The notes beneath the pieces are model-generated. The model worked only from the letters and a program-made list of their open reading frames with translations, ran no database searches and was not told where the DNA came from. A program made the position numbers and the translations under genes. 64,000 nt of DNA from Vampirovibrio chlorellavorus (GTDB taxonomy: Bacteria > Cyanobacteriota > Vampirovibrionia > Vampirovibrionales > Vampirovibrionaceae), in NCBI GenBank assembly GCA_903866275.1, contig CAIPMU010000014.1, positions 62,001-126,000 on the forward strand. The letters run 5' to 3'. Positions 1 to 64,000 of this stretch are shown here, piece after piece. Each line of letters starts with the position of its first letter. The stretch's first letter is position 1.

Positions 1-1206
1 AATAACATCATTTTCCACGGTCAAAATCAGCGTATTGGAAGAGCCCCGACGGCGAGCGATCCGCCCAAGGCTGGTAAGTGGGGGTAAATTAGGGTCATCG
101 CCGACATAGGCTAAGGCTTGCACGCTGGGAGGTTTCAGCCAGGTATTCAGATTTTGTCGCATGGCTCGAAAAAACCAAGCCCCTTCCAGCAGATCCGGTA
201 GGGATTTTTTGAGGGCCCAGCGGGATTGAAACCCATCGGCCACTGCGCGTAAATCCGGCGCTTCAAACCAGCGGGTGGACCATTCAAAACGTTCCTGGCT
301 GTGTAAAGAGCCATCGGGCTCCATGCGCGCGCATACCCCGGTTTTCATGCCTGATTCTTTGGCGCCATGCTGATTTTGCTGGTAAGCGGTTTGTGCTTCT
401 TTAATCATCTTCCGCATGACGGCATGCGTGAGCTTGCTTGCCCCTGGATTGCGTTCGATCCGTCTGAGCACCGGTTGTGCACGGTGACTAATCTGCAGGG
501 GCAGTTGATCGACCGGCTCATACGTGCTCATGCGTACGGGCTCGCTGCGGCCAATGTGTAAGGGGAGCATGTCTTTTACTGTCCGAATTCGGAGAAGATT
601 GGTTCTCTTGTCAGGATCCTGCTCCAGGCTAACCACTTTAGTTTCGGGCGAACAAAAGCGGCTATTCATCCAGTCCTGACAATCGGCACAGGGGACGGGT
701 TTTTCGCCATCGGGGGCTGCATTTACCAAAAAGATGGTTTTTACTCGCGGCGGCTGAGGCACTAGGCTGACCGGCTGGTCGGTAAATTGGGCTACATTCT
801 GATTGAAAGCTTGCGTCATCGCGACTCGAAGATCGCAGAGAGAGGTCTGGCGACTAGCTTCGATGTTGGCGCCAATAGCCATGACCCCGTTTTCCAGCTC
901 AACGGCGGCCCCGTAGTGCCGATGCGAAAAGTTGGGAAACAAGCGCTGAGCGGTGCGTGCGTGCGCGAGCGTTTTCATGAGTTGCGGGAGGTAATTTCTG
1001 CCGCTTTGGATGGAACCCCCTTTAATGCTCAGGGAGTTCATCGTGAATTCCAGCTGAACCAGATCTTCATCGGATGATTCCCGAATCGGCGGGAGGTTAG
1101 AGCGATAGGTACGCCTTGGATCAACGCGGCGGGAGTTTGGCGATGTCTGTAAGGGTGTTGAGGCAGTGTTTCCGCCGAACGTGAACAAGCTGGGTTGTAA
1201 GCGCAT
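1..1206 (-). CDS. Partial protein with degenerate cytidine-deaminase-like domain
   Basis: The frame opens with ATG at 1206 and runs to the window edge without a stop, so 402 residues are visible and the C-terminus is missing. Residues ~85-180 resemble the cytidine/CMP deaminase fold: HYGAAVEL, then GANIEAS, SLCDLRVAM and PCADCQDWM, in the order of the family signature (N-x-E, C-A-E-R, P-C-x-x-C). The three Cys that would bind zinc are present (C124, C173, C176). The catalytic Glu expected two residues after C124 is Leu (C-D-L-R). The remaining ~220 residues are rich in Arg and Gln and are not recognised. I infer a zinc-binding, non-deaminating domain; the protein's role is unknown. The neighbouring gene is divergent. 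Confidence 0.75.
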   Translation of the reverse strand, partial: MRLQPSLFTFGGNTASTPLQTSPNSRRVDPRRTYRSNLPPIRESSDEDLVQLEFTMNSLSIKGGSIQSGRNYLPQLMKTLAHARTAQRLFPNFSHRHYGAAVELENGVMAIGANIEASRQTSLCDLRVAMTQAFNQNVAQFTDQPVSLVPQPPRVKTIFLVNAAPDGEKPVPCADCQDWMNSRFCSPETKVVSLEQDPDKRTNLLRIRTVKDMLPLHIGRSEPVRMSTYEPVDQLPLQISHRAQPVLRRIERNPGASKLTHAVMRKMIKEAQTAYQQNQHGAKESGMKTGVCARMEPDGSLHSQERFEWSTRWFEAPDLRAVADGFQSRWALKKSLPDLLEGAWFFRAMRQNLNTWLKPPSVQALAYVGDDPNLPPLTSLGRIARRRGSSNTLILTVENDVI

Positions 1207-1343
1207 GGTATATCCCGTTCAAAATTTGTTTTACAATTGAGCTTACCATAAGGGTAGAGTCCGCCCTACCTTATCCGTATACCTTTGGTTGAGCGTGTTT
1301 ACATGAAATCGGCCCCCGGGCCGTAGAGCAGTTGGAAGGTCTT

Positions 1344-2519
1344 GTGAAAAAAGCCGATCTCTTAATGATCCCGGGCCCGACGCCCTTGCCGGAAGCCGTT
1401 CGCGAGGTGCTTAGCCGCCCTGCCATTGGCCATCGCAGCGCTGAATTTAAAGAGGTGCTCAAACGGGTATTTCCCAATCTGCGCTGGATTTTTCAGTGCA
1501 AGAATCAGGTTTTCCTTTACACTGCCAGTGGTACTGGTGCGATGGAAGCGGCACTCTCTAACACGCATAACGCGGAAGACCGGATTCTGGTGTTGGTGAA
1601 TGGTGTGTTTAGCCAGCGTTGGGTGGAAATTGCCAAAACCTTGGGAATCACGGTAGAAAGTCTGGATGTGCCGCCGGGTGAGGCACATACGCCGGGCATG
1701 TTGCGGGAATATTTGCAGGCCAATGTGGGCACCCGGTATAAATCGGTGATGATGACCCACAGCGAGACATCAACCGGGGTGCTCAGCCCCATTCATGAGC
1801 TGACCGCCGTTTGCCGGGAAACACATCCGGAGACGCTGGTGATTGCTGACACCATTACCAGTCTGGGCGCGGCCCATTTTGATTTGGAAAGCTGGGATGT
1901 GGATATTGCCGTCTCTGGTAGTCAGAAGGGCTTTATGTTGCCGCCGGGCTTGTCCTTTTTGGCCTTGAGCGATCGTGCCTGGCAAGCGCATCAGCAGTGT
2001 CAGAATCCTGGGTATTACTTTAACTTTACCCGTTATCAGAAGGCGCAGGCAGATAATACCACGCCCTACACCCCAGCGACGCCCCAAATTCTGGGGCTGG
2101 ATGTGGCCTTGCAATTGATGATGGACGAAGGGCTGGAAGGCATCGTCAAACGGCACACCCAGTTACGGGATATGACCCGGGCTGGGCTAAAAGCGATGGG
2201 CCTTGAACTGTTTGTGCCGCAAGATCAGTATGCGAGCCCCTCGGTGACTTCATTTATGCCGCCCGAAGGAGTGAGCGTGGATGCCGTTCGCGCCGCGCTC
2301 AAAAAGCGTTTTGGCATTGTGATCGCCGACGGTCAGAAAGAGCTGAAGGGCAAAATCATGCGGATTGGGCATCTGGGCAACGTCTCTGCTCGGGAGGTCC
2401 TGACGACCTTGAGCGCGCTGGAAGCCGTGTTGGTTGATTTGCATGTGAACGTTCCAGCCGGTGCGGGTGTGGCTGCCGCCATTCAGGTTCAACAGGAGGC
2501 CCTGGCCGCCCATGCCTAA
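1344..2519 (+). CDS. Class V aminotransferase, cyanobacterial phosphoserine/alanine-glyoxylate type
   Basis: PLP-dependent fold-type I aminotransferase of about 391 residues. MIPGPTPLP near the N-terminus, the phosphate-binding TASGTG (~60-65), HSETSTG (~139-145) and the Schiff-base lysine in SGSQKGFMLPPG (~K195) are typical of the alanine-glyoxylate/serine-pyruvate family that cyanobacteria encode (often misnamed soluble hydrogenase subunit). It overlaps serA by 8 nt, so its likely job is amino transfer in phosphoserine or glycine/serine metabolism; that substrate is inferred. GTG 1344 is chosen because GGAAGG lies just upstream; TTG 1332 is the alternative and adds four residues. Confidence 0.88.
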   Translation: MKKADLLMIPGPTPLPEAVREVLSRPAIGHRSAEFKEVLKRVFPNLRWIFQCKNQVFLYTASGTGAMEAALSNTHNAEDRILVLVNGVFSQRWVEIAKTLGITVESLDVPPGEAHTPGMLREYLQANVGTRYKSVMMTHSETSTGVLSPIHELTAVCRETHPETLVIADTITSLGAAHFDLESWDVDIAVSGSQKGFMLPPGLSFLALSDRAWQAHQQCQNPGYYFNFTRYQKAQADNTTPYTPATPQILGLDVALQLMMDEGLEGIVKRHTQLRDMTRAGLKAMGLELFVPQDQYASPSVTSFMPPEGVSVDAVRAALKKRFGIVIADGQKELKGKIMRIGHLGNVSAREVLTTLSALEAVLVDLHVNVPAGAGVAAAIQVQQEALAAHA

Positions 2520-4131
2520 GACGGAAACCCCTCAAAAACCCCGCGTCTTGATTACCGATGGGATTAATCCGCAGGCTGTCGCCATTCTTGAAGGGGATTG
2601 TGAGATTATCTTTGAACCGAAGCTCACTCATGAGGAGCTTTTGGACCGGATTGACAGCGTGGATGGCCTGATGATTCGCAGCGCTTCCACGGTGTCGGAA
2701 GACGTTCTGGAGAAAGGGGTCCGGCTCCGTATTGTGGGTCGGGCCGGTGTGGGCACCGATAACATTGACGTCATCACGGCCACCAAAAAGGGTGTGATTG
2801 TGGTGAACTCTCCGGAAGGCAACACGGTGGCGGCTTCAGAGCATACCGTTGGGCTGTTGCTGGCTCTGGCGAGACACATTCCGGAGGGTGATGCCACCTT
2901 GAAAAACGGACAATGGCAGCGCAGCAAGCTGGTTGGTGTGGAAGTCTACGGCAAAACGCTGGGCGTGGTGGGTTTGGGCAAGATTGGTCGTCGGGTGGCC
3001 AAGACTTGTCTGGCGTTGGGGATGAAAGTGAACGTTTTCGATCCCTTCCTCACCAAGGCAATGGCCGAAGAGTTGGGTGTCAGTGTGGTGCCCTTTGAAG
3101 AAATTCTGGAAACCGCCGATTTTATTACCATTCACGCACCCAAAACGCGGGAAACCACGAACCTGTTCAACCAAGAGAGCTTTGCCCGTTGCAAGCCGGG
3201 CCTGCGCATCGTGAACTGCGCCAGAGGCGGTATTATCAATGAGGCTGCGCTGGCGGAAGCCATTGAAAAAGGCATTGTCGCCGGGGCTGCGCTGGATGTG
3301 TTTGAGCAAGAGCCCGCGGATCCTAATGGCCCGCTGTTTCAGTTGGGGGCTAACGCCAATAAATTGGTGCTTACCCCGCATTTGGGCGCGAGCACCGAAG
3401 AGGCCCAAGTGAATGTGGCGCTGGATGTCGCGGAGCAACTGAAGGCGTTTTTCCAGCACGGCTATGCCAAAAGCGCAGTGAATATCCCGCTGTTGCGCCC
3501 GGAGATGCTGGACCCGGTGAAGCATTACATGCCGATGGCTGAAGTGCTGGGCAATTTCATTCGGCAAATGGCCAAAGGGGCCGCTCAATCGGTGGAAATC
3601 ACGGCCAAAGGCGATCTGGGTCAGCATCGCTCTGAACCGCTCACTCTGGCAGTGCTGAAGGGTTTGCTTTCCACGGCGCGAGAAGGGGTCAATTACGTTA
3701 ATGCGCCCTCTATCGCCGAAGAGAGCGGGATTCAGGTCAAGGAAGCTTCTACGCGCAAGGCGGGAAACTATCTGAACTTGCTGGAAGTCAAGCTGACCAC
3801 GGATGAACGTGTCTATACTGTGGCTGGCACCCTCATTTCCGAGGAAATTTTCCGCATTGTGGAAATGGACGGCTATCAGATGGCCCTGAAGCCGACCGCT
3901 TACATCTTGATTACGCCGCACCATGATCGACCGGGGATGATCGCCAAGGTGGCTACCCTGCTCGGTGAGGAAGGCGTGAACATCAGTGCGCTGCAGGTGG
4001 CCCGTAAAGGCCCGGAAGCGGGTGGAGAATCCATTATGGTATTCAACCTGGATAACCCCTTGTCGGATGTCTTGTTGGCCAGCATAAGACAGCTGGAAGG
4101 CATCTATGGGAGCCTTCATATTATCCTGTAA
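2512..4131 (+). CDS. serA: D-3-phosphoglycerate dehydrogenase
   Basis: Oxidises 3-phosphoglycerate to phosphohydroxypyruvate, the first step of serine synthesis, in the cytosol. The 539 residues have the long three-domain layout: catalytic/NAD domains (dinucleotide motif GLGKIG at ~154-159, NCARGG ~235-240, catalytic His in LTPHLGAS at ~290), an intervening domain, and a C-terminal ACT domain (~465-539), which in this family is the usual site of serine feedback. ATG 2512 is inside the preceding gene, with AGGAGG at 2494-2499; a longer open frame upstream gives a non-homologous N-terminus and was dropped. It forms a two-gene operon with the aminotransferase. Confidence 0.96.
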   Translation: MPKTETPQKPRVLITDGINPQAVAILEGDCEIIFEPKLTHEELLDRIDSVDGLMIRSASTVSEDVLEKGVRLRIVGRAGVGTDNIDVITATKKGVIVVNSPEGNTVAASEHTVGLLLALARHIPEGDATLKNGQWQRSKLVGVEVYGKTLGVVGLGKIGRRVAKTCLALGMKVNVFDPFLTKAMAEELGVSVVPFEEILETADFITIHAPKTRETTNLFNQESFARCKPGLRIVNCARGGIINEAALAEAIEKGIVAGAALDVFEQEPADPNGPLFQLGANANKLVLTPHLGASTEEAQVNVALDVAEQLKAFFQHGYAKSAVNIPLLRPEMLDPVKHYMPMAEVLGNFIRQMAKGAAQSVEITAKGDLGQHRSEPLTLAVLKGLLSTAREGVNYVNAPSIAEESGIQVKEASTRKAGNYLNLLEVKLTTDERVYTVAGTLISEEIFRIVEMDGYQMALKPTAYILITPHHDRPGMIAKVATLLGEEGVNISALQVARKGPEAGGESIMVFNLDNPLSDVLLASIRQLEGIYGSLHIIL

Positions 4132-4166
4132 CTTCGGGAAGAACCTGGTTGCAGGTTGAAATCCTT

Positions 4167-4203
4167 AAAAGCCTTGCCTACTCAATCGGCGAGGCTTTTA
4201 TTT
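4167..4203 (+). terminator. Intrinsic terminator after serA
   Basis: A 12-bp stem with one mismatch, AAAAGCCTTGCC (4167-4178) against GGCGAGGCTTTT (4188-4199), is followed by a short T-rich tail. It lies 35 nt after the serA stop. Confidence 0.75.
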
Positions 4204-4206
4204 GCC

Positions 4207-4234
4207 TTGGAATTGTATTCTTATGTGTTATACA
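4207..4234 (+). promoter_or_regulatory. Promoter-like sequence for an orphan transcript
   Basis: TTGGAA (4207-4212) and TATACA (4229-4234) are separated by 16 nt, close to a housekeeping -35/-10 pair. It starts just after the serA terminator, so any transcript would be independent of serA. Confidence 0.35.
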
Positions 4235-4240
4235 GCGTAT

Positions 4241-4404
4241 TGAGGGCTTGCATGGGGCTGGTTTTAGAGGGTAACGAAAATTGATATATGGAGGTAGGCA
4301 ATTCTGCACATTTGTTTGTTTTTATTAATGTATAACTTCCACTCCCATCCCTATTGTGTCATAAGACGTTAGTCACCTCATTTGCTTGAGGTGGCTTTTT
4401 TTTT
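4241..4404 (+). ncRNA. Candidate small RNA between serA and the tonB-like gene
   Basis: The stretch 4132-4433 holds no gene. A promoter-like pair at 4207-4234 and a strong terminator at 4371-4404 on the same strand bracket about 165 nt with no plausible coding frame. The serA transcript should already have stopped at 4167-4203, and the gene to the right is on the other strand, so the second terminator has no obvious gene to serve. A small RNA is the simplest reading. I see no match to 6S RNA, tmRNA, RNase P or SRP RNA. Confidence 0.3.
4371..4404 (+). terminator. Intrinsic terminator, strong, plus strand
   Basis: Stem AGTCACCTCA (4371-4380) with TGAGGTGGCT (4387-4396), one G-T wobble, then nine T residues (4396-4404). 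The T tract lies on the plus strand only, so it does not fit the minus-strand tonB-like gene that ends at 4434. Confidence 0.75.
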
Positions 4405-4433
4405 GGTTCACGACGTCCCGGATCTGAAGGCTG

Positions 4434-5624
4434 CTAGCGCATACTGGCGCTGCCGTGGCCCTGAACCTCAAAGTCAAAGGTGAACTGTACCGGAATATCG
4501 CTGCCCCGGTAAGCTGCGGGTAGGGCCCGGAAGGGTGCCGAAGCGCGGACTGCGGCAATGGCAGCCTGATCCGCTGCGGGGGAGCCTGAAGATTGCGCAA
4601 TTTGAGGGCTTAACAGTCGTCCGTCCCGAGCGATGTGGAAGTTGACCACCACCCGTTTACTGCGGTCTTCGACGGGGGGAGCCCAGTTGCGTCGTATGCG
4701 GCGTTGTAGTTCGCCAATATAGGGGCCAAAATCCGGTTCTTCTTCTGCGTCAATGCCGTTTCTGCCACCGCCCCCGCCGGGAGAGCCACTTTGGTTGTAA
4801 CTGCCGTTGCCGCCTCCACCACTGCGAGAGCCACCACTGGGTCTGCCACTGGAGCCGCCGCTTCCACTGCGGGAGGGATTGCCTGCGATCATACTGGGGC
4901 CGGGATTACCACCGCCACTACTGCCTGAGCCACCAGAGCTGCCAGAGCCCGGTGTTTTGATCACGGGGCCACTGTTATTAAATGCCGGGTTCGGCGGGGC
5001 TGGGGTGCGAATGGTCGGCGCAATCGGATTGGGTGGGAGGCCGGGAGAAGTGTTTGCCACGCGAGTAGGCCTGGGGGCTTTCGGCGCCGGTGGAGCCGGA
5101 GGCGCAGGTGTTGGATTGCTGGCTGCTTTGGGTTGAGGCTGAGGGGCTGGCCGTGCCGCAGGTTGATGTGTCGCCTGATGACTCGGCTGAGGTGTTGGGC
5201 GAGCTTGAGGTTGAGGCTGTGCGGCCGGTTTTGGCACACTTTTTGGTGACGGACGCCCCGCCAGTCTTTGATTCAGTTGCGTCGGCATATTGGCCGCTTT
5301 AGTGCCGCCAGAACGGCTGGCGTGCTCAGCACGGTTGCGCGTGGGTTGGCGTGGCTTTTCACGTGGGGTGTTGTCGACCAGCACAAATTCCACATCGCGC
5401 GGCTTGATGGCCGTATCAAACAAGGGGATGTGCCAGCCTAGGAACTGAAAGAGGGTGATCACCAGCCACAATAGCAATATGAACACCATGTGCACACCCG
5501 CAGCCACCAGACACCAGAAGAGAATACTGCTCTGGTTGCCTTCGCCGGTGTATAACCCCAGTCCGCTGGGCGGGCTGTAGTTGGGCGTGATGGATTGTGA
5601 TGCGGGTGTTTTCACTGAAGACAA
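4434..5624 (-). CDS. TonB-family energy transducer with Pro- and Gly/Ser-rich linker
   Basis: The 396-residue protein has a short cytoplasmic N-terminus, one membrane segment (~34-60), a long low-complexity periplasmic linker and a C-terminal TonB-like domain (~298-385). The linker is Pro/Ala/Gln-rich, then Gly/Ser-rich. The C-terminal domain shows FGPYIGELQRRIRRNW, a VVVNFHIARDGRL strand and SGSPAADQAAIAAVRASAPF, typical of TonB/TolA C-terminal domains. It would span the periplasm and couple an ExbB/ExbD-type motor to an outer-membrane partner. No exbBD lies beside it; a second TonB-like gene with exbB and exbD is at 52937-55914. The start is a TTG at 5624 with GGAA four bases upstream; GTG 5615 is an alternative. 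Confidence 0.85.
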   Translation of the reverse strand: MSSVKTPASQSITPNYSPPSGLGLYTGEGNQSSILFWCLVAAGVHMVFILLLWLVITLFQFLGWHIPLFDTAIKPRDVEFVLVDNTPREKPRQPTRNRAEHASRSGGTKAANMPTQLNQRLAGRPSPKSVPKPAAQPQPQARPTPQPSHQATHQPAARPAPQPQPKAASNPTPAPPAPPAPKAPRPTRVANTSPGLPPNPIAPTIRTPAPPNPAFNNSGPVIKTPGSGSSGGSGSSGGGNPGPSMIAGNPSRSGSGGSSGRPSGGSRSGGGGNGSYNQSGSPGGGGGRNGIDAEEEPDFGPYIGELQRRIRRNWAPPVEDRSKRVVVNFHIARDGRLLSPQIAQSSGSPAADQAAIAAVRASAPFRALPAAYRGSDIPVQFTFDFEVQGHGSASMR

Positions 5625-5770
5625 TGATTCCGGTTAACCGTATAATTTTAATTCTTCGCCGTTTGAGCTTTGTTGAACCTGTCAATCAAGACAATCAACA
5701 AAGACTTTGTGTTTCTATTCTAAAATAAATCTTTACCAAACCGTACTAAACTGTCTGGAAATATTTTCTG

Positions 5771-6832
5771 ATGTCTCTTTCATTCTCCCTGAATGAGCAA
5801 GTTCTGGTCACTGCCAACCGGTTTCTGGTCGATGCCGCCGGACAGCGTGGTCCTGAATGCGAAAGTTTGATTGAAAACCAGCACCTGGGTTGGTTCATTG
5901 TGGCCAACTGCCAAGGGCATATCCTGTATTCTACACCAGGCGCAGTGGATGTCGCCACTTTTTTCCGCTCTTCGGCAAAGCCGTTTCAGGCTTTGCCTTT
6001 GGTGAATCGAGGTTTTTATCGTGAGCTCACTGTTCAGGAGCTGGCCTTGACCTGCGCCTCCCATGTGGCAAGTGCGGAACATTTGCAGATTGCCGCCGGG
6101 CTGCTACAGAAGGCTGGGCTATCCGAAGCTGCATTGCAGTGTGGCCCCCATGCCCCCCTGGATGCCCAGATGAGTGCAAGGCTTCTGCAAACAGGCGAAG
6201 TGCCCACCGCGCTGTTTAATAATTGTTCCGGCAAGCATGCGGGTATGCTTTACTACTGCTTCAGGGCTGGGGAGGATCCCTCTACCTATTTGGAGCCCAG
6301 TCACCCGCTACAGGTCGAGATACGCCAGCAAATTCGGTATTGGGGTGGCGTTTCGTCGGATCTGCCCTTGGCGATCGATGGCTGCGGCGCTCCGATTGCT
6401 TATTTGCCTTTGCTCAGTATGGCAAGGCTGTATGCCCATTTGGGCAGTTCGGCAGAATTTTTACCTCTTCGACAGGCGATGACCCAGTATCCTGTGTTGG
6501 TGGGTGGCATCGGGCGCGTGGATACCACGCTGATGCAAATAACCGAGGGCAGGTTGCTGGCCAAGGTCGGTGCGGATGGGGTGCTTTGTGTGGCACGGGT
6601 CAATCAGCAAGAGGGGCTCGCCTTGAAACTGGCCGATGGGACCACAGATGTTCGAGATTTGGCGCTGGTGCAGCTGTTGTTGCGCCTGGGTTGGCTGAGC
6701 GAGCGTGAGGCCAGCGATCCTCGTTTAAAACCCTTTTTGGAGAAAAAACAACGCAGGAACACCCAGGGCAAGACAGTGGGTGAATATCAACTCCATTTAC
6801 CCTCGCCCCAACATGCCGTGAGCGTGGATTGA
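5771..6832 (+). CDS. L-asparaginase, AnsA/asparaginase II (PF06089) type
   Basis: 353 residues of the thermolabile, rhizobial-type asparaginase family, which is unrelated to the E. coli AnsA/AnsB fold and hydrolyses asparagine to aspartate and ammonia. Family motifs are clear: SSAKPFQ (~68-73), CASH (~95-98), NNCSGKHAG (~150-158) and IDGCGAP in the middle. The N-terminus is slightly longer than some family members. It lies divergent from the tonB-like gene across 146 nt and just ahead of a YkgJ-family gene whose start nearly touches its stop, suggesting one transcript. Confidence 0.9.
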   Translation: MSLSFSLNEQVLVTANRFLVDAAGQRGPECESLIENQHLGWFIVANCQGHILYSTPGAVDVATFFRSSAKPFQALPLVNRGFYRELTVQELALTCASHVASAEHLQIAAGLLQKAGLSEAALQCGPHAPLDAQMSARLLQTGEVPTALFNNCSGKHAGMLYYCFRAGEDPSTYLEPSHPLQVEIRQQIRYWGGVSSDLPLAIDGCGAPIAYLPLLSMARLYAHLGSSAEFLPLRQAMTQYPVLVGGIGRVDTTLMQITEGRLLAKVGADGVLCVARVNQQEGLALKLADGTTDVRDLALVQLLLRLGWLSEREASDPRLKPFLEKKQRRNTQGKTVGEYQLHLPSPQHAVSVD

Positions 6833-6834
6833 CA

Positions 6835-7326
6835 ATGCCGGATTGGGAGGCGCTTCTGGGACGACAATGGCCGAAGAATGCCTGTGATCGGTCCGGCGAG
6901 TGTTGTCGGGGTGCCGCGCAAATTGCGCCCTGGCGAAATCTTCTGTCATTGGCCGCTCAGGGGGACTCAACAGCGCGAGATTTTCTCAATCAGTATGTAC
7001 CCTATCTTTCCTTTGCAATGGCCCAGCAGGCCGCTCCGGATGCGGTGGAGGCCTCCCTGCAAGTGGGGCGTGAGAAGGGGTATCATCTGGAGGACATGGT
7101 CTTTTATCACTGCCGTTTTTTGAAGGGCCAGAGCGAGTGCCAAATCTATGAAGATCGGCCTGTGCTTTGTCGCACGTTTCCCGAAAGTCCGTTTGGGGCT
7201 ATCCCCAGGTGCTGTGGTTATTATCAGGAGGCTCAGCAATGCCTCGGGCAGATTGAGGCCTTGCGTCAGGAGCTGGCTCGGCTGAAAGGTCAGAAAGCTC
7301 TGTTGGGCTTGCCGGACCCGGCTTGA
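6835..7326 (+). CDS. YkgJ-family cysteine-cluster protein
   Basis: 163 residues with the zinc/iron-chelating YkgJ (UPF0153) signature: C-x5-C-C near the N-terminus (C17, C23, C24), then FYHC, a Cys before QIYEDRP, VLCRTFP and RCC. The family is of unknown function and probably binds a metal or Fe-S centre. ATG 6835 is used; TTG 6829 would overlap the asparaginase stop by 4 nt and add two residues. Two further YkgJ-type genes occur at 48855 and 49635, so the family is expanded here. Confidence 0.85.
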   Translation: MPDWEALLGRQWPKNACDRSGECCRGAAQIAPWRNLLSLAAQGDSTARDFLNQYVPYLSFAMAQQAAPDAVEASLQVGREKGYHLEDMVFYHCRFLKGQSECQIYEDRPVLCRTFPESPFGAIPRCCGYYQEAQQCLGQIEALRQELARLKGQKALLGLPDPA

Positions 7327-7444
7327 ATAGCGAGTGGCGATTGCGGTCATGCGCTGACGGTTTAAACTGGCAGTGTATGCAATTTACTCAGGTCAAACGA
7401 ATTCACAGTAAAAGCACCAATGCGAAGTTGTAAGGAGTGTTTCA

Positions 7445-7756
7445 ATGCCTCGTATATTTGCCGATGTGACCATTGTTCCGATTGGCACAGGAAACACCAG
7501 TATTAGCAGTTATGTTGCCGCCTGTGAGCGACTACTGAAAGCATTTCCAGATGTTCAGTACAAGCTGAATCCAATGTCTACAACCTTGGACGGAGAGCTG
7601 GATCGCGTACTGGAACTGATCCGCCGTATGCACGAAGCCCCATTCGCCCAGGGTGCTAGCCGGGTATCGACCAGCATCCGCATTGATGATCGTCGAGATT
7701 TTCACAATACGATGGATAATAAAATCGCCACGGTGAAAGAAAAGGCAGGGCTTTAA
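7445..7756 (+). CDS. Thiamine-binding protein, MTH1187/YqgV (UPF0045) family
   Basis: 103 residues matching the small ferredoxin-fold MTH1187/YkoF-like family: an N-terminal ADVTIVPIGTG strand, SISSYVAACERLL helix, central YKLNPMSTTLDGELD and a RVSTSIRIDDR strand. Members bind thiamine or its precursor and are often linked to thiamine uptake, but no thiamine gene is near. AAGGAG stands 10 nt before the ATG. A 118-nt gap separates it from the YkgJ gene upstream. Confidence 0.85.
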   Translation: MPRIFADVTIVPIGTGNTSISSYVAACERLLKAFPDVQYKLNPMSTTLDGELDRVLELIRRMHEAPFAQGASRVSTSIRIDDRRDFHNTMDNKIATVKEKAGL

Positions 7757-7828
7757 CCGTCTGGATAGTCTCCATTCTGGGCGTAAGCCCCTTGCTTGAC
7801 GGCTTTTGGATAATTCATGCCAGACATA

Positions 7829-7859
7829 TTGACACCCTGTGTTTAGAGTCTATTATAAT
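7829..7859 (+). promoter_or_regulatory. Sigma-70-type promoter of the tRNA cluster
   Basis: A consensus TTGACA (7829-7834) is followed by TATTAT (7851-7856, spacer 16) overlapping TATAAT (7854-7859, spacer 19). It stands about 50 nt before the first tRNA and is the most consensus-like promoter in this region. Confidence 0.75.
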
Positions 7860-7905
7860 GAGACTGTAATAGCCCATTGTCGTCATGCATATGGGATCCC
7901 CTCAA

Positions 7906-7977
7906 GCCGGTGTAGCTCAATGGCAGAGCAACGGTTTTGTAAACCGTAGGTTGCGGGTTCGATTCCCATCACCGGCT
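7906..7977 (+). tRNA. tRNA-Thr (anticodon TGT)
   Basis: 72 nt fold into a cloverleaf: acceptor GCCGGTG/CACCGGC, D stem GCTC/GAGC, anticodon stem ACGGT/ACCGT with loop TTTGTAA (anticodon TGT at 7938-7940). The T stem is imperfect: C7954 faces A7968 and G7953 faces T7969. The terminal CCA is not encoded. Confidence 0.95.
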
Positions 7978-8002
7978 ATTCAGTCCCCGAAAACATACAC
8001 CT

Positions 8003-8083
8003 GGGTAGGTGCCCGAGGGGTTAAAGGGGGCGGTCTGTAAAATCGCTGCGTAAGCTACGTTGGTTCAAATCCAACCCTACCCA
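8003..8083 (+). tRNA. tRNA-Tyr (anticodon GTA)
   Basis: 81 nt with acceptor GGGTAGG/CCTACCC, anticodon GTA at 8037-8039 in loop CTGTAAA, T stem GTTGG/CCAAC and the long variable arm expected of bacterial tRNA-Tyr. CCA is not encoded. It lies 25 nt after tRNA-Thr(TGT), presumably on the same precursor. Confidence 0.96.
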
Positions 8084-8087
8084 TACC

Positions 8088-8121
8088 AAAGCCGCTCTCT
8101 TGTCAGGGCGGCTTTGTTCTT
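8088..8121 (+). terminator. Intrinsic terminator after tRNA-Tyr
   Basis: AAAGCCGC (8088-8095) pairs with GCGGCTTT (8108-8115), followed by TTTGTTCTT-like sequence. It would separate the first two tRNAs from tRNA-Thr(GGT) and tuf. Confidence 0.6.
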
Positions 8122-8315
8122 AGGGCGCGTTTCCGGTTCAAGTCCGCCCAAAACGATCATGGGTCAAGACGCAGGCAGATTCAGGAAATTTCAAATTGTT
8201 TGAATTAAATCCTAGACAGAACCGATCCCTTTGTGATTTTCTATTTATCCAGTGTTCTCCCCAGGCGCTTTACAATCAATCCCCTTCAAGGTTGATTCGA
8301 ATAGTGTCGAACCAT

Positions 8316-8387
8316 GCCCATGTGGCGCAGGGGTAGCGCATCCCCTTGGTAAGGGGAAGGTCACGAGTTCGAATCTCGTCATGGGCT
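8316..8387 (+). tRNA. tRNA-Thr (anticodon GGT)
   Basis: 72 nt with acceptor GCCCATG/CATGGGC, anticodon stem TCCCC/GGGGA around loop TTGGTAA (GGT at 8348-8350) and T stem ACGAG/CTCGT. CCA is not encoded. It stands 186 nt before tuf, as in the tRNA-tufB arrangement of many bacteria. Confidence 0.95.
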
Positions 8388-8573
8388 ATTTTATTTTTTT
8401 CGTTTGTGGTTATGTAAGTGCCACATGTCCTTTTTGATTGAAAAACGCTTCTTCTCTGGACAAAAGGGCATCACTCTCCAGAAATCCCATCTCCCAAGGG
8501 TATTTCAAGCTGTATCTGGTTAACCGGAATCTTATTTGAGATAGTCAACACGTAAAAGGAGACAACAGAAAAA

Positions 8574-9758
8574 ATGGCTCGCGAAAAGTTTCAGAGGACA
8601 AAACCTCACGTCAACATCGGCACCATTGGTCACGTTGACCACGGTAAAACCACGTTGACCGCTGCAATCACCACCGTTCTGGCTGGCCAGGGTAAAGCAA
8701 AAGCCAAAAAGTTCGATGAAATCGATGCCGCTCCCGAAGAAAAAGCACGTGGTATTACCATTTCTACCGCACACGTGGAATACGAAACCGACAACCGTCA
8801 CTACGCCCACGTTGATTGCCCAGGCCACGCTGACTATGTGAAAAACATGATTACCGGTGCTGCCCAAATGGATGGCGGTATTTTGGTCATTGCGGCCACC
8901 GATGGTCCTATGCCCCAAACCCGTGAGCACATTCTGCTGGCTCGTCAGGTTGGCGTTCCTCAGTTGGTTGTGTTCCTGAACAAATGCGATATGGTTGACG
9001 ATCCTGAATTGCTCGACCTGGTCGAAATGGAAGCTCGCGAATTGCTGAGCAAATACGAATTCGATGGCGATAACCTGCCCATCATCCGTGGTTCGGCTTT
9101 GAAAGCCCTGGAAGGTGATGCGAAATGGGTTGGCTGCATTCAAGAATTGATGGATGCTGTTGACAGTGCTATCCCAACTCCTGAGCGCCCGGTTGATCTG
9201 CCCTTCCTGATGCCCATTGAAGATGTTTTCACCATCACGGGTCGTGGTACGGTTGCTACCGGCCGCATCGAGCGTGGTAAAGTGAACGTCGGCGATGAAG
9301 TTGAGATCGTTGGTCTGGGTGATACCCGTAAAACGGTTGTGACCGGTATCGAAATGTTCCGCAAGAGCTTGGATGAAGGTCTGGCTGGCGATAACGTGGG
9401 CGCTCTGCTCCGTGGTATCGACAAAACCGCCATCGAGCGCGGTATGGTTCTGGCGAAACCCGGTTCCATCAAAGCTCACGCCAAGTTCAAAGCCAACGTA
9501 TACGTGTTGGGCAAAGACGAAGGCGGTCGCCACACTCCTTTCTTCAGCAACTACCGTCCCCAGTTCTACGTTCGTACAACCGACGTGACCGGGACCATCA
9601 AGTTGCCTGCGGATGTCGAGATGGTGATGCCTGGCGACAACATCATTATGGAAGTTGAACTGCACACCCCAGTAGCTATCGAACAAGGGATGCGCTTCGC
9701 TATTCGCGAAGGCGGCCGTACGGTAGGCGCCGGTGTCGTAGATTCCATCATCAGCTAA
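8574..9758 (+). CDS. tuf: Elongation factor Tu
   Basis: The 394-residue GTPase delivers aminoacyl-tRNA to the ribosome. GTP-binding motifs are intact: [17 protein letters not shown] and GSAL, followed by the two beta-barrel domains. AAGGAG precedes the ATG by about a dozen bases. Unlike the str operon arrangement, no fusA, rpsG or rpsL is next to it; instead it follows tRNA-Thr and precedes rpsJ by 32 nt, so it probably leads the ribosomal protein transcript. Confidence 0.99.
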
Positions 9759-9790
9759 TTGTAAGAAGACTAAAAGTAGGAAGTAGGAAT

Positions 9791-10126
9791 ATGGCTACAT
9801 CGGCAAAGAAAAAAGCCCCCAAACAAAACCGGGTGCGCATTCGTTTGAAATCTTATGACAGCCGTTTGATTGATGCTTCGGCGCAAAAGATTATTGACGT
9901 TGCTAAAAATGCCCAGGGCAAAGTCGTTGGACCTATTCCGCTTCCTACTCATCGTCAAGTGTTTTGCGTATTGCGCGCACCCCACGGTGACAAGAAGTCT
10001 CGCGAGCACTTCGAAATCCGCACCCACAAACGTCTGATTGACATCATCGATCCGGGTCAGGACTTCGCCAATCAACTCAGCCGCTTGGATCTGCCAGCCG
10101 GGGTTGATATTGAAGTACGCTTGTAA
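9791..10126 (+). CDS. rpsJ: 30S ribosomal protein S10
   Basis: 111 residues; [25 protein letters not shown]-type core and KRLIDIIDP near the C-terminus identify S10 (NusE), which also takes part in antitermination. The N-terminal ~10 residues are basic and a little longer than in E. coli. AGGAA lies upstream of the ATG. A 119-nt gap separates it from rplC, the largest in this half of the cluster, with no hairpin I could identify. Confidence 0.98.
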
Positions 10127-10245
10127 TACATTGATGAACCATACTTCAGGTTAGACAGTCCTCCCTCACTCTCTTCAGTGGAAAATACAACTAAATACTG
10201 ACAAAACTCAGACCACTTACTCAAAGTAAAGGAAAGGTAAACAAG

Positions 10246-10914
10246 GTGAGTTTCCCAAGACTAATTGGTAGAAAACGCGGCATGACCCAAGTCTTTTCAG
10301 AAGACGGGTCCGCTGTCCCCGTTACGGTAGTTGAGCTGCTCCCGTTGACGGTCACCCAGGTCAAAACCAAGCAAAACGATGGCTATACGGCTGTCCAGGT
10401 TGGTTTTATCCCGGCAAAATCCAAACACTTAACCAACGCTCAACGGCAACACTTGCAGAAAAATAATCTCGAGTTGTTCCGTAAATTAAAAGAAGTGCGT
10501 ATTCCCGCAGCCGATGCAGCCGCCTACAGCGTAGGCGATACCTTATCGCCTGCCGGAGACGGTTCTTTCCTGCTGGAAGGCATTCAGGTTCATGTGACCG
10601 GAAAGTCCATCGGGAAAGGCTTCCAGGGCAACACCAAGCGCTGGCATCACCACCGCGGGCCGATGAGTCACGGTTCCAAATCCCACCGTCTGCCAGGCTC
10701 CATTGGCGCCGGCACCACGCCAGGGAGAGTCTTTAAAGGCTTGCAAATGGCTGGCAAAATGGGTAATGAGCAAGTGACGGTTCGTAACCTTAAAGTCGTT
10801 CGGGTGATTCCTGAGAAAAATGTAGTTTTGATTAAAGGCGCTGTCCCGGGTGTTGAAGGCGGTCTGTTGACCATTCAGCCCAAGTTGGAACGCTGGAATC
10901 AGCCGAAGCATTAA
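10246..10914 (+). CDS. rplC: 50S ribosomal protein L3
   Basis: 222 residues starting at GTG 10246, preceded by AAAGGAAAGG. It opens with IGRKRGMTQVF and has the L3 signature GKGFQGNTKRWHHHRGP with SHGS and GSIGAGTTPGRV. It binds 23S rRNA early in large-subunit assembly. L4 follows after 15 nt. Confidence 0.98.
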   Translation: MSFPRLIGRKRGMTQVFSEDGSAVPVTVVELLPLTVTQVKTKQNDGYTAVQVGFIPAKSKHLTNAQRQHLQKNNLELFRKLKEVRIPAADAAAYSVGDTLSPAGDGSFLLEGIQVHVTGKSIGKGFQGNTKRWHHHRGPMSHGSKSHRLPGSIGAGTTPGRVFKGLQMAGKMGNEQVTVRNLKVVRVIPEKNVVLIKGAVPGVEGGLLTIQPKLERWNQPKH

Positions 10915-10929
10915 GGAGATAACAATATC

Positions 10930-11583
10930 ATGGCTGAAAATACATTGAACCTAAGTAAATTCTCCAAAGACGGCAAAGAAGCTGGCCAGGTGGAAGTTTC
11001 CCCTGAAGTGTTCGGCATTGAGCCCAATGTGCACGTGCTTCACCAGGCTGTTCGTCGCGAATTGGCCAATGGTCGCGCCGGTACGGCTTGCACCAAAACC
11101 CGCGGAGAAGTTCGTGGCGGTGGTAAGAAGCCCTGGAAACAAAAAGGCACTGGTCGCGCTCGCGCCGGAAGCATCCGCTCTCCGCTGTGGGTTGGTGGTG
11201 GTGTGACTTTTGGTCCCAAGCCCCGCGATTATTCCTTCAATTTGCCTCGCAAAGTCCGTGTTTTGGCAATTCGTTCATCTTTATCCGCAGCGCAAAGCAA
11301 ATTTCGTGTGGTCGAGGACTTCTCTTTCTTAAGCAGTCCAAAAACCAAGGAAATGACCCAGTTGCTGAAAAATTTCGGGTTGACTGACAAAAAGGTGTTG
11401 ATTTTGGCCGATTATAAAGCGACCGAAAATCAATACGTGCTCTTGGCTGCACGGAATCTTCCCGGTGTGAAGCTGCGTTTGCCGCACAACCTGAGCTGCC
11501 GTGAGTTGTTGGATGCTGATGCAGTCCTTGCTAGCGCCAGCGCGGTTCAAGAAATCAACGAAAGGTATGCCGCTTATGTCTAA
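10930..11583 (+). CDS. rplD: 50S ribosomal protein L4
   Basis: 217 residues with the L4 loop motif [19 protein letters not shown] and a C-terminal Rossmann-like region. In E. coli L4 also represses its own operon; no such leader is recognised here. TAAGGAG precedes the ATG. Its end overlaps rplW by 8 nt. Confidence 0.98.
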
Positions 11584-11881
11584 GACCGTACAGCAATCTG
11601 AATTATATAATCTGCTTAAGCGGCCTGTCGTGACAGAGAAAACCAATGCACTGGCGTCTTTAAACCAGTACGTTTTCGAAGTTTCCAAGGATGCGAACAA
11701 GATCCAGTTGGCCCAGGCGTTTGAACTGGCCTTCCCGGGTCGCAAGGTGCAAGCAGTTCGCTTGATTAGCGTTCCTGCCCGTACCAAACGTTACGGTAAA
11801 CGAATTGGTCAAACCCAGGAAAAGAGAAAAGCTATTTTCTCCATCCAAGGCGAGCCGATTGAACTCTTCACAGGAGTATAA
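11576..11881 (+). CDS. rplW: 50S ribosomal protein L23
   Basis: 101 residues; [13 protein letters not shown] and the [13 protein letters not shown] strand are characteristic. L23 forms part of the polypeptide exit-site docking surface for SRP and trigger factor. ATG 11576 lies inside the end of rplD, with AAAGG ten bases upstream; the longer frame reading is not homologous. Confidence 0.97.
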
Positions 11882-11886
11882 GAGTC

Positions 11887-12717
11887 ATGGCTGTTAAACA
11901 ATTTAAACCCACTTCTGCTGGCGTTCGTGGAATGTCCAAACTGGAAACTTCGGACATTACCACCAATGAGCCGCACAAACCGTTGCTCCGTAAGCTGAAA
12001 AAACATTCCGGTCGCAACAACTATGGTCGTATCACCACTCGTCACCAAGGTGGCGGTCACAAAAAACACTACCGTGTGATTGATTTCCGTCGGGATAAAT
12101 TAGACATTCCTGGTGTTATTGCTACGGTTGAGTACGATCCAAACCGAAATGTACGTATTTCACTGGTCAATTATGCTGATGGTGAAAAGCGTTATATCTT
12201 AAAGCCTGATGGCGTTAAGGTCGGCGATACGGTGATGTCTGGTCCTAATTCTGAAATTAAGCCTGGCAATGCGCTCCCATTGAAAAATATTCCTTTGGGT
12301 TCTGTGGTTCACAACATTGAAATGATTCCTGGTCGCGGTGGACAAATGGTTCGCTCGGCTGGTGGCTCAGCTCAGTTGGTGGCCAAGGAAGGCGATTTTG
12401 CAACACTCCGTCTGCCCAGCTCGGAAATGCGGATGGTGCGTAGTACTTGCTACGCCACAATCGGTACCTTGAGTAACCCTGAATATAAAAACTTGAAACT
12501 GGGTAAAGCAGGCCGCAAGCGCCATATGGGTATTCGTCCGACCGTTCGCGGTTCGGTGATGAACCCTGTTGATCACCCGCACGGTGGTGGCGAAGGTAGA
12601 GCGCCTATTGGACGTCCGTCTCCCGTTACCCCTTGGGGCAAGCCGACGATGGGTTACAAAACTCGCAGTCGCCGGAAGGCATCCAGCAAGTATATCGTCA
12701 GACGACGCACGAAATAG
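11887..12717 (+). CDS. rplB: 50S ribosomal protein L2
   Basis: 276 residues, the usual length. [19 protein letters not shown] and the peptidyl-transferase-region signature [14 protein letters not shown] are intact. CAGGAG precedes the ATG, and the start follows rplW after only 5 nt. Confidence 0.99.
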
Positions 12718-12731
12718 GAGTTATATAGCAT

Positions 12732-13013
12732 ATGCCTCGCTCTTTAAAAAAAGGCCCATTTGTAGATGACCACCTCACCAAGAAGGTGGATAACCTTAAC
12801 AAAACCGGCGACAAAAAGGTGATTAAAACCTGGTCGCGTCGTTCGATGATTATTCCAGATATGATTGGCCACACCATTGCGGTGCACAACGGCGCCAAGC
12901 ATGTTCCGGTTTATGTTACCGAGCAAATGATTGGTCACAAGTTGGGCGAATTTGCCCCCACCCGCTTCTTCCGCGGCCACTCCGGCAGCGATAAGAAGGC
13001 CGGCAAAAAATAG
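12732..13013 (+). CDS. rpsS: 30S ribosomal protein S19
   Basis: 93 residues beginning [14 protein letters not shown] with [11 protein letters not shown] near the end, both S19 signatures. TAGGAG is placed upstream of the ATG. It is in the conserved rplB-rpsS-rplV order. Confidence 0.98.
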
Positions 13014-13024
13014 GACGCAGACAC

Positions 13025-13384
13025 ATGGCAACAAATTTGATGGAAGCCCAGGCTAAACAAACATACATCATTATGTCTCCCCGCAAACTGCGTCGGGTGG
13101 TTGATACCATTCGTGGCAAACGGGTTCCTGAAGCCTACAATATGCTGCGTTTAATGCCTTACGAGGCAGCACGCGTGGTATTGAAGAAACTGATCGAAGC
13201 CACCAGCAATGCTCAAGTAAAATTCGGCATTGAAGATCCGGCTCAGTTGGTGATCAGCCGTGCGTTTGCAGATGAAGGCCCTTCTTACAGACGATACAAG
13301 CCCCGCGCACAAGGTCGCATTTATCGTCGCGAAAAGCCAACCTCGCACCTGACCATCGCAGTCCAAGTTAAAGAAGCCAAATAG
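13025..13384 (+). CDS. rplV: 50S ribosomal protein L22
   Basis: 119 residues; MSPRKLRRVVDTIRGK and the C-terminal beta-hairpin region with RAQGRIYRREKPTSHL match L22, whose loop lines the exit tunnel. The usual core begins after ~15 residues. Confidence 0.98.
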   Translation: MATNLMEAQAKQTYIIMSPRKLRRVVDTIRGKRVPEAYNMLRLMPYEAARVVLKKLIEATSNAQVKFGIEDPAQLVISRAFADEGPSYRRYKPRAQGRIYRREKPTSHLTIAVQVKEAK

Positions 13385-13396
13385 AAGGAAGCTACC

Positions 13397-14257
13397 GTGG
13401 GACAGAAGGTTCACCCTAAAGGTTTACGGCTTGGCATCATTCAGAGCTGGGATAGCACCTGGATTGCCGATTCGAAAAGCTACGCTAAAAATGTTAAAGA
13501 AGACGATATTATTCGTAAGGCTCTGAAGAAGAAGCTCAAAGCCGCTTCAGTGAGTCGTATTGAAATCGATCGTAAAGCACAACGTTTGATCATTCGCATC
13601 ATCACCGGCCGTCCTGGGATGGTTGTTGGGCGCGGCGGTCAAGGACTGGATACTTTGCGTAAAGAAATGCAGGTCTTGACCGGTCGTAAAGATATTCAAA
13701 TCGATGTGATGGAAGTCAATCGGATTGAAGCCGATGCCACTCTGGTTGCTGAATCTATTGCCCAGCAGCTGGAAAAACGGATTGCGTATCGTCGTGCGAT
13801 GAAGCAAGCTATTCAGCGTTCGATGCGGAGTGGCATTAAAGGGATCAAGATTATGATCGCGGGTCGTTTGGGCGGTGCTGAAATTGCCCGTACCGAATGG
13901 TCCAAAGATGGTCGTATCCCCCTGCATACCTTCCGCGCCAACATCGATTACGGTGTGGCTGAAGCAGTGACGATGTTTGGTATCATTGGCGTTAAAGTCT
14001 GGATATTTAACGGCGAAGTGATGCCTGGCGAATTGGCTGTCTCCAACGTAAAATCCAAGGCTGTCCGCCCTGAAGATGCACAAGCTCGTGATGCTGGCCT
14101 GCAAGGCGCTGGCCGTCGTGGGCCAGGTGGTCCCGGCGGACGTGGCCCTGGATCAGGTCCTCGCCCTGACGCCGGTCGCGGCGGTCGTGGCCGTGGTCCT
14201 CGCAAAGAATCGCAAGGTCCGGCAGCCCCTGCTGAGACAACCCCATCTGAGGAGTAA
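13397..14257 (+). CDS. rpsC: 30S ribosomal protein S3 with long Gly/Arg/Pro-rich tail
   Basis: 286 residues from GTG 13397 (GAAGGAAG upstream). The KH domain motif GMVVGRGGQG (~74-83) and the C-terminal S3 domain (DYGVAEAVTMFGIIGVKVWIF) are normal and end near residue ~225. About 55 more residues follow, made almost entirely of Gly, Arg, Pro and Ala, finishing with an acidic PSEE. Most S3 proteins stop at 210-240 residues, so this is an appended disordered tail. rplP follows after 7 nt. Confidence 0.98.
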   Translation: MGQKVHPKGLRLGIIQSWDSTWIADSKSYAKNVKEDDIIRKALKKKLKAASVSRIEIDRKAQRLIIRIITGRPGMVVGRGGQGLDTLRKEMQVLTGRKDIQIDVMEVNRIEADATLVAESIAQQLEKRIAYRRAMKQAIQRSMRSGIKGIKIMIAGRLGGAEIARTEWSKDGRIPLHTFRANIDYGVAEAVTMFGIIGVKVWIFNGEVMPGELAVSNVKSKAVRPEDAQARDAGLQGAGRRGPGGPGGRGPGSGPRPDAGRGGRGRGPRKESQGPAAPAETTPSEE

Positions 14258-14264
14258 TTGACCA

Positions 14265-14705
14265 ATGTTAATGCCAAAGCGTACCAAATATCGCAAGCAG
14301 ATGCGGGGCAATATGAAAGGCACCGAAACTCGTGGTACGAGTTTTGAATTCGGAACTTTTGCTCTGCAAACGACGGATCCAGGTTGGTTGACGAGTCGCC
14401 AGATTGAAGCGGCACGTCGCGCCATGACCCGGAGTATCAAACGGGGCGGTAAAATCTGGATTCGAATCTTCCCGGATAAGCCGGTTACTAAAAAACCCGC
14501 TGAAACCCGGATGGGCTCCGGCAAAGGTAACCCTGAGTACTGGGTTGCCGTTGTGAAGCCCGGCAAGTTGCTATTCGAAATGGATGGCGTCTCTCGGGAA
14601 TTGGCGATTCATGCCTTGGAGCTGGCGGCTCAAAAATTGCCGGTCAGAACCAAAATTTTATGCAAAGAAGATATCCTGGGAGGTTCATCTCATGACAGCA
14701 ACTAA
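14265..14705 (+). CDS. rplP: 50S ribosomal protein L16
   Basis: 146 residues starting [11 protein letters not shown], with [13 protein letters not shown] and [14 protein letters not shown] signatures. GAGGAG is upstream. Its last 14 nt overlap rpmC. Confidence 0.98.
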
Positions 14706-14886
14706 ACTTCGTGAACTAAGCACCGATGAGCTGAATTCTGAAATCCAGGAGGCCCATAAGGCTTTGTTTGAAGCTCGTTTTAAACACTCAATGCACCAAC
14801 TGGAAAACACGGCAGAGCTTCGTCAGTTGCGTCACAAAATCGCCCAGCTGAAGACCGTTTTGCACGAAAAATCCCAGAGAGCTTGA
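14692..14886 (+). CDS. rpmC: 50S ribosomal protein L29
   Basis: 64 residues with [23 protein letters not shown] and the helical-hairpin end [17 protein letters not shown] 14692 has GGGAGG eight bases upstream and lies inside rplP; the longer open frame from 14584 is spurious N-terminal extension. Confidence 0.97.
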
Positions 14887-14908
14887 ACCAAAAAGGACAG
14901 AACTAGCT

Positions 14909-15160
14909 ATGCCTAAGAAGGAAAAAGTCGGAACAGTGGTCTCCAACAAAATGGATAAAACCATTGTTGTTGCAGTTGCCGAAAAACACCCCCACGCCAA
15001 GTACGGTAAAATTCAAAACAAGACCGTGAAGTTCAAGGCCCACGATGCAAGCAATGAGTGCCACCAGGGTGATCTCGTTAAAATCGTGGAAAGCGCACCA
15101 TACAGCAAGGATAAAACCTGGCGTCTGGCAGCGGTCCTGGACCGGGTTCAAGAGGTATAG
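14909..15160 (+). CDS. rpsQ: 30S ribosomal protein S17
   Basis: 83 residues; GTVVSNKMDKTIVVAV and the OB-fold core with KAHDASNECHQGDLV identify S17. AAAGGA precedes the ATG. Confidence 0.97.
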   Translation: MPKKEKVGTVVSNKMDKTIVVAVAEKHPHAKYGKIQNKTVKFKAHDASNECHQGDLVKIVESAPYSKDKTWRLAAVLDRVQEV

Positions 15161-15166
15161 GACGCC

Positions 15167-15529
15167 ATGATTCAACAGGAAAGCAGATTACAAGTTGCCG
15201 ACAACTCTGGTGCATTAGAACTTCTGTGCATTCGAGTCCTCGGTGGTAAAACCTACGCCGGTATCGGAGATCCGATTATCGCCGTTGTTAAAAAGGCCCA
15301 ACCCAATGCGAACGTCAAGAAATCTGACATAGTTCGTGCGGTTATTGTGAGAACGAAAGCCAGCCGTCAACGTACTGATGGTTCTACCATCCGCTTTGAT
15401 GAAAATGCAGCTGTGATCGTCAATAAAGATGGCAATCCTCGTGGCACACGCGTTTTTGGACCAGTAGCCCGTGAGTTGCGCGAGAAAAACTATATGAAAA
15501 TTGTATCCCTCGCACCGGAAGTACTGTAG
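15167..15529 (+). CDS. rplN: 50S ribosomal protein L14
   Basis: 120 residues, typical length, starting [16 protein letters not shown] and containing [20 protein letters not shown]. It is the first gene of the classic spc operon, here contiguous with the S10 genes (6-nt gap to rpsQ). Confidence 0.98.
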
Positions 15530-15541
15530 GAGACATACTCA

Positions 15542-15904
15542 ATGTTAAAAGCAAAATCATCGAAAAAACGGGTTTCGCTTCCCCTGCATTACCATGTGAA
15601 AAAGGGCGATACGGTCATGGTTATTTCCGGTAAGGATAAAGGCAAGACCGGTACTGTGAAGCGGGTTTTCCGCACAAAGGGTAAAGTCCTGGTGGAAGGT
15701 CTGAACGTTATTAAAAAGGCTGTTCGTCCTAATCCGGCTCAGGGCCTGCAAGGCGGTATTGTTACAATGGAAGCCCCTTTGTTTGTATCCAAAGTGATGT
15801 TGTACGATACTAAAAATAGCAAACCTAGCCGCGCCAAAGTGCAAGACATCGGCGAAAAGCGGGTTCGTGTTGCCAAAAAGACTGGCGAACACTTTGACGT
15901 TTAG
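15542..15904 (+). CDS. rplX: 50S ribosomal protein L24
   Basis: 120 residues with a KOW motif (VKKGDTVMVISGKDKGKTG, ~18-36) and GLNVIKKAVRPN. The N-terminus carries ~14 extra basic residues relative to E. coli L24. TAGGAG precedes the ATG. Confidence 0.97.
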   Translation: MLKAKSSKKRVSLPLHYHVKKGDTVMVISGKDKGKTGTVKRVFRTKGKVLVEGLNVIKKAVRPNPAQGLQGGIVTMEAPLFVSKVMLYDTKNSKPSRAKVQDIGEKRVRVAKKTGEHFDV

Positions 15905-15941
15905 GCCATCAAAGCACTTGAAGAACTAGGAATATAAAGCG

Positions 15942-16523
15942 ATGACATTAAAAGAGCGTTATGAACAGGAAATGGTCCCAGCCCTCATGAAGGCTTTGGG
16001 CCATTCAAACAAATACCAGACTCCTCGTCTTGAAAAACTCATTGTCAATATTGGTTTGGGCGACGGTGCCCAGAATGCCAAATTATTTGACTCTGGTGTG
16101 CAGGAATTGCAGGCGATTACAGGTCAAAAGCCCGTAATCACCCGTGCCAAGAAGTCCATTGCCGGTTTTAAAATTCGCCAAGGGATGCCTATTGGCGCCA
16201 AGGTTACCCTGCGTGGTGAGCGGATGTATGACTTCATTGCCAAGTTGACTGGTATTGTATTGCCTCGCATTCGCGACTTTCGCGGTCTGAACCCCAAAGG
16301 GTTTGATGGTCGTGGAAATTACAACCTGGGCTTGAAAGATCAGTTGAACTTCATTGAGATTCAATATGACAAAGTGCAACGTACACGCGGTATGAACATT
16401 ACCATCGTGACTTCTGCGCAAACCGATATGGAAGCGCGTGCTTTGTTAGATCAGTTGGGCTTCCCTTTTTACAAATCCAAGTCGGATTCAGTAACACCTG
16501 AAGCCACAGTCCAAGCATCTTAA
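15942..16523 (+). CDS. rplE: 50S ribosomal protein L5
   Basis: 193 residues; [38 protein letters not shown] and [16 protein letters not shown] are L5 hallmarks. It binds 5S rRNA. The C-terminus is extended by ~12 residues over the usual ~180. Confidence 0.98.
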
Positions 16524-16563
16524 GCAACGCTTCACGCATTGACCAGGAACAGGAGATTCCATT

Positions 16564-16770
16564 TTGGCTAAAACATCCATGATTGTTAAAGAGGAAAAGC
16601 GAGCCGCTAAGGTTGCCAGTGGCAAGCTCCCTAAAGTTAAACTCCACAACCGGTGCAGCCTTTGCGGTAGACCGCGTGCGTTCTATCGTCAGTTCGGCAC
16701 TTGCAGATTGTGCTTGCGTAAGCTGGCTCATGAAGGTAAATTGCCGGGCGTGTTAAAGTCCAGTTGGTAG
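16564..16770 (+). CDS. rpsN: 30S ribosomal protein S14, zinc-binding type
   Basis: 68 residues from TTG 16564 with AGGAG well placed upstream. Four cysteines in CSLCGRP and CRLCLRKLA form the zinc ribbon, so this is the short C+ form. Photosynthetic cyanobacteria generally carry the longer zinc-free form (known from the family; not tested here). It lies in the normal rplE-rpsN-rpsH position. Confidence 0.97.
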
Positions 16771-16807
16771 TAAGCACCATAGAAGTAAGAACAAGGGTAA
16801 ACTGACC

Positions 16808-17203
16808 ATGTATAACGATCCCATAGCTGATTTGCTAACCCGCATTCGAAACGCTTCGAATGTCGGTCTTCCCATGGTGGAAGTGCCCGCCTCCAAGCTG
16901 AAAATCGAAATCGCAAAGGTTTTGCAGAAGGAAGGCTACATCAGAAGTTACGAAATTCGTGAAGCGGGTAACCACAAAACTGTGCGTGTCCTGCTGAAAT
17001 ACGATTCCCAAGGGTATCCGTTGATCCGTAAGCTGTCTCGTGTCAGCCGTCCCGGTCTGCGGAAGTACTACAAGGTGGATAATCTCCCCCGTATTCTGGG
17101 TGGTGCAGGGACTGCCATTGTTAGTACGCCGAAGGGCCTGTTGTCTGACCGTGAAGCCCGCAGGGAGCGGGTAGGCGGGGAAGTTCTCTGCTACGTCTAC
17201 TAA
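16808..17203 (+). CDS. rpsH: 30S ribosomal protein S8
   Basis: 131 residues; DPIADLLTRIRNAS at the N-terminus and the C-terminal ILGGAGTAIVSTPKGLLSDREAR with GGEVLCYVY identify S8. A 132-nt gap to rplF follows, holding a repeated GTAGATA and a GAATGG/CCATTC dyad of unknown meaning. Confidence 0.98.
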   Translation: MYNDPIADLLTRIRNASNVGLPMVEVPASKLKIEIAKVLQKEGYIRSYEIREAGNHKTVRVLLKYDSQGYPLIRKLSRVSRPGLRKYYKVDNLPRILGGAGTAIVSTPKGLLSDREARRERVGGEVLCYVY

Positions 17204-17335
17204 AGTAGATAGTCTGGCTTCTTGAATGGGTTTTTACAGCGAGTAGATACCATTCTTTGGCCAGGTAATTCAGAACCTCAAACACAACAGAATCAGCAAG
17301 ATTGAGACCCGCAAGATTAAAAAAGGTACAGACAC

Positions 17336-17887
17336 ATGTCACGAATTGGTAAAAATCCCGTCCGTATTCCGGACAAGGTAGAAGTAAAAATTGAAGCCAG
17401 TTATAAAGGTGCCACAGTAATAGTTAAAGGGCCTCTGGGCACTTTGACTCGTACTTTCCGTCCGGAAATCCTGATTTCTCAGGAAGGTGGCGATCTGATT
17501 GTTACTCGTAAGGACGAAAGTCGTATGGCTCGTAGCCTACACGGTTTGAGTCGCACGCTGTTAAACAACATGGTGTTGGGTGTCAGCACCGGCTTTTCTC
17601 GTCGCCTTGAAATTATTGGTGTTGGTTACCGTGCTCAAGTGCAGGGCAACAAGCTAGTGCTTGCATTGGGTTATAGCCATCCCGTAGAAGTTGATGCACC
17701 CGAAGGCATTCAGTTTGTGGTTGAAGGCAACACCAAACTGGAAGTGAAGGGTTCTGACAAAGAAGTCGTTGGTCAGATTGCAGCTTTGATTCGCGCTAAA
17801 CGTCCGCCAGAGCCTTATAAAGGCAAGGGTGTGAAGTACGCGGATGAGAAGATTCGTCGCAAAGCTGGTAAAGCTGGCAAAAAGTAA
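17336..17887 (+). CDS. rplF: 50S ribosomal protein L6
   Basis: 183 residues; MSRIGKNPVRIPDKVEV, the repeated L6 beta domains and the C-terminal IRAKRPPEPYKGKGVKY signature are present. AAAAAGG precedes the ATG. Confidence 0.98.
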   Translation: MSRIGKNPVRIPDKVEVKIEASYKGATVIVKGPLGTLTRTFRPEILISQEGGDLIVTRKDESRMARSLHGLSRTLLNNMVLGVSTGFSRRLEIIGVGYRAQVQGNKLVLALGYSHPVEVDAPEGIQFVVEGNTKLEVKGSDKEVVGQIAALIRAKRPPEPYKGKGVKYADEKIRRKAGKAGKK

Positions 17888-17918
17888 GCACTCAAGTAAA
17901 TAGTAGGTAATCAGAATT

Positions 17919-18281
17919 ATGCTCAGTAAACCTAATCGCAAGGAAGTCGCTCGTAAGCGTCACTATCGACTCCGTCGCAGATTGACTGGTTCTACAGAAC
18001 GTCCCAGACTTTCCGTGTACCGCAGTGGTAAACACATCTATGCACAAATCATCGATGATGTTCGTTCGATCACCTTGGCAGCCGCCAGCACCCAGGATAA
18101 AGAATTGCGTACCGCTTCCGGTGCGAACGTTGATGCCGCTCGTCGTGTTGGTGAATTGCTCGCCGATCGTGCTCAAGCAGCTGGTGTCACCACCGTTGTT
18201 TTTGACCGTGGTGGATTTCTTTATCACGGACGTATTGCCGCTTTGGCTGATGCAGCACGTGGAAAAGGATTGGATTTTTAA
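17919..18281 (+). CDS. rplR: 50S ribosomal protein L18
   Basis: 120 residues; [26 protein letters not shown] and the C-terminal [22 protein letters not shown] are typical. L18 binds 5S rRNA with L5. It is the last gene of the run: a strong terminator follows 22 nt later where rpsE would be expected. Confidence 0.98.
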
Positions 18282-18303
18282 TCGATCTTTTCTTCAACTT
18301 TTT

Positions 18304-18334
18304 AAAGACCCGGTTTTTATGCCGGGTCTTTTTC
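18304..18334 (+). terminator. Intrinsic terminator of the ribosomal protein operon
   Basis: AAAGACCCGG (18304-18313) pairs with CCGGGTCTTT (18322-18331), a perfect 10-bp stem followed by a T run. It marks a true end of the cluster after rplR. Confidence 0.9.
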
Positions 18335-18356
18335 GTACGTTTTTTTCTGACGCATT

Positions 18357-18392
18357 AAAAAAGCCTCCAATCGAAGTTGGAAGCTTTTTAAA
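18357..18392 (-). terminator. Intrinsic terminator of the min operon, probably bidirectional
   Basis: AAAAAAGC with TCCAA pairs with TTGGA and GCTTTTT, A-rich on one side and T-rich on the other, so it can act on both strands. It lies 25 nt beyond the minE stop. Confidence 0.7.
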
Positions 18393-18416
18393 AGTATTTG
18401 AATTTAACGGATAGAG

Positions 18417-18737
18417 TTAAGTCTCGACTGCGTTTGTTCTTGCCCTGAGCACTGGGATGTTTGCTACCAGGGCGATTGTATTGGACTCATCGCTTTCCAG
18501 GTTAACTTCCAGTGCTTCTTTATCAATTTCCACATACTTGGAAATGACTTCAACCATATCATCTCTCATTTGTGTTAGCACAGCGGGTGAGAGTTGTGTT
18601 CTGTCATGCATGAGTACTAAACGTAGTCTGTTTTTGGCATCACTGCGGGCCGTCTGGAGATCCGATGTTGGGGAATCGCCTGCAACTTCTTCTTGAGGCG
18701 GGTCTAGCAGATCCACCAGTTTTCGTAACCAACCCAT
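18417..18737 (-). CDS. minE: Cell division topological specificity factor MinE
   Basis: 106 residues. MGWLRKLVDLL is the N-terminal membrane-targeting helix, followed by SDAKNRLRLVLMHDRTQLSP (anti-MinCD region) and a topological specificity domain. MinE displaces MinCD from mid-cell by stimulating the MinD ATPase. ATG 18737 is chosen because TAGGAG stands seven bases upstream; the upstream ATG gives a less typical N-terminus. It is last in minC-minD-minE, 57 nt after minD. Confidence 0.95.
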   Translation of the reverse strand: MGWLRKLVDLLDPPQEEVAGDSPTSDLQTARSDAKNRLRLVLMHDRTQLSPAVLTQMRDDMVEVISKYVEIDKEALEVNLESDESNTIALVANIPVLRARTNAVET

Positions 18738-18794
18738 TTCAGAGTCTCCTATGATTCTCAAACTTTCGCTACAACTTTTTGGGGACAGCCACCC

Positions 18795-19616
18795 TTAGGC
18801 GCTTTTGCTGAAAAACCCTCTCAGCTTGTCCAGCCAGGAAGTGGGAACATCCAGATTCAGGAACGGGACATCTTCACCGGAAATGCGACGCGCAATGTTG
18901 CGGTAAGCTTGGCCAGCCAGTGAATTGTCAGTGTTTACAATGGGTTCACCTTTGTTGGTACTGACGATAATATCCTGATCTTCAGGGATTACGCCGAGTA
19001 ATTTGATGGACAGGATTTCCAGAACATCATCTACATCCATCATATCATTGGTTTTCACCATGCCCGGTCGTAAGCGGTTAATGATCAGTTTGTAGTTGGT
19101 GATTTCTTCCTTGGATTCGAGCAGGCCGATAATCCGATCTGCATCACGTACAGAGGACATTTCCGGTGTGCAAACCACAACGGCTTCGGTCGCTCCCGCA
19201 GTGGCGTTCAGGAAACCCTGCTCAATGCCGGCAGGGCTATCGACCAGAATGAAGTCGTATTCTTCGGCCAGCTGATCGGTGACTGATTTCATTTGTTCTT
19301 CATTCAGCGCTGATTTATCCCGGGTTTGTGCGGCTGCGAGCAGTGCCATATTGGGCATCCGCTTGTCTTTAACCAATGCCTGGCTCAATTTGCAACGTTC
19401 TTCTACCACATCAACAATGTTGTAGACGATGCGGTTTTCCAGTCCCATCAGGAGATCCAGATTGCGTAGACCAATGTCAGTGTCGACCAGAACCACTTTA
19501 AATCCCATGCGGGCCAATCCGGCACCGATGTTGGCTGTGGTGGTGGTTTTTCCCACCCCGCCCTTTCCGGAAGTCACGACGATGACTCTTCCTTTTTCTT
19601 TTTTTGATTTGGTCAT
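18795..19616 (-). CDS. minD: Septum site-determining ATPase MinD
   Basis: 273 residues; deviant Walker A motif GKGGVGKTT (~17-25), DTDIGLRNLDLLMGLE, DSPAGIEQGF and a C-terminal amphipathic membrane-binding helix (DKLRGFFSKSA). It recruits MinC to the membrane to block polar FtsZ rings. ATG 19616 is chosen because GAGGAAG is eight bases upstream; the GTG at 19634 lies inside that Shine-Dalgarno region. Confidence 0.98.
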   Translation of the reverse strand: MTKSKKEKGRVIVVTSGKGGVGKTTTTANIGAGLARMGFKVVLVDTDIGLRNLDLLMGLENRIVYNIVDVVEERCKLSQALVKDKRMPNMALLAAAQTRDKSALNEEQMKSVTDQLAEEYDFILVDSPAGIEQGFLNATAGATEAVVVCTPEMSSVRDADRIIGLLESKEEITNYKLIINRLRPGMVKTNDMMDVDDVLEILSIKLLGVIPEDQDIIVSTNKGEPIVNTDNSLAGQAYRNIARRISGEDVPFLNLDVPTSWLDKLRGFFSKSA

Positions 19617-19715
19617 ATGGGTATGCTTCCTCACAGTGTTGATAGGGGTGAATGGGTTAAAATGCTGTATGTTGGTTTCGATTCTTTGATGCTTTTAGAT
19701 GGATGAATTGAGTCT

Positions 19716-20873
19716 TTAGGTCTTGGGTAACATGGTTTTAAAGATTTTGATCTCGCCATCGGCAACACGCGCCATCTCTGGGGATGCCAGATGCTCCGTG
19801 CCATCCTTGTGGTAATAGATGCGATCGGGGCGACGGGCAATGTAATCGGCAATGCGAAGCTGTAAGGCTTCAATTTTCATGGCGCGTATTTCAGCTTTGT
19901 AATTCCCGCGCGCGCCAGCATGAGCAATGCCGCGCAGTTCGCCCCAAACCACAATGTCACCACCCGCCGTGATTTCACTCCCGGCATGTGCATCACCCAC
20001 AATAACTACATGGCCTTTGAAGCGAACTGTTTGTCCGGAGCGTAGCGTTTGACGCAGATACAGTGTGTCTACGGCGGTATCGCTATAGACCACTTCATAG
20101 GTTTCTGTCGTTGGTGTTTCGACCCGGGTTGTTTCGTAGGTGATGGTTTCAATCAATTCAACAGATTCTTCCAAGGGCTGATCTATCTGAATTTGTGCTG
20201 GCTGTTCTGTAATGTTGAGCGGGTGCGCTGTGGTTGTGGCCTCTGGGGCATCTGTAGTTAAATTTGTCCGAGATGGATTAAAATCAGGCAGGCTGACGCC
20301 CGTATCGGCACCCAGTTTTAGCGCCCCTGGGCGCACTTCATCAAAGCGTTTGGCTGAGGTGCTTACGGGGGGCTGTGTCGGTCGTTCAGCGGCCCGAGCA
20401 CTCAGTCCTTTCAGTGGCAGCGATTGACGTATTGGCGTCCAGTCGCTGAGCAATTTTTCTTTGACATACAATCCTTCATCCAGTGCCGCCTGCTGGGTTT
20501 GCGGCAGGGTGGCATACATGGTTCCCAAGACAGCACCGGCACGCTGAATTTGCTGCTTCATTTTGGTCAGTACACCGCGGGTCAGCAACAAGTCTCCGGC
20601 ATTAATATCGACCAGAATGCCGATCGGACCTTCTTCGACGCGTTGGGCAAACTCATCCGCCAATTGACAAGCCTGCGAGGAGTTTCCCGCCTTGGAAATA
20701 TCCAAGAGCAAGGCCATATCCCTGTCTTGCGTCTGAGTGCTGATGTTATCCTTATTATTGACCACCCAGGGCCTCTCTCTATGGCAACTCTCTGTGACGG
20801 TTTTCCCGAAAAGCCCGTAAATTGCAGCAAGGCATGATTTGGACAGACTACTTTCAGGATTTGACAGTATCAT
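19716..20873 (-). CDS. minC: Septum site-determining protein MinC
   Basis: 385 residues; the C-terminal ~100 form the MinC beta-helix (LRSGQTVRFKGHVVIVGD, then GGDIVVWGELRGIAHAGA), which binds MinD and inhibits FtsZ. The N-terminal part is divergent and is joined by a long Thr/Pro/Glu-rich linker (~195-280), making this longer than E. coli MinC (231). The start is uncertain: ATG 20873 lacks a clear ribosome site, and ATG 20717 (MALLLDISKAG) is an alternative. Confidence 0.9.
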   Translation of the reverse strand: MILSNPESSLSKSCLAAIYGLFGKTVTESCHRERPWVVNNKDNISTQTQDRDMALLLDISKAGNSSQACQLADEFAQRVEEGPIGILVDINAGDLLLTRGVLTKMKQQIQRAGAVLGTMYATLPQTQQAALDEGLYVKEKLLSDWTPIRQSLPLKGLSARAAERPTQPPVSTSAKRFDEVRPGALKLGADTGVSLPDFNPSRTNLTTDAPEATTTAHPLNITEQPAQIQIDQPLEESVELIETITYETTRVETPTTETYEVVYSDTAVDTLYLRQTLRSGQTVRFKGHVVIVGDAHAGSEITAGGDIVVWGELRGIAHAGARGNYKAEIRAMKIEALQLRIADYIARRPDRIYYHKDGTEHLASPEMARVADGEIKIFKTMLPKT

Positions 20874-21035
20874 AGCAAGGCGCTGATCCGTGCGACCACA
20901 ACTGTTACGGTATTTAAATGTAAATTGTTATGAAGGGCGCAGTGATTTGAGCGCAAACCGATGATGACCTTTTAGGTTGATCATCACCAGAATGACGCCA
21001 GGTGTCCTGTTTTGTTCTTGCAAAACAGGCTTGGT

Positions 21036-22289
<1,254 letters not shown>

Positions 22290-22428
22290 GGGGATCCCTC
22301 TCAAACGCGATCGCTGTTATGGCGTAACGGCTAAAGCAAAATTATCAGTCGGATCCCCGCTTTTTGCAAACCCCGGAAAAGAAACCAACGAAGACCAAGC
22401 AACCACAATCAACCGAAGGAAGGGTTCC

Positions 22429-22701
22429 ATGCGTCTGGATAAATATCTCAAAGTTTCCCGTCTGGTAAAGCGCCGTACGGTGGCTTCCGAATTGTGTCAG
22501 GGTGGGCATGTGAAGGTGAACGGGAAGTCGGCCAAGCCAGCCATCGAGGTCAAGGTGGATGATGTGCTGCAAATCCGCTTCGGGAATCGAATCTTGACCG
22601 TCAGTGTGGCTCAGGTTCCTGAAAAGGCCGTACCTGCCCAGTTGGCCGAAACACTCTACACCCTGATTGATGAACGTCCGGTCGAGCAGTTGACCCCGTA
22701 G
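22429..22701 (+). CDS. rqcP: S4-domain RNA-binding protein RqcP (YabO family)
   Basis: 90 residues that follow B. subtilis YabO/RqcP closely in layout: MRLDKYLKVSRLVKRRT at the start, a HVKVNGKSAKP S4 core, VDDVLQIRFGNRILTV and a LAETLYTLIDE C-terminal helix. RqcP acts with RqcH in Ala-tailing of stalled nascent chains on 50S subunits. GAAGGAAGGG precedes ATG 22429; the longer frame from 22288 overlaps the divergent gdh and is rejected. HslR (Hsp15) is the alternative family name. Confidence 0.85.
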   Translation: MRLDKYLKVSRLVKRRTVASELCQGGHVKVNGKSAKPAIEVKVDDVLQIRFGNRILTVSVAQVPEKAVPAQLAETLYTLIDERPVEQLTP

Positions 22702-22757
22702 CCGACGCCCGGTGGATTGGTTTTCCGTTGTCTTGGCGCTATAATCGCTGAAATTGA

Positions 22758-24110
<1,353 letters not shown>

Positions 24111-24171
24111 GGATGGCATTCGGGGTCGTAAAAAACTATAATGATGTTGTCGAGAAAGAGGAGCGGTGACT

Positions 24172-24624
24172 ATGAAACTACTCGCTAACGGACGCAATAT
24201 CGAGTTGACCGAGCCCATTAAGGACTACGTGACCGAGAAAGTCGGTCGGCTTGAGCATCACTATGACTTTTTGCAAGAGATTCACGTGTTTTTGGGTGTC
24301 GAAAAGAACCCCCGGATCAGTGAAAATCAGCTTGCGGAAGCAACCGTCGTGGTGCCTCGTGCGGTGTTGCGTGTGGAAGTCTCCTCAACAGACCTGTATG
24401 CCAGCATTGATAAACTGGTGGATAAGATCGAACGCGTGTTGACCCGCCATAAAACCAAGCTGCTGGGTCGCGCCAAATCCGCCAAAGGCGAATCTATCCG
24501 CAAATCCGGTGCCGAGGAAGAGGCGGTTGCCGAGTTGACGGCTGAAGAGATGGAAGGGGTCTTCCTGACCTATGAAGATGAGGAAGAAACCCAAATCACC
24601 TCGGAAGGCTACCGGGCTAATTAA
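24172..24624 (+). CDS. hpf: Ribosome hibernation-promoting factor, short form
   Basis: 150 residues with the HPF/YfiA beta-alpha-beta core (GRNIELTEPIKDYVTEKVGRL; later DLYASIDKLVDKIERVLTRHK). The ~45-residue acidic tail lacks the conserved dimerisation domain of long HPF, so 100S formation in the long-HPF manner is not expected. ATG 24172 is preferred to the GTG two codons earlier because of the AGAGGAG upstream. It follows enolase after 61 nt. Confidence 0.88.
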   Translation: MKLLANGRNIELTEPIKDYVTEKVGRLEHHYDFLQEIHVFLGVEKNPRISENQLAEATVVVPRAVLRVEVSSTDLYASIDKLVDKIERVLTRHKTKLLGRAKSAKGESIRKSGAEEEAVAELTAEEMEGVFLTYEDEEETQITSEGYRAN

Positions 24625-24685
24625 GCAACAACGTTTTCAATTGTGAAGCACCTGCTTCCTTAATTGAAAATTTCCAATTATGATC

Positions 24686-24727
24686 AAAACCACCTGGCCT
24701 GTTTAACGGGGCAGGTGGTTTTTTTAG
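24686..24727 (+). terminator. Intrinsic terminator after hpf
   Basis: AAAACCACCTG (24686-24696) pairs perfectly with CAGGTGGTTTT (24712-24722), followed by a T run. A second A/T-rich dyad (AATTGAAAA arms) lies just before it. Confidence 0.9.
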
Positions 24728-24785
24728 AGCGTCTCCCAAAGCGCAAGATGAAATTCTATTAACGAGTGATGAGAGGAAGTGCACC

Positions 24786-25154
24786 TTGGTAACCCCCAAC
24801 CTGAATGAGCCCACCAGTGATGATAAATTGTGGGCTGGCTTGTCTTATACCGGTATGATTTGCTGTCTGATACCGACCCTGGTGATTTTTTTCTTGAAAA
24901 AAGATGAATCCGCGTATATTAAGTTTAATGCCCTCCAAGCGATTGGTGTTGGCGTCGGAATGATTATTCTCACGGCGATTTTTCTTGTTTTACAGCAAAT
25001 TCCCTTCCTTGGGTTTTTTGTAGGGCTTGCCAACTTGTTGTTTGATCTGGTGGCCCTGGCAGGCTGGATTTATTTAATGATTCAAGCGTTTACTGGGAAA
25101 GAAGCCAAAATTCCCGTGCTGGCGGAATTGATTGAACAGAATCTGATGGGCTAA
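24786..25154 (+). CDS. DUF4870 (Tic20-like) membrane protein
   Basis: 122 residues with WAGLSYTGMICCLIPTLVIFFL, the pattern KKDESAYIKFNALQAIG and three to four membrane segments (~18-38, 52-72, 76-98), as in the DUF4870/Tic20-like family. Function is unknown. It starts at TTG 24786 with GAGAGGAAG upstream. Its stop overlaps, tail to tail, the stop of the DUF58 gene by 4 nt. Confidence 0.82.
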   Translation: MVTPNLNEPTSDDKLWAGLSYTGMICCLIPTLVIFFLKKDESAYIKFNALQAIGVGVGMIILTAIFLVLQQIPFLGFFVGLANLLFDLVALAGWIYLMIQAFTGKEAKIPVLAELIEQNLMG

Positions 25155-26593
25155 AGCCGGTTTTTCTGTTTGAGCAGTAGGTATTGGCGCAGCAGGGCTT
25201 CATCCAGCGCATCGGGTGGGGCATCGATCACGATGGCGTGATGGGCTTTTTGCAGGGTTCTCAGCGTATCCCGACGGAGTTCCAGCAAATCCTGGGCCAC
25301 GCCTTTGCGGTAGGCAGCGGTGACATCGGTGGGCATGGCCTGACCTTGGTGGAGCAGTTCGGTTTCCGCCGGGGTGATGATCATGAGCAGGTGCGTACGG
25401 GCAAAGCTGGACAGGCTTCGCAGCAGGCTGCGGGAGGCCAGCGGGTCGATTAAATCCGTAAACACCACCACCAGCGACCGTCGTTTGAGCTTGCGGGCGA
25501 ACTGCACCATCACCGTCTCATAGTCGGGCTCTACGGTTTGCACTTCGGTGTTGCTTAAGCCTTCAAGTAGCCGACTCAAGTGCTTGCGTCCCGAATCCAG
25601 CGGTAGATTGACGAGTACCTGATTGCTGAACACCCCTGCCCCCACGCAATCGCCCCGGTCGACCGCGACACCCATAAATGCCAAGGCCGAATTTAAGGCC
25701 CAGTCGTACTTTTGAAGGCATTTGCCGTTGGCATCCGTCAGGGGCATGGCCATTTTGCGCCCGGCGTCCAATAGCACCAGAATCGGTTGCTCGACCTCAT
25801 GGGTATAGGTGCGCACGACGGGTAAATCCAGCTTGGCCGTGGCTTGCCAGGCCATCTTGCGCACATCGTCACCGGGGAAGTAATGGCGCAGGCCGCTAAA
25901 CTGAGTGCCTTCTAGCCCTAAGGCCCGTTTTTGTAACTCGCCTGCCGTTTGCGAGCGGGAGGCCAGCAAGCGCATGCGCTTTACCAGTCGCAGATCCGGG
26001 GTGACTTTGACGGTGTCCGGTTGCCCGTCGCGCAAGGTTATCCATAGCAAGCCCAGGCGACTGCGATACCGAAAATGGATCTGCTCAAATCGATTCAAGC
26101 CCCGGCGATCCGGTTTAATCTCATAACTGATGCGCTGTTGGGCTTGCGCTTCAATGCTGACCGGCAAGTTAAACGCCTCGCGGGGCTTTCCGTCGCGCAA
26201 GCCGTCCGGGACGCTGTCGCGCACCCAGCCGTAAACCAGTTGATCGCTCGCGTTGATGAGGGTGAGTGTGACGGCATGTCGATGCCCAATGGATAATTTT
26301 GGCTCGACCGTCCGGCTGAGATGAAGGTTGCGCCGGGGCACGCTCAGGTAAAAGCCATCCACCAAGGCCACCAGCATCACCAAGGGAGTATAAATGGCCA
26401 CGACCCAGGTCAGCCAGGGCCAATAAATCGATAAACCCAGCAGTACCGTGGGGAGGAGTAACAGGGCAAACAACGGCCAGGCCGGTTGCGCCTTGCCCAA
26501 GCGTCCCAGCAGAATGGCGACGCCCACGACCACGGTAAACTGCACCATGCTGTCCTGGAGCTGGGCCAAAATGGCCGACTGCAAATCATCCAT
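25151..26593 (-). CDS. DUF58 domain-containing protein
   Basis: 480 residues: two N-terminal membrane segments (~15-32 and ~35-75), a beta-rich middle, then the DUF58 core. The core is seen as LEGTQFSGLRHYFPGDDVRKMAWQATAK split around residue 235, with TYTHEVEQPILVLLDAGR and a vWA-like VVVFTDLIDP. Such proteins usually act with MoxR AAA ATPases and transglutaminase-like partners, but none is adjacent. GGAGG lies before ATG 26593. It is probably co-transcribed with the DUF429 gene 18 nt upstream. Confidence 0.9.
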   Translation of the reverse strand: MDDLQSAILAQLQDSMVQFTVVVGVAILLGRLGKAQPAWPLFALLLLPTVLLGLSIYWPWLTWVVAIYTPLVMLVALVDGFYLSVPRRNLHLSRTVEPKLSIGHRHAVTLTLINASDQLVYGWVRDSVPDGLRDGKPREAFNLPVSIEAQAQQRISYEIKPDRRGLNRFEQIHFRYRSRLGLLWITLRDGQPDTVKVTPDLRLVKRMRLLASRSQTAGELQKRALGLEGTQFSGLRHYFPGDDVRKMAWQATAKLDLPVVRTYTHEVEQPILVLLDAGRKMAMPLTDANGKCLQKYDWALNSALAFMGVAVDRGDCVGAGVFSNQVLVNLPLDSGRKHLSRLLEGLSNTEVQTVEPDYETVMVQFARKLKRRSLVVVFTDLIDPLASRSLLRSLSSFARTHLLMIITPAETELLHQGQAMPTDVTAAYRKGVAQDLLELRRDTLRTLQKAHHAIVIDAPPDALDEALLRQYLLLKQKNRL

Positions 26594-26611
26594 GCCGGGA
26601 GTGCCTCCAGC

Positions 26612-27346
26612 CTAACGCCTTTTGGTCAGGCGGGTTCGCTTCAACGGATCCAGATACAGGCGCTGCTCATCGTCCTGAAACAGCTTGAAGTTCTCGCCCT
26701 CTTTCCCCTTGCAGAGCATCCAGGCGGTGTAGGCCCCAATCATGGCGTCCAGCACGGAACTGGGGGCCAAATTGGTGGGGACATCCTGTAAGCCGAGTTT
26801 TTGCTTCATCATAGCCTGTAAAGCCCGGCACCCTTGCGGGCTGCGATGGCGATAGGGGATATTCATATCGAAGCGCATTTTGGCATGGGCGGCAAAAAAG
26901 CTGACAATAAAAATATTGCGCTTGCGCACGTCATCGTAAAAATCTTTGGCCCGTTGGGCAAAGCGATCGGTAGGTACCAGCTCGCGGGTGGCGTTCTCCA
27001 TGCCTTCTTTCAGGCAGAGGGGGTGCATCTTAATCTGTTGTTGCCGCCATTTGCTGGGAATGCTCAGGCTTTTGGGCAAGTCCAGCGCTACGATGATATT
27101 TTCGGGCGGCGATAAATTTTCCAGGAACAACAGCAGTTGCTCGTCATCGTTCATCTTTTCCATGCGCACAATACGCCGGTCCCGGTCAATGACTGTGATG
27201 CCCGTCTCCAGGCTCTCAATGGGGGCCATGTCGATGCCCACAAACAGCCATTTGTTGCCCAGGCTGGCCTGAGCCTCAGACCCAAACTTCTGGCCCAGAT
27301 CCTTGATTGTGATTTCGTGTTTCAGGTAGATTGATGAAGCGGACAT
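26612..27346 (-). CDS. DUF429 domain-containing protein
   Basis: 244 residues with the RNase H/actin-like start WLFVGIDMAP..., a second strand TVIDRDRRIV, and IIVALDLPKSL. Near the C-terminus, LDAMIGAYTAWMLC is the typical DUF429 D-A-x-x-A-A motif. The family fold suggests a predicted nuclease or nucleotide-binding role, which is unproven. It is divergent from ychF across 94 nt and upstream of DUF58. Confidence 0.75.
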   Translation of the reverse strand: MSASSIYLKHEITIKDLGQKFGSEAQASLGNKWLFVGIDMAPIESLETGITVIDRDRRIVRMEKMNDDEQLLLFLENLSPPENIIVALDLPKSLSIPSKWRQQQIKMHPLCLKEGMENATRELVPTDRFAQRAKDFYDDVRKRNIFIVSFFAAHAKMRFDMNIPYRHRSPQGCRALQAMMKQKLGLQDVPTNLAPSSVLDAMIGAYTAWMLCKGKEGENFKLFQDDEQRLYLDPLKRTRLTKRR

Positions 27347-27440
27347 GGCATTATCATACCCCAGACCCCCGAATATCTGAAACCTCCCCCTCGAGGTTTG
27401 GACATTACGCCCCTCAAATCAAGCACGGAGACTCTTTATT

Positions 27441-28541
27441 TTGCAAAAGGCAGGCATCGTCGGACTCCCCAACGTGGGCAAATCCACGCTATTCAACGCC
27501 CTCACCTCATCCTATCAGGCGGAAAGCGCCAACTACCCCTTCTGCACCATCGAGCCCAACGTGGGCATCGTTAAAGTGCCGGACCCACGCCTTTGGGTGC
27601 TGAAAGAACTCTCCAAAACCCAGGTGGTGATTCCCGCCGTGTTTGAATTTGTGGACATTGCCGGTCTGGTGCGCGGCGCCAGCAAGGGCGAAGGTCTGGG
27701 CAACCAGTTTCTGGCCAACATTCGGGAAGTCGATGCCATTGTGCATGTGGTGCGCTGCTTTGAAGACCCCGATGTCGTCCACGTGGAGGGCAGCATTGAC
27801 CCGTTGCGCGACTTGGAAACTATTCACATCGAGCTGTGCATGGCCGATGCCGGTTCCATGGTCAAGCAAATGGAGCGCCTGACCAAGCTGATTAAGCAAA
27901 AAGACAAGGAAGCCACCGAAAAGCTGGCCCTGTTCGAGAAAATTAAACCCATCATTGATAACGCCGAAGTGATTGATCCCAATACCCTGACGGTGGAAGA
28001 GCGGGTCTTGTTGCGTCAATCCCAGTTGCTAAGCACCAAGCCGGTGATTTATGCGGGCAACGTGACCGAAGCCGACTTGGCCAACCCGGAAGGCAATCCG
28101 CACTTTAAACGCTTACAGGAGCATGCGGCTGCGGAAGGTCGCATTGCGGTGCCGATTTCCGCGCAAATTGAAGCCGAACTGACCCAGTTGGAAGGTGAAG
28201 AGAAGGCCGGTTATCTGGAGAGCTTGGGAGTCACTTCCTCTGGGGTGGATCGCTTGATTCAGGCCGCCTTTAGCACCTTGAATCTGGAAACCTACTTCAC
28301 TGCCGGAGAAAAAGAGGTGCATGCCTGGCCTTACGACAAGGGCATGACCGCCCCTCAATGCGCCGGGATCATCCACACGGACTTTGAAAAAGGCTTTATT
28401 CGGGCCGAAATTACCGCCTACAACGATTATGTTGCGGCAGGCGGCGAAAAAGGTGCCAAGGAAAAAGGGCACATGCGTTTGGAAGGCAAGGAATACCTCA
28501 TGAAAGACGGGGATGTTGTGCACTTCCGTTTTAACGTGTAA
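27441..28541 (+). CDS. ychF: Redox-regulated ATPase/GTPase YchF (OLA1 family)
   Basis: 366 residues beginning at TTG 27441. GLPNVGKST (P-loop, ~8-16), the [12 protein letters not shown] switch region, [20 protein letters not shown] and a C-terminal TGS domain ([14 protein letters not shown]-like) define YchF, a universally conserved P-loop NTPase that binds ribosomes and prefers ATP. ACGGAG stands upstream of the start. Confidence 0.97.
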
Positions 28542-28606
28542 TCAAAGCACCCTAACCCCATTCAATCAATTCTACCTGTACATCCACAACCTGAGAGCAA
28601 CGGAAC

Positions 28607-29671
28607 ATGAGCCAACCCAGTCCATCCCCCAGTCCGACTTTAATGAAAGCCATCCGCAAAACCACCGCCGCGGAAGGCTTTGACTATGTGGAGGTGGAGA
28701 AGCCCACGCCCGGCCCCAAGGAAGTGCTGATCAAAGTGACCCTGGCTTCGGTGTGCGGCACCGATTTCCACATCACCAACTGGGACGCATGGAGCGCCAA
28801 CCGGATTGTGCCGCCGCTGGTGTACGGGCATGAATTCTGTGGCGTGATTGAAAGCGTGGGCGAAAAGGTTCACGGCCTCAAACCGGGCGATTACGTCTCG
28901 GCGGAGATGCACTTGCCCTGTGGACACTGCCTGCAATGCCAACAAGGCCACAAGCACATTTGCGAGAACGTGAAAATTTTCGGCATCGATCTGCCGGGTT
29001 GCTTTGCGGAATACATTAAAATCCCGGCCAAGCAGGTGGTGAAACTCCCCGCCAGCATTAAGCCCGAGTACGGCGCGCTGCTGGATTCACTGGGCAATTC
29101 GGTGCATGCGGTCTCCAAAGGCAACGTCTCCGGGAAAACCGTGCATGTGGTAGGCTGCGGGCCGTTGGGTCTGTTTGCCATTGTGTTGGCCAAAGCCATG
29201 GGCGCGCTGAAGGTGTATGCCTCCGATATTTCGCCGTTCCGACTGGGATTGGCTGAAAAAGCGGGCGCAGATGCCGTGTTTGCGGTCGATAAAGTGCGCG
29301 CTTCCGATGAAATCAAGGCCCTCACCGGTGGCCCCGGCGTGGATGTGGTGCTGGAGATGTCTGGTAGTCCTGCGGCCATTAACGATGCCCTGCAAGGCCT
29401 GAAACTGGGCGGCACGGCGGTGTTAATGGGCATTCCCAAAGGCACGGTCGAGCTGGATCTCAGCCGCGATGTAATTTTTAAAGAAGCCCGCATCATCGGC
29501 GTGAACGGCCGCGAAATCTTCCAGACCTGGTTGCTGATGCTGGACTTAATGGCCGCTGGCAAGCTGGATCTGGACTTCATTATCACCCATGAGCTGCCCC
29601 TCTCCGAGTTTGGCCAGGCCATGGACCTGATTCGGCAAGGTGTCAGCGGTAAAATTCTGTTAAAGCCTTAA
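28607..29671 (+). CDS. tdh: L-threonine 3-dehydrogenase
   Basis: 354 residues of the zinc alcohol dehydrogenase family: catalytic-site VCGTDFHI and YGHEFCG, structural zinc cysteines in CGHCLQCQQGHKHIC, and dinucleotide motif VVGCGPLGLF. It oxidises threonine to 2-amino-3-ketobutyrate. Assignment rests on kbl being 11 nt downstream, which completes threonine to glycine plus acetyl-CoA. There is a short Ser/Pro-rich N-terminal extension; MKAIRKT at residue 13 is an alternative start. Confidence 0.95.
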   Translation: MSQPSPSPSPTLMKAIRKTTAAEGFDYVEVEKPTPGPKEVLIKVTLASVCGTDFHITNWDAWSANRIVPPLVYGHEFCGVIESVGEKVHGLKPGDYVSAEMHLPCGHCLQCQQGHKHICENVKIFGIDLPGCFAEYIKIPAKQVVKLPASIKPEYGALLDSLGNSVHAVSKGNVSGKTVHVVGCGPLGLFAIVLAKAMGALKVYASDISPFRLGLAEKAGADAVFAVDKVRASDEIKALTGGPGVDVVLEMSGSPAAINDALQGLKLGGTAVLMGIPKGTVELDLSRDVIFKEARIIGVNGREIFQTWLLMLDLMAAGKLDLDFIITHELPLSEFGQAMDLIRQGVSGKILLKP

Positions 29672-29682
29672 AGGAGCCTGCC

Positions 29683-30897
29683 ATGAGCCCCGCGCCCACG
29701 ACCCCCGATGCCTTAGAGTCTCACCGTCTGGATTTCCTGAAAGACGAGATTCAGCGTCTCAAAGACGAGAACCTTTATCAGGCATTGCAGCCCTTTGAAG
29801 GGATGCAGGGCGCGGAAATCCAGATGGAAGGCCGGGCTATCCTGAATTTTTCCTCCAATAACTATCTGGGGCTAACCAATCACCCCAAGTTGATGGCCGC
29901 AGCCAAGCAGGCCATTGATGATTATGGCGTGGGGGCGGGCGCTGTGCGTACCATCATCGGCACCATGCGCATTCATAACGAACTGGAAGAAAAGCTGGCC
30001 CGCTTCAAGCATTGTGAGGCCACGCTGGTGCTGCAATCCGGGTTTACAGCCAACATGGCGGCCATTCCCCCCATTATGGGCGAAAATGATGTGATTATCA
30101 GCGATGCGCTGAATCACGCCAGCATCATTGATGCCGTGCGCCTCAGCCGGGGCGCGAGCAAGGATATTTACGCCCACAGCGATATGGCCGCGCTGGAAAG
30201 CGTCTTGAAAAAGCACAAAAGTGCCCGTCGCAAGCTGATTGTGACCGATGGTGTGTTTTCCATGGACGGCGATATTGCCAAGTTGCCAGAGATCGTGGCG
30301 CTGGCGGAAAAACACAACGCCATTGTCATGGTGGATGATGCCCACGGTAGCGGCGTTTTGGGCAGTCATGGCCGGGGCACCGTGGATCACTTTGGCCTGC
30401 ATGGCCGGGTGGATATTGTGGTGGGCACCATGTCCAAGGCGTTGGGCGCGATGGGCGGCTATGTGGCCAGTACCCAGGCCATGCGGGAAATCATGATCAA
30501 CAAGGCGCGACCTTTGTTGTTCAGCACCCCGCATCCGCCTTCGGTGGTGGCCTCTTGTATTGCGGCCATTGATTTACTGGAAAGCGATGATTCGCTGATG
30601 CAGAAGCTGTGGTATAACACCCGCTACTTTAAGGCCGGAATGAAGTCTATTGGCTTGCCGATTGAGAGCGAAACCCCCCTGTGCCCCGTCATTGTGGGTA
30701 CCAGCGAAAAAGCGCAACGCCTGAGCCAGCGCCTGTTTGAAGAGGGCATTTTTGGCCGGGCCATTGTGTATCCCACCGTGGCCGCCGATCGGGCGCGGGT
30801 GCGGATCATTATCAATGCGGGCCACACTCAACCCCAGCTGGATCGCTGCATTGAGACCTTTGAAAAGCTCGGCAAAGAGCTGGATTTGCTGCGTTAG
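29683..30897 (+). CDS. kbl: Glycine C-acetyltransferase (2-amino-3-ketobutyrate CoA ligase)
   Basis: 404 residues, alpha-oxoamine synthase family. NFSSNNYLGL, GVGAGAVRTIIGT, VDDAHGSGVLG and the PLP lysine in GTMSKALGAMGGY are conserved. It cleaves the Tdh product with CoA to glycine and acetyl-CoA. AAAGGAG precedes the ATG. The tdh-kbl pair is a likely operon. Confidence 0.96.
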   Translation: MSPAPTTPDALESHRLDFLKDEIQRLKDENLYQALQPFEGMQGAEIQMEGRAILNFSSNNYLGLTNHPKLMAAAKQAIDDYGVGAGAVRTIIGTMRIHNELEEKLARFKHCEATLVLQSGFTANMAAIPPIMGENDVIISDALNHASIIDAVRLSRGASKDIYAHSDMAALESVLKKHKSARRKLIVTDGVFSMDGDIAKLPEIVALAEKHNAIVMVDDAHGSGVLGSHGRGTVDHFGLHGRVDIVVGTMSKALGAMGGYVASTQAMREIMINKARPLLFSTPHPPSVVASCIAAIDLLESDDSLMQKLWYNTRYFKAGMKSIGLPIESETPLCPVIVGTSEKAQRLSQRLFEEGIFGRAIVYPTVAADRARVRIIINAGHTQPQLDRCIETFEKLGKELDLLR

Positions 30898-30941
30898 ATC
30901 CTTAGTATTGCAATTCATCTGAACAGCAAGCAGGCCTTGTC

Positions 30942-30961
30942 ATTCCCGCGAACGCGGGAAT
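30942..30961. repeat. ATTCCC-N8-GGGAAT palindromic element, copy 1
   Basis: ATTCCCGCGAACGCGGGAAT is a 9-bp inverted repeat around AA, in the gap between kbl and the GGDEF gene. It matches the form of the neisserial dRS3 repeat. A less perfect copy lies at 45844-45863. Confidence 0.7.
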
Positions 30962-31159
30962 CCATCTCGTCCGCAACGCCAAAGCCTAACTACAGAATGA
31001 TTTTTTTGTTTTTGGGGGAATGATCGTAATGCGTTGGTCGCAGAATGGTCGAGTTTCGGGAATTTCTCTTGTTTTGGCCAGCTTAACATTATGCTACAAT
31101 TGCTGAACCAGTGTGAACCACCGCAGTTTTCGGGTGCAATAGGTGGGAGAGTTTTTAGC

Positions 31160-33202
31160 GTGGACCCAAGCAACCAAAATCAGACACCCACGGGCCTGGC
31201 CAAGCTGTGGCACAATTTCACCGGGCAAGTGGCCTTGCGCATAGATCAGTGCGCTAACACCTTCCTGCATGCCGATAAACTCCAGATGGCGCGCAAGCCT
31301 TACGGCGAGAAACTCTCCAATTCCCGCTTGGGCACCCCGGAAGATGAGATTAAAAAGCTGATCATCTCGGCGGCCTCGCTGGAAGATATCTGGATCTTTT
31401 TCTTGCGTCGCTTGAACAACGGGAACGCGCTGGATTTCCTCTGTTTTTCCACACTGGATGAGCATGAGGAAGCCATTGAAGTCCGCTTTCTCTATGCCGA
31501 TCATGAAATTTCTCTGGCAAACCGGGGGAATCCCAGCATTCCCCTGCTGGATACCGGCAACCATCTGGTGCAGTCCTATCGCCGATTGGACACCACGTTT
31601 TCTCCCAGTCTGAAAGCCCTGGGTTTGGGGATTTTGACTCAGCTACCGTGGTTCAATCCTAAAACGGGCGAGCTGAACGAGGAAAGCTTCAACCTGTTTA
31701 GCGTGCCGCTGATTGCGGGCGGGCAGACCATTGCCATGTTCACCCTGGGTTTTCGCGAGATGGATTCCTTCTCTCAGGCCAAGCTGTCCTATGTGTATGG
31801 CTTGCGGGATCAAATTGCCCAACTGGTCTGGAATCTGGTTCTGAAAGATCGTATGAAATCGCAATCTCAGGTGGATGGCCTGACCGGGCTGCTCAGTTAT
31901 AGCTATTTCCAGAGCGCACTGGAGCGCGAAATTGCTCGCGCCGACCAGCAAGCCGGTTCGGTCACGGTGATGATTCTGGATATTAATCATTTGCAGGAAA
32001 TCAACCAGACCCAAGGCCATCAGGCCGGGGATGAGGCCATTTGCCATCTGGCATCCACCGTGCGTCGCCTGATTCGCGGGCTGGACAGCGTGGCCCGTTA
32101 CGGCGGCGATGAAATCGTGGTGATTCTGCCCGAAATGTCGCCCAAGGCCGGTCATGAAATCGCCCGACGCTTTTTAGAGGGCATGCAATTGGCCCTGCCA
32201 GAGCATTTGAGCAATCTGTCGGTCAGTATCGGCCATGCCACTTACCCGGATGACACCAAGACCCAGGAAAAACTCCTCAAGCTGGCCGAGCAAGCTTTGC
32301 ATCTGGCCAAGTTCAAGGGGGGCAAGACGGGAGAATCTTCCTCCATCGGCTCCAGCGAGATCGATCAGCTCAGCGACAAGACCGTGATTGAAGTATTTGC
32401 CTCTCAAGTGGCCAAAAAGTACGACAATATTCATGTGCCCAGCGTGTATCAGGAGCTGGTGAACCATATCGAGAAAAAAACCTCGACCCATGCGGCCAAC
32501 GCGGCCAATCCTCAGCTCAAAACCGATGACCTCATGCTGGAGACCATCACCTCGCTGGCTGGAGCCTTGGAGGCGAAGGATCGCTATACCCGAGGGCACT
32601 CTCAGGCGGTGGCCAACTATGCCGTGGCCTTGGCCCATGCCCTCAAGATGACCCCCACCGAGGTCGAAGAGATCCGCGCGGCGGCTTTCCTGCATGATAT
32701 TGGGAAAATCGGCATCCCGGAAGATATTTTGTGCAAGCAGGGGCCGCTCAACGAAAAAGAGTGGGAGATCATGAAGCAGCACCCTGTGATTGGCGCGCAA
32801 CAGATCCTGCACCCGGTGGCCAGCCTGCGCCCCATCATTCCTGCGGTGGAACATCACCATGAAAATTGGGACGGCAGTGGTCATCCTCGCGGCCTCAAGG
32901 GCGAGAAGATTCCGTTGGGCGCGCGTATTGTGTCTATCGTGGACGCGTTTCATGCCTTGACCTCCGAGCGCTCTTACCGCAAGGCGCTGCCGGTGTCCGA
33001 AGCCCGCAAGATTTTAGACGCCGGTTCGGGCTCCAAGTGGGATCCCCATTTGTTGGACGAGTTTTTCAAGATGCTCACTCAGGCATCGCCCAAGCCCGCA
33101 GTGCCCAAAGGGGAAACAGCCATCCTTCACCCTGCCGGTGCTTCCCCGATTCAGTCCGGGGAAGGGATGCCTGTTCATTTGAACTTGCAGCCTCAGGCTT
33201 AG
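31160..33202 (+). CDS. GGDEF and HD-GYP dual-domain signalling protein
   Basis: 680 residues: an N-terminal sensor-like region (~1-225), a GGDEF domain (~240-390, active-site RYGGDEI at ~313-319) and an HD-GYP domain (~470-650, HDIGK at ~512-516, HHENWDGSGHPRG from ~565). GGDEF domains make cyclic di-GMP and HD-GYP domains degrade it. GGDEI instead of GGDEF/GGEEF and the variant GYP loop leave actual activities open. GTG 31160 is chosen because GGGAGAG is upstream; an ORF from 31034 would add 42 atypical residues across a likely -10 box (TACAAT, 31092-31097). Confidence 0.9.
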   Translation: MDPSNQNQTPTGLAKLWHNFTGQVALRIDQCANTFLHADKLQMARKPYGEKLSNSRLGTPEDEIKKLIISAASLEDIWIFFLRRLNNGNALDFLCFSTLDEHEEAIEVRFLYADHEISLANRGNPSIPLLDTGNHLVQSYRRLDTTFSPSLKALGLGILTQLPWFNPKTGELNEESFNLFSVPLIAGGQTIAMFTLGFREMDSFSQAKLSYVYGLRDQIAQLVWNLVLKDRMKSQSQVDGLTGLLSYSYFQSALEREIARADQQAGSVTVMILDINHLQEINQTQGHQAGDEAICHLASTVRRLIRGLDSVARYGGDEIVVILPEMSPKAGHEIARRFLEGMQLALPEHLSNLSVSIGHATYPDDTKTQEKLLKLAEQALHLAKFKGGKTGESSSIGSSEIDQLSDKTVIEVFASQVAKKYDNIHVPSVYQELVNHIEKKTSTHAANAANPQLKTDDLMLETITSLAGALEAKDRYTRGHSQAVANYAVALAHALKMTPTEVEEIRAAAFLHDIGKIGIPEDILCKQGPLNEKEWEIMKQHPVIGAQQILHPVASLRPIIPAVEHHHENWDGSGHPRGLKGEKIPLGARIVSIVDAFHALTSERSYRKALPVSEARKILDAGSGSKWDPHLLDEFFKMLTQASPKPAVPKGETAILHPAGASPIQSGEGMPVHLNLQPQA

Positions 33203-33248
33203 CCTTTTTGTGCGTTTCAGATTGGCCCGATCAGGCAAGGGCATGAAA

Positions 33249-33278
33249 TTGACTTTAGGCCCTGGTTTTTCTTACAAT
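33249..33278 (+). promoter_or_regulatory. Promoter of rpoZ
   Basis: TTGACT (33249-33254) and TACAAT (33273-33278) with an 18-nt spacer, about 63 nt before the rpoZ ATG. Confidence 0.55.
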
Positions 33279-33341
33279 AGAGAATCCTGCGGGTTGATTC
33301 TCAATCGCAGACCCATACATCAATAGGGAGCGCCTCAACGC

Positions 33342-33572
33342 ATGTCCACCACCATTACCCAGATTGCCTGTGACTTGAACGAGAAAGTGGAAAACCGCTA
33401 CGCCCTGGTGCTTGAAATCGCCGAGCTGGGTAAACGCTTGCTTGAAGACAGCCGGGACAAACTGGGACACGATCCCTTCTCTAAAGTTTCCACCACGTCC
33501 GAAAAAGTGATCTATCAAGCCTTGATCATGAAATCCAGCGAGATTGATATCGGCGATGGGTTGATTGGCTAA
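33342..33572 (+). CDS. rpoZ: RNA polymerase omega subunit
   Basis: 76 residues. The core ENRYALVLEIAELGKRLLED matches the Rpb6/omega helix NRxxLVxxAxxRA...; it is followed by KVIYQALIMKSSEI. Omega helps assemble and stabilise the beta-prime subunit. The length and sequence are closer to short omega forms than to E. coli RpoZ. GGGAGCG lies upstream of the ATG. Confidence 0.72.
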   Translation: MSTTITQIACDLNEKVENRYALVLEIAELGKRLLEDSRDKLGHDPFSKVSTTSEKVIYQALIMKSSEIDIGDGLIG

Positions 33573-33591
33573 CGCCCAGTTTTTTTTTTTG

Positions 33592-33632
33592 AAACAACCG
33601 TTTGGATTTGTGTCTGGGCGGTTGTTTTGGTG
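33592..33632 (+). terminator. Intrinsic terminator after rpoZ
   Basis: AAACAACCG (33592-33600) pairs with CGGTTGTTT (33619-33627). An alternative stem CGCCCAG (33573-33579) with CTGGGCG (33614-33620) overlaps it. Confidence 0.65.
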
Positions 33633-33663
33633 TTTAAGGGATTGTATTAGGGCAGGCTGATTG

Positions 33664-33838
33664 GTCTTGAGGGGGACTAGTCCCCCTCAAACTCCCCCTA
33701 TTGGGGGGCAGCTGGCGCCCCCCAAACCCTGCCAAGTGTTGTTTTCTGGTGCGTGGCAGTGGCGCTTTTTGGGGGATGAAAATGGCTTTCGCCCTTTTTG
33801 GAGGGCGGGCGGGTTTTCGTTTTTGTGAGGTGGGGTTT
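33664..33838 (+). repeat. Intergenic structured repeat family, copy 1
   Basis: This stretch of the gene-free 33573-34283 region has a perfect 24-bp palindrome (33667-33690) and a 9-bp hairpin TTGGGGGGC/GCCCCCCAA (33701-33709, 33717-33725). A conserved TTTTCTGGTGCGTGGC-GTGGCGC core and a third, weaker hairpin around GGCTTTCGCC follow. The same order occurs at 48510-48680, and the 3' half in reverse at 45898-45985. Confidence 0.8.
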
Positions 33839-34001
33839 GTGGGTGAAAAGACGGGGTGTTTTTTCTCTGCTTGTTTGGCGGGGATTGCAAAGTGATAGCT
33901 GGAAGGACTCAGGGTGAGGTCATCTTTAGTGGCTTTCTCGGTATGGTTGCTATGCGGTGCTGTCATGGGAAATTTGCCTGCTCATGGTTGAGTCAATTTG
34001 G

Positions 34002-34007
34002 TATAAT
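34002..34007 (+). promoter_or_regulatory. Extended -10 promoter for the 59-residue ORF transcript
   Basis: TTGGTATAAT contains the TGnTATAAT extended -10 element. No good -35 box is seen. It precedes a ~270-nt leader. Confidence 0.45.
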
Positions 34008-34033
34008 AAGCGCAGGAAAGAAATGAGGAATAG

Positions 34034-34055
34034 ATAAACCCGTTGAGGGGTTTTT
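34034..34055 (+). terminator. Early terminator-like hairpin in the leader
   Basis: AAACCC and GGGGTTTTTT enclose a short GTTGA loop, about 25 nt after the probable transcription start. It could act as an attenuator for the downstream 59-residue ORF. The stem is short. Confidence 0.4.
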
Positions 34056-34283
34056 TCATGAAAAAAGAGGGTTAAGATGCCTCGTAATGGCATAGCTTCG
34101 CATGGGCGCTTCTACAGCGCTGTTCGTTAATTCGCAAACCTGCCAAGGGGTTCATCGACCCGATACTGATCCATGTCCACAACCATAACGAGTCAGAAAA
34201 TCCATTTTGAACTTATTTTTGAATGCATCTATAAATCGAACCACTTCATCAGGAAACTCAAACCTTGAGAGGAGAATTTTACG

Positions 34284-34463
34284 ATGAGTCGTCCCATGAA
34301 ACGCACCGTTGGAAAAATTGCAGCTCTGGATTTTGCGGCCGGGACCTATAATACACGCTCACTCAAGCGGGAACGCTACAGCCAGCACGATTTTCTGGAA
34401 TACCTGAATGCCCTGGAAACCATCGATTTTGGTATGCCTTTCGAAGAGGACAGCCAGTCTTAA
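34284..34463 (+). CDS. Small uncharacterised protein, 59 residues
   Basis: A complete frame from ATG 34284 to TAA 34461-34463 with a strong Shine-Dalgarno (GAGAGGAG, about nine bases upstream). The product is basic at the start (MSRPMKRTVGKIAALDFAAG) and acidic at the end (FEEDSQS), without membrane segments or Cys. I do not recognise it. It follows a ~270-nt leader with an extended -10 promoter and is closed by a hairpin at 34498-34525, so it looks like its own transcription unit. Confidence 0.6.
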   Translation: MSRPMKRTVGKIAALDFAAGTYNTRSLKRERYSQHDFLEYLNALETIDFGMPFEEDSQS

Positions 34464-34497
34464 AATTTTAGGGCTCCTGAAAACTGAACAATTTCGC

Positions 34498-34525
34498 AAA
34501 GAGAGCTTGTCCCCAAGCTCTCTTT
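34498..34525 (+). terminator. Hairpin between the small ORF and the TPR gene
   Basis: AAAGAGAGCTT (34498-34508) pairs perfectly with AAGCTCTCTTT (34515-34525), 11 bp. The T tract after it is weak (GGTCTTTG), so it may be a leaky terminator. It ends 18 nt before the TPR gene start. Confidence 0.6.
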
Positions 34526-34543
34526 GGTCTTTGATTACACTCT

Positions 34544-36544
34544 ATGAAAGATCGCATTCGACAATTTTTGGACAAGATTGGTCAATACAACCGTCTGGCG
34601 GATGACTATAAACGTGCCGCCGATGCTGCGCCCGATCACGCCATGGCTTACGTCAACTGGGGCATCGATCTCGCTCAGGATGGCAAGCTGACCGAGGCCC
34701 TGGAGAAATTCCAGCAGGCCACCGAAATTTCGCCCACCCGCTTTGAGCCCTACATGAACTGGGGCGTGGCTCTGGCTCGCCTCAACCGGCTGGATGAAGC
34801 CATTGCCAAGTTCAAAACTGCCCTGGAGAAAGACCCTAAAGCGGTGAATCCCCGAGTGCTCTGGGGGGCGGCCCTGATGGCGCAGGGTAAATTGCCGGAG
34901 GCCCGTCAGCAATATGAGCAAGCCCTCAACCTTCAGCCGGAAAACCCGGAGATTTATATTAATTATGGGACGGCGCTGGCCCAACAGGGTGAATATGCCG
35001 AAGCCATCAAGCTGATCAAGCGGTCTTTGGCCATTCAGGGCTATCAGCCGATGGTGTACTTCCTGTGGGGGGTCATTTTAGCCGAGATGCAGGATTACCA
35101 CAGCGCCATTGAGAAGTTTCAGATCAACCTGCGGTTTATGCCCAAGCATGCGGAAGCCTTTTACTTCTGGAGTGTGGCTCTGAACCGTCTGGGGCGTTAT
35201 GAAGAGGCCCTGCAGCGTTCTAAAAAGGCCCTGTCTCTCAATCTGGAAAAGCCGGAAGTCTATCTCAATCAGGGGGACATTCTGGCCAATCTGAACCGGC
35301 TGGATGTGGCCATTGCCAACTACCGGCATGCCCTGGTCCTGAAGCCGGACCTTCCGGAAGCTTACCTGAGCTGGGGCGTGGCGCTCTGTCGTCAGGGAAA
35401 TTTGGCGGAAGGCTATACCCGTTTTGAAAAAGCGGCGGTGCTTCAACCGGAATTGCCCGATTTGCAGCGCCAATGGGGCCAATTTCTGCTGAGTGAAAAG
35501 AACTACGAAGAAGCGTTGGGCCATTTGCGCAGCGCCGTGGCTGCTGATCCTGAAAATCTGGAAACGCGTCTCAGTCTGGCGCTGGCCCTGATTAAAACTG
35601 GTCAGCAGCCTGAGGCCGTGCAGATTCTGTTTGAGATTGAGAGTCAACACAAGTGGAATCCGCAAGTGCAGTACTTGCTGGGCACCCATTATCTGGGCGT
35701 GGGGGATTGGCTCAAGGCCAGGGACTATCTGGAAAGAACGCTGGAAGAAAAGCCCGATTTTGAGGAAGCGGCCATTAATCTGGCGTTGGTGTTGTGCGAA
35801 ATGGGCGAGACCCTGGATGCCGTGCGGCGGATGCGGCCCGTGATTCGGCGATTACCGGATTCGCCCCGCATGAACTTCTTTTACGGGGTCATTTTGTGCC
35901 GACATCGCGATTATAAAGAGGCCCTCACCAAGTATCAAAAGGCCATTGCCTTGCAGCCGGATTATCTGGAAGCCCGTCTGGGCCTGGGTGAGGTCCTGCT
36001 GAAGCTGTCTCGTCTGGCAGAGGCTCGAGAAGCCCTGGACTGGGTTCTGGAACGTCAGCCGGAGTCGGTGCCGGGCTGGCTGTTGTTGGGTTTGTGCCAG
36101 CTGTCCCAAGCCGAGGGGAAGGATTCAGCAGAAGAGGCCGCATCCCAAGAGTCCGGTGATGCAACCTCGCTTCCAGAGAGTGACCGCAAGGCGTTGCTCC
36201 TGGCCGCGCAACAGCGTTTTGAGCGCGTTCTGGCACTTGACCCCATGCATTGGGAGGCCCGTTATAACCGGGCTTATACACTGGGTTTACTGGTTTCGGT
36301 GGAGGTCATGAATGCCGCCTTTGAAAGCTGGCTGGCCGAAAGTGTGCCTGCTCAGGGTGAGTCTCCGGTTGAGTTGGGCGAGGGTGGGCCTGCCCAGCGC
36401 CCCACCGTGCTGTTTGGCTGGAGTCGTGCGTTGCAGTTATTGGGGCAAACAGAGGCGGCTCAAGTCAAGCTGGCCCAAGCCCGCTCGGAAAACCCGGATA
36501 TTGAAGCGCAAATGACAGTTTATCTGGATCTGGTGGACGAGTAG
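34544..36544 (+). CDS. Large tetratricopeptide-repeat protein
   Basis: 666 residues consisting almost wholly of about 14 TPR units of ~34 residues, easily seen as repeated AYVNWGIDLAQDGKLTEALE-like segments ending in P at the usual position. There is no signal peptide or membrane segment. A Ser/Glu-rich insert at ~520-545 interrupts the last repeats. TPR arrays are protein-binding scaffolds; the partner is unknown. There is no evident Shine-Dalgarno, and a hairpin ends 18 nt before the ATG, so expression probably depends on read-through from the small ORF transcript. Confidence 0.9.
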   Translation: MKDRIRQFLDKIGQYNRLADDYKRAADAAPDHAMAYVNWGIDLAQDGKLTEALEKFQQATEISPTRFEPYMNWGVALARLNRLDEAIAKFKTALEKDPKAVNPRVLWGAALMAQGKLPEARQQYEQALNLQPENPEIYINYGTALAQQGEYAEAIKLIKRSLAIQGYQPMVYFLWGVILAEMQDYHSAIEKFQINLRFMPKHAEAFYFWSVALNRLGRYEEALQRSKKALSLNLEKPEVYLNQGDILANLNRLDVAIANYRHALVLKPDLPEAYLSWGVALCRQGNLAEGYTRFEKAAVLQPELPDLQRQWGQFLLSEKNYEEALGHLRSAVAADPENLETRLSLALALIKTGQQPEAVQILFEIESQHKWNPQVQYLLGTHYLGVGDWLKARDYLERTLEEKPDFEEAAINLALVLCEMGETLDAVRRMRPVIRRLPDSPRMNFFYGVILCRHRDYKEALTKYQKAIALQPDYLEARLGLGEVLLKLSRLAEAREALDWVLERQPESVPGWLLLGLCQLSQAEGKDSAEEAASQESGDATSLPESDRKALLLAAQQRFERVLALDPMHWEARYNRAYTLGLLVSVEVMNAAFESWLAESVPAQGESPVELGEGGPAQRPTVLFGWSRALQLLGQTEAAQVKLAQARSENPDIEAQMTVYLDLVDE

Positions 36545-36671
36545 TGCTCGGTGCCGGGCCATCGTGGATTTCGGATTCAGGTGGGCTACATGCAAAATCA
36601 GAGCATCAATAGAAAAACTGCTTCAGGTATAATGACATCCATAACATCATGCTGTTGATTGGAGAAACGAG

Positions 36672-37427
36672 ATGAACGAGAGACTTCAAGCCTTGAAAGC
36701 GGCCCTTCAGGCCCGCCGTGCCGTTAAAGTGATTGCCGGTATCGCAAATTTTGATCTGGAAAACGTGCTGCAAGTGGTTCGTGCTGCTGAAGTGGCCGGT
36801 GCCCATGCGGTGGATGTGGCTGCCCGCCCTGACATCGTGAAAGCTGTTCGCGAAGTGACTTCTGCGGCCATTTTTGCGTCCTCGGTAGAGCCAACAGAAC
36901 TGGCTGCCGCTGTGGCTGCTGGCGCCGATGTCGCTGAGTTGGGTAACTTCGATGCCCTTTACGATCAAGGGTTGTTCCTGAGTGCGGACGCTGTCCTGAA
37001 ACTGGCCGCAGAGACTGTGGCCCTCGTGAAAGGAAACGCCTTGGTATCCATCACCATTCCGGGTCACCTGACTCTGGAAAGCCAGATTCAAATGGCTGCT
37101 CAACTGGAAGCGATGGGCGTGGATCTGATTCAAACTGAAGGCGCTGCCCGCGTACTGTCCAGTGAGCCCACCGTGAAATCTTTGGCTCCTGCTGAAAAAG
37201 AGGCCCTGACCTTGCACAATACCCGTGCCTTGGTGCAGGCCACGACCTTGCCGGTAATGACCGCCAGTGGCATGACCGCTGATAACGTTGCTCTGGCGTT
37301 TGAAGCCGGTGCCGCCGCAGTGGGCGTGGGTTCCTTTATTAATAAAGCCCAAACCGAAGCGAAAATGAGCGAGCGTGCCGTGGCGGTCATGGCCAACCGT
37401 GTCCGTGAGATTCGTCAAGCCTCTTAA
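36672..37427 (+). CDS. ycf23: Ycf23/DUF561 family protein
   Basis: 251 residues of the TIM-barrel-like DUF561 family known as Ycf23 in cyanobacteria and red-algal plastids: RRAVKVIAGIANFDLENV, AHAVDVAARPDIVKAVR, ASSVEPTELAAAVAAGADVAELGNFDALY and VMTASGMTADNVALAFEAGA. Function is not established. TTGGAGAAA lies before the ATG. The gene is one of the better signs that the organism is related to cyanobacteria. Confidence 0.88.
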   Translation: MNERLQALKAALQARRAVKVIAGIANFDLENVLQVVRAAEVAGAHAVDVAARPDIVKAVREVTSAAIFASSVEPTELAAAVAAGADVAELGNFDALYDQGLFLSADAVLKLAAETVALVKGNALVSITIPGHLTLESQIQMAAQLEAMGVDLIQTEGAARVLSSEPTVKSLAPAEKEALTLHNTRALVQATTLPVMTASGMTADNVALAFEAGAAAVGVGSFINKAQTEAKMSERAVAVMANRVREIRQAS

Positions 37428-37472
37428 TTGCCTGTCAGTCTGTAATTAGGCTGAATTGTTCAAACTAAAGCG

Positions 37473-37501
37473 GGACTTTTTCCTTTTGGAAAGAGTCCCG
37501 T
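37473..37501 (+). terminator. Hairpin after ycf23
   Basis: CGGGACT-TTTTCC pairs with GGAAAGAGTCCCG; the downstream T tract is short (TTGTGTT). Confidence 0.55.
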
Positions 37502-37663
37502 TGTGTTGAGGGTTTTTTGTCTCAAGCTGGCAATCTCAGGCATTTTACCAATGATAGAATTCTTCTAGCGTTGAAAAAATTGTTTTATTTTGGACGGGTT
37601 GAATGGGGTTATGAGTCTGCTCATTTTAAAAATAGAGTATATACACTGATTCTTTTGTTTTGC

Positions 37664-37669
37664 TATAAT
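37664..37669 (+). promoter_or_regulatory. Extended -10 promoter of a candidate small RNA
   Basis: TTTTGCTATAATTGG contains TGCTATAAT, a consensus extended -10 element. No strong -35 box is present, as is common for this promoter class. Confidence 0.55.
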
Positions 37670-37675
37670 TGGACT

Positions 37676-37782
37676 CGCGAAAGTTAAACAAAACGAACTA
37701 CTCAATTCTCCAGCTTTACCGACGAACACACCTACTACTACACTATGTCATCTCCTCTAATCAGGTAAAGCTGTTTTTCTTT
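37676..37782 (+). ncRNA. Candidate small RNA with anti-Shine-Dalgarno loop
   Basis: The gene-free stretch 37428-38015 contains one clear unit. After the extended -10 box at 37664, a perfect 10-bp stem CAGCTTTACC (37711-37720) / GGTAAAGCTG (37764-37773) is followed by TTTTTCTTT. Its 43-nt loop is G-poor, apparently unstructured, and includes ATCTCCTCTAA, complementary to AGAGGAGAT-type ribosome binding sites. The only short frames inside lack ribosome sites. The rest of the interval to uppS holds nothing I recognise. Confidence 0.5.
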
Positions 37783-38015
37783 AGGTGCATCTTCAGCTTC
37801 AGTCGTTGTCTACCCCGCTTCTAAAGAAAGATATCCGGAGAAAATTTTACCCATGTACGTGTCGCGTGTGGGTTGCTTGAACGTTTCAGCCTGCACGGAA
37901 TCATAAGCTTGGAACAGGCAACTGAACAATCACTGAGAAAACAAAGGGTGTTTTGGGTTGGGTTTGATCTCGCTGGCTTGAATTTGCTTGCGGTTGACCT
38001 AGAATAGAGGGCATT

Positions 38016-38762
38016 ATGTCCACCACTTCCACGACAACCCTGAGCGAAATGGCCGAACTGGTGCAAAGTGTCCATTTGCGGCATGTGGCCATTATTATGG
38101 ATGGCAACCGACGTTGGGCCAAAAAGAAGCACATGCCAACCTTGTTGGGCCACAAAAAAGGGGTGGATGCCCTGCGGAATCTGGTGCGCTACAGTCAGGA
38201 TGTCGGGTTGGAAGCCCTCACGGTGTATGCATTTTCCACCGAGAACTGGCAGCGCGGCACTGAGGAAGTGGGCTATCTGATGAAACTGTTTCTGGAGGCT
38301 CTGGCCGGTGAGCTGGAAGCCATGCACCAGAATAATGTTCGCATTCGCTTTATTGGGGATTTAAGTGCTTTCCCCGAAACTTTGCGCAATTTAATGCAAA
38401 CCGCGCACGATAAAACCGCCAATAACACGGGCATTCGCTTCCAGATTGCGGCCAACTATGGCGGACGCCATGAGATCGTCAACAGTATGCGTCAGTTGGG
38501 GCAGGCGATTCAGGCTGGAGAGATGCAGCCGGATGAGATTACCGAAGCGCATGTGCAAGCATTGCTTTACACCCAGGATTTGCCAGATCCGGATCTCTTA
38601 ATTCGCACCGGCGGGGAGTATCGCATCAGTAATTATTTGCTGTGGCAGTGCGCCTATGCGGAATTTTATGTGACGGAAACGCTCTGGCCGGATTTTACCA
38701 TTGAGGCCTTTAATGCGGCCCTGCAAGAATTTGCCCGCCGCGAACGTCGCTACGGGCAATAA
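38016..38762 (+). CDS. uppS: Isoprenyl (undecaprenyl) diphosphate synthase
   Basis: 248 residues, cis-prenyltransferase family. HVAIIMDGNRRWAKKK with the catalytic Asp, FSTENWQR, ANYGGRHEIV and LPDPDLLIRTGGEYRISNYLLWQ are conserved. It makes the C55 lipid carrier for cell wall synthesis. AGAGGG is close to the ATG. The residue 11 Met is a possible alternative start. Confidence 0.96.
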   Translation: MSTTSTTTLSEMAELVQSVHLRHVAIIMDGNRRWAKKKHMPTLLGHKKGVDALRNLVRYSQDVGLEALTVYAFSTENWQRGTEEVGYLMKLFLEALAGELEAMHQNNVRIRFIGDLSAFPETLRNLMQTAHDKTANNTGIRFQIAANYGGRHEIVNSMRQLGQAIQAGEMQPDEITEAHVQALLYTQDLPDPDLLIRTGGEYRISNYLLWQCAYAEFYVTETLWPDFTIEAFNAALQEFARRERRYGQ

Positions 38763-38827
38763 GCGCTGAATCGCCAACATCGACTCATGAAGGCTAATCA
38801 CAAGATCGGCTTTGCGGTTTGGATGCG

Positions 38828-39334
38828 TTAGGGTGTAATTTCCACCACCAGTTCAACTTCCACGCTGGCGTTGCGGGGCAGGCTAATCACGCCGACGGCT
38901 GAACGGACATGCTTGCCTGCTTCGCCGAAAAATTCCACCAGACAGTCGGAAGCGCCGTTCATGACGGCGGGCTGTTCGTAAAAGGTGGGGGTGCTGCTGA
39001 CAAAGCCGGTTAGTTTCACAATGCGCTTGACCCGATCCAGTTGACCATCGAGAGTGTGATGAATTAGGCTCAGGGCATTCAGCAAGCACAAGCGGGCCGC
39101 GGCTTGCCCTTGAGTTACGCCCACATTCCAGCTCCCCACGGGGCCCACATAAACCACCTGTCCGTCCTGCATGGGCAATACGCCTGAAGTGTAGAGCAGG
39201 TTATCCACTTGCGTTACTGCAATGTAACTGCCAATGGGTAGCGGTGGGGCGGGCAGTTGATGCTTGAGTTCGTTCAGCGCTGCTGCGGGATCGAACGCGG
39301 TGGTGTTTTCTTCAAGGACTTGGCTGGATGACAT
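38828..39334 (-). CDS. RidA/YjgF-family protein
   Basis: 168 residues of the YjgF/YER057c family, LPPG-type subgroup. [24 protein letters not shown], a [25 protein letters not shown] stretch and [23 protein letters not shown] are seen. The Arg of the RidA active site is at RSAVG. RidA proper deaminates reactive enamines; this longer subgroup has no settled role. ATG 39334 follows AGAGGA; an upstream TTG was rejected. Confidence 0.85.
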
Positions 39335-39493
39335 GGGCAATCCTCTTTTCAATGCTTGCTTACAGTGCCTACATCATACCCCAGTCAAGTGAACCGGTCA
39401 TGGTCAGAGACCGTCAGATTCAATGAAATCAGTCTGTCTGCTCTGATGCGTTGGGTTGGTGATGGCTTTCTTGAATGATATTTTTTAATTGTT

Positions 39494-39691
39494 TTAATCT
39501 TCGGGCACGACTAATTCCTCAAACGTGCATTCTAGCAGGCGGCATAATTTGATGAGGGTGGGCAATCGAGGATAGGCGCGCCCTTGATTCCAGTACATGA
39601 CGGTTTGATGCTCGATGTCCATTTTATCGGCCAGTTTACGCATATTCCAGCCTTTATTGCGTCGTGCGACCTCCGCGATTTTGAGATACAT
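39494..39691 (-). CDS. Small XRE-type helix-turn-helix regulator
   Basis: 65 residues; MRKLADKMDIEHQTVMYWNQG is a Cro/CI-like HTH followed by RLPTLIKLCRLLECTFEELV. It is little more than a DNA-binding domain. GGAGAAGGGGG precedes the ATG. It is divergent from another HTH gene across 319 nt with two dyads. Confidence 0.85.
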   Translation of the reverse strand: MYLKIAEVARRNKGWNMRKLADKMDIEHQTVMYWNQGRAYPRLPTLIKLCRLLECTFEELVVPED

Positions 39692-39783
39692 AATTCCCCC
39701 TTCTCCAATAGCTCCAATTGAAAAACCGAATGTATACCCACTTAAGATGGCTGTATTTTTGTTCTAAAATAACAAAGTGCTAG

Positions 39784-39824
39784 GTGGACACAGTAAAGTG
39801 CCCCTGCAATGACCCGATGTCCAC
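39784..39824. promoter_or_regulatory. Dyad in the HTH intergenic region
   Basis: GTGGACA (39784-39790) and TGTCCAC (39818-39824) form exact inverted arms 27 nt apart. A second dyad, GCTGATTC (39837-39844) and GAATCAGC (39853-39860), follows. They lie between two divergent HTH genes (gene-free 39692-40010) and may be operator or looped-site sequences. Nothing else is recognised there. Confidence 0.35.
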
Positions 39825-40010
39825 ATTGAGAGTTGCGCTGATTCCACTCACTGAATCAGCCCCCTTATACAGGTAAATTATACCATTTTTGAAAGAACCT
39901 CTACCGTTAATGAAATCTGAATTTACATTTCTAAAAACAATGGCAGGCTGGTGTTGGCATGTTGCGTCTCAATGTGAGGTGCCTTGCAGGCGCTGTCAAA
40001 AGGGGAAGCT

Positions 40011-40427
40011 ATGAAACCGTCTGATCGAAAGTTAGGACTGGCTATTCAGCTGTTCCTGATGCGTAATAATATGCAGATTGAGGACTTGGCCCGTCAAATG
40101 GGGATTACGGGCGATAGTTTGTCTAATTTAATTCATGGTCGTCGCGGCTTTAAAAATGAAACGCTGGAGCGATTGGCCAATACACCAGCCCTGAAAGAGG
40201 GCGGTATGAGCCTGACCCAGCTCCGGGCGTTACGCGCCATTGATGAATATTCCTTTGAAGAAGTGGTACGGGCAATGATGGAATACGTTAAACAAGGCGA
40301 GATTGATCGCCTTCCCAAGGACTTCTTTGAACAGATTCTATCGTCCATGGAGCAGGATAGTTTTCCTCCGACGTTTGCAAATAAAAAGCTTGCGCTGCTC
40401 TCATTGCTTCAAAAAGACCATTCGTAA
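40011..40427 (+). CDS. Helix-turn-helix protein
   Basis: 138 residues. The first ~65 form a Cro/CI-like HTH (AIQLFLMRNNMQIEDLARQMGI, then TGDSLSNLIHGRRGFK). The rest is helical and charged, with no recognised domain. ATG 40011 follows AAAGGGGAAG; an ATG 27 nt upstream lacks a ribosome site. A perfect 12-bp terminator lies ~210 nt downstream. Confidence 0.8.
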   Translation: MKPSDRKLGLAIQLFLMRNNMQIEDLARQMGITGDSLSNLIHGRRGFKNETLERLANTPALKEGGMSLTQLRALRAIDEYSFEEVVRAMMEYVKQGEIDRLPKDFFEQILSSMEQDSFPPTFANKKLALLSLLQKDHS

Positions 40428-40638
40428 ATTCTTCGAAGTTCATGCCTGTCCTCTTTTCACCATTGCGTCTCCCCCAAAGTCTGGTGTCGTGATCTACTCC
40501 GGATGGGCGTGTTTGAAGCCACAGCCGAAGGACGCCTGCATGAGTGATTTGCTTAAATCCCAAAAATCTCTGAATTGGTGTTTGGCGCAGCTTGCGCTTT
40601 TATAGTTATATCGAAAATTGACCCACTTGCAGGCCGCT

Positions 40639-40675
40639 AAATCTTCGGTTTTTAATTTTAACCGAAGATTTTCTC
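40639..40675 (+). terminator. Intrinsic terminator downstream of the HTH gene
   Basis: AAATCTTCGGTT (40639-40650) pairs perfectly with AACCGAAGATTT (40660-40671), followed by TTCTC. Otherwise the stretch 40428-40736 holds nothing I can support. Confidence 0.75.
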
Positions 40676-40736
40676 AATTTTTAGTGCTTTTATGGCAGTC
40701 TGTTCAAGGGGCGGGCAGGTCTTTGCTTTGGCTGCA

Positions 40737-40979
40737 TTACATCCCAAAGCGGAACATGGCCCAGAATACGACAATAGAGTAAATGCCCATGGCAATGCCC
40801 CGATATGGATTTTCCTCGGGTAGAGCAATCAGTAGTAAAACCCCTGCAATGAAAAACAGGGTGAACAGGATCATGAACCGCTCCTGAGACATGCCTTTGC
40901 GTTTGGGCCGGGCTTTGGGTTTCAGGGGCGTGGTGGTTTCTGGCGTTGGGGTGACGGTGGTGGAATGATCAGCGGTCAT
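40737..40979 (-). CDS. Small two-pass membrane protein
   Basis: 80 residues: a Thr/Pro/Lys-rich N-terminus (~1-33), then two hydrophobic segments (~36-53 and ~62-78) joined by PEENPYRG. I do not recognise a family. The frame is open and starts with ATG 40979. It is 81 nt downstream of the TrmB-like gene on the same strand, so co-transcription is possible. Confidence 0.6.
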   Translation of the reverse strand: MTADHSTTVTPTPETTTPLKPKARPKRKGMSQERFMILFTLFFIAGVLLLIALPEENPYRGIAMGIYSIVVFWAMFRFGM

Positions 40980-41060
40980 GAATCAGCATCCTGCATGCTT
41001 GAGGAACAGGGACAGTTTATCACAAGGAGGGGTGGACTTCGGTGCTTTGAGTGGATGGGG

Positions 41061-41945
41061 TTATACGCTGACGACATCGGCGCCCAGGATTTTCCGGCGC
41101 AATAGATGCATATCTCGCCCGTAAAGTTTCTCGATTTGAGGGCGCAGGTTGCGCTCCACATCCAGCAAAAAGAGATCATGCACAATGAGTTCGGTAATCA
41201 CCAGCACAATGCCGGGATTGCGGGTGACTACCGCTTGAGGCGGTCGGTCGGCCTTGCCTATGGTACTGACCATGCCTTCCTGATCATCGACCGACATAAT
41301 CAGCCAGCGGCCGCTCATCAGGGATTGTTCAATGTGCGAGTGCTGGTGCACCTCGATGCCGTCGAGTTGGCAGTTGTCGTAGCCCACCACTTTTACTTTG
41401 ACGCCGCGTGCCTTGGCCTGGATCAGGGGCTGATACAGCGTCGCCGATTCCATTTCCCAGAGTTCAATGAGGATGGATTGTCGGGCATTGTGAATCATTT
41501 CGATGGCGTGCTTGAAGATGGACTCTTCGCCGCGCATGTTAATGACGGGTTCCACGGTTTCATCGGCCAGACTGGGCAGCGCGTCCCGAAGATACTTAAT
41601 AGATCCCTGAAAGGACCGTTCCCAGCGATCCAGCAGTTCATCCGGTCGAACGGGCATATAGGTCACCGGCTTGCCCCCAATGGCCACCACGACGTTGTTG
41701 CTCTCCAGCGCTTTGAGGGTGTCGTAGGCCCGCGCTTGGGGCACCCCGGATTCCTTGCTGATTTCGTAGCCCGTGGCAGGATGGTGCTTCAGCAGGGCCA
41801 GGTATACTTTGGCTTCATAGCTGTTGAGCCCCAGTTCTTTGAGTTTCTCAATGAGGTTATCCGACAAATGAGGATCCTCTTTAGGGATTGGCTGCTGGCT
41901 AAGCAAGTGAAGGTTGCGACAGGGGCATACTACGGTTTGTAGCAT
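41061..41945 (-). CDS. TrmB-family transcriptional regulator
   Basis: 294 residues. An N-terminal winged helix (LKELGLNSYEAKVYLALLKH, then ATGYEISKESGVPQARAYDTLKALE) is followed by a PLD-like TrmB sensor domain (IHNARQSILIELWEMES). TrmB proteins bind sugars and control transport or metabolism, mostly in archaea; the ligand here is unknown. The start is uncertain: ATG 41945 adds a Cys-containing leader, while TTG 41867 has AGAGGA upstream and gives MSDNLIEKLKELG. Confidence 0.85.
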   Translation of the reverse strand: MLQTVVCPCRNLHLLSQQPIPKEDPHLSDNLIEKLKELGLNSYEAKVYLALLKHHPATGYEISKESGVPQARAYDTLKALESNNVVVAIGGKPVTYMPVRPDELLDRWERSFQGSIKYLRDALPSLADETVEPVINMRGEESIFKHAIEMIHNARQSILIELWEMESATLYQPLIQAKARGVKVKVVGYDNCQLDGIEVHQHSHIEQSLMSGRWLIMSVDDQEGMVSTIGKADRPPQAVVTRNPGIVLVITELIVHDLFLLDVERNLRPQIEKLYGRDMHLLRRKILGADVVSV

Positions 41946-42053
41946 TATGGCTGAGGCGTTCAGAAAGTCAAGCGCACGCCAGTGAAACCCTGAGGCATTG
42001 TTTCTAATTGTTTACCGCAGATAGCCGTTTAAATAAAGCCCCTTTCGATAAAA

Positions 42054-42069
42054 AAGCATGCGCATGCTT
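42054..42069. repeat. 16-bp perfect palindrome ahead of rplI
   Basis: AAGCATGCGCATGCTT is self-complementary across 16 bp and overlaps the likely -35 region of rplI. Confidence 0.6.
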
Positions 42070-42094
42070 GCGGCTGGCTCTTTTGTGATATATT
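42067..42094 (+). promoter_or_regulatory. Promoter of rplI
   Basis: CTTGCG (42067-42072) and TATATT (42089-42094) with a 16-nt spacer and a TG just before the -10 element. Confidence 0.45.
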
Positions 42095-42134
42095 CTTCCT
42101 TCAACCTCACTGGAAAGGAATTGGAGAAAGACCC

Positions 42135-42644
42135 ATGCAGGTAATTTTAAGTAAAGATGTGGATTCGTTGGGCAGCCACGGCGATGTGGTGACTGTTGCT
42201 GATGGTTACTTCCGTAACTATCTCGGGCCGCGCAACCTGGCCGTACAAGCCACCAAAGGCTCTTTAGAGGATTTGCAGCGTCGCATTGACCGCATCCGCG
42301 CTAAAGCTGAGAAAAAACATCAGGAAGATTTAGCCAAAGCCGAAAAAGTCAACGCTTTGGGTCAACTGGTTCTGGAAGCCAATGCTGGCGATACCGGCAA
42401 ACTCTATGGCACCATCACCACCAAGGAACTGACCAAGGTGCTGCAAGAGAAAACCGGCTTTGAGATTGAACGTCGCAACGTGAACATTGATCACCCCATC
42501 AACAAAGTGGGCGATTACACCGTGTTCGTGAAGTTCTCTCCCAAAGTGTCCGCGCAAGTGAAACTGAAAGTGAACGCTATCAAGGCGGCTCACGAAGAAT
42601 TTGTGTTGGAAGATGCTTTCGCTGGCGAAGAAGATTTCGGTTAA
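42135..42644 (+). CDS. rplI: 50S ribosomal protein L9
   Basis: 169 residues; MQVILSKDVDSLGSHGDVVTVADGY and YFRNYLGPRNLAVQAT are the N-terminal L9 signature, followed by a long helix and the C-terminal domain. Slightly longer than the usual ~150, with an acidic end. TTGGAGAAAG precedes the ATG. Confidence 0.97.
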   Translation: MQVILSKDVDSLGSHGDVVTVADGYFRNYLGPRNLAVQATKGSLEDLQRRIDRIRAKAEKKHQEDLAKAEKVNALGQLVLEANAGDTGKLYGTITTKELTKVLQEKTGFEIERRNVNIDHPINKVGDYTVFVKFSPKVSAQVKLKVNAIKAAHEEFVLEDAFAGEEDFG

Positions 42645-42670
42645 TCGACTTCTTCAAGCGTAAAGATTTA

Positions 42671-42704
42671 AAAACAGGCGGCTTATAAAGCCGCCTGTTT
42701 TTTT
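42671..42704 (+). terminator. Intrinsic terminator after rplI
   Basis: AAAACAGGCGGC pairs perfectly with GCCGCCTGTTTT around a 7-nt loop, then a T run. Confidence 0.9.
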
Positions 42705-42744
42705 GTGAGCAAATGAGGCATGGGTGAGCATGGCAGGCTTCGGG

Positions 42745-43395
42745 TTACTTCACCGAAACCCAAGGGTTGTCTTTGATGTAAAAGCGCCAGGGGTAATCAA
42801 TGGCCTTGGTGATCCCGATCCGGGTGGTCTGGATGATGTGGGTATTGGGTAGGGGTTCGCCGGCGCTCAGGTATAAGCCGTCCTGGGTTTGGGTGAGTGA
42901 AATGCCATTGTGTGTGGTCCGGGTAATGTTGAGGGTACGGGTTAAGCGGCCTGGGCCGTGTGTTTGCCACTTCTTTATGGCTTTGGGATGGTCTGGCAGA
43001 GGGTTATCGGACGGCAAGGTTAGGGGTTCCAGGGCACGAAACAAGACGGCCCCGGCAGTGCCTTCGGGTTCGGTGACCACGTTCAGGCAGTTGTACATCC
43101 CGTAGATCAGGTAGACATAGGCGGTGCCGGGAGCGGCATAGAGCATCTCGGCCCGGCCTTTTTTGCGGTTGTAAGCGTGGCAAGCCGGGTCATTGGCAGT
43201 GTAGGCTTCGGTTTCAACAACCCCGAAGCGCAACCATTCACCTGTGGCTGCATGTTGACTCATCAGGATGCTCCCCAATAGCGCACGGGCAACGGTTACG
43301 GTGTCCCTTGCAAAATAGGCTCCCGCTAGTGGAGGATAATCTGGGGGTGTTGTCGGGTTGAAATCATTCAAACGGGGCTTACCCATCTTATACAT
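42745..43395 (-). CDS. DNA-3-methyladenine glycosylase (Mpg/AAG family)
   Basis: About 216 residues of PF02245: ARALLGSILMS, VVETEAYTANDPACHAYNRKKGRAEMLY (split), PGTAYVYLIYGMYNCLNVV with the base-flipping Tyr, and HGPGRLTRTLNI. It excises alkylated purines in base-excision repair. The start is unclear: GTG 43407, ATG 43395 and ATG 43386 are in frame without a good ribosome site. It is divergent from murA with closely packed promoters. Confidence 0.92.
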   Translation of the reverse strand: MYKMGKPRLNDFNPTTPPDYPPLAGAYFARDTVTVARALLGSILMSQHAATGEWLRFGVVETEAYTANDPACHAYNRKKGRAEMLYAAPGTAYVYLIYGMYNCLNVVTEPEGTAGAVLFRALEPLTLPSDNPLPDHPKAIKKWQTHGPGRLTRTLNITRTTHNGISLTQTQDGLYLSAGEPLPNTHIIQTTRIGITKAIDYPWRFYIKDNPWVSVK

Positions 43396-43451
43396 TTCGT
43401 AATACACTATACTAATGAGTACCCCTTTGCGAAGACAGTTGGAGATTTGGG

Positions 43452-44756
43452 TTGACTGAAAAATTGATCATTCACGGCGGTAAGGCACTGCGCGGTGAAG
43501 TTGAAATTGCCGGTGCCAAGAATTCCGTGCTCAAGTTAATGGCCGCCGCCCTCTTGACCGGAGATAGTATTGAACTCCGCAACGTTCCTCATTTGAGCGA
43601 TGTGGCTGTGATGACCCAGGTTTTAAAGCATCTGGGCTGTGATGTTGATCAGCAGGACGATGATCGGTTGTACATCCAGGCCCGGAATATTACCAGCTAC
43701 GAAGCCCCGTATGATTTGGTCCGCAAAATGCGCGCCAGCTTTGATGTACTGGGCAGTTTGCTGGGCCGTTTCGGTGAAGCCCGTGTGGCTCTGCCCGGTG
43801 GTTGTTCCATTGGCAAGCGCAGCGTTGATTTGCACGTTAAAGGCCTGATGGCGCTGGGTGCGGAAGTGGAAATCAATCACGGGTACGTGGAAGCCAAGGC
43901 TACCCGGTTGGTGGGTACCGAAATTTTGCTGGATACCCCCAGCGTGGGCGCCACCGAAAACATCATGCTGGCTGCGACGATGGCTGAAGGCTCCACCATT
44001 CTCTCCAATGCGGCGCAAGAGCCGGAAATTATGGACTTGGCCAACTTTCTGAACGCGATGGGCGCGGACATTAGTGGTGCGGGTACCAATGAGTTGATTA
44101 TCAACGGCGTGAAGCCGGGCAGTCTGCATGGGACCACTTATTCGGTGATGCCGGATCGGATTGAAGCGGCCACCTACCTGATGGCGGCTGCAGGCACCCG
44201 TGGAGACGTCACGGTGAACAATGTTTTGCCGGTGCACCTGAGCTCTCTGACCCACAAATTGATGGAAATGGGCGCTGATATTGAAATGCCAACGCCCAAC
44301 AGCCTGAGACTTCGTTGTGATAAACGCTTACAGGCTCAAAACATTGTCACGCAACCCTATCCCGGGTTTCCGACCGATTTGCAGGCCCCATTTATGACCC
44401 TGCTCTGTATTGCCGATGGCGTGAGTATCGTGAAAGAAACCATTTACGAGAATCGCTTCAAGCAAGTGGGCGAATTGAAGCGTATGGGTGCTGATATTTC
44501 TGTAGAGCGGGACGTTGCGGTAATTACCGGCGTGGAGCATCTCAGCGGCGCTGAAGTAAATGCACACGACTTGCGCGCTGGTGCGGCGATGGTAATTGCG
44601 GGCGTTCAGGCCATTGGCATGACTGAGGTCTACGATTTACAGCATCTGGATCGCGGTTACGAGCATCTGGTGGAAAAAATGCAGAGTATTGGTGCAGATA
44701 TTCAGCGGGTGCCGGATACCAGTGGCCGGGTCATTCTGACGGAAGATGCCATGTAA
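43452..44756 (+). CDS. murA: UDP-N-acetylglucosamine 1-carboxyvinyltransferase
   Basis: 434 residues from TTG 43452 with GGAG upstream. KNSVLKLMAAALLTGD, RKMRASFDVLGSLLGRFG and the catalytic Cys at residue ~118 in PGGCSIGKRSVDLH are conserved. It transfers enolpyruvate to UDP-GlcNAc in peptidoglycan synthesis; the Cys form is the fosfomycin-sensitive type. Confidence 0.97.
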   Translation: MTEKLIIHGGKALRGEVEIAGAKNSVLKLMAAALLTGDSIELRNVPHLSDVAVMTQVLKHLGCDVDQQDDDRLYIQARNITSYEAPYDLVRKMRASFDVLGSLLGRFGEARVALPGGCSIGKRSVDLHVKGLMALGAEVEINHGYVEAKATRLVGTEILLDTPSVGATENIMLAATMAEGSTILSNAAQEPEIMDLANFLNAMGADISGAGTNELIINGVKPGSLHGTTYSVMPDRIEAATYLMAAAGTRGDVTVNNVLPVHLSSLTHKLMEMGADIEMPTPNSLRLRCDKRLQAQNIVTQPYPGFPTDLQAPFMTLLCIADGVSIVKETIYENRFKQVGELKRMGADISVERDVAVITGVEHLSGAEVNAHDLRAGAAMVIAGVQAIGMTEVYDLQHLDRGYEHLVEKMQSIGADIQRVPDTSGRVILTEDAM

Positions 44757-44825
44757 CTCTGTAAGGCGATCCCGGTAACGCGGTTCCGCGCCGGATAAAC
44801 TCTAAAGTTACGGATAGAGAAGCGT

Positions 44826-45209
44826 ATGAGCGAAGTTCCAAAATCTGATGAGGCCACGGCCTCGACCAACTCCCCTCGGCGCTGGTACGAGCAAGATCCT
44901 CTGTTGATGGAAGTGTTGGAGCTGTTGCGCGCCTATCCTGCCGATGTACGCGAGCAGGCTCAGATTTTTCTCGGCAAGATTGAAGAGCAGATTGGCAAAG
45001 AGGCGCTGGACAAGTTTTATGAGCTGAGTGTTCCGGCTAAAATGGGCAACCGCTGGTACGATCAGGATCCGGTGGTTTTCAGGGCGATTGAATTGTTGCG
45101 GGTTGTGCCCCCGGCGGTCCAGCGTCAGGCGGCTACGCGATTTCTGGAATCCATGAAGAAGCATGGTTTGTCGCCCGATTTGTTGAAACCGGATCCGGCC
45201 TCCAGTTAG
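44826..45209 (+). CDS. Uncharacterised protein with duplicated RWYxQDP motif
   Basis: 127 residues containing two ~40-residue repeats. Repeat 1 (~19-58) begins RRWYEQDPLLMEVLELLRAYP and repeat 2 (~75-114) begins NRWYDQDPVVFRAIELLRVVP. Each continues with a helix of A/V-x-x-Q-A. No family is recognised and there are no membrane segments. It lies 69 nt after murA, possibly in one transcript, and a DUF309 gene follows. GATAGAGAAG precedes the ATG. Confidence 0.7.
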   Translation: MSEVPKSDEATASTNSPRRWYEQDPLLMEVLELLRAYPADVREQAQIFLGKIEEQIGKEALDKFYELSVPAKMGNRWYDQDPVVFRAIELLRVVPPAVQRQAATRFLESMKKHGLSPDLLKPDPASS

Positions 45210-45366
45210 AGGGTTTTGCGTCAGAAGGATGCCAGGGCGCTCTGGTGAGTGTTTAGGCGAGTGGTTCTTCTTGGGCTTGTGTTCTGCTTGGCGTACACTG
45301 CAGGGGAGAACCTGTTTGCATGCAGGTCGTTGTAGCCCTGCCCGAACCCCACTGGAGCCCAAGCCC

Positions 45367-45822
45367 ATGTCGAGTTTATTTTCTAGCGAATCGTCTGAGT
45401 CATCGTCGGAGTCGGTTGTTTCATCCCCAGCGGCGGTCGAGGCCGCCCCGGCTGCCAGTTTTGAAGCAGCGGTGCATTTGTTTAATCAAAGGCAGTTTTT
45501 TGAGTGCCACGAAGTGCTGGAAGAATTGTGGCGCCCGTTGGCCAAGGGACCCGAGAAATGGTTTTTACAGGGGGTATTGCAAGTGGCGGTGGGTTTTCAT
45601 CATCTTGAACAGGAGAATTATACGGGTGCAAAAAATCTGTTCACAGCGGGTGTTGAAAAACTGGAAGTGACCCTCACCAATCGCAAGGGCTTTGTCCCCC
45701 CGATGGATCTCCCCCCATTCCTGCTCAGCGTGCATGCCGCATTGGAAACAGTGCTGGTCCTCGGCCCCGATTGCCTCGGTGAATTCCCCGAAGCCCTCAT
45801 CCCCCAAATTCAAATACGCTGA
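45367..45822 (+). CDS. DUF309 domain-containing protein
   Basis: 151 residues. A Ser/Glu/Ala-rich N-terminus (~1-32) precedes the DUF309 helical hairpins: HLFNQRQFFECHEVLEELW, then PEKWFLQGVLQVAVGFHH. The HEVLEELW motif is diagnostic. Function is unknown. ATG 45367 is used because the frame upstream of it is a poor protein; TGGAG stands ~11 nt before. Confidence 0.85.
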   Translation: MSSLFSSESSESSSESVVSSPAAVEAAPAASFEAAVHLFNQRQFFECHEVLEELWRPLAKGPEKWFLQGVLQVAVGFHHLEQENYTGAKNLFTAGVEKLEVTLTNRKGFVPPMDLPPFLLSVHAALETVLVLGPDCLGEFPEALIPQIQIR

Positions 45823-45843
45823 GAGTGACCCCGAAGCCAATGA

Positions 45844-45863
45844 ATTCCCTCGTTCCCCGGAAT
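45844..45863. repeat. ATTCCC-N8-CGGAAT palindromic element, copy 2
   Basis: Same size and form as the element at 30942-30961, with one mismatch in the outer arms. It lies between the DUF309 gene and repeat copy 3. Confidence 0.5.
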
Positions 45864-45897
45864 GACACACACTCTCTCATTGCGTGAACCCCTTTAT

Positions 45898-45985
45898 CTC
45901 CTCAAAAAGCTCGCCCTCCTTCCAAAAAGAGGCAAAGCCTCTTTTCCAAAGCAAAAAGGCGCCACAGCCACGCACCCAACAACAA
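45898..45985 (-). repeat. Intergenic structured repeat family, copy 3 (partial, reversed)
   Basis: Read on the minus strand this has GGGTGCGTGGCTGTGGCGCC, the AAAAGAGGC-TTT-GCCTCTTTT hairpin and GGAGGGCGAG, matching the 3' half of copies 1 and 2. The two 5' hairpins are absent. Confidence 0.7.
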
Positions 45986-45996
45986 ACCCTCCCATG

Positions 45997-46036
45997 AAAA
46001 AAAGCCCCCACTGGTAAAACCAGAAAGGGCTTTTTA
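45997..46036 (-). terminator. Terminator of rpsU, bidirectional
   Basis: AAAAAGCCC and GGGCTTTTT arms, with a second inner stem CTGGT/ACCAG, lie 18 nt after the rpsU stop. Confidence 0.85.
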
Positions 46037-46053
46037 AAAGTTTGAAAAAAAGC

Positions 46054-46227
46054 TTAGCTTTTGCGCTTGCGAGCCGCTTCCGCTTTTCTTTTCCGTTTTA
46101 CGCTGGGTTTCACGTAGTGCTCACGACGCTTGATCTCGGACAGAATGCCCGCTTTTTGGATCTTTTTCTTGAAGCGCTTGAGTGCACTTTCGATACTTTC
46201 ACCAGGATGGACCTGGATTTCAGCCAA
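46054..46227 (-). CDS. rpsU: 30S ribosomal protein S21
   Basis: 57 residues, highly basic: [34 protein letters not shown]. Start TTG 46227 (read as Met, [10 protein letters not shown]) is chosen because GGGGG is nine bases upstream and the length matches S21; the longer frame to 46266 adds 13 atypical residues. Confidence 0.92.
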
Positions 46228-46317
46228 TGCTAACAACCCCCTTTCAAGTGGGATAGTCGAATACAACTACGAAACTAACACAGACGCCCGCACATGACAA
46301 TCGTGTCAATGAGAATC

Positions 46318-46653
46318 TTAACCGGGCGGCCAATCGAGCGGACGGCCCGCCAGAATGTGGGCATGCAGGTGAAAGACACTTTGCCCGGCCCCTGTGCCGT
46401 TATTGACGATCACCCGATAGTCTGAAAGTTGCTGCTGTTGGGCCACATCCCGAACGCCGGACATCCATTGTCCCAATATCAGGCTATCTGGGCTGTCGCT
46501 CAGGCTGGGAGTGTGCTGTTTATGAATGACCAGCAGGTGCGTGGGCGCCTGGGGGGTAATGTCGTTGAAGGCCACAATGTGCTCGGTTTCCGCCACTTTC
46601 TGGCTGGGAATGTCTCCGGCGATGATTTTGCAAAACAGGCAATCGGCTGACAC
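46318..46653 (-). CDS. HIT-family protein (histidine triad)
   Basis: 111 residues: DCLFCKIIAGDIPSQKV with Cys pair, and the histidine triad HLHAHILAGR near the C-terminus. HinT-type proteins hydrolyse nucleoside phosphoramidates. GTG 46653 follows AGAGAGGA. Confidence 0.93.
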   Translation of the reverse strand: MSADCLFCKIIAGDIPSQKVAETEHIVAFNDITPQAPTHLLVIHKQHTPSLSDSPDSLILGQWMSGVRDVAQQQQLSDYRVIVNNGTGAGQSVFHLHAHILAGRPLDWPPG

Positions 46654-46766
46654 GGGATTTTCCTCTCTCTGGGTCTGGGGGCAGCTGCCCTCAAACGACG
46701 GTTGTTCATTTTTCTATTCAAGCGGGAATATGCTTCAGGGTAAAGCAGCTTTCGGCTTGGCTGCGC

Positions 46767-47663
46767 TTAAGCCCAGTAACTCACCCGAACAGGCTGTGCT
46801 GGTTGTGGCAGAAGGGCGTTGGGTGCTGGTTGAGATGGTGTTTGGATGCGTTGTTGTACGCGGTATGCCAGCGGCAGGGGTCTCAGGGGCTCCTGGGGTG
46901 GTGGGGGCTCATGGCCGGGGCTGGACAGGGGGAGCTCGCCGTATTTGTCGATAATTCGAGCGATGAGCGCGTTTTTGTAGGGGTCGGCATCAAAAAAGAG
47001 CCGGCTGTAGAGTTGTACCCCGTCCCGCAGTAGGGGCAAGTTGGAGGCGGCTTGCGCGTAGGCCGGATCAATCGCTTCATGATAACGATGCGCCATCGTG
47101 TTCAGGGCGAGACATTCGGATTCCTCCTGCAGCGAGGATTGATCGTCACCCACGGGGCCTGTGTTGCCAGGCAAGGTTGCTGCCAGCGACAGGTTTTGCC
47201 GTTGGCCGGTGCGGGGGTCGGTTACCAGCGCCGCTGCGTGACCTGCCTCGTGGTAAATGGCCTCGGCAATGGCATAGAGCGTGGTCGGCGAGTCATCGCC
47301 CCGGTATTTGGCGTTGATCATGATCAACCGCTGATCCGCCACCCACTGGGCGTGGGCCTTGGTGTCGCCCATATCGCCAAACGCCACCCGGATGTGGTTG
47401 TTCTGGATGACCTGCAGTGCCTCTTGCCCGTTATGGAAAATGGGCGGCAGTCCCAGTTGTTGCATATAGGCCTCATCCTGCGGCAGGTTTTGAATTTGAC
47501 CCAGGCGTTGCAAGGCATGGCAGAGAATGATTTTGTCAGGCACTGCCGCGCTGGCGTTGTTCAGGCTGGTTGGCACTGGTGGGTAACCAGTGTTTTGCAA
47601 AGAGGCCTGTGGGCTGGGCAGGCTTATGGGGTACAGATTGTAGCGGGGTGAAATACTGGCCAT
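46767..47663 (-). CDS. Uncharacterised HEXXH-motif protein, possible metallopeptidase
   Basis: 298 residues. An IYHEAGHAAAL helix places H138-E-A-G-H142, a gluzincin-like zinc motif, with candidate third-ligand or active-site glutamates ~40 residues later (LQEESECLALN, E180-E183). The N-terminal ~40 residues and the C-terminal ~45 are Pro-rich and probably disordered. No clear signal peptide. Peptidase activity is inferred from the motif only. It is divergent from upp across ~170 nt. Confidence 0.7.
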   Translation of the reverse strand: MASISPRYNLYPISLPSPQASLQNTGYPPVPTSLNNASAAVPDKIILCHALQRLGQIQNLPQDEAYMQQLGLPPIFHNGQEALQVIQNNHIRVAFGDMGDTKAHAQWVADQRLIMINAKYRGDDSPTTLYAIAEAIYHEAGHAAALVTDPRTGQRQNLSLAATLPGNTGPVGDDQSSLQEESECLALNTMAHRYHEAIDPAYAQAASNLPLLRDGVQLYSRLFFDADPYKNALIARIIDKYGELPLSSPGHEPPPPQEPLRPLPLAYRVQQRIQTPSQPAPNALLPQPAQPVRVSYWA

Positions 47664-47831
47664 CAGAGGGAAGGCGTCCTATGTCCCGAGGAGCCGTCGG
47701 GTTTTGGATGGGTGGTTTAGCGTTGGTGTTGTTGTTGAAAAACCGGGAAATCGGTTTTGTTGCCTCAATTTTCGGGCGGGTTTTTGTTACTATGGAAGTG
47801 AGTACCCCGTCCCCCTACAGGAGTTTTACCC

Positions 47832-48491
47832 ATGTCGACCGCCCTGCATCCCGCTGTGACTGTCTGCGATCACCCTCTGGTGGCGCATAATTTGAGCATC
47901 CTTCGAGACAAAAACACCTCCACTGAGCAGTTTCGGGCCACCATGACCCGGCTGGGCAAGTTTATTTTCATGGCCGCGACCGCGGATCTGCCCATGACCC
48001 GCACCATCGTGGAAACCCCCCTCACCAAGGCGGAATGCAAAATGCTCTCCCCGGAAGTGCCCATTCTGATTGCCCCCATTTTGCGTGCGGGCCTAATTTT
48101 GTCCGAGTTGGCCATCGATATTGTGCCCTCGGCCAGCGTGTACCATATTGGCCTGTACCGCGATGAAGAAACCTTTCAACCCGTGACCTATTACAACAAG
48201 TTGCCTTCCACCATCGATTACAGCGTGGCCCGCATTTTCGTGCTGGATCCCATGTTGGCTACCGGTGGGTCTGCAGTGGCCGCCGTGGATATAATCAAAA
48301 AGCTGGGCACCGATGTCGCCAATATTACCTTCGTCAGCATTATTGCTGCCCCGGAAGGCATTCAGCACCTCACCGAGCAGCATCCCGGCATTCGGATTTA
48401 TACCGGTTCGGTGGATGAGCGCCTGAACGATAAAGCGTATATCGTTCCCGGTTTGGGCGATGCAGGGGATCGTACCTTCGGGACTATGTAG
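47832..48491 (+). CDS. upp: Uracil phosphoribosyltransferase
   Basis: 219 residues; HPLVAHNLSILRDKNT, PILRAGLILSELAIDIVP, the PRPP loop DPMLATGGSAVAAV and YIVPGLGDAGDRTFGT are conserved. It salvages uracil to UMP. ACAGGAG precedes the ATG. Confidence 0.97.
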   Translation: MSTALHPAVTVCDHPLVAHNLSILRDKNTSTEQFRATMTRLGKFIFMAATADLPMTRTIVETPLTKAECKMLSPEVPILIAPILRAGLILSELAIDIVPSASVYHIGLYRDEETFQPVTYYNKLPSTIDYSVARIFVLDPMLATGGSAVAAVDIIKKLGTDVANITFVSIIAAPEGIQHLTEQHPGIRIYTGSVDERLNDKAYIVPGLGDAGDRTFGTM

Positions 48492-48509
48492 TTTTGGGTT
48501 TAGCTTGTG

Positions 48510-48680
48510 GGCCTTGAGGGAGGCTAGCCTCCCTCAAGCTCCCTCGATTGGGGAAACTGTTTTCCCCAAACACCTCCAAGTTTTTTTTCTGGTGCGTGGC
48601 TGTGGCGCCTGTTTGGGCTTAGGAAAAGAGGCTTTGCCTCTTTTTGGAGAGAGGGCGAGTGTCCTTTTGTGAGGGGGGCC
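48510..48680 (+). repeat. Intergenic structured repeat family, copy 2
   Basis: Fills most of the gene-free stretch 48492-48854. A perfect 26-bp palindrome (48513-48538), hairpin TTGGGGAAA/TTTCCCCAA (48548-48556, 48561-48569), the core TTTTCTGGTGCGTGGCTGTG, and hairpin AAAAGAGGC/GCCTCTTTT are in the same order as copy 1. Arm differences from copy 1 are compensatory. Confidence 0.8.
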
Positions 48681-48854
48681 GATGTTGCTTGTTTTTGGGG
48701 ATGTGGGTTTGATGGGATTCAAGACGGGCTGGGGGTGGGCTTGGCTTTTCAGTGAGGGGTTTGGGTTGTGGGAGGATTGTCTGTCATTTGGTTGATTCCC
48801 CTTCTCGCAAATGCCGGTACACTGGTAACAGCAGAGGGAAATGGAAGCCGCGCC

Positions 48855-49466
48855 ATGTTTAACGTGAATGACGACAATGCCCAGAATGAGCTCTTGAATG
48901 AGGCTTTGGAGCCCCTCCCGGATTTGTGTCACAAGTGCGGCAAGTGTTGCCGTTCGGCCACCACCTTTCATTCCTACAAGATTCTGCAGGAGAAAGTGGC
49001 TGCTGGTGACCAGGAGGCCATCGATTTTCTCTCCATCTTTAAGCCCTTTGAGTCCATTGAAGATGCCCGTCTGGTGGAGCCTGAGCAGGTAGAGCAGGTG
49101 CTCTCCGTGGTGGCCCAACGTGATGACATGAATGTGGAAGACGTGACCTTCTACTATTGCGAGTACGTTAGCCCGGAAGGGCTTTGTACCATTTATGAAC
49201 GCCGTCCGCGTTGCTGTCAGTCGGCCCCGGCCAATGGCTGGTCGGCTATGCCTCCCGGTTGCGGCTTTGAGGGCTGGCAATTTGAGCAGCGCGAAAAGCA
49301 GAAGCGCATGATCCGGGATTTGAAAACCAGTGCCTACATGATGGAGCAGTTGTCCCCCGATGGGATCCACCATCCCGCCCGCCCGGAAACAACTTTGGCA
49401 GAGTTGCAGGCGTTGGTTCTGGATAAAATTAAGCCCTGGAAGCCCTTTGGCGCCCATTACTGGTAG
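48855..49466 (+). CDS. YkgJ-family cysteine-cluster protein
   Basis: 203 residues with LCHKCGKCCRSATTFH near the N-terminus, FYYCEYVSPEGLCTIYERRPRCC and PPGCGFEGWQFE, the YkgJ (UPF0153) pattern. The family probably binds a metal or Fe-S centre; function is unknown. ATG 48855 is used because TGGAAG is upstream; the longer frame from 48768 is not similar to the family. Confidence 0.87.
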   Translation: MFNVNDDNAQNELLNEALEPLPDLCHKCGKCCRSATTFHSYKILQEKVAAGDQEAIDFLSIFKPFESIEDARLVEPEQVEQVLSVVAQRDDMNVEDVTFYYCEYVSPEGLCTIYERRPRCCQSAPANGWSAMPPGCGFEGWQFEQREKQKRMIRDLKTSAYMMEQLSPDGIHHPARPETTLAELQALVLDKIKPWKPFGAHYW

Positions 49467-49634
49467 CCGAGGGCTGGCTTCCTTCGTTACTGTATGGAAC
49501 AGAGCGGTTAAGGGCAGTCGGGCGTCAGGTTATTCGGGCTGAAGGTAGGTCATGTTAGTGCACCATTGAAAAACGTTCAGGAAAACGAGCAACAGGCGTT
49601 TAGCCTGAGCAAGGGAGTCACAGGGTTAGAGTCG

Positions 49635-50162
49635 ATGAGTAATACCCCCCCATCCGATGGACTGGATTCGCCCCTGGGCTTGGCCCGTGAGGTGAGTGAG
49701 CTGATGAAGTTGCCCCAGCACTTGTGCAAGCAGCGGGGCATTTGCTGCAAAGTAGCCACCTTTAAGGGGTCCCTCAGTTATGAAGACATTCTGACCCTGG
49801 CGGCAGACCCTTCGGCGGCTGGCCATGAATCGGCGCGTGATTTTGCCTCGGTGTTTGTCCCTTACGAGAATCAGGCCGTGGTGCGCGAACTGGCCAGTGA
49901 GTTTGTGGACCGGGTTCGGACAGCGGCGGCCAGCAAAGGGCAAAATCCGGATCAAGTCTCGTTTTTTAAGTGCAAATACGTGCTGGATGATGGGCGCTGT
50001 GGCGTACACGACGATCGCCCGGTCGGGTGCCGGGTGTATCCGTTTCCGCATAAAAACACGATTTACCATCCCGGCTGCGGGTTTGAAGCGCAAGGCACCG
50101 AGAATTGGCGTCGTATTGAAAGCATTTTACTCAGTCTGGGTATGAATCCCCAGGAGATTTAG
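49635..50162 (+). CDS. YkgJ-family cysteine-cluster protein
   Basis: About 175 residues with HLCKQRGICCKVATFKGSLS, FFKCKYVLDDGRCGVHDDRP, VGCRVYPFPHKNTIYHPGCGF: the same pattern as the gene 170 nt upstream, so the two are likely a tandem pair. ATG 49635 is chosen on weak grounds (AGGG nine bases upstream); TTG 49566 would add 23 residues. Confidence 0.85.
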   Translation: MSNTPPSDGLDSPLGLAREVSELMKLPQHLCKQRGICCKVATFKGSLSYEDILTLAADPSAAGHESARDFASVFVPYENQAVVRELASEFVDRVRTAAASKGQNPDQVSFFKCKYVLDDGRCGVHDDRPVGCRVYPFPHKNTIYHPGCGFEAQGTENWRRIESILLSLGMNPQEI

Positions 50163-50217
50163 AGTGAGCTGAAGTAGTTCCGTACTGGTGTCTTGTCTGT
50201 GAAAAGCATTTGAGGGC

Positions 50218-50547
50218 TTAACCCATCAGCTTGAAGGTGCTTTCCACGTTCTTCTGAATCACCTTGTTCACCGCCTCGAGTTCGGTTTGCACCGCATCGT
50301 GCTGGTTCGTGATCTGCTGACTCTGCATTTCCATGACTTTGTCTTTTTGCTGAATAACCGCGGTTTGAGATTCGATCCATTTGGCCTGGGCGCTGTTAGG
50401 ATCTAAATTGGCACCGCTTGAAAACAAAGCGGATGTCATGTTGGCCAATTGCATCCGGGCCTGTTGAATAAATTGCAAGGTGAGTTCCAAGTCGCTTTTT
50501 CGGGCAGTCAGCATCAATAGCCGTGCCTGGCTTGCACCAAATCCCAT
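50218..50547 (-). CDS. Small coiled-coil protein with MGFGASQARLL start
   Basis: 109 residues, mostly helical and Gln-rich, with strong coiled-coil character from ~55 to 105. The first 25 residues (MGFGASQARLLMLTARKSD) recall the start of many small Melainabacteria proteins as I remember them; this is not verified here. An export role similar to flagellar or type III substrates is speculation. It follows a 327-nt gene-free stretch. Confidence 0.6.
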   Translation of the reverse strand: MGFGASQARLLMLTARKSDLELTLQFIQQARMQLANMTSALFSSGANLDPNSAQAKWIESQTAVIQQKDKVMEMQSQQITNQHDAVQTELEAVNKVIQKNVESTFKLMG

Positions 50548-50874
50548 ATCACTTATCCCCTATCTTGTACTGTCTACCCTAAAGCCCTACTAAAAAGCCC
50601 TACTAATTTTTAAAGGGTCTGCATGAACTCTGAATGAATTCATCCTGGAGCTGATTACAGTCCTGTGTCCCGAATTCTGATCCAGCGAGGAGAAACCGGA
50701 GACGCCTGGATTCATGCCACTCGGCTCATTCCATCTTTACCCATATTCCTGAAAGAGAAGTGAAGTAATGATATACCACCCCTCTGAATGTAGAAAAACA
50801 CAATATCGGATTTTTGTGCTAGTCCGTTCTGAATTGGGTTTCAATGTGTAAAGTTAGGTAATCCTAAAGGGGAT
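50548..50874 (-). other. Gene-free stretch with 13-bp tandem repeat and dyad
   Basis: AAAGCCCTACTAA occurs twice in exact tandem (50581-50593 and 50594-50606). ATCCAG (50680-50685) and CTGGAT (50706-50711) enclose a 20-nt loop. On the minus strand this is the leader of the coiled-coil gene. No known riboswitch is recognised. Confidence 0.4.
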
Positions 50875-51639
50875 TTAAAACGAGTCAGGGTGGCCATTTA
50901 ATTCCAGTTGACGGTTGAGGGTTTCCAGTTCGCGAATGCGCTGATTGGCTTGTTGGAGTTGTTTTTTAAGTTGATTCATGGCGTCACTGGTGTCGCTGGA
51001 TGCATCAGACCATTGAAAGTTCCGCTTGCTTTCTTCTTTCAGGAACAGAATAGCTTCGCTGTCCTGCTTGTGAATGTAGCCCAGGTTGATGAGCACGTTA
51101 GCCAGGCCGGTGCGCTCTCCCATTGCGTCTGAAATGGCTTGCTGGGTGAAGAGGGCCTGTTCCAGCTGCTCATGGGTCAGGCGGTCGATTTTGACCAGAT
51201 ATTCACCTAACCGGATGCTGCCGGTAATAAAGTTGATGGTGCTGGCAACCACGACAGAGCGTGGCGGATGGACTAACTCGGTTTGAATGGCCATGGCCAG
51301 CAGTTTTGCGCTGTCCTCAAGCGTCCAGTTGTTCATGATGGTGATGGATAAAACGTTTTTCTTGAACCGGGTCAGGTGTAAAAAGCGCAAAATGTGTGGA
51401 TTGAACTTGCCGGATGGCTGCTGGAGTTCTTTTTGTCCGCTATGGGTCAATTCCGGCACCCATAATTGCAGGGTGTGCTCGGGGCCAAAGGCATCCAAAG
51501 TGGCCTTGGACAGGGTAATCTCCAGCTCCATGCGGAGTTGGGTATAAATGACTTGCTTAATCCACAACGGGAGTTCTCCCAGTTGTTGCATTAAGGTGTC
51601 AAAAGCATTTGGGGGCAGGCTGCTCACAATCAGTCCCAA
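50875..51639 (-). CDS. Uncharacterised protein with GspE/MshE N-terminal-like region
   Basis: 254 residues. LGEYLVKIDRLTHEQLEQALFTQQAI, then GLANVLINLGYIHKQDSEAILF (~150-205) resembles the N-terminal domain of type II/IV secretion ATPases, where it often binds cyclic di-GMP. A coiled coil (~220-248) ends the protein. The first ~140 residues are not recognised. No ATPase domain is present. The start ATG 51639 gives MGLIVSSLPPN. Confidence 0.6.
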   Translation of the reverse strand: MGLIVSSLPPNAFDTLMQQLGELPLWIKQVIYTQLRMELEITLSKATLDAFGPEHTLQLWVPELTHSGQKELQQPSGKFNPHILRFLHLTRFKKNVLSITIMNNWTLEDSAKLLAMAIQTELVHPPRSVVVASTINFITGSIRLGEYLVKIDRLTHEQLEQALFTQQAISDAMGERTGLANVLINLGYIHKQDSEAILFLKEESKRNFQWSDASSDTSDAMNQLKKQLQQANQRIRELETLNRQLELNGHPDSF

Positions 51640-51738
51640 GTTGGTATTGAACGGTGTAACGACCCATAATTCTGATGATATGCGATACTCATTATTATGG
51701 CAGATTTATTCCGGGAAGCGCCTACGTCAGGAGTTGTA

Positions 51739-51744
51739 TATAAT
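51739..51744 (+). promoter_or_regulatory. Probable -10 box of the secreted protein gene
   Basis: TATAAT at 51739-51744 lies about 95 nt before the ATG at 51838. The -35 region is weak. Confidence 0.35.
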
Positions 51745-51837
51745 TGGAACATTAGCGCTTCTCGTTAGTCATGTTGGATACGTTTGAGCTGAGTTGCCCC
51801 CTTGAGTTTCCCAGTTTTGATCAGTAAAGGAGAATTT

Positions 51838-52824
51838 ATGGTGAATGTTTCTCGTCAGATTGCGCTCTCTGTAGCGTTGAGTCTGTTATTACCAGGGTTG
51901 GCGCTGGCTGCTGCTGGTAAAGGAACCCCTGCTTCTCCAACTACCCCTTCCACCTATGTGAGCGATAATCTGCCACCGATTCAGGGGCCAGGGTATACTT
52001 CACCCGGGTACAACACGCCAGCCTATAACAATAGTCCGAATCCAGCGTACACCAACTATGGGGCACCTCCGACCAACTACAATCAGTCTCAGTATGCACC
52101 ACAAGCGCAGTATGGCGCCCCTTCCGGCTATCAGGCGCAAGGGCCGTTGCAGGGTTATGTGGTCACTGCACCGGCTGGCACCGTGGTTGCTGCTACCCTG
52201 AGCACACCGGTTTCCAGTGAATTTGCGCGTGTCGGTGATCGGTTTAACGCAACCCTGGGTGCTCCCATCGTGTCAGGGTCCAGCGTGATTCTCCCGGCCG
52301 GTAGCCAGATGGAAGGCCAGGTGATGATGGTGAAAGCCGCCGGACATACGGGCCGTAATGGGGAATTGGATATTCGTTTTACTTCTGCCACCTTGCCCAA
52401 TGGTCAGCGTGTGCCGCTGTCTGCTCGCATTCAAACGGAAGACGGGACCGGTATTATTAAAGGCGGTACCACGGCAGGCCGTGTGGGTCGTGCCGCGGTA
52501 ACCACGGGTGTGGGTGCTGGTCTGGGTGCCGCATTGGGGACTGCAATGGGCCCCTTGTCCGGCGGTGGCGTGGGCCGTGGTGCTATTTACGGCACCATTC
52601 TCGGCGCGGGCGCGGGCGCGTTGGGTTCCGCGTGGCAAAAGGGTAAACCGGCCACTGTAACCACCGGTCAGCCGCTGAATATTGTCCTGGATCAGCCCTT
52701 GACTGCCACGCCTTCTTCAGGAGATCCCGGATACAGCCAGCAGCAAGCTCCGGGTAATTACTATCCGCCCAATGGGGGGCAGCAGGCCAATCCTCAGCCA
52801 TATAACTTCTACGGCGGTCAGTAG
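51838..52824 (+). CDS. Secreted protein with glycine-zipper segment
   Basis: 328 residues. A signal peptide is clear (MVNVSRQIALSVALSLLLPG...ALAAA, cut near residue 24). A Pro/Tyr/Asn/Gln-rich stretch (~30-105) leads to a beta-rich domain (VVAATLSTPVSSEFARVGDRF, SVILPAGSQMEGQV). A glycine-zipper segment (~215-260, repeated G-x3-G) and a Pro/Gln-rich end follow. It is probably periplasmic or outer-membrane associated; function unknown. ATG 51838 has AAAGGAG just upstream. Located just before the tonB-exb operon. Confidence 0.8.
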   Translation: MVNVSRQIALSVALSLLLPGLALAAAGKGTPASPTTPSTYVSDNLPPIQGPGYTSPGYNTPAYNNSPNPAYTNYGAPPTNYNQSQYAPQAQYGAPSGYQAQGPLQGYVVTAPAGTVVAATLSTPVSSEFARVGDRFNATLGAPIVSGSSVILPAGSQMEGQVMMVKAAGHTGRNGELDIRFTSATLPNGQRVPLSARIQTEDGTGIIKGGTTAGRVGRAAVTTGVGAGLGAALGTAMGPLSGGGVGRGAIYGTILGAGAGALGSAWQKGKPATVTTGQPLNIVLDQPLTATPSSGDPGYSQQQAPGNYYPPNGGQQANPQPYNFYGGQ

Positions 52825-52936
52825 GCACGCGGCGAGAGAAAATGGGCAATTCTGTGTCGTGACCCGTTTCTGATCAGCTACCCCCTCCTCTACTTCCGGT
52901 CGCAGGAAGTTTTTCAGAATCTTTGAGACTGGTACT

Positions 52937-54283
52937 ATGTCCGAGCCGGGAAAACCGATATTCAAGCCATTGGACGTTGCGCAAGCAGCGGCCAATCTGG
53001 CTGCGACGGCTTATCCGGGTGCTTATGAGAAAACTGGTACGGTGCAGGAAGCTGTGTCGAGTCAAGTCAGGCCTCCTGCTATCCCTACGCCGGGCTTGCC
53101 ATTTTCTCCGCCGACTTCTGGCCATTTGACGACCCCCGTTTCCCGGCCTGAAACGCCGGAGGTACAGTTATGTTCAATCAATCTGATGCGTGGCATCAGT
53201 CGGGTTGGCACGCAGGAAAACTTGCCGAGGCTGCCAATGTCTCGGGCAACGCTCGTTTCAGCGGTGGCGCACATCTTGGCTCCTTTTGCGCTCATTTTGG
53301 CTGCTCTGGGTGTATTGTGGCTGTTTGCGTTCCTCATGCATCTGAACTTTTGGGATTTTTTCAGGTCAAAGACGCCTCAGGATATGACGTTTACCCTGAC
53401 CGAGAATACCCATGCGCCCAAACCGGAGCATCCGTTGTTCAAGGGCCCGCATAATCAGCAGGCTGGCGGCAAGCAAAATCATCATCAGCCCATTAACCCA
53501 GAGAAGGATCCGGTCTCGGCGCACCCTCAGCCTGCCGCACCCAAGCCCCCGGCTTCAAAGCCTGTGCCCCAGCTACCCCTTGTCAAGCCTGCCAGCAAAT
53601 TGGAGCCTCTTCCCAAAGTGGTACCACCCCCTAAACCTGTCCCGAAGCCTCTTGAGAAACCGGTTGAGCAGCCCAAATCGGAGCCAGTTAAGCTGAAACC
53701 AGTCCAGCCGGTTGCGGTGCAGCCGACGATTGCTCAGCCGATGAAGGTTCAAAAGCCAGAACCCTCGCCACTGAAGTCGCCCGTGCCCCCCGTACCCAAG
53801 GTAGAGCCCGCCAAGCCAGCGTCTAAGCCATTGATGCAGGCGCCCGAGCCGATTCAGGTTTTTTCGCGCACCACGGATTTCGGGCTTTCAACCACGCGGC
53901 CCAGCGGGGCCGTAGCACCCAATCCGCAGGAGGGCAAGGCCGAAGAGGTTGGGGTGGATGTGGCTGAAGATGTTAATTTTGGTCCGTTTATGGCGGATTT
54001 GAAGAAGCGGGTGAACCGAAACTGGATACCCCCTCGGGGAATGGAAAGCCGTAAAGTGGTTGTGATATTCCTGGTGCGTCACGATGGACAGTTGTTGGAT
54101 GTGCAAATCCAGAAAACCTCCGGGGATGCTGAGGCAGATCGCCGGGCCATTGAGGCCATTCAGGTATCGGCTCCCTTTATGGCCTTGCCACCGCAGATCA
54201 AAGAAGACATACTTCCTGTAGAATTCACGTTTGATTATAATGTTCTCAATCCCAAGAATGCCAAACACGCCATGAAATGGTAA
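52937..54283 (+). CDS. TonB-family energy transducer, Pro/Lys-rich
   Basis: 448 residues: ~110 cytoplasmic residues, one membrane segment (~112-140), a long Pro/Lys/Val linker (~160-330) and a TonB C-terminal domain (~348-440; FGPFMADLKKRVNRNWIPP, then VVVIFLVRHDGQLLDVQIQK and SAPFMALP). The long cytoplasmic extension is unusual for TonB. It heads an operon with exbB and two exbD genes (12-, 18- and 0-nt spacing), so these four should form one proton-driven envelope machine. Confidence 0.88.
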   Translation: MSEPGKPIFKPLDVAQAAANLAATAYPGAYEKTGTVQEAVSSQVRPPAIPTPGLPFSPPTSGHLTTPVSRPETPEVQLCSINLMRGISRVGTQENLPRLPMSRATLVSAVAHILAPFALILAALGVLWLFAFLMHLNFWDFFRSKTPQDMTFTLTENTHAPKPEHPLFKGPHNQQAGGKQNHHQPINPEKDPVSAHPQPAAPKPPASKPVPQLPLVKPASKLEPLPKVVPPPKPVPKPLEKPVEQPKSEPVKLKPVQPVAVQPTIAQPMKVQKPEPSPLKSPVPPVPKVEPAKPASKPLMQAPEPIQVFSRTTDFGLSTTRPSGAVAPNPQEGKAEEVGVDVAEDVNFGPFMADLKKRVNRNWIPPRGMESRKVVVIFLVRHDGQLLDVQIQKTSGDAEADRRAIEAIQVSAPFMALPPQIKEDILPVEFTFDYNVLNPKNAKHAMKW

Positions 54284-54295
54284 GAGGAGATTTCC

Positions 54296-54967
54296 ATGGA
54301 ACTCATTCAATATGCAATTATCAACGACTGGGCTGTCCTTTTGCCGATCGTGGCCTGCTCGATTCTCACGGTGGCCGTGGCCATTGAGCGGAAGTTTTTC
54401 TACGATAAAAACAAGCGGGACGTGGTGCAGTTTATCCACCGTCTGCAACGCGAACTGCAACGCGGCAGTCTGGAAAATTCCCAGATGTTGAGCGCCCAGC
54501 TGGGTGGCATCATCGGCGAAGTCTCCGAAGAGGGTATTCGGGTGTTGGCGGAACAACCCGACAGCTTTGAGCGGTCTTATGACATTACCGCCGCGCTAGC
54601 CAGCCGCAAGCTGGAGAAAAACCTGCCCATTCTGGGCACCATCGCCACCATTTCCCCGTATTTGGGTTTGTTTGGTACGGTTGTGCGGATCCTGCTGACC
54701 TTTGGTGAAATGTCGAAAGGCAGCAGTCAGGCGGGTGCTTCGCAGATTATGTTCGGGATTGGTTCCGCACTGATCGCGACCGCCTTCGGTTTGGGCGTGG
54801 CTATTGTTTCGGTGGCCCTGAACAACTATTTCCAGAGTATCGTGAACCGTTACGAAGATGATTTCCAGTTGCTGAAGTTGTTGTTCCTCAGCTTTGCCGA
54901 TGACCGTGAGCATATGGCCACTGCGGGCGCTGCCGAGCGTCGTCCTACCCGCGAACCCGGCTACTAA
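54296..54967 (+). CDS. exbB: ExbB/TolQ/MotA-family proton channel protein
   Basis: 223 residues with membrane segments at ~12-30, ~105-128 and ~150-175. LPILGTIATISPYLGLFGTVVRI, then GIGSALIATAFGLGVAI is the family's core. It forms the pentameric channel that energises TonB. AGAGGAGAT is just before the ATG. Confidence 0.93.
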   Translation: MELIQYAIINDWAVLLPIVACSILTVAVAIERKFFYDKNKRDVVQFIHRLQRELQRGSLENSQMLSAQLGGIIGEVSEEGIRVLAEQPDSFERSYDITAALASRKLEKNLPILGTIATISPYLGLFGTVVRILLTFGEMSKGSSQAGASQIMFGIGSALIATAFGLGVAIVSVALNNYFQSIVNRYEDDFQLLKLLFLSFADDREHMATAGAAERRPTREPGY

Positions 54968-54985
54968 GCCAAAGGAAACCGTTCC

Positions 54986-55495
54986 ATGCAAGCTGCTGGC
55001 CGTAATCACAAGCAGGTCTTCAACGACATCAACATCACGCCGCTGACCGACATCTTTCTGGTGTTGCTGATCATCATGATGGTGGTCGCGCCGATGATGC
55101 AGCAGGTGCGCCAGGACATCAAGCCGCCCTCCTTGAAAACGGGTTCGGCATTGGAGCCCAACAAACTGACCGTGGAAGTGACCGAGAAGGGTGCGTTCTA
55201 TGTGCAGGGGCTGGAAACCAAGCCAGATGACCTGATGGCGACCATGAAAGAGCAGGAAGCCTTGCTGGAGAGAAAATCCAGTGCTGAAAATACCGCAGAA
55301 ACTTCTGCTGGAGATGCTGCCGGTGAGAAGTTGCTGGTGATTCGTGCGGACAAGGCGACTAAAAGCGGTCAGGTACTCAAGGTGTTTGAGGCCGCTCGGG
55401 ATGCCGGGTTTACCAAGGTGACCGTGGCGGGCGAGCCGCTGACGGATGACCGCAAGGCCCAACTGCAGGAAACCAAATCGGAAGGGACACCCTGA
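54986..55495 (+). CDS. exbD: ExbD/TolR-family protein, copy 1
   Basis: 169 residues; NDINITPLTDIFLVLLIIMMVVAPMM carries the membrane helix with the functional Asp (TD). The periplasmic domain has a ~25-residue insertion (LLERKSSAENTAETSAGDA). It overlaps the next exbD by 1 nt (TGATG). Confidence 0.93.
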   Translation: MQAAGRNHKQVFNDINITPLTDIFLVLLIIMMVVAPMMQQVRQDIKPPSLKTGSALEPNKLTVEVTEKGAFYVQGLETKPDDLMATMKEQEALLERKSSAENTAETSAGDAAGEKLLVIRADKATKSGQVLKVFEAARDAGFTKVTVAGEPLTDDRKAQLQETKSEGTP

Positions 55496-55914
55496 TGCGC
55501 GCCGGTGGACGGAAACAGGTCTTTAACGAGATCAACATTACACCTTTGACAGATATTTTTCTGGTGTTGCTGATTATTATGATGGTGGTGGCACCCATGC
55601 TGGACACCAAGGGCCTGAAGGTGGCGGTGCCCTCCGTGGGGCCTGCCTCGGATGTGAAAACCCCACCTAAGACCATTGAGCTGAATATTAGCGCCAGTGG
55701 CCAGTACACCATTGATAGCGAGGAAGTGTCACCGCTGTTTTTGGCCAATAAATTCCGGGAGCTGAAAGGGGAAAAGCCGGACGGCTTAATCATCAAGACC
55801 AACCCGGAAGCACGACATGACGCACTGACCGCCGCGATGGATGCGGCGCAATCGGCCGGAATCACCAAAGTGGCAGTCACTGCGGATGAGGCTGGCGCTT
55901 CTGGCCCGAAATAA
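55495..55914 (+). CDS. ExbD/TolR-family protein, copy 2
   Basis: 139 residues; begins with NEINITPLTDIFLVLLIIMM like copy 1 but without the periplasmic insertion, close to the usual ExbD length. The two differ beyond the helix, so they are diverged duplicates or a heterodimer pair. Confidence 0.93.
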   Translation: MRAGGRKQVFNEINITPLTDIFLVLLIIMMVVAPMLDTKGLKVAVPSVGPASDVKTPPKTIELNISASGQYTIDSEEVSPLFLANKFRELKGEKPDGLIIKTNPEARHDALTAAMDAAQSAGITKVAVTADEAGASGPK

Positions 55915-55991
55915 GTCTACAGGGCAGTAGTTATCACCTACGGTTTAGCTTATAACTAGACTCACATATTGTTCAGTATGGTTTTAACCCA

Positions 55992-57392
55992 ATGAAAATC
56001 GTTTTCTGTTCAGCCGAAGTGACCCCTTTTTCGCAAGCGGGGGGGCTGGGAGACGTCATTGGGAGTCTTCCAAGGGCTTTGGCAGCGTTGGGCAACGATT
56101 GCGCCATTCTCACTCCGCTGTATGGCCTGGTGGATAAAGAGGAGCATCAGCTGGAGCCAACGGAAATTGCTTTTGACGTGCATTTTCACGGGAAGAATTA
56201 TCCCATTGTGATTTGGAAGGGCAAATTGCCCCGCAGCGAAGTCCCGGTGTACTTTGTGGATAACTACCAGCTGTTTGGCTCGCGGGATCAGGTATATCCC
56301 TATGGTCAGCCTGAATGGGAGCTGGAAGGCTTCCTGATCTTCAGTCAGGCTACCTTTGAGCTGTTGCGTCGGCTGCATTACCGCCCGGATATTCTGCATG
56401 TGCACGATTGGCACACGTCGTCCGTGGCCACCACCTTGTCTGATATTCGGCCGTTTGATCAGTATTTTTCCCGCACCCTGTCGGTGTTGACCATCCATAA
56501 CATTCACTATCAGGGGGTGTTTGGTCAGGTAAACTGGCTGAAGGAAGGCATCTACAAAACCGATGCGGTCACCACCGTTTCCCCGACTTACGCGCTGGAA
56601 ATTCAGTCGCCTGAATTCGGTGCGGGGCTTGACCCCGTGATTCGCGAGTGTACGCAAAAAGTATCCGGCATCCTGAACGGGATTGATACGGAACTCTATA
56701 ATCCCGCCACCGAGGCCTTCATCACCCAGCACTATACCGCCGAAACTTTCGAAGCAGGCAAGCGCGAATGCAAGGCCGTGCTGCAACATGAGCTGGGTTT
56801 GCCGGTCAATCCTGATGTGCCGCTGGTGGGCTTTGTGGGTCGGTTGGCAGATCAAAAGGGCCTGGATATTCTGTTGCCTGCCATGAAAGCCCTGAACGAT
56901 CAGGGTGTGGCCGTGCAGTGGGTCTTGCTGGGCAGTGGCGATCCCAAAATGGAAGAAAAGCTCAAGGCCCTGAACGCTTCCACGGATAATGTACGCAGCT
57001 ATGTCGGTTTCAGTACGGCTATGGCGCAGAAGATTTATGCGGGCTCGGATTTGTTTGCCATGCCCAGCGCCTTTGAACCCTGTGGGCTGGGGCAGATGAT
57101 TGCCCTGCGCTACGGTTCGGTGCCGGTGGTGCGTGGTGTGGGCGGTTTAGTTGATACCATTACCGATGTGCGCGCTCAGCCCCACCGGGGCAACGGCTTT
57201 AAATTCAGCGAGTACAGCAGCGAGAAGCTTCAGGAAGTGATTTTGAACGCACTGGAAGCCTACAAGCACAAAGAGACCTGGCATGATCTGGTGCGGCGGG
57301 GTATGGCGGATGATCACAGTTGGACGACCAGCGCTCAAGCCTACCAGAAGCTCTATACACGCCTGAGTAACCCGGCTTCTGTCCCGGCTTAG
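55992..57392 (+). CDS. glgA: Glycogen synthase (ADP-glucose type)
   Basis: 466 residues, GT5 family: KIVFCSAEVTPFSQAGGLGDVIGSLP at the N-terminus, LHVHDWHTS, VLTIHNIHYQG, GFVGRLADQKGLD and MPSAFEPCGLGQMIALRYGS. It elongates alpha-1,4-glucan. No other glycogen gene is adjacent. No clear Shine-Dalgarno before the ATG. Confidence 0.96.
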   Translation: MKIVFCSAEVTPFSQAGGLGDVIGSLPRALAALGNDCAILTPLYGLVDKEEHQLEPTEIAFDVHFHGKNYPIVIWKGKLPRSEVPVYFVDNYQLFGSRDQVYPYGQPEWELEGFLIFSQATFELLRRLHYRPDILHVHDWHTSSVATTLSDIRPFDQYFSRTLSVLTIHNIHYQGVFGQVNWLKEGIYKTDAVTTVSPTYALEIQSPEFGAGLDPVIRECTQKVSGILNGIDTELYNPATEAFITQHYTAETFEAGKRECKAVLQHELGLPVNPDVPLVGFVGRLADQKGLDILLPAMKALNDQGVAVQWVLLGSGDPKMEEKLKALNASTDNVRSYVGFSTAMAQKIYAGSDLFAMPSAFEPCGLGQMIALRYGSVPVVRGVGGLVDTITDVRAQPHRGNGFKFSEYSSEKLQEVILNALEAYKHKETWHDLVRRGMADDHSWTTSAQAYQKLYTRLSNPASVPA

Positions 57393-57538
57393 GGGCGCTT
57401 TGGAGCAGGTGGCTTTTTTGGAATGATGCGACCATGCGTGTTGCTGATGCGTGCTTTCTGGGTTTTGGCGCGGGGCGGGCGGACAAAACGCAACCCATGC
57501 TCGCCATTGGCTTTTGCGTGTTATAGAATGTACCCACT

Positions 57539-58165
57539 ATGGCAAATTTAATCTCCCTGTTGCGTACCCTGTTAGGCCTGCTGGTGGTGGGCTTGCTGTT
57601 TCAGCACACCCATGCCGTTTACCTGCTCTGCTTTGGGTTGACGGTTATCGTCATTGCCATGGATGCGCTGGACGGGTATGTAGCCCGCAAGTTTAACGAA
57701 GCCTCCAAGCTGGGCGCGGTAATTGATATTCTGGGTGACCGGGTGGTGGAGCAAGTCTACTGGGTTACCTTTCTGGCCCTGGGTTGGATTCCCCTTTGGG
57801 TGCCGTTGGTGGTGATCGTGCGCGGTATCGTGGTAGATGGCTTGCGTTCGATGGCTTTTGAACAGGGCTATACCGCCTTTGGACAGTCCAGTATGCAGCA
57901 AAGCCGTCTGGGCTGGTTGCTGGTGAGTTCCAATTTTAGTCGTACCACCTATGCCGTGGCCAAGGCCGCTGCCTTTGCCTTCCTGATTCTGGGTCACACG
58001 CCGGGTCTGGAGCCGCAGGCCAATAGCACCATTACGCTGGTGGGTCTGGGGTGTACCTATGTCTCCGTTGCGTTCTGCGTGGTGCGTGGCTTGCCGGTGC
58101 TGGTGGAAGGCCGTCGCTTTCTGGCCGAGGATGCCAAACAGGCCAAGGCTAACAACCCGGCCTGA
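57539..58165 (+). CDS. CDP-alcohol phosphatidyltransferase family protein
   Basis: 208 residues, about six membrane segments. The D-A-L-D-G-Y-V-A-R ... G-A-V-I-D-I-L-G-D motif (~42-66) is the family's CDP-binding signature. PgsA (phosphatidylglycerophosphate synthase) is the most likely member, but the substrate is not readable from sequence alone. Confidence 0.88.
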   Translation: MANLISLLRTLLGLLVVGLLFQHTHAVYLLCFGLTVIVIAMDALDGYVARKFNEASKLGAVIDILGDRVVEQVYWVTFLALGWIPLWVPLVVIVRGIVVDGLRSMAFEQGYTAFGQSSMQQSRLGWLLVSSNFSRTTYAVAKAAAFAFLILGHTPGLEPQANSTITLVGLGCTYVSVAFCVVRGLPVLVEGRRFLAEDAKQAKANNPA

Positions 58166-58240
58166 CGGGATGCGGCTGAGCAGGCTTTGCTCTTATCCAA
58201 CGATCGTTTTATTGAGATGAGTCTCTGAGATTACCCTTGC

Positions 58241-59785
58241 ATGTCTGAGTTGAAACCGAATCAAGGCTTGAAAATTTTCAACACGCTGAATGGCGGGGTT
58301 GAAGAATTTTCGCCCTTAGATCCGGCGGGCAAGCAAGTGCGGATGTACGTTTGCGGGCCTACGGTTTACGATGACGCCCATTTGGGGCACGCCCGCTGTT
58401 ACATCACCTGGGATGTCCTCTATCGCTTCCTGAAGTTTCTGGAGTACGACGTCAAATATGTCCGCAACGTGACCGATGTGGACGATAAAATCCTGAACCG
58501 GGCCAAGGAGCGGGGCGAAACCCCGACTGCGCTGGCTGAGCGAAACTATGTGAGTTTTGCCGAGGATATGAGCGCTCTGAACGTGCTTTCCCCGGATGAA
58601 GAGCCGCGGGCCACCCAATACATTTCCCATATGCTGGACGGCATTTCGACCCTGATCGCCAAAGGGGCTGCGTATGCCGCTCCGGATGGCAGCGTGTACT
58701 TTCGGGTGTCGGCTAAGAAAGATTACGGCAAGCTTAGCCAAAAGCCGCTGGATGACTTAAAGTCCGTGGCGCGGGTGGAAGCCGACCCCAACAAGGAATC
58801 TCCGCTGGATTTTGCTTTGTGGAAGGCCGTGCCCTTGAGTGATGCGAACGCTTGGGCCTCCCCCTGGCCCGCAACCGGCGAAAGCAAGGGCTGGGGCCGT
58901 CCGGGCTGGCACATGGAATGTTCCGCAATGAACCATGCGGTTTTTGGTGAGCAGATTGATATTCACGCCGGTGGGGCGGATTTGATTTTTCCGCACCACG
59001 AGAATGAGATTGCCCAAAGTGAAGCCTGGACAGGGCATGCGCCATTTTCCAAATACTGGATGCACAACGGTTTTGTGAACGTTAGTGGCCATAAAATGTC
59101 CAAGAGTCTGGGCAATTTCGCCACCATTAAAACCTTGCTGGAGCGTTATGACGCCAATACCATCCGCTACTTCCTGTTGACCAACCACTACCGGATGCCT
59201 GTGGATTTTAACGATGAAGCCCTGCAAGCGGCCGAAAATTGGGTGGTGAAAGCCAAGCGCGCCCTGAATGAAGCCAGAACGGCTTTGGGGCTGGACCTGA
59301 CGGCAGTACAGCAGCAGGTTTGTGCCAGTTTTTCCGCTTTACAAGCTTTGCCTCATTCGGTTGATAAGCAGAATTTTGTCTGGCTTTGCAATGAGATGAT
59401 GGAGGATTTGAATACTCCCAAAGCCTTGGCCAAGTTTAATGACACGTTGGGGCACCTAAGAGCCGCTGCACTAAACAGTGGTTCGATTGCAGGCACCCCG
59501 GTTGTTGCTGACTTACCCTCTGCATTTCAAATGGCCGTGTCCATGCTGACCCTGTTGGGTTTTGATTTGGGTTTGTTCTTGAACGAGGCTTCGGCCAAGG
59601 CGGATTTACCGCTGGATGACATTCAGCAACTGATTGCAGCCCGTAAGCAGGCCAAAGCGGATAAGAACTGGCCGCAAGCTGATGCCATCCGTAATCAGAT
59701 TACTGAGATGGGCTTAAAAATTCTGGACAACAAGGACGGCACCACTTCAGTGGAAAAGGACGGGCTGGAAGTGGCCCGTGTCTGA
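58241..59785 (+). CDS. cysS: Cysteinyl-tRNA synthetase
   Basis: 514 residues, class I. HIGH-type motif HLGH (~47-50) after YVCGPTVYDDA, zinc ligands including GWHMECSAMN and HHENE, and KMSKS at ~285-289. The C-terminal end is standard DALR plus tail. Its last 8 nt overlap mrnC. Confidence 0.98.
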   Translation: MSELKPNQGLKIFNTLNGGVEEFSPLDPAGKQVRMYVCGPTVYDDAHLGHARCYITWDVLYRFLKFLEYDVKYVRNVTDVDDKILNRAKERGETPTALAERNYVSFAEDMSALNVLSPDEEPRATQYISHMLDGISTLIAKGAAYAAPDGSVYFRVSAKKDYGKLSQKPLDDLKSVARVEADPNKESPLDFALWKAVPLSDANAWASPWPATGESKGWGRPGWHMECSAMNHAVFGEQIDIHAGGADLIFPHHENEIAQSEAWTGHAPFSKYWMHNGFVNVSGHKMSKSLGNFATIKTLLERYDANTIRYFLLTNHYRMPVDFNDEALQAAENWVVKAKRALNEARTALGLDLTAVQQQVCASFSALQALPHSVDKQNFVWLCNEMMEDLNTPKALAKFNDTLGHLRAAALNSGSIAGTPVVADLPSAFQMAVSMLTLLGFDLGLFLNEASAKADLPLDDIQQLIAARKQAKADKNWPQADAIRNQITEMGLKILDNKDGTTSVEKDGLEVARV

Positions 59786-60248
59786 GGAAGAACGGGAGCC
59801 TATCCCGGCAGAGCCGGATGACGTTGAGGCGAGAACAGAAGTGTGGCCGGGTTTCAATCAGTTGCCGCATCCCCGCGCGTTGGCGTTTCTGGGCGATGCA
59901 GTCTATGAGATTTTTCTGCGGGAATGGGCCGTGGCCTTGCACGGCAAGGCGCAATCCAAGGCACTGCATGGCTTTACGGTGATGCTGGCGCGGGCCAGTG
60001 CCCAGGTTGCCTTGCTTCACCATTTGCAGCCGTATTTAACCCCAACAGAACTGGAGCTGATTCGGCAAGGGCGCAACGTCGGTGTGGGATCTTCCCGTCG
60101 GGCGGAGCAGGCCACACATCGACAAGCCACAGGCTTTGAAGCCCTGCTGGGTGCCTTGCACCTGCAGCAACCGGATCGCCTGCAGGCATTGTTGGCTTTG
60201 GCAAAGCCCTTTTTACAGGCGCACTGGGAAGCGCAACAGAACGGTTAG
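59778..60248 (+). CDS. mrnC: Mini-ribonuclease III
   Basis: 156 residues from GTG 59778. LAFLGDAVYEIFLR and RQGRNVGVGSSRRAEQATHR with TGFEALLGALHL are the RNase III catalytic-domain motifs without a dsRNA-binding domain. In B. subtilis MrnC matures 23S rRNA ends and is also next to cysS. An acidic N-terminal ~25 residues is extra. Confidence 0.9.
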   Translation: MSEEEREPIPAEPDDVEARTEVWPGFNQLPHPRALAFLGDAVYEIFLREWAVALHGKAQSKALHGFTVMLARASAQVALLHHLQPYLTPTELELIRQGRNVGVGSSRRAEQATHRQATGFEALLGALHLQQPDRLQALLALAKPFLQAHWEAQQNG

Positions 60249-60346
60249 GCCCGCTCAGAGAACAGTGAGCACTTTTTGGGAAAACATGACGTTACAAACT
60301 GTTCCAGGATTTTAAATGTTTGTTTTTATATATTTACAAGGACGAC

Positions 60347-60404
60347 AGGCTGGGTTTGAAACTTTAAAAACGGATAGGCTGGGTTCAAATTTTCAAAATC
60401 AAAA
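60347..60404. repeat. Two-copy imperfect tandem repeat, 29-nt period
   Basis: AGGCTGGGTT begins at 60347 and at 60376, each followed by an A/T-rich stretch (TTGAAACTTT, TCAAATTTTC). It is in the gap between mrnC and the MCE gene. Confidence 0.45.
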
Positions 60405-60426
60405 ACGACATTAATTTTTGCGCTTT

Positions 60427-60458
60427 AACGCCGACTCTTTATGAGCGGCGTTTTTTAT
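60427..60458 (+). terminator. Intrinsic terminator downstream of mrnC
   Basis: AACGCCG (60427-60433) pairs with CGGCGTT (60446-60452), with CTC/GAG continuing the stem, followed by a T run. It lies ~180 nt after the mrnC stop. Confidence 0.8.
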
Positions 60459-60501
60459 TGCTGGCGGGCAAGGGTCGCGTCAAGCTTTCAAACGTACCTG
60501 C

Positions 60502-61632
60502 CTAAGGCATAGACGAGAAGCTGTTAGGGGTGCTGTTGGGGGTAGGGTTCGGCGGCGCAATTTTAGCGTTCAGCCGGTTGAGTGTTTGGTTGAGTTGGTG
60601 CATTTGCTGATGCGTGTGCTGGAGTGCGGGTGTAATGTCTCGTCGGGTGGCTTTTTCGGCGCGATCCAGGACCGTGGAGAGATGGGTGCTTTGGCTGGCG
60701 TTGGTCTTTAACCATTGCGAAATGGGGGCTTGCTGGATATGTTGGCTCAGGGTTTTGGCACTTTGGCTGGCCCGGGTGTTCAGCTGATTCAACTGGGTGA
60801 GTTTTTGCTGGAAGCTGATGGTGCTTAAGGTGCCTTGCTCCTCTTTTTGCAAGAGTTGACTCAATTTGCGAATGTTGAGAAAGTAGCGTTGCAGCTCCGG
60901 CTTGGCACTGGCGGGTTGCGTGAGATGGGCCGCATAAGCCAGGCCTGGACTCAGTTCGTTCAGGGTGGCAATGGCCGGGTGGCTTTCATCCTGAATGTCT
61001 TGATGCATGGATAGAATGGCCCGGTTCAGCGCCCCGGAGTGCTGGACCGCTCCGTCGCTCATTTGGTGAATTTCTCGAATGTTGAACTGCAGTTCTTCAA
61101 CCGGTTTCTTTTTGCCGAAAAAGTCCGTGATGTTTTCGGCCCCTTTTTGCAGGGCTTGGGTAACGTCAATGGTGGCATTGAGCACATCTTGCATCCGGAT
61201 GGGGTCCTGCACCCGATAGATGGGTTGCCCGTTGATCATGGGTTGTGCGGTTTCAGGGGCGGCAATCTCTACGCTTTTGGCACCGCCCAGGCCGGTGAAT
61301 AAAATATCAAAGGTCGATCCTGACGGGATCTTCAGTGAGCCTGGATCGGTCTGGATGGTGACTTCCACATGGTCGTTGCGAATGCGAAGATCACTGACAA
61401 AACCGATATCGGTACCCATCAGGCGAACAGGCGAGCCTTTGGAAATTTCGTTGGCATTGCGAAAGTTCAGGGTGAAGGTTTGTCCACGCTTGGCGGGAAG
61501 CGCAATGGCAAAGAAGTAGACCCCGTAAGCCAGGAGCAGGGCCAACACTAACCAGAGCAGAATGTCTGATATAATGGCCCTATTGAAGAGGGGCAGTTTT
61601 TGGGTTGGTGCGGCTTTTAAACTGTCCGTCAT
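60502..61632 (-). CDS. MCE (MlaD)-family protein
   Basis: About 376 residues. One membrane segment (~22-44), then an MCE domain (~50-130; FRNANEISKGSPVRLMGTDIGFV, then GLGGAKSVEI). A long helical Gln/Ser-rich tail, likely coiled coil, follows. MCE proteins form substrate-binding rings for lipid transport between membranes. No permease or ATPase gene is beside it. ATG 61632 is chosen because starting at 61704 would overlap the divergent protease gene. Confidence 0.88.
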   Translation of the reverse strand: MTDSLKAAPTQKLPLFNRAIISDILLWLVLALLLAYGVYFFAIALPAKRGQTFTLNFRNANEISKGSPVRLMGTDIGFVSDLRIRNDHVEVTIQTDPGSLKIPSGSTFDILFTGLGGAKSVEIAAPETAQPMINGQPIYRVQDPIRMQDVLNATIDVTQALQKGAENITDFFGKKKPVEELQFNIREIHQMSDGAVQHSGALNRAILSMHQDIQDESHPAIATLNELSPGLAYAAHLTQPASAKPELQRYFLNIRKLSQLLQKEEQGTLSTISFQQKLTQLNQLNTRASQSAKTLSQHIQQAPISQWLKTNASQSTHLSTVLDRAEKATRRDITPALQHTHQQMHQLNQTLNRLNAKIAPPNPTPNSTPNSFSSMP

Positions 61633-61665
61633 AATGTCATTAGCATACAACAGGACGCCCTTGAA

Positions 61666-62436
61666 GTGGACACCCCCTCTCCAATTCTGCAGGAACGTGA
61701 ACATGGGCTGGTGGCGTCTGCTGGCCTTGCTACGAATGTGCTGCCCCCCTGGGATATGTACGTGGTTTGTGTCTCCCTGATTTCAGGGTATATCCTGATT
61801 CCGTTGCTGGTGAGTCAAATGTTGTTGCTGTGGGCGCCTTTTTGCGGAGACACAGTGCAAATGGTTGTTCAGCAGAGTACCACCTTGCTGACCTGGATTA
61901 CCATTTTTGCCGTGTTGCGTTGGCGCTATGGCGCGATTGCACAGTATCTGGGCTTGGTGTTGAATCGGCCATTGGCCTATTATGGCTGGGAGGCTGTGCA
62001 ACTCATCCTGCTGACCACCGGTTTGACGCTGGGTTTGAATGTTTTCTGGACGGTGATCGCTCAACTTCTGCCGGGCTGGCATCCGGCGGATAAAATCCCT
62101 TATACCGATTATCATTCTTTTCGATTGTTGGTGCTGGCCGGATTTGCGGTGCTGATGGCACCGTTTCTGGAAGAACTGATTTTTCGGGGACTGGTGCAAT
62201 CCACCTTTTATAAAAAGTGTCAGCCCTTGCAGGCCGTGTTTTGGGCCACGCTGGTTTTTTTATCCCTGCATGGCAGCTACTTTGGAGATATTAAGGCGCT
62301 GTCCCATGTGCTGGTGCTGGGTTTGTGTCTGGGCTTCTGGCGGGAGCGAACACAATCATTAGTGCCCGGTATGCTGGCGCATGGTTTTAATAACGGGTTG
62401 GCCTTGTTCATGCTGTTGAAGTACGCTCCGAAATAA
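61666..62436 (+). CDS. CPBP-family intramembrane protease
   Basis: 256 residues with six or more membrane segments. FLEELIFRGLVQ (E169, E170, R174) and later LSLHG and LAHGFNNG carry the CPBP (Abi) motifs, with a probable metal-dependent glutamyl protease site. Role not known. GTG 61666 has AGGA ten bases upstream. Confidence 0.88.
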   Translation: MDTPSPILQEREHGLVASAGLATNVLPPWDMYVVCVSLISGYILIPLLVSQMLLLWAPFCGDTVQMVVQQSTTLLTWITIFAVLRWRYGAIAQYLGLVLNRPLAYYGWEAVQLILLTTGLTLGLNVFWTVIAQLLPGWHPADKIPYTDYHSFRLLVLAGFAVLMAPFLEELIFRGLVQSTFYKKCQPLQAVFWATLVFLSLHGSYFGDIKALSHVLVLGLCLGFWRERTQSLVPGMLAHGFNNGLALFMLLKYAPK

Positions 62437-62452
62437 TGGACGAATTTTTTTA

Positions 62453-62491
62453 TTGAAGAAAAAAGAAACCGCAGGTGGGTGAGACCTGCGG
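62453..62491 (-). terminator. Terminator of the flagellar gene
   Basis: CCGCAGGT (62469-62476) and ACCTGCGG (62484-62491) form an 8-bp stem. On the minus strand a TTTCTTTTTTC tract follows it. Confidence 0.7.
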
Positions 62492-62589
62492 ATTTGGTTC
62501 AAGGAAGAGTGGATCTCTTGCGCCTTGCGAGCCTTTGGGCTTAGCGGGCCTGGGGCTGTTGAGGCGCTGTGGGTTGGAGACAGGGGTTA

Positions 62590-63783
62590 TTACATGATCT
62601 GGATAATGGTCTGCATGACTTCGCTTTGGGTGCGAACCACTTTACTGGCCGCTTCCAAACCGCGTTGGGTGACGATCATGTTGGTGAACTCACCGGCAAT
62701 GTCCACGTTGGAGGATTCCAGTGAGCCGGAGTTGATACTGCCACGGGCGCCACTGTTGGCCGTTCCGAAGTCCGTGTTACCGCTGTTGGCTGCAGCCAGG
62801 AAGTTGTTGTTGCCGTCGTACTGCAAACCTTCCGGGTTGGTGACGCTGGCAGACTGAATCTGGAGTTGCATGCCTTCCAGACCACCGGCGCCGACGGCTA
62901 GACCTACACCCCCATCGAAGACGGCTGTGGCGCCGACTTCGTCTACAAGGCCACTGTCGGTGGCGGTTTGGTTATTGGCAGAGAACGTTCCACCTTCGTT
63001 GGGCTCGTGAATGAGTTCGGTGCGCCATAAGGTGGGATCCGATGGATTGGCGGCGACGGTGGCGGCATTGGTGCGTACCGAGATAATATCGCCGTTGCTG
63101 TATTTAGCCGCAATGGCACCATCGACCCCCACGGTGAAGCTTTGCAGGCTGACCGGGGTATTGGTCTGGCTGGTAGCGCCCGCGTTCATCGCGGCAAAGA
63201 TGGGGCCAGCGCCAGAGGTATCGGTACCAATGGGCGAGAAGTGGGTTTGTACGATGGCGCCATTGGCATCCAGATCTTTGGTGATCAGGAACTGCTCAGG
63301 TAACTTCACCCGGCCCAGTGTCAGGCTGCTGGTTCCGGAGACTTGAGAGGTGCCACGTACCCGGTTGCCAGAGCTGCTCACCAGGTTTCCGCTGGAATCC
63401 AGACTGAAGTTGCCAGCGCGGGTCAGGTAGTAGGCCCCTGAGTTGTTGCCGTTGAAGGGGTCGATGCGTTCTACCGCGAAGAAGCCGCCGCCGCTGATCA
63501 GCATGTCGGTGCTGCGGCCAGTGTATTGGGTGCCCCCTTGGCTAAAGTTGGAGGCGATTTCGGAAACCAGCGCGCCGTTACCGATTTGACGCGGGTTGGT
63601 ACCACCTAATGTTCCGTTGGGGGCCGTACCCCCGCTGATGGTGCTGGCAAATACCGTGGCAAAGTTGGCGGAGCTGGATTTAAAACCCAGGGTGTTGACG
63701 TTGGCGATGTTGTTGGAAATAACATTCAATCGTTGCTGGTTCGCTCGGATCCCGGACACTGCCGAGAAAATGCCTGAACTCAT
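62590..63783 (-). CDS. flgE: Flagellar hook protein FlgE
   Basis: 397 residues. The N-terminal rod/hook signature SAVSGIRANQQRLNVISNNIANVNTLGFK, the middle LTRAGNFSLDSSGNLV, and the C-terminal SSNVDIAGEFTNMIVTQRGLEAASKVV define a hook-basal body protein. Length fits FlgE better than FlgF/FlgG (~260). GTGAGGG precedes the ATG. This implies a flagellum. Confidence 0.92.
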   Translation of the reverse strand: MSSGIFSAVSGIRANQQRLNVISNNIANVNTLGFKSSSANFATVFASTISGGTAPNGTLGGTNPRQIGNGALVSEIASNFSQGGTQYTGRSTDMLISGGGFFAVERIDPFNGNNSGAYYLTRAGNFSLDSSGNLVSSSGNRVRGTSQVSGTSSLTLGRVKLPEQFLITKDLDANGAIVQTHFSPIGTDTSGAGPIFAAMNAGATSQTNTPVSLQSFTVGVDGAIAAKYSNGDIISVRTNAATVAANPSDPTLWRTELIHEPNEGGTFSANNQTATDSGLVDEVGATAVFDGGVGLAVGAGGLEGMQLQIQSASVTNPEGLQYDGNNNFLAAANSGNTDFGTANSGARGSINSGSLESSNVDIAGEFTNMIVTQRGLEAASKVVRTQSEVMQTIIQIM

Positions 63784-63886
63784 AGGTATACCCTCACTGT
63801 TCTCTTCTTTGTCTGATGATGAACTTTGAATGCGGTTTGATGAATTTTCGTTGGCCTGGACGGGGTTAAATCAAGGGTTGATCTGC

Positions 63887-64000
63887 TTAGCTTGCTCCCC
63901 CTGTGGTGCTAGTGCCTGTTGTCGTGGTTGCTGGTGGCGTCGAGAGATTCTGGACTTTATCCAGGTCGTAATAGTTGCCGTTGATTTTGACCAGCGCCTT
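63887..64000 (-). CDS. Partial C-terminus of upstream flagellar gene, possibly flgD
   Basis: 37 residues ending at TAA 63887-63889 (ALVKINGNYYDLDKVQNL, then a Thr/Pro/Gly-rich tail). The frame continues beyond the window. Position just upstream of flgE suggests FlgD, the hook-capping protein, but the visible part is too short to be sure. Confidence 0.4.
   Translation of the reverse strand, partial: KALVKINGNYYDLDKVQNLSTPPATTTTGTSTTGGAS

Follow-up and report, generated by a model that had tools for sequence, protein, structure and literature searches.

The window, a 64,000-nucleotide stretch of Vampirovibrio chlorellavorus contig CAIPMU010000014.1, contains a small-RNA gene of ~106 nt (37677–37782) situated between a DUF561 gene (36672–37427) and the cell-wall lipid gene uppS (38016–38762), with all of its parts on the plus strand. 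The 5' end is placed by a sharp onset of sequence conservation and the 3' end by a U tract, which lies 233 nt before uppS. An earlier note on this DNA listed an extended -10 box, a perfect 10-bp stem, a 43-nt G-poor loop and a U tract, and all of them are present. The promoter element TGCTATAAT (37661–37669) is separated from the start of the RNA by a 7-nt spacer; there is a weak -35-like TATACA at 37640, but it is not conserved. The RNA begins with a 34-nt A/C-rich leader, GCGAAAGUUAAACAAAACGAACUACUCAAUUCUC (37677–37710), and continues with the 5' arm of the terminator stem, CAGCTTTACC (37711–37720), a 43-nt loop containing three G residues (37721–37763), the 3' arm, GGTAAAGCTG (37764–37773), which is an inverted repeat of the first arm and pairs perfectly with it, and the U tract, TTTTTCTTT (37774–37782). 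Two segments of the loop are of particular relevance: a core, AACACACC (37725–37732), that aligns as AACACAYC in all eight known homologues, and an anti-Shine-Dalgarno-like stretch, GUCAUCUCCUC (37747–37757).

RNA folding predicts the 10-bp stem to be the only helix, with the leader and the loop wholly unpaired. A perfect 10-bp inverted repeat enclosing 20–60 nt directly before five T residues occurs once in the window, versus 0.03 times in Markov-1 random windows; the folding-energy z-score of -1.5 to -1.65 is weak taken alone. A separate strong hairpin, GCGGGACTTTTTCCTTTTGGAAAGAGTCCCGT, at 37460–37515 lies 3' of DUF561 and is probably the terminator of that gene, and similar hairpins follow DUF561 in two other genomes of the family (G007 and G009).

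A DNA search of 97 relatives matched the other four genus genomes strongly, in each case over nearly the exact span from -10 box to U tract; one of these genomes is V. chlorellavorus NCIMB 11383 (contig LAPX01000004.1; G004). The RNA in these genomes is identical to that of the window at 97–101 of 102 positions (95–99%), versus 43–53% identity for the four-fold sites of DUF561, the adjacent gene (protein identity 70–79%). Variation within the genus is distributed unevenly. No column varies in the -10 box (9 columns), the U tract (9) or one of the two stem arms (10); a single column does in the other arm (of 10) and in the leader (of 34), 4 of the 43 loop columns do, and in the spacer all 7 do. 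The earlier note would have abandoned its proposal had the loop varied freely among relatives, and within the genus it does not. Because conservation sets in abruptly after the variable spacer, we infer that the locus is transcribed into an RNA under strong purifying selection and that this RNA starts near 37677, which shifts the transcript length originally suggested (~105 nt) to ~106 nt. These comparative patterns mark the locus as a stand-alone small-RNA gene maintained by strong purifying selection, and since its conservation greatly exceeds that of the genes around it, the RNA probably has an important role.

Diverged homologues are present in three additional genera of the family, represented by G006, G007 and G009. 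The G006 homologue, from a sister genus, was a weaker match in the DNA search, and those of G009 and G007 were added by a covariance model. A second covariance model run on 194 genomes of the class recovered the same eight genomes, with one copy each and E-values of 1e-22 to 1e-10; no homologue was found in the other 186, and hits outside the family reach only E 0.1–0.5 and were treated as chance. A candidate in G010 (E 0.3) with a similar CAAGCTTTACC/GGTAGAGCTT stem was not accepted, having no clear -10 box or common loop. A pattern scan of all genome contigs gave 13 matches; chance alone would account for roughly as many as lie outside the Vampirovibrio family. Rfam 15 at its gathering score reports just three tRNAs in the window, and with relaxed E-values it gives no plausible match in the window, G004, G006, G007 or G009.

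All eight homologues share TGNTATAAT of the -10 element, the stem, the U tract and the AACACAYC core. The stem pairs are kept in all eight sequences and the exchanges are G-U only; compensatory covariation, which had been put forward as a check, was looked for in the eight homologues and none was found. The A/C-rich leader persists in G009 and G007, and starts with a short hairpin in G006, G007 and G009. Within the genus the anti-Shine-Dalgarno motif UCAUCUCCUC does not vary; of the three further genera, one retains it and two have lost it. G006 retains GUCAUCUCCUC although the rest of its loop is rewritten and an internal hairpin has been inserted, and in its predicted fold UCAUCU can form a partial pairing with AGAUGA upstream of it. 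The stretch is lost in G009 and G007, with the G007 loop shrunk to ~20 nt, and because of these losses the anti-Shine-Dalgarno feature is confined to part of the family rather than defining it. The loop character initially proposed for the RNA thus stands for the five genus genomes and G006, but does not define the RNA across the family. G006, G007 and G009 share two elements 5' of the RNA gene, a box TCAAGTTAAnnnTATTAAAA and a second AT-rich stretch, which were not seen in the genus Vampirovibrio (locus L036, minus strand, ~130 nt upstream of the -10 box; L037, 1350–1420; L038, 1350–1410); these are possibly a binding region for a regulator.

We favor the view, to which we assign a probability of about 0.6, that this is the gene of a trans-acting, base-pairing small RNA that is intrinsically terminated and represses translation by means of its terminator loop. 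Its own extended -10 promoter would drive synthesis of a ~106-nt RNA folding into one helix, the terminator stem, and displaying the 43-nt G-poor loop behind the A/C-rich leader. The loop is the proposed target-pairing region, in which the C-rich stretches GUCAUCUCCUC and AACACACCU would pair with purine-rich ribosome sites in a set of mRNAs, and pairing at these sites would block ribosome binding. The joint conservation of promoter, stem, loop and U tract, with a boundary at the presumed start, supports this view, and within the genus the anti-Shine-Dalgarno component is plausible. Counting against it, an Hfq model (PF17209) has no match in the own genome or in 19 relatives, though a Synechococcus control was silent too; a search for a KhpA/B-type protein gave weak sub-cut-off matches only, none of them in the own genome.

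The two loop complements pointed out previously are real. The first, a possible target site AGAGGAGAU, is in the exbB ribosome site (54283–54291, plus strand; loop complement AGAGGAGAT), and the second, AGAGGAGA, is in that of a 59-residue open reading frame (site at 34268–34275, plus strand; frame at 34284–34463). AGAGGAGA is kept at both sites in all five genus genomes, and in 464 kb of the own genome these are the only genes with it at the Shine-Dalgarno position, the usual Shine-Dalgarno sequences there being AAAGGAG/ACAGGAG-like. The exbB site is not conserved in G006, G007 or G009. Summed loop-duplex energies over 136 ortholog pairs of G000 and G003, sampled by stretches that cover parts of the two genomes, rank exbB 5th and the 59-residue frame 9th; of 300 shuffled loops, 12 match the real loop for exbB and 8 for the 59-residue frame. 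The ranking overall is not significant, with 284 of the 300 shuffles reaching or exceeding the best observed of the 136 pairs, and Shine-Dalgarno octamers are conserved anyway in 24 of 119 cases (~20%). Statistical support for both sites is weak, and their ranking does not clearly surpass that of shuffled loops; the earlier note likewise called target prediction weak. Near-exact matches to the complement of either loop stretch, sought in five genomes, fall mostly within reading frames, and no conserved ribosome site was found among the loci examined.

Three more genes have AGAGGAG at the Shine-Dalgarno position: one encodes the ribosome hibernation factor HPF (24172), one is pilin-like and one encodes a chemoreceptor. 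A further match, at a 403-residue RND-transporter frame, is probably an internal start. The HPF gene (window 24120–24621) may be another target of the loop. Its conserved AGAGGAGC ribosome site lies closely behind a TATAAT-like box, and the leader of the G003 HPF gene has AGAGGAG twice. exbB, the 59-residue frame and perhaps the HPF gene are candidate targets to be taken as leads only. The exbB gene is part of a tonB-exbB-exbD-exbD cluster at 52937–55914, and its product scores higher with TolQ models than with ExbB models, yet below both cut-offs. The 59-residue protein is encoded in all five genus genomes, with 58–63% identity in the other four; it has no Pfam or NCBIfam match and was not found in G006, G007 or G009.

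It is also possible, although we consider it unlikely, that the RNA works as a sponge or scaffold, its leader and loop mainly binding a protein or some other small RNA, and that the likeness to an anti-Shine-Dalgarno sequence is incidental. Almost all of the unpaired bases, including those of the leader, are conserved in the genus, which exceeds the need of one short seed; what the whole family shares is the AACACAYC core together with the A/C-rich leader rather than the anti-Shine-Dalgarno stretch; and the mRNA targets lack significance in the ranking. Pairing with Shine-Dalgarno sequences does not explain the strong conservation of the leader, and this keeps such protein or RNA binding alive as an explanation. 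However, a repeated protein-binding motif is not evident, the G-poor composition of the unpaired regions is typical of base-pairing small RNAs, and G006 has kept the anti-Shine-Dalgarno stretch.

The usual 16S tail is UCACCUCCU, and UCAUCUCCU matches it at 8 of 9 positions, although the tail of the own genome may differ. This likeness is all that was found for the ribosome mimic entertained in the earlier note, and a general anti-Shine-Dalgarno decoy or mimic of the 16S tail, damping translation broadly as in dormancy, is improbable. The stretch is lost in two of the four genera, the loop sequence UCUCCUCU is not the best complement of the AAAGGAG/ACAGGAG-like sites that are commoner in the genome, and an RNA encoded in single copy would need to be very abundant.

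Slightly more remote still is a role in cis, as a uppS leader or attenuator or as the 3' end of the DUF561 mRNA. The order DUF561–RNA–uppS, found in the window, G001, G002, G007 and G009, speaks for such a role. In G004, however, the RNA gene is followed by an ankyrin-repeat gene, and in G006 it adjoins neither gene, having an ankyrin-repeat gene on one side and a convergent SDR-type gene on the other (names read from the translations, as for G004), on a different contig from DUF561. Because the neighbours differ in these two genomes the RNA is a gene of its own and not a uppS leader; together with its own conserved promoter and intrinsic terminator and its end well short of uppS, this leaves the cis-element interpretation already disfavoured. 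Least credible of all is a micropeptide gene, since the sole internal ATG frame (ATGTCATCTCCTCTAATCAGGTAA, 7 codons, MSSPLIR/W) is open in all five genus genomes within the loop but has no Shine-Dalgarno sequence, is limited to the genus and not kept in G006, has no ATG counterpart in the G007 and G009 loops, and is surrounded by bases that are conserved equally well. Alignment gaps between the genus and the G006 homologue shift every reading frame and the RNA gene is therefore not a protein gene, in agreement with the original observation that it has no protein frame.

The base-pairing small RNA that we favor can be compared with several known systems. Yfr1 and Yfr10 are abundant or conserved small RNAs of cyanobacteria, the sister lineage, and use an unpaired C-rich motif complementary to Shine-Dalgarno sequences to pair with mRNAs; in Yfr10 the motif is in a loop atop a stem (PMC6778093), as is the candidate motif of the Vampirovibrio RNA. 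Yfr1 is 54–69 nt long, with two stem-loops separated by 16–20 unpaired nt and an ultraconserved unpaired ACUCCUCACAC, and has the synteny guaB-yfr1-trxA (PMC2190773). The Vampirovibrio RNA differs in having UCAUCUCCUC and AACACACC as motifs instead of ACUCCUCACAC, in its length of 106 nt (~1.5 to 2 times that of Yfr1), in its one helix with a 43-nt loop, and in being flanked by DUF561 and uppS rather than guaB and trxA. The Yfr1 11-mer is absent from the RNA and not conserved in the family, with zero matches in G001, G002, G004, G005, G006 and G009 and scattered single or double matches in other genomes. With the motif absent and both architecture and synteny different, the RNA is not a member of the Yfr1/Yfr10 group.

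The RepG RNA of Helicobacter pylori uses a C/U-rich terminator loop to pair with mRNA leaders, and its second stem-loop with this site is sufficient (PMC8295292). Use of the terminator loop as the pairing region is what we propose for the Vampirovibrio RNA, although RepG is directed at G-repeats and carries an additional 5' stem-loop, whereas the Vampirovibrio loop measures 43 nt and contains two candidate stretches; a sequence relation is not claimed. Taking RepG-like, trans-acting small RNAs with an anti-Shine-Dalgarno terminator loop as a working class, the stand-alone gene with its own promoter and intrinsic terminator is present, and the unpaired conserved loop complementary to Shine-Dalgarno sequences is found in the genus and G006 and lost in G007 and G009. 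In alphaproteobacteria, the alpha-r14 or 'cuckoo' RNAs and NfeR1 present ultraconserved anti-Shine-Dalgarno motifs in unpaired loops and block translation initiation, NfeR1 independently of Hfq (PMC10746234). Those RNAs have three hairpins, each with CCUCCUCCC, whereas the Vampirovibrio RNA has one loop with UCAUCUCCUC and the family-wide AACACAYC.

We found no description of a small RNA from the Vampirovibrionia, or of small-RNA work on Vampirovibrio, in the literature searched, and we regard the RNA as a new family of a known functional kind, the base-pairing small RNAs. A more speculative and rather doubtful extension is that it is a family-specific hub regulator in algal-predatory bacteria apparently without a classical Hfq, with two C-rich loop seeds under near-absolute conservation, of which the anti-Shine-Dalgarno seed arose or disappeared within the family, with AACACAYC and the leader retained. 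If so, it would provide a dated view of an anti-Shine-Dalgarno small RNA acquiring ribosome-site targeting, with targets possibly in TonB-type envelope energisation (exbB) and ribosome hibernation. The Vampirovibrionia are the non-photosynthetic sister group of cyanobacteria and include an algal predator, and the RNA offers a clear probe with which small-RNA experiments in V. chlorellavorus could begin, as well as a point of comparison for Yfr1 and Yfr10 of the true cyanobacteria.
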